From contig JAHFZE010000174.1 in assembly GCA_020854785.1 (NCBI GenBank), positions 1-27,023 on the forward strand: a DNA stretch of 27,023 bases, in the 5' to 3' direction. Of the stretch, positions 1 to 27,023 are shown one piece after another. Source of the stretch: Methanomethylovorans sp. Lineage in GTDB: Archaea; Halobacteriota; Methanosarcinia; Methanosarcinales; Methanosarcinaceae. The position numbers and the translations under genes are program-made. Position 1 is the stretch's first letter. Every line of letters starts with the position of its first letter. Under the pieces are notes generated by a model, which saw only the letters and a list, made by a program, of their open reading frames with translations, had not been told where the DNA came from and searched no databases.

Positions 1-130
1 AAGGCTCCTCATCATATGCCATGTTCAGCAGACGGGCTATGACATCATTATATGATTCCCTTGGGTGGAGTTTCAAATTATCAAGGCTGCTTTTCAGCTT
101 TGGATCGACTTTTATCGTAGTCGCATGCAT
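1..130 (-). CDS. Antitoxin-like DNA-binding protein, N-terminal part (runs off left edge)
   Basis: A minus-strand frame opens with ATG at 128-130 and stays open to the window edge, giving 43 residues. It begins MHATTIKVDPKLKSSLDNLK and goes on to a stretch reading YNDVIARLLNMAYDEEP. A short beta strand (TTIKVD) followed by helices with a YNDVIARLL turn is typical of archaeal VapB-like or DUF7557-like antitoxins that sit before PIN toxins. No Shine-Dalgarno sequence is seen, but a TATA-like run lies about 28 bases upstream (154-162), so the message may be leaderless. The C-terminus and any partner toxin would lie beyond the left edge. The antitoxin call is inferred from fold pattern and neighbourhood. 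Confidence 0.6.
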   Translation of the reverse strand, partial: MHATTIKVDPKLKSSLDNLKLHPRESYNDVIARLLNMAYDEEP

Positions 131-363
131 ATACCAAGGTACATGTGAGTATACCATAAATATCTACTCGTCAACTACTGATCCATTCAAAAAAAGCTCT
201 TTAAATGCAACGCTTCAGGTTGGTGTATTTTTCATGGAACGTGCCGCCTGCGGCGATGTGTTGGTTATGCGTTTTGCATCATGCCATCTCATCCCCTCCG
301 CCTGCCACTGCAGATATATTCCGAAGCCTGTTGAAATACCGATGAAAGACAAACGACAAAGCT

Positions 364-1643
364 TCAGTCCAGCAGCCACTTCCAGACAGGCCTTACAATT
401 ATTTTTTTATCACCCACCTCTATTTCATCCTCGGTGTCATCGGTGAGTATGAGACCTTCTTTCAGGCTAAAGGTTTCCATGGCTGCCACAAGGCCTTCGA
501 CTTCTCTCTTTCTTGTACTTTCACTGCTCATATCCCAGCAGACCTGTATTGCACGGGTCACCCTGTTCTTTTCACTGATAATGAAATCTACCTCTTTCTG
601 TCGATCATTTTTCCAGTAATAGATACCCGGATATTCTCTCTCAGATGCATGAACACCACATTTTCAACAAGCCTGCCACTATCCTCCGAGAAAGCGAAGG
701 AAACCGTATTTCTCAGGCCGGTGTCCAGAGCATATACTTTCCTGGGATTGAGCACCTGCTCTTTCAGAGAATAAGAGAACTTCTTTATAAAAAATAGCAT
801 GTAGGTGCTTTCAAGGTATGAAGAGTAACGCTCCACCGTGTCAAGGCTTATGCCAAGGATGTTCTTGATCCGGTTGTACGAATTCGTAGAGGATATGTTC
901 GCCATATAGTATTTTGCGAGCTCTTCAAGTTTCTGTATGTCCTTTATGTTGTACCTGACAGTGACATCCTTTATCAGGATGTCTCTGTAATACGTGTACA
1001 GAAGATCTTTTTTGTTCCTTTCCTCCGTCTCGAGTACGACCTTCGGAAAACCTCCGGTGCCGACATATTCCCTTAGCTCTTTTTTTATTGAGTGGCGCTC
1101 TGCCATCATGTCAAGGGACGTCTTTATATTCAGTCCCCGGAACTTCAGGTATTCTTTAAAATCAAGAGGAAACACTTCAGCATCCATATGGCGACCTGCA
1201 AGCACCGTCGCATACTCCGAACTTAACAGCTTTGAACTCGAACCTGTCACCAATACATTTATCCGGCGGTTCTCCTGCAGATATCGTGCGAATTTCTCGA
1301 AGCCGTCTATCACCTGCACTTCATCAAGGACCACGTACTGTTCCCCGGAAGTTGTTTCTATTTCCGTCAGGTATATCTCATATATCCGGTTCAGCAGTTC
1401 AAGGTTCAGACCCCTGAGGCGGGGATCTTCAAAATTCACTATGAGGATATTCTTTTTGGGTATCCCCGCATCTATTTTGTCCTTCAGGTACTGGAGAATG
1501 ATCGTCGATTTGCCTGTCCTTCTTGCGCCGGTTATCACCATTATCTCTCTGATCCCGGCTTTTCTTTCGATCCCTTCCAGCAGTTCTTCCCTTTGCGTCT
1601 TTGCGACTTTGCGTTTCAAATGTGTTCCAGTACGTATGTACAT
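364..1643 (-). pseudogene. AAA+ ATPase with DUF4143-type C-terminus, frameshifted
   Basis: The upstream frame (1643 to 588) carries a Walker A motif GARRTGKST at residues 39-47 and a Walker B-like YVVLDEV near residue 105. These are followed by the helical region and the start of the C-terminal domain seen in the DUF4143 family of single-protein AAA+ ATPases. That frame is cut off at 588. The expected continuation (EYPGIYYWKNDRQKEVDFII, then the Asp/Glu-rich end finishing VWKWLLD) is in another frame down to 364. The two frames meet at a GAGAGAGA tract near 633-642, so a one-base slip explains the break. Together they give the usual length of about 425 residues. The function of these ATPases is poorly known; they are common in accessory regions. 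The first 15 or so residues come from a dispersed repeat, so the true start may be further in. Confidence 0.8.
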
Positions 1644-1740
1644 ATTTTTTGTATCAACGCAAAGGAGTTAAGATGAAAACAAAACTTTTGAGTCCTCGTG
1701 ACATTGCGTTAAAAACCTGTTTCCAGTAAAAAATCAGGCA
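1591..1740. repeat. Dispersed ACGCAAAG/CTTTGCGT repeat, copy A
   Basis: This stretch runs from CTTTGCGTCTTTGCGACTTTG through GTGTTCCAGTACGTATGTAC and ATCAACGCAAAGGAGTTAAG to TTGCGTTAAAAACC. It matches the repeats at 2712-2865 and 2918-3078 over about 150 bases with few changes. It overlaps the first codons of the frameshifted ATPase and the non-coding space before the PIN gene. Confidence 0.8.
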
Positions 1741-1806
1741 CATACATGGAGTAATCTTATATGCTGCAGTGATGAAAAGTACAATGGATATTAGATAGTT
1801 CTCAAT

Positions 1807-1819
1807 GGAGGAGGTGATC
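1807..1819 (+). promoter_or_regulatory. Near-perfect ribosome binding site of the PIN gene
   Basis: GGAGGAGGTGATC contains GGAGGTGATC, which is complementary to the 3' end of archaeal 16S rRNA. It ends one base before the GTG at 1821. The GGAGGT core is five bases from the start, which decides for this GTG over the in-frame ATG codons at 1839 and 1848. Confidence 0.75.
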
Positions 1820-1820
1820 C

Positions 1821-2255
1821 GTGCTGGAAAAGGATAAAATGAGGATCATGCTGGATGCTGATGCTTCGATCAAGTTGACAAAAACAGGCTTGATAGAGAT
1901 ATTGGCATCCGGATTTGAAATTGCTATAACCGATGTTGTCTATGATGAACATGTGATCTCCGGGCTTAAGAGGAACTATCCTGATGCAATACAAATGGAA
2001 AGGCTTGTTTCTGAAGGAAAGATAGAAGTTGTGCCGGTCAAAGATAAAACATCGATCTACGAAGGTTCATATCTAGGAAGAGGGGAGATAAGCATCATAA
2101 CATATTGTATGGAAAACGATGTTGAAGTGATAGTTTCTGATGATGCTGTATTTTTAAGAATTATGAAAGCAATGGACAAAGTACCATGTATCCCGGTAGC
2201 AGGTATTCTCACGATGGGAATAAATAACGGGTTGATAGATAAGATAAAGGGCTGA
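1821..2255 (+). CDS. PIN-domain ribonuclease (VapC-like toxin)
   Basis: The 144-residue protein has the layout of a PIN-domain nuclease. It has an N-terminal strand with acidic residues (MLDADAS, Asp12/Asp14), Glu43 in the next helix region, Glu89 in the GRGE segment, and Asp107/Asp108 in VSDDAVFLR. These would form the metal site used to cut RNA. The GRGE...SDDAVFLR pattern resembles the DUF3368 branch of PIN proteins. The GTG start follows a very strong ribosome binding site. A UPF0175-like gene lies 76 bases downstream on the same strand. That is the usual partner family of DUF3368 toxins, though here the toxin comes first. All expected acidic residues are present, so the enzyme looks intact. 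Its RNA target cannot be told from sequence. Confidence 0.8.
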   Translation: MLEKDKMRIMLDADASIKLTKTGLIEILASGFEIAITDVVYDEHVISGLKRNYPDAIQMERLVSEGKIEVVPVKDKTSIYEGSYLGRGEISIITYCMENDVEVIVSDDAVFLRIMKAMDKVPCIPVAGILTMGINNGLIDKIKG

Positions 2256-2331
2256 AGTTCCTTGTAGCTTTAAGGCCTATGATCAAAGAGGAACATTATT
2301 TCTACGCAAAGACCAAAATAGAGGGTTCAGA

Positions 2332-2658
2332 ATGAGCATCACAATAGAGATTCCCCCTACGATCGGAAATATACTTGATAAGCGTGCGCGCGAACAGCAC
2401 CTTGACAGGGAATCCATCCTCAGGCAAATGTTGTGGGAAGGAGCTGAACGTTATCTTGTGGAAGAATATGCAAAGGGCAGGATCAGCAAAGGTAAACTGG
2501 GAGAAATGCTTGAGATCAGTATCTATGAGGTAAACGACCTGCTTGAAAGATACCACATAAAAGATAACATGCAGTTTGAAGATTTTGTCGAAGGTATGGA
2601 GATAGCTGAAACCTTAACCAAGTATGGTGCCGCTAAAGTAAAGAAAAACGAAGAATAA
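2332..2658 (+). CDS. UPF0175-like antitoxin
   Basis: The 108-residue protein starts with a short strand (SITIEIPPTI) and a helix ending in LDRESILRQMLWEGAERYLV. A helix-turn-helix-like part follows (YAKGRISKGKLGEMLEISIYEVNDLL) that matches the pattern of UPF0175 proteins, where a GKIS..KLAE.L.IS..E...LL stretch is typical. UPF0175 members are regarded as antitoxins of PIN/DUF3368 toxins, and such a PIN gene lies just upstream. The C-terminal 30 residues are charged (KVKKNEE at the end). The ATG has only a weak upstream GAGGG. It may be translated from the PIN message or from its own promoter in the 76-base gap. The family call is moderately sure; pairing with the PIN gene rests on position. 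Confidence 0.7.
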   Translation: MSITIEIPPTIGNILDKRAREQHLDRESILRQMLWEGAERYLVEEYAKGRISKGKLGEMLEISIYEVNDLLERYHIKDNMQFEDFVEGMEIAETLTKYGAAKVKKNEE

Positions 2659-3195
2659 AAGTGTGCACTGATCACGACCAATGCAAGGAAGCTAAGACAA
2701 AGGCTCAAAGATAAAAACAACCCTTGGCGACCTTGCGACTTTGAGTTTCAAATGTGTTGTAGTACGCATGTACACATTTTTTTTATCAACGCAAAGGAGT
2801 TTAGATGAAAAAACACTTTGAGTCCTTGCAGCTTTGCGTTAAACATGAGTTACAATAGGAGACATACATAATATGGTATCAATGCAAGGACACTCAGACG
2901 CTAAAGCTCAAAGAAGGTAATAACAACCTTTGCGACCTTGCACCTTTGCGTTTCAAATGTGTTCCAGTACGTATGTACACAATTTTTCCTCAACACAAAG
3001 GCATTAAGATGAAAACAAAACATTTGAGTCCTCGCGACCTTACGCCTTTGCGTTAAAAACCAGTTCCCTGTAAAAAATATGCACAATACATTATCAATGC
3101 AAGGAAGCTAAGGCGCAAAGATAGGATAAAAGGAACTAATCATATGAATAATACAACTCATATACAGAAAGTAAGATCAAAGGGAGCAGATATTC
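2659..3195. repeat. Tandem ~200-base repeat units (dispersed-repeat copies B and C)
   Basis: This gene-free stretch is almost wholly repeat. Units begin with CAATGCAAGG at about 2680, 2880 and 3096, giving two full units of about 200 and 215 bases and a third cut off near 3133. Each full unit has a CGCAAAG module, a GCGACCTTGC/TTTCAAATGTGTT module, a conserved GTA-GTATGTACAC core, and then ATCAACGCAAAG...GAGTCCT...TTTGCGTTAAA, whose ends are inverted repeats of each other. No convincing gene was found in it. Confidence 0.8.
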
Positions 3196-3399
3196 ATGGA
3201 GGACGAAGATTTACTTGTAAGACGCCTTGATCAAATATCCCATGAACTTTCTCAGATGAGAAAAATGATCACCATCATGCATGTAGATAAAAAAGCATCT
3301 TAAAAAGCCTGGGATGACCTCATGGAGCTTTCACTGGAAGTATCCGACCTATGGTAAGATACTTCTTCTGTTGAAGAGATACGCTCCCAGAGAGAAAAA
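3196..3399 (+). pseudogene. Decayed VapB-like antitoxin with in-frame stops
   Basis: An ATG at 3196 after AGGGAGCAG opens a frame reading MEDEDLLVRRLDQISHELSQ, which ends at TAA 3301-3303 after 35 residues. The same frame continues with KAWDDLMELSLEVSDLW, another TAA at 3355-3357, then SSVEEIRSQREKW and a TGA at 3397-3399. These later parts look like the normal end of a small archaeal antitoxin (an AW..LM.LS.EVS.LW stretch, then VEEIR..REKW). The gene therefore appears to be a 65-70 residue antitoxin broken by two stop codons. The 35-residue piece may still be made. A truncated PIN gene follows at 3412, as expected for a vapBC pair. Confidence 0.6.
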
Positions 3400-3411
3400 T
3401 GGTGATCACAT

Positions 3412-3655
3412 GCATATTTGCCTTGATAGTTCAGTGATCGTTACAGCTCTTCGAAGACAGGAAAAAGATCACGTACCGGCACTGGAACTACTGAGGAAAA
3501 TAGACCATCCATACGTTACCTGTTACAGCTGAACAAGAACTTTTGTGACTGCTCCCAAAAGTAGTTTGCTATACTTATTGCAGCTATTGAATGCTAAAAT
3601 AGTACCGACCCCCATTTTCATCGAGGTGAGAGAAAACTCCACTAACTTAAAGTAA
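3412..3655 (+). pseudogene. Truncated PIN toxin (vapC remnant)
   Basis: The ATG at 3412 starts MHICLDSSVIVTALRRQEKD, the N-terminal strand and helix of a PIN nuclease with the first catalytic Asp. The frame stops at TGA 3530-3532 after 40 residues instead of the usual 130 or so. Shortly after, a different frame reads LLNAKIVPTPIFIEVREN, which resembles the next PIN strand and its conserved Glu, ending in TAA near 3653. No C-terminal half with the remaining acidic residues is visible before the convergent hepT gene. The remnant is very unlikely to be an active nuclease. It is paired with the broken antitoxin just upstream. Confidence 0.6.
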
Positions 3656-3694
3656 GCCACTCCCTACTGCCAAACAGCTTCTGAAGATCGTCAA

Positions 3695-4042
3695 CTAACA
3701 GGATCTCTCATTCTCCAGAACTCTCCTTGTCTCTACTTCCAGATCCGGGAGATAGTTCTCGATTATATCCCATACTATGTCCATGTCGATGCCAAAATAT
3801 TCGTATATAAGAATGTTTCTCAATCCCACTATCCTTTTCCAGGGGATATGGGAGCATTTACTTCTGGCCTCGGGAGGGATATTGCCTGCAGCTTCACCAA
3901 TTATCTCAAGGTTGCGGACAACCGCATCGATCCGCATCTCGTCTTCCAGAAAATCTTCAAGAGTGATGTTCTCTAAATACCTTTGAATTTTCTCAATTGC
4001 AGCAAGCATATCTGCAAAGAAGACAAGTTGATCTCTAGGCAT
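3695..4042 (-). CDS. hepT: HepT-like HEPN (DUF86) protein with altered active site
   Basis: The 115-residue, all-helical protein fits the DUF86/HepT family of HEPN RNases. It has AVVRNLEIIGEAAGNIP in the middle and the signature region IVGLRNILIYEYFGID near residues 71-86. In HepT toxins the signature is R-X4-6-H-X-Y, where Arg and His cut RNA and the Tyr is the AMPylation site. Here the sequence is R75-N-I-L-I-Y80-E-Y82, so Tyr stands where His is expected, explained by one base change (CAC or CAT to TAC or TAT). The gene overlaps the end of mntA by eight bases, so the two are made together. Without the His the protein probably lacks RNase activity, though it may still bind MntA. Length and other conserved residues are normal. 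Confidence 0.85.
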   Translation of the reverse strand: MPRDQLVFFADMLAAIEKIQRYLENITLEDFLEDEMRIDAVVRNLEIIGEAAGNIPPEARSKCSHIPWKRIVGLRNILIYEYFGIDMDIVWDIIENYLPDLEVETRRVLENERSC

Positions 4043-4319
4043 AAACAGCCTCTTTTAAGATCTGCTCTCTTAACCGTGGCTTTATGGCAGTCTCAATTAC
4101 AAGGTCCACTTCTCTTCCAAAGAGCCCTTCAAGATAGAACTTGAGTTCCATATAATTGCCAAAGGTCTTTTGGCCTTCTTTGAATTCCACAAGGATATCA
4201 ATATCGCTATCTATGCGTTCCTCTCCTTTTGCAAAAGAACCAAAAACGCCCACTTTTTTTACACCAAAACGCTCTGTTATCACATGCTCATGTTCTCTCA
4301 ATATCCCAAGGGCATCCAT
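4035..4319 (-). CDS. mntA: MntA-type nucleotidyltransferase antitoxin
   Basis: The 94-residue protein is a minimal nucleotidyltransferase. It has GSF at residues 27-29, the metal-binding pair Asp39 and Asp41 in SDIDILVEF, and a third carboxylate at Asp72 in REVDLV. The usual GSFARGE reads GSFAKGE. In characterised pairs this enzyme adds AMP to a Tyr of the HEPN partner HepT and so neutralises it. It is the first gene of the mntA-hepT operon and overlaps hepT by eight bases. A TTTAAA element at 4341-4346 lies about 25 bases upstream of the ATG and there is no Shine-Dalgarno sequence, so the message is probably leaderless. All catalytic residues look intact. Confidence 0.88.
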   Translation of the reverse strand: MDALGILREHEHVITERFGVKKVGVFGSFAKGEERIDSDIDILVEFKEGQKTFGNYMELKFYLEGLFGREVDLVIETAIKPRLREQILKEAVYA

Positions 4320-4340
4320 AATTATTACTCACAGACAAAG

Positions 4341-4346
4341 TTTAAA
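4341..4346 (-). promoter_or_regulatory. TATA box of mntA-hepT
   Basis: On the minus strand the sequence reads GATTTAAACTTTG. Its centre is about 25 bases before the mntA ATG at 4319, which puts the start of transcription at or next to the start codon. Confidence 0.5.
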
Positions 4347-4497
4347 TCGTTAACCCTGAACAAGAACAGAAGAGAATTTTGAAAAACACTTTAGTTAACG
4401 GTCATGATCTTTGTCGCGGCTGCCGCACGCACCTGCTCGGACTTAAGTCGCGTGTTTTGCTGTTCTGTGTTGTGGTGAGTATGGGAAGAAATGATAC

Positions 4498-4640
4498 TAA
4501 GTCGTGAACTACCACCCTATGAATAGGGTGGCTTCCTACTTCATACTCCTGGCCATTGCCAGTAAGTCCATAGGCTCTTTCCGTAGTTCCTACGGTGTTA
4601 TATTCTGATTAGGTTTTGCTTATTAAGAGCAAACTTTTTG
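4498..4640 (-). ncRNA. Putative omegaRNA at the 3' end of tnpB
   Basis: TnpB guide RNAs come from the 3' end of tnpB and the right end of the element. Here the minus strand after the tnpB stop (4598) runs through about 65 bases to a strong hairpin (CCACCCTAT-TC-ATAGGGTGG, 4512-4531) and then GTAGTTCACGAC. If this follows known elements, the guide would be the bases just past the right end, near 4480-4500. The boundaries are inferred from family knowledge. Confidence 0.35.
4512..4531. repeat. Right-end hairpin of the IS1341-type element
   Basis: CCACCCTAT and ATAGGGTGG form a perfect nine-base stem with a two-base GA loop. On the minus strand it is preceded by AGTAGGAAG and followed by TAGTTCACGAC, a common layout for right ends of archaeal tnpB elements. 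Confidence 0.7.
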
Positions 4641-5710
4641 ATATTAATAGCGGCATTAATATCCCTGTCATGATTGGTTTTACAATCAGGACATTGCCAT
4701 TCTCTATCTGCAAGTGTTAAGTTCTTATTGTAATATCCACACACATTACAGATTTTAGTTGACGGTTCAAACCGTCCTATGCGTAAAATTGTTTTTCCAA
4801 ACCATTCTGCCTTATATTCCAGTTTGGTTACAAAAGAATTCCAAGAAGCATCTGCTATGTGTAATGCAAGGCAATGATTTTTCAACATACCGCTAACGTT
4901 CAAAGTTTCCAATGCTAACGCTTGATTCTCGCCTATCAGCTTAGAGGATAATTTATGTTGAAAATCATTTCTCTGGTTGCTTATTCTTTCATGAAGTTTG
5001 GATACTGCAGTTCTGGCCTTTGCCCTGTTCCTTGAACCTTTTTGCTTTCGACTCATCCTTCTTTGAAGGACATTAAGGCGTTGTATAGAGGTTTTAAGAT
5101 ATTTCGGATTATCTATTTTTTCACCATTGGAAAGTATAGCAAAGTCCTTGATTCCAATATCGATACCAACAGTTACCTTTTCATTGAACAGACTTTTAAC
5201 AGGTGTTTCCTGTTCATCATCTACAAGAATACTAATGTAGTATTTTCCAGTTGGCGTTCTGGATAATGTAGCGGTCTTTTCAATACCCTTAAATTTACGA
5301 TGTAGTTTTGTTTTTATCCATCCAATCTTAGGAAGCTTTACTTTATTTTTATCAAAATCCACTTCGTAGAATTGAGGTACTGAAAAAGATTGTACTGGAT
5401 TTTTCTTAGATTTAAAATTAGGGAATCCCTTTTTTTCTCTAAAAAACTTGGTAAACGCAGTTTCAAGACTAAGAGTAGCACCTTGTAATGATTGTGAATT
5501 TACATTCTTTAACCATGTATGTTCTTCCTTCAATTCAGTCATCATTTTATTCAAGGTGAATCTTGATACGGATTTACCATTTTGCTCATATGACTTGATT
5601 TTATTTTCTAAAGCCCAATTATAGACAAACCTACATGCACCGAAATGTTGGAAGAACGATTCTTCCTGCTCCTTTGCAGGATATATCCTATACTTATAGG
5701 CTTTTAACAT
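4598..5710 (-). CDS. tnpB: TnpB, RNA-guided nuclease of an IS1341-type element
   Basis: The protein has 370 residues from the ATG at 5708-5710, which gives the standard TnpB opening MLKAYKYRIYP. An ATG 24 bases upstream would add an unlikely extension. The RuvC-type catalytic residues are all present: Asp184 in VGIDIG, Glu268 in ALETLNV and Asp350 in HDRDINAAINI. The zinc finger Cys pairs CNVC and CPDC (321/324 and 340/343) are intact. The N-terminal part has the usual FGACRFVYNWAL motif. Length is normal. TnpB cuts DNA under guidance of an RNA made from its own 3' end, which helps keep the element at its site. No tnpA is present, so movement would need a transposase from elsewhere. A TATA box inside a nine-base inverted repeat lies about 28 bases upstream. 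Confidence 0.92.
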   Translation of the reverse strand: MLKAYKYRIYPAKEQEESFFQHFGACRFVYNWALENKIKSYEQNGKSVSRFTLNKMMTELKEEHTWLKNVNSQSLQGATLSLETAFTKFFREKKGFPNFKSKKNPVQSFSVPQFYEVDFDKNKVKLPKIGWIKTKLHRKFKGIEKTATLSRTPTGKYYISILVDDEQETPVKSLFNEKVTVGIDIGIKDFAILSNGEKIDNPKYLKTSIQRLNVLQRRMSRKQKGSRNRAKARTAVSKLHERISNQRNDFQHKLSSKLIGENQALALETLNVSGMLKNHCLALHIADASWNSFVTKLEYKAEWFGKTILRIGRFEPSTKICNVCGYYNKNLTLADREWQCPDCKTNHDRDINAAINIKKFALNKQNLIRI

Positions 5711-5727
5711 ACAAACAGTAAATTGTT

Positions 5728-5753
5728 TTAACACTATTTATAGTTAGTGTTAA
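5728..5753 (-). promoter_or_regulatory. tnpB promoter with inverted repeat around the TATA box
   Basis: TTAACACTA (5728-5736) and TAGTGTTAA (5745-5753) are perfect inverted repeats separated by eight bases. On the minus strand the spacer and inner arms form CTATAAATAG (5734-5743), a good TATA box about 28 bases before the tnpB ATG. The arrangement could be an operator or a subterminal hairpin of the element. Confidence 0.5.
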
Positions 5754-5794
5754 GTTATGTGAGGACCTTGTTTTGTAGAATGGACGTAATTCAT

Positions 5795-5814
5795 CCACCG
5801 TTTGAAAACGGTGG
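5795..5814. repeat. Second element-end hairpin, upstream of tnpB
   Basis: CCACCGTTT and AAACGGTGG form a perfect nine-base stem with a GA loop, the same architecture and orientation as the hairpin at 4512-4531. It is preceded on the minus strand by AGTAAGAAGA and followed by ATGAATTACGTC. It may be the left end, or a right-end relic of a related element. Confidence 0.6.
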
Positions 5815-5881
5815 TCTTCTTACTCCACCGGATAAAATAGAAATGCATGCAAATGCATAATTCTATGTAATTGGTGATATT

Positions 5882-6028
5882 ATGAAAAGATTTACTGTTT
5901 CTCTTCCGGACGAACTTAAAAAGGAGATCGATGCCTTCCCTGATATAAACTGGGCTCAGGTTGCGAAGGAATGCATTGAAAAGAAAGTGCGCATGCTGGA
6001 AAAGTTCGAAAGGAGCTGTGACAATTAA
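5882..6028 (+). CDS. Small ribbon-helix-helix protein (VapB-like antitoxin)
   Basis: The ATG at 5882 opens a 48-residue protein starting MKRFTVSLPDELKKEIDAFP, then INWAQVAKECIEKKVRMLEK. A strand, two helices and a NW..VA..CI turn are typical of the DNA-binding half of archaeal VapB antitoxins. The usual C-terminal toxin-binding tail is missing, so the protein is short for the family. Its TAA shares one base with the ATG of the next gene (TAATG), so the two are translationally coupled. It lies about 70 bases outside the hairpin of the tnpB element. Function is inferred from fold pattern and context. Confidence 0.65.
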   Translation: MKRFTVSLPDELKKEIDAFPDINWAQVAKECIEKKVRMLEKFERSCDN

Positions 6029-6378
6029 TGTCCACTCTTACAATTCCCCTTGATGACGAAATTTACAGTAAGGTCCAGGTTTTGTCCTGGGTCAGATGGT
6101 CAAAGGTCGTGCAGGATGGAATAAGAAAACGCAGGATACTTGAAACATATCTCCGGGAAAAAAGCATTTCAGAAAACGATGCAGCATTTTGCGAAGCTAT
6201 CGATTGGCACCCTGTTGACGAGCTACCTATAAAGCAGGAGGTCATTGATAAGCTCAAAAAGACAGGCAGTTATAAGGACCGTCTGAGAGGACTCCATAAG
6301 AAAGTATGGAAAAACACAGATACAGAAGAATATCTGAAGACTGAAAGGAATTCATGGAATTGCGATGCTGCCGATTGA
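6028..6378 (+). CDS. VapB-type antitoxin, second of a tandem pair
   Basis: The 116-residue protein starts with a ribbon-helix-helix pattern (MSTLTIPLDDEIYSKVQVLS, then WSKVVQDGIRKRRILETYL). It continues with SENDAAFCEAIDWHPVDELP, a C-terminal segment I associate with archaeal antitoxins placed before PIN toxins. It overlaps the preceding small antitoxin gene by one base. A truncated PIN fragment starts 13 bases after its stop, which is the normal spacing for a vapBC pair. The last 25 residues (TDTEEYLKTERNSWNCDAAD at the very end) are less family-like and may be altered by local decay. The antitoxin role is inferred; without an intact toxin it may now be an orphan regulator. Confidence 0.65.
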   Translation: MSTLTIPLDDEIYSKVQVLSWVRWSKVVQDGIRKRRILETYLREKSISENDAAFCEAIDWHPVDELPIKQEVIDKLKKTGSYKDRLRGLHKKVWKNTDTEEYLKTERNSWNCDAAD

Positions 6379-6391
6379 AGGATCTGAGAAG

Positions 6392-6460
6392 ATGGGCATT
6401 GATTCAATGCTTTTCATCTGTTTGTTAGAGGGCCATCCGGAATTCTCGAACACTGGTTGA
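6392..6460 (+). pseudogene. PIN toxin fragment (vapC remnant)
   Basis: An ATG 13 bases after the antitoxin stop opens a frame of 22 residues, MGIDSMLFICLLEGHPEFSN plus TG, closed by TGA at 6458-6460. The G.DS..FI..LEG pattern with one early Asp is the start of a PIN nuclease, which would normally go on for more than 100 residues. No continuation is visible in the 100 bases before the next gene, so most of the toxin appears to be deleted. Confidence 0.5.
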
Positions 6461-6484
6461 CATGTATCGATCCCTGTGTAGTTT

Positions 6485-7081
6485 TTAATCCTCACGCTTA
6501 AAAGGGTCATACCTGAACCCGAAGCCCAGGTATCTCAGGGACAGGAAAGCCATGAGTACCACGAGAACGATGGAGAGCCCACCCACAATGGTCGTAAAGC
6601 CAGAGTACAGGATACCCAGTTCTGAAGGACCCGCGCTCAGCAGCGGGAAGAGGCTGAAAGGCTGGTTGTAAAGCGGATACAGGTACGTGATGATACCTCC
6701 GTCAATGTCGTCCAGGATCAGATGGAAGAGCGATGCAGCCGCTGCAAATACTCCCACGGCCAGGGCTTTGTTCCGCTGTCTGTACATCACCATGCCTGGA
6801 ACGACGCCGCCAATAAAGGCAATGCTGGCGAACAGTACTGAATGCGTGGGAACGGGCCCGAGAGTACAGTGATCGCCACGGGCCCCGTACAGGATCAGGT
6901 TGAAGACCGCCGATATATCCGGGAACAGCGAGAAAAAGCTGCCTATGGCCAGCAACGCCAGGAAATACCACCAGTCACTGCGCTGTAGCTTGCCCTGGCG
7001 GAAAGCCTTTGCAAAACCATACAGTGCTACCGGGAACAGCAGCAATACGAAGAATATCAGATGTCCAGGAGGATAGGGCAT
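6485..7081 (-). CDS. DUF457/YdjM-like membrane protein, paralog 1
   Basis: This 198-residue polytopic membrane protein is the most divergent of three tandem paralogs, all starting MPYP. Conserved spots are FPDISAVFNLILYG, GPVPTHSVLF and FHLILDDIDGG..TYLYPL. The THS and H..LDD..GG motifs with conserved His and Asp match the pattern of the DUF457/YdjM group of membrane-bound predicted metal-dependent hydrolases. It ends with a Y-L-G-F-G-F-R-Y-D stretch shared with its paralogs. A TATA box (7101-7112) lies about 25 bases upstream of the ATG and no Shine-Dalgarno sequence is seen, so the message is probably leaderless. The substrate of these proteins is unknown. A role at the cell envelope is inferred from the membrane segments and the neighbouring flippase. 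Confidence 0.75.
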   Translation of the reverse strand: MPYPPGHLIFFVLLLFPVALYGFAKAFRQGKLQRSDWWYFLALLAIGSFFSLFPDISAVFNLILYGARGDHCTLGPVPTHSVLFASIAFIGGVVPGMVMYRQRNKALAVGVFAAAASLFHLILDDIDGGIITYLYPLYNQPFSLFPLLSAGPSELGILYSGFTTIVGGLSIVLVVLMAFLSLRYLGFGFRYDPFKRED

Positions 7082-7100
7082 ATATCTATATATTGCTAAA

Positions 7101-7112
7101 ATATTTTATAAT
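7101..7112 (-). promoter_or_regulatory. TATA box of paralog 1
   Basis: The minus strand reads AATTATAAAATAT. Its centre is about 25 bases from the ATG at 7081, consistent with a leaderless message. Confidence 0.5.
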
Positions 7113-7196
7113 TCTATCGGTCAGTTCTATTCTAAACGAACAATATCCGCAAAAATGATCAAGTGTAGTCCACAGAACGATCACTTCTATTTTGTT

Positions 7197-7868
7197 CTAA
7201 GTGTCTGCTGCATGCCCCTCCTCTGAAGAATGGCCAGACGCTACAACAGATTTTCCATTATTCTTTTCTCCGTCAGCGCTCCTTGTTCCAAGAGGCTGGT
7301 ACTTATACCCAAAGCCCAGGTAGTTCAGGGACCATATTGTCATCAGCAGTACAGATGATATGAAAAGGACAGTGACCATGCCTGCAAGGTTATAGTACAT
7401 GAAATTAACCTCTGCAAGGTCAACGTCCACATAGGAGAACAGGTTCATCGCCCTGTTGTCCAGGGGATAGAAATACGTTATAGCACCACCGGCCACATCG
7501 TCCAGCAGCAGATGCGAAAGAGATGCAGCCCAGGCAAATACCCCCAGCGCCACAGCTTTACCCCGGTGCCTGTACAGCAGCTGGCCTAGAAGGGCTGCAC
7601 TGAAGAACGCAAGGCTGCAGAACATTAAGGAATGTGTAGGCACAGGACCGGCCATGGTGTGGGACAGGGTGCCATACAGCAAGTAGTTCCACACAGCCGG
7701 TATATCCGGAAGCAATGAGAAAAAACCGCCGAGCATAAGCAACAATATCAAATGCCACCAATCGGTCCAATGTACGCCCTCCGACCGCGCAGTATTCACA
7801 AAACCGTACAGTGCCGATGAAGATAAGCAGAACACGAAGAACATCAGATGCACTACTGGATATGGCAT
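7197..7868 (-). CDS. DUF457/YdjM-like membrane protein, paralog 2
   Basis: The 223-residue protein shares the whole layout of its neighbours: the MPYP start, LPDIPAVWNYLLYG, GPVPTHSLMF, SHLLLDDVAGG..TYFYPLDN, several hydrophobic helices and a LNYLGFGYKY end. It is clearly closest to paralog 3, with which it shares the second half almost motif for motif, including NFMYYNLAGMV. A hydrophilic tail of about 30 residues after the last helix is its own. The His and Asp residues expected of the DUF457/YdjM group are kept. A TATA-like ATTCTTAAAT (7891-7900) stands about 27 bases before the ATG. It has its own promoter, so the three copies are separate transcription units. Confidence 0.75.
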   Translation of the reverse strand: MPYPVVHLMFFVFCLSSSALYGFVNTARSEGVHWTDWWHLILLLMLGGFFSLLPDIPAVWNYLLYGTLSHTMAGPVPTHSLMFCSLAFFSAALLGQLLYRHRGKAVALGVFAWAASLSHLLLDDVAGGAITYFYPLDNRAMNLFSYVDVDLAEVNFMYYNLAGMVTVLFISSVLLMTIWSLNYLGFGYKYQPLGTRSADGEKNNGKSVVASGHSSEEGHAADT

Positions 7869-7890
7869 ACAGCATAAATTCTATCTGAAC

Positions 7891-7900
7891 ATTTAAGAAT
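7891..7900 (-). promoter_or_regulatory. TATA-like element of paralog 2
   Basis: The minus strand reads ATTCTTAAAT about 27 bases before the ATG at 7868. It is weaker than the matching elements of paralogs 1 and 3. Confidence 0.35.
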
Positions 7901-8000
7901 TTAATCTCACGACCCCCTGCAGGAAAAATGAATTGCATATCTTTACATTCTTTAGAGGATCCCGATAAACCTCTTTTTTGGTCGATCTATTCAATTTTTT

Positions 8001-8074
8001 ATCTACGCAAGGGCGCTAAGACGCAAAGAAGCCAATAACAACCCTTTACATCCTCGCGACCTTGCGTTCCAAAT
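8001..8074. repeat. Dispersed ACGCAAAG/CTTTGCGT repeat, copy D (partial)
   Basis: ATCTACGCAAGGGCGCTAAG, ACGCAAAGAAG, AATAACAACCC and CTCGCGACCTTGCGTTCCAAATG follow the order of the first half of the units at 2680-3095. The GTATGTACAC core and second half are missing. It sits alone between two DUF457-like paralogs, about 5 kb from the other copies. Confidence 0.65.
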
Positions 8075-8155
8075 GACATCTGAAAGGAATGAACAGGGAT
8101 CAAAAAACAACCGGGAGAATTCTAATTGATCAAAGAGGATCTAATGTGATATGCA

Positions 8156-8839
8156 TTAACTGATCTGTTCCACAGCATCTGCATCAGCTGTCTGGATCCC
8201 TCTTGAGGAGGAGCTGGATCTCAAACATGCCTTATCAAAACTCTTCCCGGTTTCATTTTGGTAAGAATGATACCTGAACCCAAAGCCCAGATAATGCAAT
8301 GACATCAGGGACATGAGCAGTACACAGAATATGAAGAACACAGAGACGATACCAGCCAGATTGTAGTACAGGAAGTTCACACCTGAGAATTCCACGTTCA
8401 CATAAGAGAACACGCTCATGGGCTCGTTGTGCAGCGGATAGAGATAGGTAAGGCCGCCCTCTGCAATATCGTCCAGGAGCAGATGGGAAAGAAAAGCCGT
8501 CTCTGCGAACATGCCCAGAGCCAGCGCCTTATCACGATGCCTGTAGACCAGCAGGCCTGCAATGAACGCTCCACAGAATGCTACGGTCCCGAATACCAGT
8601 GAATGAGTAGGTACCGGTCCGGCCATACAGTGATTAAGGTTGCCGTACAGGAAATAGTTCCATACTGCCGGTATATCCGGCAACAATGAACAAAATGCAC
8701 CTACCGACAGCAACACAAAGAAATGCCACCGATCCCTCCGGGAAACTTCGCCTCTGAGGAACGACTGCACGAATCCGTACAGCCCGGGCAGGAATATACA
8801 GAACACGAAGAACAATATGTGCACGATGGGATAAGGCAT
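8156..8839 (-). CDS. DUF457/YdjM-like membrane protein, paralog 3
   Basis: The start at 8837-8839 is chosen because it gives the MPYP beginning shared by the other two copies and because a strong TATA box (8861-8872) lies about 26 bases upstream. A longer frame to 8905 would run through that promoter. The 227-residue product has LPDIPAVWNYFLYG, GPVPTHSLVF, SHLLLDDIAEGG..TYLYPL, NFLYYNLAGIV and a LHYLGFGFRY end, with a polar tail of about 40 residues. The motif His and Asp residues of the DUF457/YdjM group are kept. Copies 2 and 3 are nearest relatives, which points to a recent duplication. The biochemical function is unknown. Confidence 0.75.
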   Translation of the reverse strand: MPYPIVHILFFVFCIFLPGLYGFVQSFLRGEVSRRDRWHFFVLLSVGAFCSLLPDIPAVWNYFLYGNLNHCMAGPVPTHSLVFGTVAFCGAFIAGLLVYRHRDKALALGMFAETAFLSHLLLDDIAEGGLTYLYPLHNEPMSVFSYVNVEFSGVNFLYYNLAGIVSVFFIFCVLLMSLMSLHYLGFGFRYHSYQNETGKSFDKACLRSSSSSRGIQTADADAVEQIS

Positions 8840-8860
8840 ATACCTTTGTATATAATCAAA

Positions 8861-8872
8861 TAATATATAATT
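8861..8872 (-). promoter_or_regulatory. TATA box of paralog 3
   Basis: The minus strand reads AATTATATATTATTTG, centred about 26 bases before the ATG at 8839. It supports both the internal start and a leaderless message. Confidence 0.5.
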
Positions 8873-9056
8873 ATGGATAACACGTTCAGAAATACCCGGG
8901 ACCATAAAATCAAAGCAAATCTATTTGTATGAACCATTCCAGAAAAAATGTAGATAGAATGAGCACCAGATGCTGGGAGCTCTTGTTGGTGTATGAACTT
9001 ATGAACATAACAGAACTACTGAAAGGTAGTAGAAATGATCAGGCAGGATTTAGATT

Positions 9057-10307
9057 ATGGTTCTGAAGGTTCACAATGCATCAAGACTAGTTCAGCATTT
9101 GCATGATCCTTTATTCAATAATTCCATATCCATCATGCTTACATCCTTCTTAAGTGCTGGTTTTGGATTTGTGTTCTGGGTGCTGGCTGCAAAGCTCTAT
9201 TCCGCCGAAGATGTGGGTACTGCAACTGCTATGATCTCTTCCATGGGATTTATCATAATGCTTTCCAGGTTAGGATTGGATGCCTCTATGATCAGATTCT
9301 TTCCTGACAATGATAAGAAGAGGATATTCAGCACTTCCCTCATTGTTGCAACATGCTGTGCATTACTATTCGGCACCATCTTTATCTTATCCGTGGATCT
9401 GCTGGCGCCTGAACTTTATTTACTAAAGTCTCCTGCCAATGCAGCTTTATATCTGATATTCCTTGCTGCGAACTCGGGAACCGCATTATCATGCATCTCT
9501 TTTGTGGCGGTCAGAAAAGCTTCCTTCCAGCTGGTCCAGAGCATAATAGTAAGCTCAAGAATACTGTTCCTGATCCCTCTTGTAGCACTTGGAGCAATGG
9601 GTATATTTTGCTCGCTGGGCATTTCATTGCTCATTGCGATCATAACTGCCTATGTCCTGCTTGCAGGATCGGGTGTAAGACCCGGGTTTGTAGCCGACTG
9701 GAAATTTTTGGATAAGGCTTTCCATTATGCTGCCGGAAATTATATAGCCGGTCTGTTCATGGCAGGGCCTGGCCTGATACTTCCTATCATGGTCCTGAAT
9801 ATGCTTGGCTCAAAGCAGGCGGCTTACTATTTTATCGCTTATGCGATCGCTACATTGCTTTTCAAAATACCCAATGCTGTCAGTACATCACTTTTCGTTG
9901 AAGGCAGCCATGGAGAAAGGATGAAGAAGAACGCAGCAAAGTCCTTATTGTTCACTTATTTGTTACTGATACCTGCTTCTGGCATAATGTACCTATGCAG
10001 CCATTGGATATTAGAAGCTATAAGTGCAGAGTATGCAGCAGAAGGGGTAATATTACTGCAGGTGATGATCGTTTCAGGTCTGTTCACGGGACTGAATTTT
10101 ACATATTTTGCTGTGCAGAGAGTACGTAAGGACATAAAGGAACTGATCGTTCTGAGCGGGTCCATGGCATTGGTGGTCGTTGGTGCAGCTTATGTACTTA
10201 TGCCCATATTCGGAATTGTAGGAGCGGGATATGCATGGCTTGCGGGAAATGTCACTGGCAATATGTTAGTTGCTCTAATGGTCTGGGTGAGGAATAGTAC
10301 TGATTGA
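9057..10307 (+). CDS. Polysaccharide/lipid-linked oligosaccharide flippase (Wzx-like)
   Basis: The 416-residue protein is almost entirely hydrophobic helices, about twelve by eye. It opens with a polar segment and then SIMLTSFLSAGFGFVFWVLA, followed by KLYSAEDVGTATAMIS, the typical start of the polysaccharide biosynthesis/export (Wzx, RfbX) family in the MOP superfamily. Members flip lipid-linked sugars across the membrane. It ends in AGYAWLAGNVTGNMLVALMV, again family-like. No Shine-Dalgarno sequence is obvious before the ATG. It converges on the archaeosortase gene with 11 bases between the stops. With the deacetylase and glycosyltransferase genes at 14-16 kb it suggests a surface glycan or glycoprotein pathway. 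Confidence 0.85.
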   Translation: MVLKVHNASRLVQHLHDPLFNNSISIMLTSFLSAGFGFVFWVLAAKLYSAEDVGTATAMISSMGFIIMLSRLGLDASMIRFFPDNDKKRIFSTSLIVATCCALLFGTIFILSVDLLAPELYLLKSPANAALYLIFLAANSGTALSCISFVAVRKASFQLVQSIIVSSRILFLIPLVALGAMGIFCSLGISLLIAIITAYVLLAGSGVRPGFVADWKFLDKAFHYAAGNYIAGLFMAGPGLILPIMVLNMLGSKQAAYYFIAYAIATLLFKIPNAVSTSLFVEGSHGERMKKNAAKSLLFTYLLLIPASGIMYLCSHWILEAISAEYAAEGVILLQVMIVSGLFTGLNFTYFAVQRVRKDIKELIVLSGSMALVVVGAAYVLMPIFGIVGAGYAWLAGNVTGNMLVALMVWVRNSTD

Positions 10308-10318
10308 AGTGAAAAACG

Positions 10319-11185
10319 TTACTTTTCAAGTACTTCTGCTTCATGGTCCATTACAATCTCTGATTTCACTCCTACCTTCAGATACACATAAATAAACACC
10401 ATGAACCATACAGGGAACAGGACATAACCTGCATAGTCATGCACCTTCCACATGGCAGCTGACCCGAAATGATAATTTGCAGCCACCAGGAGCAACAGCC
10501 GGAAGATGTTCTGCACTGATGTCCCCAGTATGCCGAAAAGGAACAATGGCAATATACGATCTTTCCTGGGTTTGGTATCTATCAGCATCAGGGCAAAGAC
10601 GGTAAGGAATATGGCAAGGGAAGCGCTCCCTGAACAGCCCGCATCAATGAACACACGACTGCTTAAACCAGCAGAATCGATCAAATCAAGCAACTGTCCC
10701 TCAGAAACTACAGGATATACCAGAGATGCAACGTATGCTACGATCTTTGTGGTGATAAGTGCATATTGTGTGCCAAAGGCCCCATCAAGGACCTTAGGGA
10801 AGGATACCGAAAAACCATAAACGAATACCAGCAGGGACGGCAGATAGACCGCAGCTCCGAAGAAGATCATGAACAGACCAGTGAACAGCAGGACGACATT
10901 GAACAACACAAGACCATGATCATCGGACAATGGCATGAGCAGGGCCATCACCGTTATTAACACGCCGGCTCCCACATAAGCAGGCTCGGCCAGCATTCCA
11001 TTTTTGTGCATCTGCCCGCAGATCACATCTTTCTTCAACCACCCGACTGCAATGCATAGCATGAGGATGACAAAAGGATGCGCTGTCCACTGCCTGGGAG
11101 CTGGGACCCCATCCCCCAGGAAAAAGAACCTGAGAACTGTAATTGCTATGGAGATAGCAAGCCATATCAAAACTTTGTTTTTCAT
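10319..11185 (-). CDS. Archaeosortase/exosortase family protein
   Basis: The 288-residue multi-pass membrane protein carries the three residues that define the archaeosortase/exosortase family. These are Cys184 in DAGCSGSASL, Arg229 in QNIFRLLLL and His249 in WKVHDYAGYVLF. These enzymes act in the membrane on proteins that end in a short motif, a hydrophobic helix and a basic tail, cutting there and probably joining the protein to a lipid. About eight hydrophobic helices are visible. It is the last gene of a minus-strand cluster of four. The cluster includes a small secreted protein with a sorting-signal-like end, so it may be a dedicated archaeosortase with a local substrate. The subfamily (ArtA, ArtC, ArtE and so on) cannot be decided by eye. 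Confidence 0.88.
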   Translation of the reverse strand: MKNKVLIWLAISIAITVLRFFFLGDGVPAPRQWTAHPFVILMLCIAVGWLKKDVICGQMHKNGMLAEPAYVGAGVLITVMALLMPLSDDHGLVLFNVVLLFTGLFMIFFGAAVYLPSLLVFVYGFSVSFPKVLDGAFGTQYALITTKIVAYVASLVYPVVSEGQLLDLIDSAGLSSRVFIDAGCSGSASLAIFLTVFALMLIDTKPRKDRILPLFLFGILGTSVQNIFRLLLLVAANYHFGSAAMWKVHDYAGYVLFPVWFMVFIYVYLKVGVKSEIVMDHEAEVLEK

Positions 11186-11206
11186 GCTATGGCAGATCCA
11201 TTATTG

Positions 11207-11665
11207 CTAGTTATTAAATACAAAACTTGCTTCTTCAAAGGGTTCAGACTGCTCATCCATATAGACAACAAAACGTGCAACACGCAAAGTCGAGTTAATG
11301 GTCTCGTTTTGGAATATAGAAATATCTTCAGGCACCACATCCCTTTGGTAGTGAAATGTTCTATTGGCTTCAACCGTAATATTATAACTATCTTTCAGTG
11401 TTTCACCATAAAATGTATCAATAGTATAATTGTGGCTTATAGTGTTATTATTAATAATCATCACGGATATTTTTGAATAATTACCAAGAAAGTAATCAAA
11501 CAAATCTATTCTGTTTATCTCAACTACTTGCTCCCCTGAATCTGTACTTAGTCCAGAAAATACACCCTGAGCAAAAAGTACAAGCAGAGCTCCTAATACT
11601 AAAAGAGATGAGATATAGAATACTCTTAATTTGTCCTTTAAAAACGATTTTGCTTTTGTTCCCAT
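11207..11665 (-). CDS. Membrane-anchored extracellular protein rich in N-glycosylation sequons
   Basis: The 152-residue protein has a basic N-terminus, one hydrophobic segment at about residues 14-34 and an extracellular beta-rich domain. The domain has seven N-X-S/T sequons (Asn62, 73, 79, 95, 101, 120 and 124), which is very dense. The pattern KISVMIINNN...YNITVEANRTFHYQ...RFVVYMDEQSEPFEE recalls the Ig-like soluble part of archaeal DUF1616 proteins, although the four-helix DUF1616 membrane part is absent. It lies 21 bases before the archaeosortase gene, so the two are probably cotranscribed. It has its own TATA box about 28 bases upstream of the ATG. Its role is unknown; a partner or accessory of the archaeosortase is an inference from position. 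Confidence 0.7.
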   Translation of the reverse strand: MGTKAKSFLKDKLRVFYISSLLVLGALLVLFAQGVFSGLSTDSGEQVVEINRIDLFDYFLGNYSKISVMIINNNTISHNYTIDTFYGETLKDSYNITVEANRTFHYQRDVVPEDISIFQNETINSTLRVARFVVYMDEQSEPFEEASFVFNN

Positions 11666-11686
11666 ATTATTATCACAGAACCATAG

Positions 11687-11699
11687 TTTTTAAATAAAG
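11687..11699 (-). promoter_or_regulatory. TATA box inside the archaeosortase cluster
   Basis: The minus strand reads CTTTATTTAAAAA about 28 bases before the ATG at 11665. It would let the last two genes of the cluster be transcribed independently of the substrate candidate. Confidence 0.45.
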
Positions 11700-11760
11700 G
11701 CATAAATAACACTCACTCTACTGTCCTCTATACTAGAAAAAGCGAACTCTACTATATAAC

Positions 11761-11780
11761 AGGCTCTTTTAATAGAGCCT
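11761..11780 (-). terminator. Stem-loop after the archaeosortase substrate candidate
   Basis: AGGCTCT (11761-11767) and AGAGCCT (11774-11780) form a perfect seven-base stem with a six-base A/T loop. It overlaps the stop codon of the gene at 11779. It may end or stabilise the substrate message, separating it from the archaeosortase, which has its own promoter upstream. Confidence 0.45.
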
Positions 11781-12306
11781 AATTGTTCTTACGCATCATA
11801 AAATATACACCTGCTATAGCCAGTATTATGAATGATGCAAAAGAAAACTCAATTCCGCAACACACAGGAAAGAATATGTCTTCAGAAGAACCAGTTTGTT
11901 TAATGTTAACTCTCCAGTCACCATCGACGCATGGATGTAGAATAGGAACAGTAAAACAATCTTCATAGTAAGAAGATCCATCATATTTACCTTCAATAGT
12001 ATGGGTTTGCGCCGGATTATTAGCTCCAGGAGCGAACCACTTGAACGTCAATTCGTGCCTACCCATACCATCTATTCCTACAAAATTGATAGGAGTGCAG
12101 GAAGGTTTCTCATATGTAGCATCTATTACCCTCATGCATATTATGTCACCTGGGGAAACGCATTGTAAGCTATTCTGTGAAACCCAGTTACCATTATTCA
12201 CCTTAAAAAGAACACTATAACCAGTAAGACAACCTGTGTCTGCAGCTACAACTGACAATGAAACAACAACCACAACTAACAACAAAGCATACTTAAAAAG
12301 CTTCAT
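11779..12306 (-). CDS. Secreted Cys-rich protein, candidate archaeosortase substrate
   Basis: The 175-residue protein has a clear signal peptide (basic MKLFK, a run of hydrophobic residues, then AADTG near residue 22). The compact ectodomain has eight cysteines (26, 49, 57, 70, 117, 126, 149, 150). It ends with GIEFSFASFIILAIAGVYFM and then MRKNN. A short motif (IEF, compare PEF in PEF-CTERM proteins), one hydrophobic helix of about 16 residues and a basic tail at the very end is the layout of an archaeosortase sorting signal. It starts one base after the stop of the gene at 12308, so the two are translationally coupled, and the archaeosortase gene lies two genes further on. A stem-loop follows directly. 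The protein could instead be an ordinary C-terminally anchored protein. Confidence 0.7.
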   Translation of the reverse strand: MKLFKYALLLVVVVVSLSVVAADTGCLTGYSVLFKVNNGNWVSQNSLQCVSPGDIICMRVIDATYEKPSCTPINFVGIDGMGRHELTFKWFAPGANNPAQTHTIEGKYDGSSYYEDCFTVPILHPCVDGDWRVNIKQTGSSEDIFFPVCCGIEFSFASFIILAIAGVYFMMRKNN

Positions 12307-12307
12307 T

Positions 12308-13018
12308 TCATCCCACCTTTCCTATGATCAAAGCTACTTGAGTGAACACCATACCGACGAATATAATGAACAGCACTCCTGACAGCCGGCTGAACCTTAT
12401 CCTCAGGTTACCTATGAACTTGAAAGACCTCTCAGACAGAGCTGGTTCCGTAAGTTCAAGATATATCAACAATCCTATCAGGACTATCGAGAAGATCACG
12501 CTTACATTGAGAGCTGAACTGTCGCCGAACGCCTGGTCATAGTAGGCCATGGTGGTCATGTAGCTCATCACTGACGTTGAGAAGGTTGCAAAGCTCACAA
12601 AACTGCTCCAGACCTGCGGTGGGTATGCAGGCAGTGAAACATATTCCTCATGTTCGGACCCATCGATGGTGGATCTTACTACAAAGGTGATCTGTTCCCC
12701 CATCTTCAGTGGGTTCTCGTATGTATACTGGTACTTTTTGGTCGATAGGGGGGACAGCTGCGTCGCACCTTCCATTACAAGGTTCCCGTTGGCATATAGC
12801 TGATAATCTCCCGAAGCGGACTGAACAGATGGGTTATTGAGATTGAATGTAACTAGAAGAGGCTCGCCCTCCATGGGCACCTGAGGGAAAACAGAGACGG
12901 AAACCGGCGCAGATGCGTCATGCAAACCTACGACCAGGCTCGCCATTAATAGAACAGCGAACCAGATAACCATGATCTTTAAAACATACCTATTATTTGA
13001 AGAAATAGTACCACCCAC
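12308..13018 (-). CDS. Membrane protein with extracellular Ig-like (CARDB-like) domain
   Basis: The 236-residue protein starts at GTG with AGGTGG directly upstream. It has a hydrophobic signal-anchor at about residues 13-32, then a beta-rich extracellular domain (PVSVSVFPQVPMEGEPLLVT, LNNPS, LYANGNLVMEG, LSTKKYQYTYE). That domain reads like a CARDB or similar Ig-like fold. Two further membrane helices near residues 170-190 and 213-233 flank a basic loop (RSFKFIGNLRIRFSR). It is the first gene of the cluster leading to the archaeosortase and is coupled to the substrate candidate. It may help present or export that protein, but no known family with a defined function was recognised. Confidence 0.65.
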   Translation of the reverse strand: MGGTISSNNRYVLKIMVIWFAVLLMASLVVGLHDASAPVSVSVFPQVPMEGEPLLVTFNLNNPSVQSASGDYQLYANGNLVMEGATQLSPLSTKKYQYTYENPLKMGEQITFVVRSTIDGSEHEEYVSLPAYPPQVWSSFVSFATFSTSVMSYMTTMAYYDQAFGDSSALNVSVIFSIVLIGLLIYLELTEPALSERSFKFIGNLRIRFSRLSGVLFIIFVGMVFTQVALIIGKVG

Positions 13019-13425
13019 CTTTATGAGGCAACTTTTATTCTCTATAATGAGTTTTGATGTTAAAGAAGTATATAGACTTTACGAATTAATTCAATTGAAT
13101 ATAAAAATATAAGAATAGAAGCTACGCAATATAATTTCTGCCGGATACAGCAAAGACACATTTGGAGATAGATCTAAAGTAGTCGTTTATAAAACCATTA
13201 CTGGTAGATTTAACGCAATACTGTTGAGAAAAAAATCAAGTGAACTTCCTATGAATTGATCGTGTGTAAAGTAAATTGAAATGTCTGTTCCTTTTAGATC
13301 CTGAAACACATAACTGTATGTAGAATTTATTTTGTGGCTTAACAAAATCCATAGATAACTTCGTTAAAAAAACGTGCGCGCATTCAAACCAATGCCTTTT
13401 TATAAGTGATTCAGTTAGTAACTTT
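13019..13425. other. Divergent intergenic region between the archaeosortase cluster and the CPBP operon
   Basis: These 407 bases are A/T rich and have no convincing gene on either strand. They must hold the promoters of both flanking operons. A good TATA box stands at 13397-13405 for the plus-strand genes. TATA-like runs also occur around 13183-13190 and in the first 60 bases on the minus side. Confidence 0.6.
13397..13405 (+). promoter_or_regulatory. TATA box of the CPBP-deacetylase-glycosyltransferase operon
   Basis: TTTTTATAA is centred about 25 bases before the GTG at 13426. No Shine-Dalgarno sequence precedes that GTG, so transcription probably starts at or beside it. Confidence 0.5.
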
Positions 13426-14226
13426 GTGAAACTGAAAAAACTTGCATTCAATAGGATACAAGCCACTTTGTTCATATCAGTCATTTTTCTGGCGATCATA
13501 ATTGCAGAATATATCTTCACTTATCGTGATGCCGGATATGGCATCGTCTTATGTCTTTTTATCACGATCGCCATATATGTGATCATCTCTGTGGTCGATA
13601 TGCAAAAAAGTTTCATAAATGCTGCAGAATCCTTAGCTATCATTCCCCTCTATGTTCTTTTTACATCATCGCTCCCCTGGTTCTTTATTGACCAGCGTTT
13701 TCTCCTTCCGGCGATATACTCGATAATATTGGCTCTGTGCTTCTGGCACATGCACGAAAAGGACCTCGAATTTCACGATGTGGGGCTTAAAAGCAACAAT
13801 CTGTTAAAGTATGCCATGATAGGTATATTGATAGGGATGTTCACCGGTCCCATAGAATACTGGGTACTTAAACCTGCACCTTCGTTCCCCACGTTCGAAC
13901 TGAAATACCTGCTTAGGGATATCGTATACATGACCTTTTTTGTCGGCCTGGGAGAAGAGCTTTTGTTCAGAGGCTTGATCCAGAACGACCTCAGTAAAAC
14001 ATTTGGTACAAAGACAGGGATCTTTGGACAGGCGTTACTGTTCGCAGTGATGCACATGACATGGCGATCACCCCTGGAACTGGCGTTCACCTTTTTTGCA
14101 GGGATACTGTTCGGTATCTTATATCACAGGACCGGCAGTCTCACCGCACCCATCGCATTCCATGGAATGAACAACACAATGCTGGTCTCGATCCTTCCAT
14201 ACTACTTCGCCGGGTTGCTCATCTGA
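13426..14226 (+). CDS. CPBP-family intramembrane metalloprotease (CAAX protease/Abi family)
   Basis: The 266-residue membrane protein has about eight hydrophobic helices and all four motifs of the CPBP family. These are EELLFRG (Glu177, Glu178, Arg182), F206..H210 in LFAVMHMTW, and H246...N250 in IAFHGMNNTM. These residues bind the metal in intramembrane glutamic-type/metal-dependent proteases related to Rce1. Family members process prenylated or membrane proteins. In archaea their substrates are mostly unknown. It is the first gene of a three-gene operon with a deacetylase (starting one base after this stop) and a glycosyltransferase, so a part in cell-surface assembly is plausible. The GTG start is the only one fitting the TATA box and the start of the hydrophobic region. 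Confidence 0.85.
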   Translation: MKLKKLAFNRIQATLFISVIFLAIIIAEYIFTYRDAGYGIVLCLFITIAIYVIISVVDMQKSFINAAESLAIIPLYVLFTSSLPWFFIDQRFLLPAIYSIILALCFWHMHEKDLEFHDVGLKSNNLLKYAMIGILIGMFTGPIEYWVLKPAPSFPTFELKYLLRDIVYMTFFVGLGEELLFRGLIQNDLSKTFGTKTGIFGQALLFAVMHMTWRSPLELAFTFFAGILFGILYHRTGSLTAPIAFHGMNNTMLVSILPYYFAGLLI

Positions 14227-14227
14227 C

Positions 14228-15064
14228 ATGACACGAACTAAAGTTTGCATCAGGATAGATATTGACACGGTAAGGGACACACAGGTCCTTCCGGTCCTGC
14301 TGGGAATACTTGACCAGTTCGATGTCCCTGCAACATTCTTTGTTACAACAGGACCCGATATGACCTTCAGGAACTATAGGAATTATCGTAACCCACTCAA
14401 ACTGCTGCAGAAAAAAGCTATTCAGCAACATGGACTGAGACAAATGTTCAGGGGCATGGTGTACGAACAGCAGGTCCAGGGATCGGAAAATCTGCAATTG
14501 ATCGTGGAAAAGGGTCATGAACTTGGACTACATGGCTATTCCCACTATGAATGGATGAACACGCTCCCGAAAAAAAGCAAAGAAGAGATAAAGGCATGGA
14601 TATCCAAAGGCTGTACACTTTTTGAGGATGCATGCGGTTTTGGACCAAGGTCATTTGCATCCCCTGGTTTTGCAACAAGTAACGAGTTCCTGGAAGCGTT
14701 GGATACGTTCAGGTTCGATTATTCCAGCGATTTCAGAGGCACTGAAGCATTCTACCCGGAACACGGCTCCTACAGGTCCTCAACATTGCAGCTGCCAGTA
14801 TGCGAAAGGTCTTTTGGTGAACTGGGGTCCGAGGGTCATTCTCAGGAAGAGATATATCATATTATCAAGAACGGCCTTGACACAGCCCGGCAATTCTTCG
14901 TGTTCTACATGCACCCATCCTATGAGCCGATACTGAACAGGGACCTTTTAATAAAGGTGCTGGGATACATCATATCCTCTGACGGTCTGGAGATCATTAC
15001 AATGCATCAGCTCGCAAAGCACATAAAAAGAAGGGGTCTGCCTGAAAATCCTGCAAATATATGA
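14228..15064 (+). CDS. ArnD-like polysaccharide deacetylase (carbohydrate esterase 4 fold)
   Basis: The 278-residue protein opens with VCIRIDIDT (Asp11, Asp13). It then has VPATFFVTTGPDM, GHELGLHGYSHYEW (His102, His106) and a later SFASPGFATS, which are the motif positions of the NodB/CE4 polysaccharide deacetylase fold. The RIDIDT start and the overall spacing are closest to ArnD, which removes a formyl group from a lipid-linked amino sugar. Removal of an acyl or formyl group from a lipid-linked sugar is therefore a reasonable guess. There is no signal peptide, so it acts in the cytosol or at the inner membrane face. It starts one base after the CPBP stop, and its last codons overlap the glycosyltransferase start, so all three are coupled. 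Confidence 0.83.
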   Translation: MTRTKVCIRIDIDTVRDTQVLPVLLGILDQFDVPATFFVTTGPDMTFRNYRNYRNPLKLLQKKAIQQHGLRQMFRGMVYEQQVQGSENLQLIVEKGHELGLHGYSHYEWMNTLPKKSKEEIKAWISKGCTLFEDACGFGPRSFASPGFATSNEFLEALDTFRFDYSSDFRGTEAFYPEHGSYRSSTLQLPVCERSFGELGSEGHSQEEIYHIIKNGLDTARQFFVFYMHPSYEPILNRDLLIKVLGYIISSDGLEIITMHQLAKHIKRRGLPENPANI

Positions 15065-16235
15065 ACTGGCACCCCATGACAATGCAACATCCGGTGGTAT
15101 AGAAGTTGCGATACTGGAAACATCCAGAGAGCTGGTTGCCCGTGGTCATGAAGTAACTGTGCTTACAGGTGCAAAGGACACACCCAAAGAGGAGATCATA
15201 GATGGTGTGAGGATCATTAGCATTGATTTCTGCAGAATTATGGAACATACCTGGAACCCTTCAAGCCTGACCCTGAAAAGACAGATATTGTTCCCGGTCG
15301 CAGTACTCTTTAACCTGCCCGGGACCTTTGATATTTACCATGGACATATATACTCTTCCGGATTGATAGCAAACTATCTTGCAAGACGATCTGGTGGTGT
15401 TGCCGTCAATACCATCCATGGTTCCTATTACCCAATATGGGATAGGCTTACCAATCCCATTGCTTCCCAATGCTACAGAACAGCAGAACATATACTGGCA
15501 CCGGCACTTGCGAGATTATCCGATGTACAGTTGCACACCGGAGATTACTTTGCGCAACAGGTCATCATCTGGGGCGCCCCAGCATATAAGATAAGGACCA
15601 TACACAACGGTGCCGACCTTACCAGGTTCGATCCACTCATACCCCGTGCAATGGTCCCCCATATATCCATTGACCCTGCGCTTCCAGTGATACTCACAGC
15701 CCGCCGGCTTGTCAGGAAGAACGGTATCCATCATCTGATAAGAGCAATGAGAATAGTATGCAATGAGGAAAAATGCCAGTTGGTCATCATAGGCGAAGGT
15801 GAAGAACGTGCGTCTCTGGAAAGATTGACACGTGAATTGCATGTCCAGGACCACGTGCATTTCCTGGGGATGATACCTCACGAACAGCTTCCGCCATATC
15901 TGGCCCTTGCTGACATAGCGGTGGTCCCAAGCCTTGTCGAAGCGTCCAGCATATTCATGCTTGAAGCAATGGCAATGGCAAAACCTGTCATAGCTACCAA
16001 TGCAGGTGGTCTCCCGGAGATCCTTTCCCCTTCTGCAGGCATACTTGTAGAACCTATGGATGAGGTAGGACTGGCGGATGCGATACTGGAACTCTTACGG
16101 AACAAAGAAAAACGGCTGCAACTTGGAGAACAGGCATATGCTCATGTGAAGAAGAACTACTCCTGGAAAGCGATCGCCCAGCAAATGGAATCCGAGTACA
16201 TGAGATTATTGGCAGAGAAGAAGAGGCGCAAGTAG
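15042..16235 (+). CDS. Glycosyltransferase family 4 (GT-B fold), apparent CTG start
   Basis: The protein has a GT4 C-terminal domain with ARRLVRKNGIHHLIRA, LVIIGEGEE, VHFLGMIP and the EX7E motif in EASSIFMLEAMAMAKPVIAT. GT4 enzymes transfer a sugar from a nucleotide sugar, usually to a lipid-linked chain. The first ATG, GTG or TTG in frame (GTG 15159) would cut off the N-terminal strand and Gly-rich loop. The open frame upstream reads KILQIYELAPHDNATSGGIE then VAILETSRELVARGHEV, exactly the expected N-terminus. A CTG at 15042, five bases after AAGGGGT, is the best start, giving 397 residues. The upstream frame closes at TAA 15024-15026 and holds no ATG. The gene overlaps the end of the deacetylase gene by 23 bases. 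CTG initiation is rare, so a sequence error at this codon is also possible. Confidence 0.85.
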   Translation: MKILQIYELAPHDNATSGGIEVAILETSRELVARGHEVTVLTGAKDTPKEEIIDGVRIISIDFCRIMEHTWNPSSLTLKRQILFPVAVLFNLPGTFDIYHGHIYSSGLIANYLARRSGGVAVNTIHGSYYPIWDRLTNPIASQCYRTAEHILAPALARLSDVQLHTGDYFAQQVIIWGAPAYKIRTIHNGADLTRFDPLIPRAMVPHISIDPALPVILTARRLVRKNGIHHLIRAMRIVCNEEKCQLVIIGEGEERASLERLTRELHVQDHVHFLGMIPHEQLPPYLALADIAVVPSLVEASSIFMLEAMAMAKPVIATNAGGLPEILSPSAGILVEPMDEVGLADAILELLRNKEKRLQLGEQAYAHVKKNYSWKAIAQQMESEYMRLLAEKKRRK

Positions 16236-16307
16236 AACGGTTGCCAGATACGTCTTTTTGGTTGAAGCTTGTCAAAGGAAACTCGAGCCTTAAGAAAGAT
16301 CAAAATG

Positions 16308-16314
16308 AAAAAAG
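16308..16314 (-). terminator. U-tract downstream of the secreted protein gene
   Basis: The minus strand reads CATTTCTTTTTTCATTTTG about 35 bases after the stop at 16348. Archaeal transcription often ends at such T-rich tracts. Confidence 0.35.
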
Positions 16315-16347
16315 AAATGGGAGTAGGAGGCGGTCATACCTACTCTA

Positions 16348-17307
16348 TTAAAATCCTAACCAGTTCAGGATCTTCCATATATAGTCCATAATGCTGTTGG
16401 TCTTGACCACAGACTGTTCGTTAGCACCCTCTGCACTTATTACATCTGCATTGGTCTCAGGCATTGATTGAAGCACCGTTGCATTCTCAGAGGACACATT
16501 CTCAAGGCTCAGTATCTTGGCCTCGCCTGTACCGCCACTCCTGACTATCGTATCCTCGATGATCTCATTCCCACCGGAATTATCATCCAGAACCTCTTGC
16601 TTGTCTTTGCTGCAATCCTTTAAGGTCACCACCCTTGTCTTATCTCCGACCTTAAGGATATATTCACCTGCCGGTCTCTCCGTGCAGCAGACCTGCTTGA
16701 AATGGCCTGTCTCGTCAGCCTTGACATCTAATGTCGCCACAAATGTGAGCTTTACATTCTTCACGTGACCCGGATCCTTATCGGTTTCCGTACCATCATC
16801 GCAGTTGGTCACAGCACCTGCACCGGCAGCATTACCGCTCACCACCAGGTTATAATTACCCTGTGGAACGCGTGATGACACACTGGCCTTATGAGCAGAA
16901 GATGCTTTAAAGGTCTTTGACAGGTCCAATACACCAAATACATTTGAGGATACCTTAAGGTCCTTTACGCCCTCTGCGGTGATACTGGCTGTTGTGCCCG
17001 GAGGTATCGGTACTTTATCTTGCTTATATTCGAATTTGCCCTCCGAGACAGGTACCTCCACAACGTAGGTGGTAGTAATGGTCACATAATCGCCGGGACC
17101 CACCATACCTTCAATGATGATAGGACCACTGTTTACACATAGGTCTTCACCGGGAAGTATCTTCAGGTCTTCCACCGGCCATGCCAGAGCACTGGTTGCT
17201 GAAAACAGGATCATCAACATTACACTGGCCGATATAATGGCAGCGCCGCCAAGCAATTTACAGCCTGAACTAGACTTGCCAAGTACGCGTAAAAATCGAA
17301 TATTCAA
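16348..17307 (-). CDS. Secreted or surface protein with N-terminal signal, unknown family
   Basis: The TTG at 17305-17307 is taken as start because GGAGGT stands six bases before it. An ATG 30 bases further up would lie above the likely transcription start. The 319-residue product has a signal segment GAAIISASVMLMILFSATSALAWP and then a beta-rich part (IIIEGMVGPGDYVTITTTYV, VPQGNYNLVVSG, PAGEYILKVGDKTRVVTLKD) that looks like two or three Ig-like modules. It has a few paired cysteines. The tail (residues 250-319) is acidic and low in complexity and ends in a short amphipathic stretch IMDYIWKILNWLGF. No family was recognised. It stands alone, convergent with the glycosyltransferase operon. The promoter contains a palindrome that could be an operator. 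Confidence 0.7.
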   Translation of the reverse strand: MNIRFLRVLGKSSSGCKLLGGAAIISASVMLMILFSATSALAWPVEDLKILPGEDLCVNSGPIIIEGMVGPGDYVTITTTYVVEVPVSEGKFEYKQDKVPIPPGTTASITAEGVKDLKVSSNVFGVLDLSKTFKASSAHKASVSSRVPQGNYNLVVSGNAAGAGAVTNCDDGTETDKDPGHVKNVKLTFVATLDVKADETGHFKQVCCTERPAGEYILKVGDKTRVVTLKDCSKDKQEVLDDNSGGNEIIEDTIVRSGGTGEAKILSLENVSSENATVLQSMPETNADVISAEGANEQSVVKTNSIMDYIWKILNWLGF

Positions 17308-17313
17308 ACAACG

Positions 17314-17319
17314 ACCTCC
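17314..17319 (-). promoter_or_regulatory. Shine-Dalgarno site deciding the TTG start
   Basis: The minus strand reads GGAGGT six bases before the TTG at 17307. It lies inside the longer open frame, which argues against the ATG at 17337. Confidence 0.65.
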
Positions 17320-17331
17320 TACTCTTCTAGA

Positions 17332-17362
17332 GTACACTTACAAGTGTACATATAATGTATAA
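17332..17362 (-). promoter_or_regulatory. Promoter with palindromic operator candidate
   Basis: GTACACTT (17332-17339) and AAGTGTAC (17342-17349) form a perfect inverted repeat with a two-base spacer. Directly upstream on the minus strand is a TATA-like TTATACATTATA (17351-17362). The palindrome thus covers the space between the TATA box and the expected transcription start near 17332, the usual place for an archaeal repressor site. Confidence 0.5.
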
Positions 17363-17633
17363 ATTTGACATTTACTTAAAGTTATCTATTTGATCACTGG
17401 ATCTAGATTTTACCTACAAATATTAGATTTTATTTAATTTACTTTATCATGTTTTTTGTTCTTTGTAGCTTTTGTCTTAAAGTTTTTTTACAGCACATTC
17501 CCAAAGAACACGAGAAACAGTTACTTCCTGTACACATTGCCACAAACCATATTTACCATAGCTGCCAATGGAATTAAACCAAGTGGGATATATTGTCAGG
17601 GATACTTCCTGAAAATACCAGAAAGGTGAGAAC

Positions 17634-18293
17634 ATGGCAGGAGACAAATTAGAGAAAGGAGCGATCCTACAGAGAGATAAGGAAACATACGCAATAGCAC
17701 CACAGATACCCGGAGGTATAGTAACTCCAGACCTGTTGCGCAAGATAGCGGATGTGGCGGAGAAGTACAATGCAGCAGCCATGAAAATGACATCTGCACA
17801 GAGAATAGCCATAGTGGGGATCAAGGAAGCTGATCTGGACAACATCTGGAAGGACCTGGATATGAAACCTGCAGCAGCCGTTGGGTTGTGTGTAAGGAGC
17901 ATCAAGATCTGTCCAGGCACCACATTCTGTAAGCGCGGACAGCAGGATGCCGTCGGTCTGGGTCTGAAGCTCGATGAAAAATACCACGGCATGCAACTTC
18001 CGTCCAAGCTTAAGATGGCAGTCGCAGGATGCATGAACTCCTGTTCCGAGCCTGCCATCAAGGATATAGGTATTCTGGGCACCCCAAAGGGTTACACACT
18101 GATGGTCGGAGGCAGCGCTGGCATTAAACCAAGACTCGCGGACATTATCGCTGATGAACTGACGGAAGAAGAGATCCTTGAAATAGTGGACAGGATCATC
18201 GATTATTATAAGAGCCATGCCACAAAACACAGGCTTGGCAGGTTCATCGATGAGATCGGACTGGACAAGTTCAAGAAGGACATCGGGCTCTGA
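17634..18293 (+). CDS. Small siroheme/[4Fe-4S] sulfite- or nitrite-reductase-like protein
   Basis: The 219-residue protein has an N-terminal ferredoxin-like half-domain (GGIVTPDLLRKIADVAEKYN, KMTSAQRIAIVGI). The siroheme/4Fe-4S motif follows: C93-X5-C99 in CPGTTFCKRG and C133-X3-C137 in GCMNSCSEP. All four cluster Cys residues are present. It is about a third of the length of normal assimilatory sulfite reductases. It resembles the low-mass siroheme proteins of methanogens, such as the small sulfite reductase (P590) described from Methanosarcina barkeri. The natural electron donor and substrate of this group are uncertain. An AGGTGAG site precedes the ATG. The hdrE-hdrD genes follow on the same strand after 193 bases with their own promoter signals. 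Confidence 0.88.
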   Translation: MAGDKLEKGAILQRDKETYAIAPQIPGGIVTPDLLRKIADVAEKYNAAAMKMTSAQRIAIVGIKEADLDNIWKDLDMKPAAAVGLCVRSIKICPGTTFCKRGQQDAVGLGLKLDEKYHGMQLPSKLKMAVAGCMNSCSEPAIKDIGILGTPKGYTLMVGGSAGIKPRLADIIADELTEEEILEIVDRIIDYYKSHATKHRLGRFIDEIGLDKFKKDIGL

Positions 18294-18385
18294 GCAGCCC
18301 CTCTACTCTTTTTGCAATTCTCCCGTTCTTAAGACGCACAGGTATGAAAAATGTGGCTGCTGATAGATATAATGTAATGAAAATC

Positions 18386-18395
18386 TTTAAATATA
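18386..18395 (+). promoter_or_regulatory. Candidate TATA box of hdrED
   Basis: TTTAAATATA stands about 100 bases before the hdrE ATG and would give a leader of roughly 70 bases containing the AGGAGA ribosome binding site at 18472-18477. A second TATA-like CTTTTATATT at 18451-18460 is closer, but would put transcription start at or past that site. Confidence 0.4.
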
Positions 18396-18486
18396 ATAGA
18401 TGCTACAATCATGCAACCATAGCGGTTACTCGAGGTTAGACCAGATTTAACTTTTATATTATTCACATATCAGGAGAAGGTAAAAT

Positions 18487-19278
18487 ATGGATTATTTTTC
18501 AGGTATATCCGATGCATTAAGGGTCACATTTGTACAAATGATGATACTCTCTATTATTGCAATTGGTATATTTATTGTAGGAATGTACATCAACTTTAAG
18601 AAATGGAGCATGGGTTCCACTGGATATGGTCAGGCACCATCGAAAAGCATCTGGGCGTTCCCTAAGATGCTCATGTACCAGATGAGCCAGCATGCACATG
18701 TCCACAATCAATCGGTTCTTGAAACTATCGTCCTTGACATTCTTTTTCAGAGAAGGATCCTTAGAAGAAGTAAGATCAGATGGTTCATGCACATCACGAT
18801 CTTCATAGGCTGGATGACCCTTTTTGCTATGTCCGGCGCCATGTTCTTTGTTGAAATGACACACATGATCGGTGAAAGGATAGGATTCGCTGAAACACTT
18901 CCCTGGTTCATGAGCCCTGAGGTTTTCAGAGAACTGCTCGCAGTGCCCAATGATGTATTCAGTTACATACTGCTCATAGGTGTCGTGATCGCAATATACA
19001 GGAGACTGTTCGTTGCAAAGGCCAGAGAATCCACTATTGCATACGACTCCATCCTTATCATCGGACTTGCCGTGATCACAATTTCAGGTTTCATTGCCGA
19101 CGGTATAAGGACCGGCAGGTTCTGGGGATTTGGCATAGACTACGCATATGCACCACCTGCAGCACTGTTCCATGTGGTCATCTCCCTGCTGTTCTGTATC
19201 GCATACATACCCTTCAGTAAGTATATACATATATTAGCCATCCCTTTTACACTGCTCGCAAATAAGGGAGGAGAATAA
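18487..19278 (+). CDS. hdrE: CoB-CoM heterodisulfide reductase cytochrome b subunit HdrE
   Basis: The 263-residue protein has five hydrophobic helices. They include [20 protein letters not shown] near the start, [20 protein letters not shown] in the middle and [18 protein letters not shown] near the end. His residues in the helices could hold the b-type hemes. This is the cytochrome b (NarI-like) subunit of the membrane-bound heterodisulfide reductase. It passes electrons from methanophenazine to HdrD for reduction of the CoM-S-S-CoB disulfide, an energy-conserving step in Methanosarcinales. The start has an AGGAGA site nine bases upstream. hdrD begins two bases after the stop. Length is normal for HdrE. 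The gene identity is secured by its neighbour. Confidence 0.93.
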
Positions 19279-19280
19279 AA

Positions 19281-20528
19281 ATGGTAAAAAGACAGCCTTC
19301 CATAACAACTGAGAACTTTACAGCAGTGCAGCTCATGGAACTGGATGCCTGCAGCAGATGTGGAGAATGTGTCAACTGGTGTCCTACCTATGATGCTTCC
19401 GGTCAGAACCCCGGACTTGCACCCAGGGACAAGATCCTCAGGTGGGCCGAGTTCATGAAGAAGTCCTACGGACTGCGTGCCAGGCTTTTCGGTCCAAAGC
19501 AGATCCCATTGGAAGAGCTTGAACAGTTCAAGAACGATGTATACGGATGTACCACCTGTGGCATGTGTGCCACAGTATGCGAATCTGCCATAAATACCGT
19601 GGAACTCTGGGAATCCATGCGAGCAAACCTTGTTAAGAGCGGTATCGGTCCCTTTGGCAAGCAAGGCATGTTCCTGAAGCTTATTGGGGAATACAAGAAC
19701 CCATACATGGCAGACAATAAGGACAGGATCAACTGGTTCCCTGCTGACATCAAGGTAGAGGAACAGGCTGAAGTCCTGTATTTCGGCGGATGTACTGCAG
19801 AACTGAGACAGAGAAAGCTCGCCCTTGCAACAGCCCGCGTCCTTAACAAGCTCGGCATAAAGTTCACTATGCTGGGAGAGGACGAGATCTGCTGCGGTTC
19901 AGCTCTTATAAGGACCGGACAGTACTTTATCAACGATACTGCAAAGATAAATGCGCAGAAGAACGTGGACAATATCAAAGCAAAGGGTGCAAAGATAGTT
20001 CTCTATGCGTGTGCAGGATGTTACAGGGCTTCTCTCATTGACTGGCCCCGCCTGACAGGCAAAGAGCTCCCGTTCAAGGTAGTACACGTAACAGAGTTCC
20101 TTCAGGACCTCATAAAGAAAGGAGAGATCAAGTGGGAGAAGTCCATCGACAAAAAGGTCACTTACCATGACCCATGTCACCTTGGCCGCCACGTAGGCGT
20201 CTTCGAGCCGCCCAGAGCCGTTCTTGAGGCCATCCCTGGCATTCAGTTCATAGAGATGGAAAGAATTAAAGAGAACCAGCGCTGCTGTGGAGCAGGAGGC
20301 GGTGTAAAAGCCGGTATTCCGGACCTTGCACTGGGAGTTGCTTCCACCCGTGTGGAAGATGCACTTGCGACCAGCGCTGATATCCTGTCCAGCGCCTGTC
20401 CGTTCTGTAAGAGAAACCTCAGTGACGGCAGGGATGCCATTGGTGCAAAGGAACTCGAAGTAGAAGATGTGATAGTCCTTGTGGCAGAAGCTATGGGGAT
20501 CGACCTGAGCGACACTCCTGCAGAGTGA
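19281..20528 (+). CDS. hdrD: CoB-CoM heterodisulfide reductase catalytic subunit HdrD
   Basis: The 415-residue protein has two ferredoxin-type 4Fe-4S motifs (C24, 27, 30, 34 in [12 protein letters not shown] and C90, 93, 96, 100 in [11 protein letters not shown]). Two complete CCG domains follow: C171, C204-C205, C244, C247, and C299, C335-C336, C373, C376. The CCG domains bind the noncubane 4Fe-4S clusters that reduce the mixed disulfide CoM-S-S-CoB, releasing CoM-SH and CoB-SH. HdrD faces the cytoplasm and receives electrons from HdrE. A GGAGGAG ribosome binding site overlaps the end of hdrE, two bases before this gene, so the two are cotranslated. All cluster ligands are present and the length is that of the family. 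Two DUF116 genes follow on the same strand after a short T-tract. Confidence 0.96.
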
Positions 20529-20540
20529 AGCTCAAGGTTC

Positions 20541-20548
20541 TTTTTTTA
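20541..20548 (+). terminator. T-tract after hdrD
   Basis: A run of seven T residues lies about 15 bases after the hdrD stop, before the DUF116 genes. It may give partial termination, lowering DUF116 expression relative to hdrED. Confidence 0.35.
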
Positions 20549-20585
20549 AGTACATTACCCGAATAAAGCATAACTGAGATGAAAA

Positions 20586-21224
20586 ATGCAGATCCCCTAT
20601 GAGATCCTGGGAAAATTATTCGTACTGCTGTTCATTGTTGTTATTGTAAGCATCGCCGTAGCCTTATTGATAGGCGCTTACAGTTTCAGAAGCAAAAGGA
20701 TACTTTTTCCGAATTTCGTGCTTTTTATGCTGTACCTGTTCTATGGTCCGGCCAAGTGGATCTGCAGAAGATTTTCTATTCGTGACACCATTGTCGATGA
20801 GATCCTGATAGAACTACGCAATGCCCTCATGCTGGAAGATTTCAAGAGATCAAAAGACAGAAAAGTCGTGTTCCTGCCCCAGTGTCTGCGTCACCCGGAC
20901 TGCAAGGCACGGTGCGATCCCATTGATGGCTACCAGTGTAAAAGATGTGGAAAATGCGATATTGGGACCGTATGCAAAGCCGCTGATGAATATGGTTTTC
21001 GGGTGTTCATCATTCCAGGCGGCAGCTTCATAAAAAAGATACTCAAAGTGCACAGGCCTGAAAGCTGTATCGGTGTGGCCTGTCATCCTGAACTCTCCGA
21101 ATCCATGCAAGGAGTTGCTGCCTATATGCCGGTACAGGGAGTATGTCTGCTCAAGGATGGCTGCTTCAACACAGAAGCAGATGTTGAGGAAATAATACGA
21201 AAAATGGAGGAATCCTGTGTATAG
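20586..21224 (+). CDS. DUF116 membrane protein, first of a pair
   Basis: The 212-residue protein has one or two N-terminal membrane helices (residues about 8-32 and 41-55). A cytoplasmic DUF116 domain with many conserved cysteines follows: C100, C106, C110, C118, C121, C124, C130, C161, C166, C187 and C193. Motifs LPQCLRHPDCKARC, CKRCGKCDIGTVC, GVACHPELSE and LLKDGCFNT are those of DUF116. The Cys spacing suggests one or more metal or Fe-S sites, but the family has no established activity known to me. The gene lies 57 bases after hdrD on the same strand and overlaps the next DUF116 gene by eight bases. A role in assembly, repair or electron transfer for heterodisulfide reductase is inferred only from this placement. 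Confidence 0.85.
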   Translation: MQIPYEILGKLFVLLFIVVIVSIAVALLIGAYSFRSKRILFPNFVLFMLYLFYGPAKWICRRFSIRDTIVDEILIELRNALMLEDFKRSKDRKVVFLPQCLRHPDCKARCDPIDGYQCKRCGKCDIGTVCKAADEYGFRVFIIPGGSFIKKILKVHRPESCIGVACHPELSESMQGVAAYMPVQGVCLLKDGCFNTEADVEEIIRKMEESCV

Positions 21225-21876
21225 GCTCATAGGAGAGATCGTTTTTCTTCTTATTCTCACTTCGATCATACTTACCGGGGTCGCACTTCTGGTCAGCCGG
21301 ATAAGCCTGAACAGGAATGTCTGGCTTGCAGGCTCTTTTGCAGAGGTCCTTGATTTCTTTTATCTGCCCATCAAGTACTTCTTCTATAAGTTCTCTGACC
21401 CCAGGATACTCGACAAATGGATGGTCTCCCTGAAGAACATAGCTCATAGGAACGATTTCAAAAGAACGAAGAACCGTATCATCCTGGCACCCCATTGTAT
21501 GCGTGCCATGGACTGCCCTGCCCATTCCACTGTGAATGGCATACAATGTGTATCATGCGGAAAATGCGTTTTTGAAAGACTTGGCAAGGATGCACAAAAA
21601 TACGGGTATAGACTTTTTATAATTACAGGTTCTTCTTTTGTCAAGCATGTCCTGAAGGACCATAAAATAGACGGTGCTTTGCTCATTGCATGCGACTATG
21701 AACTGAACAAAGTGATGATGGCACTTAAAGGCACAAGGATGATCACCTATGGTGTTCCTATGCTGAATGATGGATGTTTTAATACACAGGTAGACTATAA
21801 TGATATCATCAGAGCCTTTGAGGAGTTCCGGTCACGTGGTGCTGGCGAAGAGCAGCTGATGGTGAGCTTCCGCTAG
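21217..21876 (+). CDS. DUF116 membrane protein, second of a pair
   Basis: The 219-residue protein starts at a GTG inside the end of the first DUF116 gene (TGTGTATAG overlap), which shows translational coupling. It has an N-terminal membrane helix (VFLLILTSIILTGVALLVS) and a DUF116 domain with fewer cysteines than its partner: C94, C100, C111, C114, C117, C159 and C187. The motifs are APHCMRAMDC, CVSCGKC, IACDYELNK and LNDGCFNT. The pair arose by duplication, but the copies have diverged, and the loss of several cysteines in this one suggests different roles within a heteromeric complex. A stem-loop follows the stop. Function is unknown. Confidence 0.85.
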   Translation: MYRLIGEIVFLLILTSIILTGVALLVSRISLNRNVWLAGSFAEVLDFFYLPIKYFFYKFSDPRILDKWMVSLKNIAHRNDFKRTKNRIILAPHCMRAMDCPAHSTVNGIQCVSCGKCVFERLGKDAQKYGYRLFIITGSSFVKHVLKDHKIDGALLIACDYELNKVMMALKGTRMITYGVPMLNDGCFNTQVDYNDIIRAFEEFRSRGAGEEQLMVSFR

Positions 21877-21878
21877 TG

Positions 21879-21901
21879 GATCATCTTCACTGGAGATGAT
21901 C
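21879..21901 (+). terminator. Stem-loop after the DUF116 pair
   Basis: GATCATCT (21879-21886) and AGATGATC (21894-21901) form a perfect eight-base stem with a seven-base loop, starting three bases after the stop codon. No T-tract follows, so it may protect the 3' end of the message instead of ending transcription. Confidence 0.4.
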
Positions 21902-21982
21902 GTGATGAAAAGTATGACTGGAATATGTTGTCATTCTGATCAAAGAAGATCGCATATCCTGTAACTATCAGGAGGCTATTTC

Positions 21983-24811
21983 ATGAAAAGAATATACAAA
22001 TACTATCCGGAAGATTTCGGGGAATTAACTGTTAAAGTTATACACATGGATCTTCTTTTTGATGTGTTCGATGATCATACAAAAGTAACCTCGCATCTCA
22101 AATTAAAGACCCTTGACTATCCTATCGATGAGCTTGAAATGAATTGCAAGAAACTGGAGCTGCTATCAGTAAGTTGCAGGGAATATGATATTGATCATGA
22201 GTACAGGCAAGATGACGCTATCCTGTTAATAAGGTTCTTACAGACAGTACCTGCGAACACAGAGATCGTCATTGATACCCAGACCATCTGCAGACCTACT
22301 AAGAACATACTGGAAGGCCTCTACTATGATGAAACCCCTGCAGGCGCTCCGCCACAGCAGATCACCCAATGCCAGCAATGGGGATTCCAGAGGATCGTAC
22401 CATGCATAGACGACATGGAAGCAAAATGCACTTACACTACGACCATCATTGCAGATGAGAGATATACCAATCTCATTACCAACGGTGATATTAAAGAACC
22501 GAGGCATTCTGTTGGAAATGGCAGGGACAGGATAGTCTATGACAACTCGGTCACACCGATGGCCCCTTATCTTTTCTTCCTGGGCGTGGGCACCTATGAC
22601 ACGTTCAAAAGAGAGTTCGAATATCCGGATGGACGCACCTTTGACCTGGAACTGCTGGTGCCTCCTGGTTCTGACCCTCGGACAGCCAAGAGAGCTCTCG
22701 ATGTCCTTTCAGATTCTATAATGTGGGTGCATCTTTTTACCGGCAGTCCTGAGCAATATGCACAATTTGACAGACGCAAAGAGATCATGGCTATGGCCAG
22801 GAAAAGGGATCAGCTTAAAGAGGTAAAAGGTGCCGGTGAACAGATCGAAAAGATCAGAGAAGATCTGAAGAAAGCTGTGGGATCGATAAGTACCGGGTAC
22901 AGGTATACAGGCACTGTTTACAGGGAGATCGGCATGCAGAATTCGAATTTCGGCGGTATGGAAAACGTAGGGAACACGACCATCACCACCAATCGCATAA
23001 TGCCCTTCCCTCAGATGACAGACGGTGCTTTTGAGTATATGATAAGGGTGAAGGTCCATGAGTTCTATCACAACCTGAACGGCTCCGAGGTGACCGGAAA
23101 AAGTCCTTTTGAACTATGGCTTAACGAGGCAGTTACCGTCCATATAGAAAGAGGATACCATGCATATCATTTTGGAGAAAACTATAGCCGTCTTCAGGAA
23201 GTACTTGAGTTCCTGGCTCCCGGTTCAGGGACCTTTGCCCTTGACATGGGAGCGGCCTCTATGCCCATCATTCCTGATGGTTTCAATGACCCTGATGACC
23301 TTATCACTGCAGTGACCTATGTCAAAGCCCCGGAATTTGTACGCATGATAGAAGCCCTGATGGGAAAAGAAGAGTTCGTCAAGGCCTTGAATATCTATTT
23401 TTCCAGATACAAACATTCAAATGCTTCGAGCTGGAACTGGATCGAAGTAATGGAAGAGGCTTCTGGCCAGGAATTCAAAGACATGGCAAAGACCTGGTTG
23501 GAACAGATACATTTCCCGCTGGTCCATGTAAGGACTTCCTATGATGCAAATGCCAGGGTCTTTACATTGTTCTTCGAACAGGAAGCCCAGGGAACAGGGA
23601 CATTCTGGGAGTTCCCGGTCCGTGCAGCCCTTGTAGACAAGGAAGGCAACGACCTTGCCGAAGTTATGGAGCGGATGAAGGGCAAGGAGCACAAGATAGT
23701 GATCACTGATGTGGACAGACCCGCTTTCGTATCCCTGAACCGGGGTTATTCTTTCTTTGGGAAAGTGGTGTATGATGCGGGCTATGATGAACTGTTATTA
23801 CAGATAAGAAAAGACAAAGATCTGATAAACCGTTTCATTGCATTCCACAGGATCGTGGATATGGAAAAAATGGCATTGATAGGGGATACCGATCGTCTTC
23901 CCTCCCAGGAGTTCACAGATCTTTACCATGAACTTATCCTGGACCCAGACCTGATGAAGGAAACAGGAGCTCAGTTCCTGACGATCTTTGAATCCGTGGA
24001 GGATGAAACACTAGCACACCGATATCAGTTGTTATATGAGGTCAAGAAAAAGATCATCAAAGCAATAGCAAAAAGACATGAAGGGTCCTTAATATCGCTC
24101 TATCGGTCGTACAATACAACAGGGAACAAAGACCAGGATCATATGAATGAACAGGTCAATGCGATCAAGGACCGGCAGGTAAAGAACTTATGCCTTTCTG
24201 TGCTGTCGACCCTTGATACCCCCGCAGTACAAGATATTATTAAGGAACAGTTTGAAAAAGCCCAGAACGCCACGGATAAATTAAGTGCGTTCAGTTATTA
24301 TCTTGACAGTTCGGCATCTGACAGGATCCAGCTTATGCAGGCATTCCAGAAGGAAGCAGAAGAACACCCCGTAAGCTGGGAAGCTTTCCTGAGAGTTATA
24401 GGAAGTAATAGCAGTGATGATGTATTTGATCTGGTGGGACAGGTTGAAAGATGCGATGCTTTCAGGATAGAACAGGCAAACGACCAGAGAGCTCTTTATG
24501 GTAGTTTTGCATTGAACAGGAAGAGATCTCTGCAAACCGAGAAGGGACGGAGATTGCTGGAAGATATAGTCCTGAGGCTTGCAGAGGTCAATGAGTACAA
24601 TACTGTAAAAATACTCAATGTCCTTGCCAATATAGATAAAATGGAAGAGGAATATCACATACCTCTGGTCGAAATGATGGTCGGTTTCCTGAAAAGGCTC
24701 AGTGAGGACCGTACGCCAAGCGTGTATAACAGGATAAGGAAGATACTGCTCAATACTCCGCAAGCTGTGCAAAGATATGAAGCTATCAACGGAAAAATTG
24801 ACATGGGGTAA
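21983..24811 (+). CDS. M1-family zinc aminopeptidase (aminopeptidase N type)
   Basis: The 942-residue protein starts after a good AGGAGG site. It has an N-terminal beta domain, the exopeptidase motif GGMEN (residues 324-328, usually GAMEN) and the zinc site HEFYH (359-363) with the third ligand Glu382, giving HEXXHX18E. This makes it a gluzincin aminopeptidase that removes N-terminal residues from peptides in the cytosol. The gap between the DVLSDSIMWV helix and GGMEN holds about 60 extra charged residues (about 255-310) predicted to be helical. The C-terminal 400 residues are helical, as in bacterial PepN and leukotriene-A4-hydrolase-like members. It stands alone, 106 bases after the DUF116 pair, probably with its own promoter. 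No signal peptide is seen. Confidence 0.9.
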   Translation: MKRIYKYYPEDFGELTVKVIHMDLLFDVFDDHTKVTSHLKLKTLDYPIDELEMNCKKLELLSVSCREYDIDHEYRQDDAILLIRFLQTVPANTEIVIDTQTICRPTKNILEGLYYDETPAGAPPQQITQCQQWGFQRIVPCIDDMEAKCTYTTTIIADERYTNLITNGDIKEPRHSVGNGRDRIVYDNSVTPMAPYLFFLGVGTYDTFKREFEYPDGRTFDLELLVPPGSDPRTAKRALDVLSDSIMWVHLFTGSPEQYAQFDRRKEIMAMARKRDQLKEVKGAGEQIEKIREDLKKAVGSISTGYRYTGTVYREIGMQNSNFGGMENVGNTTITTNRIMPFPQMTDGAFEYMIRVKVHEFYHNLNGSEVTGKSPFELWLNEAVTVHIERGYHAYHFGENYSRLQEVLEFLAPGSGTFALDMGAASMPIIPDGFNDPDDLITAVTYVKAPEFVRMIEALMGKEEFVKALNIYFSRYKHSNASSWNWIEVMEEASGQEFKDMAKTWLEQIHFPLVHVRTSYDANARVFTLFFEQEAQGTGTFWEFPVRAALVDKEGNDLAEVMERMKGKEHKIVITDVDRPAFVSLNRGYSFFGKVVYDAGYDELLLQIRKDKDLINRFIAFHRIVDMEKMALIGDTDRLPSQEFTDLYHELILDPDLMKETGAQFLTIFESVEDETLAHRYQLLYEVKKKIIKAIAKRHEGSLISLYRSYNTTGNKDQDHMNEQVNAIKDRQVKNLCLSVLSTLDTPAVQDIIKEQFEKAQNATDKLSAFSYYLDSSASDRIQLMQAFQKEAEEHPVSWEAFLRVIGSNSSDDVFDLVGQVERCDAFRIEQANDQRALYGSFALNRKRSLQTEKGRRLLEDIVLRLAEVNEYNTVKILNVLANIDKMEEEYHIPLVEMMVGFLKRLSEDRTPSVYNRIRKILLNTPQAVQRYEAINGKIDMG

Positions 24812-25249
24812 GATCTGGGACCTGCTTACGATATTTTCTGTTTTGTTTGCAGATCCTTGAGAGAACGGCCTTGATATTTTATTTAAGTGCTGGCTGTTTT
24901 CTCTTATTCATATGGATCGTGGATCATCCCCATCCATGTGGCAAAGTCACGACCCATGAGACAATTCACATGTGGGTGGAAAACTTATGTCTTGCTCGTG
25001 AATTACATGGTTGTCATGGATGATGGAAGATAATGAAAATTTAACCAGGGTCCTGTTATATATCATATTTCCTATTATTGATTGTAAGTCCATGTCACAA
25101 AACACTGGGGTCTGATCCATAGACGTGGGATACCTTGTAACTTCCCGGGGTGTCAGTGCAATTATTCTTCTCTCCATTGCTGGCACCCTTGAACTTCTAA
25201 TTTAGCCTTATCTAAGTGTCTGGCACAGGACCATATTAACAAGGATGTT
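24812..25249. other. Gene-free intergenic stretch
   Basis: These 438 bases lie between the aminopeptidase and the convergent small gene. A T-rich tract right after the aminopeptidase stop (24828-24850) may end transcription. A TATA-like TATTTTATTTAAG is at about 24873-24885 with no clear gene behind it. The frames present are short, lack ribosome binding sites and show no family resemblance. A small RNA cannot be excluded. Confidence 0.5.
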
Positions 25250-25534
25250 TCATTCTGGGGGCGATCTAAGTTTCTCTATTTTTGGTATACTTTCTGTGAG
25301 GTCCAATATTATTGATAGACCTGTTTGTTCGGACAACTTTTTTGCATAGCCGATATACGCAATGACGTTGTTCGGGTCATTATGTTCAGTTGACAGTGAA
25401 AAAAAACCATGTGTGGTTATAAGTGAACAGCCTCCCGGATTAGGGCTATATGCAAAATAATCTATACCGTCTGCATTCACCAAACGCAAACTGCTGTCAC
25501 GATCACCTTTTATTCTTATGTATACAGTATACAT
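25250..25534 (-). CDS. Small protein of unknown function
   Basis: The 94-residue protein starts at an ATG with AAGGAGATGA seven bases upstream, a very good ribosome binding site that supports a real gene. It begins MYTVYIRIKGDRDSSLRLVN and has an alternating pattern of short strands (IDYFAYSP, SLITTHGFFSLS), then helices (VIAYIGYAKKLSEQ) and a final strand (LSIILDLTE). A small alpha/beta domain is likely. There are no membrane segments, one Cys and no motif I can assign. It lies alone between two plus-strand genes. The call rests on the ribosome binding site and the even, protein-like composition. Confidence 0.6.
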   Translation of the reverse strand: MYTVYIRIKGDRDSSLRLVNADGIDYFAYSPNPGGCSLITTHGFFSLSTEHNDPNNVIAYIGYAKKLSEQTGLSIILDLTESIPKIEKLRSPPE

Positions 25535-25686
25535 TTGCTCATCTCCTTCTGCACATTCTTATTAGACACTCTTTGCACATCATCGTTTTGTTCCAGCGAG
25601 GAAAACAAACACTGACCATTCTCAACACCATGAAAATAAGATATTGTCAAAACCCATTACATACCATCCGCTAAATTGCAGAAAAA

Positions 25687-25699
25687 TACATATATTTAG
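25687..25699 (+). promoter_or_regulatory. TATA box of the geranylgeranyl-reductase-family gene
   Basis: TACATATATTTAG is centred about 25 bases before a probable transcription start near 25718, leaving a leader of about 45 bases that contains an AGGTGA site before the chosen ATG. Confidence 0.45.
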
Positions 25700-25763
25700 A
25701 AAGAGTCTCTTGATTTAATTTCATGCCTGGAAGCATCACATGGGCAATGAACAGGTGAAGAGG

Positions 25764-26954
25764 ATGGATCATGATGTCATAGTTGTCGGTGGCGGGCCAG
25801 GCGGTGCAATGGCTGCACGGACATGTGCTGAAAAGGGGCTGCAGGTACTCCTTCTGGAAAAGGAAGAAGTACCGCGTTATAAAGCCTGTGGGGGTGCAGT
25901 GTCCTGGAAAGCATTACAGCTCATTGGTCCAATTGATGATGTAAAGCCCCAGTATACATGTTACGGGGCTACGGTCCATTCACCTGCCATGCAGCGGTCA
26001 TCTCACAAGATCAAAGAGCCGGTATCAATACTTATTTTCCGCAATTCTTTTGATCATTTTCTACTAAAACAGGCACAGCACACCGGAGCTGTCATAAATA
26101 CCTGCGAGAAGGTCATCTCGGTAGAAATAACAGATGAACTGGTACATGTTACAACGACAAGAGGAGAACATACTGCAAAAATATTGATCGGGGCCGATGG
26201 CGTGAACAGCACTGTTGCAAGGGAAACAGGCCTGAGAAAAAAATGGGAACCTGAAGGATATGGAATATGCATCGAGACCGAAATAGAACTAAGTCCTGAA
26301 GATGCAGAGAGAGCTGTCCTTGATAAAGAACTGATAGAAGCATATTTCCTTAAAAGCAGGGGATATGGATGGGTATTCCCGAAAGGGAACATAATGTCCA
26401 TTGGTATAGGCCTGTGGAAACCTATTACTATCAAGCCTGCACAGGTATTTGATGATTTTATATCCTTCCTTTCTAAAGAGAGAGGGATAGACCTTGCTGC
26501 ACATATTGATAACAGGTTCATACACAGGGTACCTGTAGGTGGCATTAACAGGAAGACCTATGGGAAAAAAGTTCTTCTTGTAGGAGATGCTGCTGGTTTT
26601 GTGGACCCGTTCCTTGGCGAGGGAATATATTATGCAGTCGCAAGCGGGGTGGCTGCAGGCGAAGTGGCTGCTGAAGCTATCTATAATGGCACTGATCTAT
26701 CCACGTACAGAAAAAGATGTGATGTATTATTTAACAATGATCTGCGTATAGCTTTCAAGTTCGGAAATGCTTTCCATGAACATATAGAGAAGATATTTTA
26801 CCTGTTCGACAAGGATCCTGAACTTTTTAGAATGTATGTGCTTACGGGAAAGGGAGTCTATGGTTACAGGGAATACGTAAAAAGGTCTATGCTGAGAATA
26901 CCCTTCACACTGCTCAGAATAGTAGCAGGCATGTTTAGAACTGCAAAGGAGTGA
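25764..26954 (+). CDS. Geranylgeranyl reductase family flavoprotein
   Basis: The 396-residue protein opens with an FAD-binding Rossmann motif, VIVVGGGPGGAMAARTCAEK, followed by LLLEKEEVPRYKACGGAVS. It then has GADGVNSTVARETG and the second FAD motif GDAAGFVDPFLGEGIYYAV. This is the layout of archaeal geranylgeranyl reductases, which saturate the isoprenoid chains of ether lipids using FAD and a low-potential donor. Related members act on other prenyl chains such as quinone-like carriers, and the exact substrate cannot be told here. The start at 25764 is preferred because AGGTGA lies five bases upstream and gives MDHDVIVVGGG. An in-frame ATG at 25740 adds eight residues. It stands alone with its own TATA box. 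Key motifs and length are normal. Confidence 0.88.
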   Translation: MDHDVIVVGGGPGGAMAARTCAEKGLQVLLLEKEEVPRYKACGGAVSWKALQLIGPIDDVKPQYTCYGATVHSPAMQRSSHKIKEPVSILIFRNSFDHFLLKQAQHTGAVINTCEKVISVEITDELVHVTTTRGEHTAKILIGADGVNSTVARETGLRKKWEPEGYGICIETEIELSPEDAERAVLDKELIEAYFLKSRGYGWVFPKGNIMSIGIGLWKPITIKPAQVFDDFISFLSKERGIDLAAHIDNRFIHRVPVGGINRKTYGKKVLLVGDAAGFVDPFLGEGIYYAVASGVAAGEVAAEAIYNGTDLSTYRKRCDVLFNNDLRIAFKFGNAFHEHIEKIFYLFDKDPELFRMYVLTGKGVYGYREYVKRSMLRIPFTLLRIVAGMFRTAKE

Positions 26955-27023
26955 GGAGAGTAAGCTCCCTTCTGTTACTGTAAAGATCCCTTAAGTGCGT
27001 GGCACTGAAGGAACAGCCAGTGG

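Follow-up and report, generated by a model that had tools for sequence, protein, structure and literature searches.

A candidate dedicated archaeosortase module with a variable local substrate in Methanomethylovorans and its relatives

In this study, we analyzed a 27,023-nucleotide stretch of a Methanomethylovorans sp. genome (hereafter the window). Four genes on the minus strand encode an archaeosortase (ART, 10319-11185), a protein designated ACC2 (11207-11665), a putative sorting substrate (SUB, 11779-12306), and a protein designated ACC1 (12308-13018), with intergenic gaps of 21, 113, and 1 bases. ART carries C184, R229, and H249 and belongs to the exosortase/archaeosortase superfamily according to PF09721 (81.5 bits, cut-off 25.7) and TIGR04178 (50.6 bits, cut-off 23). 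ACC2 consists of one N-terminal transmembrane helix and an Ig-like ectodomain similar to the domain at the C-terminus of DUF1616 proteins. SUB (175 amino acids, eight of them Cys) has an N-terminal hydrophobic signal-like stretch, a Cys-rich beta domain, and a tail composed of IEF, a hydrophobic helix, and MRKNN. ACC1 contains a transmembrane helix, an Ig-like domain, a conserved SSFVSFA stretch, and two C-terminal helices, and no family model covers it. A first-pass annotation had described these genes as an archaeosortase with complete Cys, Arg, and His, a Cys-rich secreted protein, and two anchored Ig-like proteins. All four ORFs are present, and the cluster so described is confirmed as real. 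Its characterization as a self-contained four-gene unit was too narrow, because conserved members on the plus strand had been left out: an intramembrane protease of the CPBP (Rce1-like) family, oriented divergently to ACC1 (13426-14226; PF02517, 80.3 bits, cut-off 22.4), a polysaccharide deacetylase (14228-15064; PF01522, 47.4 bits), a GT4 glycosyltransferase (15159-16235; PF00534, 135 bits), and, at the left edge of the block, a flippase-like polysaccharide exporter (9057-10307; PF01943, 31.2 bits, cut-off 28.2) that occupies the same place in the congener genome G005. Scans for promoters (10 versus 9.4) and terminators (4 versus 2.2, sd 1.6) were at and near chance level, respectively.

The same four genes are found together in other genomes, and their grouping is therefore more than chance. 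The core is also distributed among Methanosarcinaceae, Methanoperedenaceae, Argoarchaeum, Methanophagales, and Chloroflexota, and one locus (L053, genome G240) is labelled Peptococcaceae. The order ACC1-SUB-ACC2-ART beside a divergent CPBP gene is the same in G003, G005, G032, G077, and G115. The Chloroflexota loci L052, L054, and L062 have the complete set in rearranged form, and the block is missing from the same site in two congeners. Among 32 ACC1 loci, several of them on contigs that are cut short, ACC2 is present in 24, ART in 23 (including a 63-aa piece in L053 and an N-terminally broken gene in L022), CPBP in 22, and a PEF-type tail, as detected by leave-one-out models, in 22. These counts omit L042, L044, and L058 (duplicates of G032, G003, and G094), L046 (a near copy of L045), and an ACC1 match in G059 (E 2e-4, inside an 877-aa frame), while L059/L068 and L062/L069, each pair being two contigs of one assembly, are counted as separate loci. 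ACC1 tracks the archaeosortase. ART relatives (E ≤ 1e-12) occur in 15 of the 237 genomes of the window's class, and all 13 genomes with ACC1 have one (Fisher p 1e-19, uncorrected for kinship). The same holds for all nine ACC1 genomes in the Chloroflexota class of G237 (393 genomes, 10 with strong ART matches; Fisher p 2e-17, also uncorrected for kinship). ART and ACC1 lie on different contigs in G238 and G249. Among loci with long flanks, L059 lacks ART, and L057 and L063 lack a detectable tail. G153 has a truncated gene, which is not explained by a contig end.

The CPBP protease belongs to the cluster core. It occurs in 21 of the 23 ART-bearing loci, and the residues of its active site (E, E, R, H, H, and N) are intact in all 22 proteins. 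Myxosortase is a sorting protease of the same family (PMC11980579), and exosortase E/protease (TIGR04162) joins an exosortase to a CPBP protease, judging from the name of the model and from a CPBP match in its C-terminal part. CPBP might be the actual sorting protease for the tail, with the archaeosortase in a secondary role, a reading in keeping with the similar frequency of CPBP and ART in the loci and with a Cys no more than six residues ahead of the motif in 3 of 23 tails, all from Methanosarcinaceae and including CCG-IEF of the window. We consider it very improbable. No Cys is common to the 23 tails, in contrast to MYXO-CTERM, where a Cys is invariant; the partner of the tail in natural fusions is ART and not CPBP; and all scores against CPBP sorting models stay below the cut-offs (myxosortase NF040914, 56 bits versus 100). 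Unlike in TIGR04162, ART and CPBP of the cluster are separate genes.

In archaea, the core is flanked by glycan genes (flippase, deacetylase, and GT4). The deacetylase is present in 11 of the 32 loci, all of the archaeal type (L045 was assigned by its neighbors), and GT4 in 12, 11 of which are archaeal. The earliest link between exosortases and exopolysaccharide production came through PEP-CTERM (PMC11980579), and the locus could likewise be a glycan island in which ART, CPBP, and the helpers serve exopolysaccharide export or attachment, the tailed protein being a structural part of the coat instead of an independent passenger. This explanation is rather unlikely, as the 15 bacterial-labelled loci contain no deacetylase and no GT4 except for one distant match in L065, yet several of them keep ACC1, ACC2, CPBP, ART, and a substrate.

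SUB is the variable part of the cluster, with a mean identity of 21% compared with 58-75% for its partners. A database search with SUB matched no protein other than SUB itself, and Foldseek with its low-confidence model, a beta-sandwich, gave nothing at E ≤ 0.001. Among the 23 substrates compared, only those of the window (4.6% Cys) and L043 (3.8%) are Cys-rich, and the others have at most 1.7%. The tail motif is PEF in 19, PEL in two, PEV in one, and IEF in the window, where the tail shows the tripartite PEF-CTERM-like arrangement of an E-F motif, a helix, and a basic end (RKNN) and is detected by a leave-one-out model at E 4e-6. TIGR03024 (PEF-CTERM, cut-off 23) had no match at E ≤ 0.01 in the window's genome (G000, 76.5% complete) or its two cluster-bearing congeners (G003 and G005), and none to the window SUB even at E ≤ 1.

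Conserved machinery with a highly variable passenger recalls the VARTIG module of Thermococcales, in which a hypervariable Ig-containing surface protein also bears a C-terminal motif and has membrane proteins linked to it (PMC8416519). As proposed for VARTIG, the substrate could be a strain-specific surface marker in a recognition or conflict system; the Ig-like or beta-sandwich parts of the ACC1 model and the low-confidence SUB model agree with this, as does the patchy presence with block-wise gain or loss. On balance, we regard a recognition or conflict role as unlikely: surface proteins in general are expected to diverge fast, and Pfam and NCBIfam assign none of the scanned cluster proteins to a toxin or immunity family. 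A defense-system reading is not supported on present evidence, as PADLOC gave no match for the seven proteins scanned. The VARTIG genes are also different, and their authors report finding no sorting enzyme in those loci (PMC8416519).

The catalytic Cys and Arg are kept in all 21 complete cluster enzymes in the alignment, from which two pieces of L022 were left out. The third catalytic position is His in 16 and Glu in five, all of the latter from Methanoperedenaceae, whereas it is Arg253 in ArtA (PMC9263693). A separate ArtA is encoded in the window's genome. The ArtA/PGF-CTERM system shares the superfamily and possibly the lipid transfer chemistry with the cluster, and differs in its clade in the tree and in its tail. 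A pattern scan of genome contigs for archaeosortases matched 70 stretches, none of which was confirmed. Among the archaeosortase subfamily models, ArtC (TIGR03762) is the best match of the window ART, at 35.4 bits against a cut-off of 100. The cluster enzymes score 26-49 bits, all below this cut-off, compared with 213-446 bits for six reference ArtC proteins and 64 bits for an intermediate protein from G033. We therefore reject the identification of ART as ArtC. In the phylogenetic tree, built without this intermediate protein, the six ArtC proteins form their own clade (support 100/99), and the cluster enzymes are placed outside it and are not resolved as one clade relative to ArtC. A single clade of all cluster enzymes appeared in an earlier tree (95/91), in which the L052 sequence was miscropped, and is not relied on. 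Curated ArtC was not found in G000, G003, or G005, and it coexists with the cluster in G115, G142, and G094.

The tail searches that bear on dedication used the held-out model A6 and leave-one-out models. They replaced model A5, whose search is not used as evidence, the tails it recovers being part of the model itself. In the held-out search, the local SUB is the sole match in G000, with a weak E value of 0.128, and clearly the best match in G003 and G005, without a credible second. In the window, a single gene separates SUB from ART, in line with the proximity of target and enzyme in dedicated systems. These results are consistent with an archaeosortase dedicated to a single local substrate in the three genomes, of which G000 is 76.5% complete. 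One PF09721 enzyme is accompanied by one tail match in each of G237 and G239 and by one strong tail in each of G238 and G240; as the cluster tails of these four genomes sit in the search model, only the absence of other tails counts. The one-substrate system proposed in the first-pass annotation does not extend to all cluster bearers as a strict rule. In addition to the cluster, the relative G158 has nine other tail matches (E < 0.01), and ART is the only PF09721 gene found there, so the enzyme may serve several proteins in this genome; of three further tails that were read, two are canonical PEF and one is not. In G032, a PEF-CTERM protein scores above the local SUB in the held-out search. 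Many proteins with the same signal in one genome, which the annotation had named as evidence against its proposal, were thus absent from G000, G003, and G005 and may be present in G158. A second sign it had named was a relative of the substrate in a genome without the enzyme. The search with the substrate body returned no homolog at all, and PEF-type tails without ART occur in G002, which has three PEF-CTERM proteins and neither this enzyme nor curated ArtC.

ART could instead be a divergent ArtC that handles all PEF-CTERM proteins as a housekeeping enzyme, the neighboring substrate being one of many. The PEF-type tails, the rank of ArtC among the subfamily models, and the G158 tails with this enzyme alone fit such a role. 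Its probability is nevertheless quite low, considering the ART score of 35 bits, the TIGR03024 result in G000, G003, and G005, the PEF-CTERM proteins of G002, the coexistence of curated ArtC with the cluster, and the natural fusions of ART with a PEF-tailed substrate. The cluster shares the PF09721 family, the catalytic Cys and Arg, and a PEF-type tail with helix and basic end with ArtC/PEF-CTERM, and differs in having a local substrate with conserved helpers. Dedicated one-enzyme-one-target sorting systems are a defined category (PMC3237569; see also PMC8416519), with examples among sortases, exosortases, and rhombosortases (PMC3237569) and in MrtJ with JDVT-CTERM (PMC11980579). The suggestion of an undescribed dedicated system thus holds for the joint conservation of the local substrate, ART, and two accessory proteins, and not for the category. 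Unlike the known pairs of an enzyme and one nearby target, the cluster adds two unnamed helpers and an unrelated second intramembrane protease, and it occurs in archaea and Chloroflexota.

ACC1 has 939 related proteins at E ≤ 1e-5, with no Pfam domain among the 120 matches listed, and a sequence search of the PDB gave no relative at E ≤ 0.1. A Foldseek comparison of the predicted ACC1 structure (mean pLDDT 71) returned generic Ig-like matches, from which we read no function: TRAP components of the Sec61 translocon came first, at a target TM-score of 0.36-0.40, and CARDB domains reached 0.56-0.58. Comparison of ACC2 with eight DUF1616-like proteins by hhalign indicated domain-level kinship (probability 92, E 6.6e-7). 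The window ACC2 had no Pfam match at 0.01 and did not reach the cut-off of DUF1616 (PF07760, 31.6 bits); one Chloroflexota ACC2 matched PF07760 at 13.3 bits, over its C-terminal part only.

We propose that the cluster is a sorting module whose archaeosortase is dedicated to the display of a single, rapidly diversifying protein, a reading to which we assign a probability of roughly 70%. Its direct basis is the set of genes present, their conservation and co-occurrence, the similarity of the tails, the intact active sites, and the enzyme-substrate fusions, and the cleavage, anchor chemistry, surface location, and roles of ACC1, ACC2, and CPBP that we infer are as follows. ACC1, SUB, ACC2, and ART would be made together. 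SUB would be exported via its N-terminal signal, and its C-terminal hydrophobic helix would keep it in the membrane. C184 of ART, with R229 and usually a His, would attack the tail at the [I/P]-E-F motif or close to it, remove the helix, and transfer the mature SUB to an anchor. A lipid, as in the ArtA system, is a probable anchor, and in the archaeal versions, where glycan genes adjoin the core, a lipid-linked glycan is another. The membrane-anchored, Ig-like ACC1 and ACC2 may present SUB to ART or hold the anchor donor, and CPBP, as a second intramembrane protease, may clear the left-over tail peptide or mature a partner.

A wider view, for which we put the odds somewhat short of even, is that ART, CPBP, ACC1, and ACC2 form one sorting complex with a single hypervariable substrate, and that this display system of a constant machine and a variable passenger has spread horizontally among methane-cycling archaea and Chloroflexota. 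On this view, no helper subunits of an archaeosortase would have been known before ACC1 and ACC2. The reported partners of ArtA processing, PssA and PssD, are lipid-synthesis enzymes. Unlike scattered-target systems, such a compact system in archaea and bacteria would point to ACC1, ACC2, and CPBP as candidate helpers, a use of dedicated systems that was proposed earlier (PMC3237569). The cluster would also be a common genomic home for many surface proteins that change fast in Methanoperedenaceae, Methanosarcinaceae, and Chloroflexota, and would bear on how these organisms, which are important in the environment, present themselves to phages and partners. The three natural fusion proteins, P0122 (L052, 670 aa), P0123 (678 aa), and P0125 (617 aa, with its start probably cut), are ready constructs for cleavage and anchoring tests; P0122 is from a Chloroflexota genome, and P0123 is 57% identical over its length.

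The four genes of the archaeosortase cluster named in the first-pass annotation were found at the positions given there; all are on the minus strand, in the order ACC1 (12308..13018), SUB (11779..12306), ACC2 (11207..11665), and ART (10319..11185), with gaps of 1, 113, and 21 bases. ART is the archaeosortase, SUB is its putative substrate, and ACC1 and ACC2 are anchored Ig-like proteins (ACC1, ACC2, SUB, and ART are working names). ART is a PF09721 member with a score well over the cut-off, and its complete Cys, Arg, and His set is C184, R229, and H249. SUB has a hydrophobic stretch at its N-terminus, is Cys-rich as described (8 Cys per 175 residues), and ends in IEF, a hydrophobic helix, and MRKNN. 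A perfect 7-bp hairpin (11761-11780) is located at the SUB stop codon, inside the operon's one long gap; it is not an obvious terminator because the coding strand has no T-run.

The same four genes occur in identical order in two genomes of the same genus (G005 and G003), one of another genus in the family (G032), and two of another family (G077 and G115). An ACC1 profile searched against contigs of named genomes gave 29 loci in Methanosarcinaceae, Methanoperedenaceae, Argoarchaeum, Methanophagales, and Chloroflexota, along with a contig that bears a Peptococcaceae label and two that bear a Bacteroidales label. After removal of four duplicates and addition of the window and six further stretches, 32 loci were scored with local profiles. 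ACC1 was present in 32 (by construction), ACC2 in 24, ART in 23 (L053 with a 63-aa piece and L022 with an N-terminally broken gene being counted), a CPBP intramembrane protease (13426..14226, plus strand, in the window) in 22, a PEF-type tail in 22 by a leave-one-out model, GT4 in 12, and the deacetylase in 11. CPBP accompanies ART in 21 of 23 loci and is therefore part of the core. Contig ends account for many, though not all, of the missing members: L059 lacks ART although about 9 kb is covered on either side of its ACC1 and tailed substrate. The leave-one-out model detected no tail in L057 and L063; L065 and L067 have tail-like ends below its reach. Of the 17 archaeal-type loci (L045 being placed there by its neighbours), 11 have the deacetylase (14228..15064, plus strand) and 11 have GT4 (15159..16235, plus strand); of the 15 bacterial-labelled loci, none has the deacetylase and one (L065) has a distant GT4 match.

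The cluster of L045 and L046, contigs binned as Bacteroidales, is of the archaeal type and comes with flippase, GT4, and deacetylase; these contigs are likely mis-binned. In L059:8968-12691, ACC1 and the tailed substrate adjoin a gene that groups with ArtA in our tree and a gene for a putative phosphatidylserine-decarboxylase relative; the 18.7 kb covered contain no cluster ART. Three ACC1 proteins (P0012, P0018, and P0030) lie on contigs of 2,933,275 bases each from uncultured Methanomethylovorans sp.; given the equal sizes, some genomes may hold several copies of the module.

ACC1 and ART also co-occur across whole classes. In the window's class, 13 of 237 genomes have ACC1 at E≤4.3e-15 (in G136 as a 46-codon fragment where the contig ends), and all 13 are within the 15 that have ART at E≤1e-12; a fourteenth ACC1 match, in G059 (2e-4), was treated as spurious. 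ART without ACC1 occurs in G139 and in G153, the latter a 145-codon frame covering the C-terminal half. Among 393 genomes of the class of G237 (locus L054, titled Chloroflexi), all nine ACC1 genomes fall within the ten with strong ART matches (E<1e-40), two more ART matches being weak; eight of the nine are genomes of loci from the 29-locus scan, so the counts overlap. Fisher p values were 1.2e-19 and 1.8e-17, respectively, uncorrected for kinship. ART and ACC1 lie on different contigs in G238 and G249. Within the window's genus, three of six genomes carry the cluster (G000, the window's genome, G003, and G005), and the cluster is absent from G001, G002, and G004.

Assignment of ART to ArtC was rejected: the enzyme is over the superfamily cut-offs, yet scores 35 bits against an ArtC cut-off of 100. 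Cluster enzymes from 23 genomes score 26-49 bits with the ArtC model, six reference ArtC proteins score 213-446, and a G033 protein is intermediate (64). True ArtC is also present away from the cluster in G115, G142, and G094. In the phylogenetic tree, the six ArtC proteins form a clade (100/99); this support holds for ArtC and not for the cluster enzymes as a group. The enzymes of Argoarchaeum and Methanophagales fall together with four from Chloroflexota (98/93), which suggests that ART passed between domains. Cys and Arg are conserved in 21 of 21 complete cluster enzymes, and at the third position 16 have His and 5, all from Methanoperedenaceae (L023, L025, L047, L048, and L068), have Glu. 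The third critical residue of Haloferax ArtA is Arg253, according to PMC9263693; thus, the superfamily varies at this position.

Judged by identity (identical residues divided by the length of the shorter sequence), SUB is the variable part of the unit. Mean identity across five Methanosarcinaceae loci is 75% for ACC1, 74% for CPBP, 62% for ACC2, and 21% for SUB; GT4 and ART show 67% and 58% across four. SUB shows 30% against 53-67% for its partners in four Methanoperedenaceae loci, and 18% against 35-57% in four bacterial loci (three Chloroflexota and L053; ART from one pair). Substrate sizes range from 150 to 1169 aa, leaving out the contig-cut L067. With window SUB as query against approximately 5.8 billion proteins, the 27 candidates scored included no match but itself, in a search that distant relatives would escape because it requires shared 5-residue words; the ACC1 profile matched 939 proteins at E≤1e-5 among 7996 candidates scored. 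The archaeal substrates share a weakly similar domain ahead of the tail, and window SUB is modelled with low confidence (mean pLDDT 65) as a beta sandwich with a C-terminal helix. Cys-rich substrates were found only in the window and L043 (11 Cys in 288). One or two Cys lie within six residues before the E-F motif in three Methanosarcinaceae substrates, those of the window (11845-11900), L022, and L043, and are absent from this position in 20 other substrates.

In L052 (Chloroflexi), the ART frame continues through a further hydrophobic stretch into a secreted-type domain ending in AAIPEFSTV, a helix, and MRRRQ, and a model built without this tail recognizes it at E 9e-15. A search with the fusion gave four matches at E≤1e-10, itself included. 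P0123 is similar along its length (57%), P0125 has the same build and tail with a probably cut N-terminus, and P0124 (Chloroflexota) is shorter with a decayed tail. At the sequence level, these fusions are the most direct evidence that ART and such tails work together.

The first-pass annotation proposed that the enzyme serves one substrate. A tail model (A6; 16 rows, only tails from outside Methanosarcinaceae) was run on ten genomes. In G000 (2.06 Mb, 76.5% complete), the one match at E≤1 is local SUB, and it is weak (0.128). Local SUB scores 1.3e-4 in G005 (second match 0.026, within a 79-codon frame that contains a stop) and 4.3e-6 in G003 (second 0.25). In G032, it scores 2.3e-3 and is outscored by another protein (1.0e-4), which TIGR03024 also matches. 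At E≤0.01, TIGR03024 matches nothing in G000, G001, G003, G004, or G005 and three proteins in G002; among 119 relatives, 52 have matches. G237 and G239 have a single A6 match each, and G240 and G238 one strong match plus weak others; for these bacterial genomes only the absence of further tails is informative, because their own cluster tails are in A6. The Methanophagales genome G241 has 12 matches, the cluster tail far in front. In G158 (94% complete; cluster at C38, locus L043), local SUB (7.5e-6) is joined by nine matches from 2.1e-5 to 2.2e-3; of three inspected, two are canonical PEF tails and one lacks PEF. Among 19 genomes counted, PF09721 enzymes number three in G000, two each in G005 and G032, and one each in G158 and G237 to G240. 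The cluster ART is the sole archaeosortase found in G158, so either it serves the nine other tails too or another sorting enzyme is missing. These tail matches and enzyme counts make dedication probable in the window's genus and doubtful in G158, and in bacteria they are consistent with it.

The three PF09721 genes of G000 encode the cluster ART, ArtA, and a small ArtE/ArtF-like protein that does not reach the cut-offs. An ArtE/ArtF-like archaeosortase of 164 aa on contig C216 (L030:1673-3769) is flanked by a secreted-type protein (128 aa, helix-KR tail) and a putative GT2-like glycosyltransferase; this is a candidate second dedicated pair.

Dedicated pairing itself is known. Earlier papers define such pairs and propose their use for finding unknown components (PMC3237569), describe sorting enzymes as mostly specific to one or few, often adjacent, targets (PMC8416519), and present MrtJ and JDVT-CTERM as a two-gene case (PMC11980579). 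No description of the ACC1/ACC2/CPBP module was found in the open-licence literature searched, outside which most subscription papers fall; nor was exosortase found there together with Dehalococcoidia, or with Chloroflexi and CAAX. PMC5244752 reports PEF-CTERM and archaeosortases A and C as absent from the ANME-1 genomes it examined. Methanophagales contig L060 encodes a non-ArtC enzyme and two tails, one of them PEF and the other PEL.

The ACC1 model comprises a TM helix, an Ig-like sandwich (residues 39-128, block pLDDT 69-93), and, beyond it, a conserved SSFVSFA stretch predicted with low confidence and two further long helices. ACC1 had no Pfam or NCBIfam match at 0.01 and no PDB match at 0.1. 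ACC2 has one helix and an ectodomain akin to the DUF1616 C-terminal domain (hhalign 92%, E 6.6e-7), and DUF1616-like genes lie near several archaeal clusters. All six CPBP active-site residues are present in 22 of 22. SUB would be exported by its signal peptide and held by its tail, the ART cysteine would attack close to the EF motif, and SUB would be transferred to an anchor, possibly a lipid by likeness to ArtA (PMC9263693). Conservation suggests that ACC1, ACC2, and CPBP take part.

In G005, the block from flippase (9057..10307, plus strand, in the window) to GT4 occupies the window's site, with YdjM-family genes on one side and, on the other, a sulfite-reductase-like gene followed by genes matching window 18487-20528, which are putatively hdrED, consistent with the Pfam matches. 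Pfam matches support the flippase, deacetylase, and GT4 assignments. In G002, the YdjM-family genes directly adjoin the 18487-20528 counterparts without the block; in G001, the same flanks enclose nothing more than a small protein and a distant homolog of the 16348 gene. The G004 site has other genes and no block, and the G003 cluster is on a different contig, not at this site. Across the window's genus, the block thus acts as a discrete island.

Several neighbours recur at the site. The 16348-17337 gene encodes a secreted-type protein of no known family, single-copy in the window; G005 copies flank both sides of the island (L020:5994-6980 and 15023-15979; 59% and 61% identity to the window copy), and G003 and G001 have relatives at this site as well. 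Beside the island, 6485-8905 encodes three YdjM-like membrane proteins in tandem, one slightly under the Pfam cut-off; relatives are also present there in G001, G002, G003, and G005. An IS605-family OrfB/TnpB-type protein is encoded at 4598-5734, and a two-frame relative lies on the corresponding side in G005.
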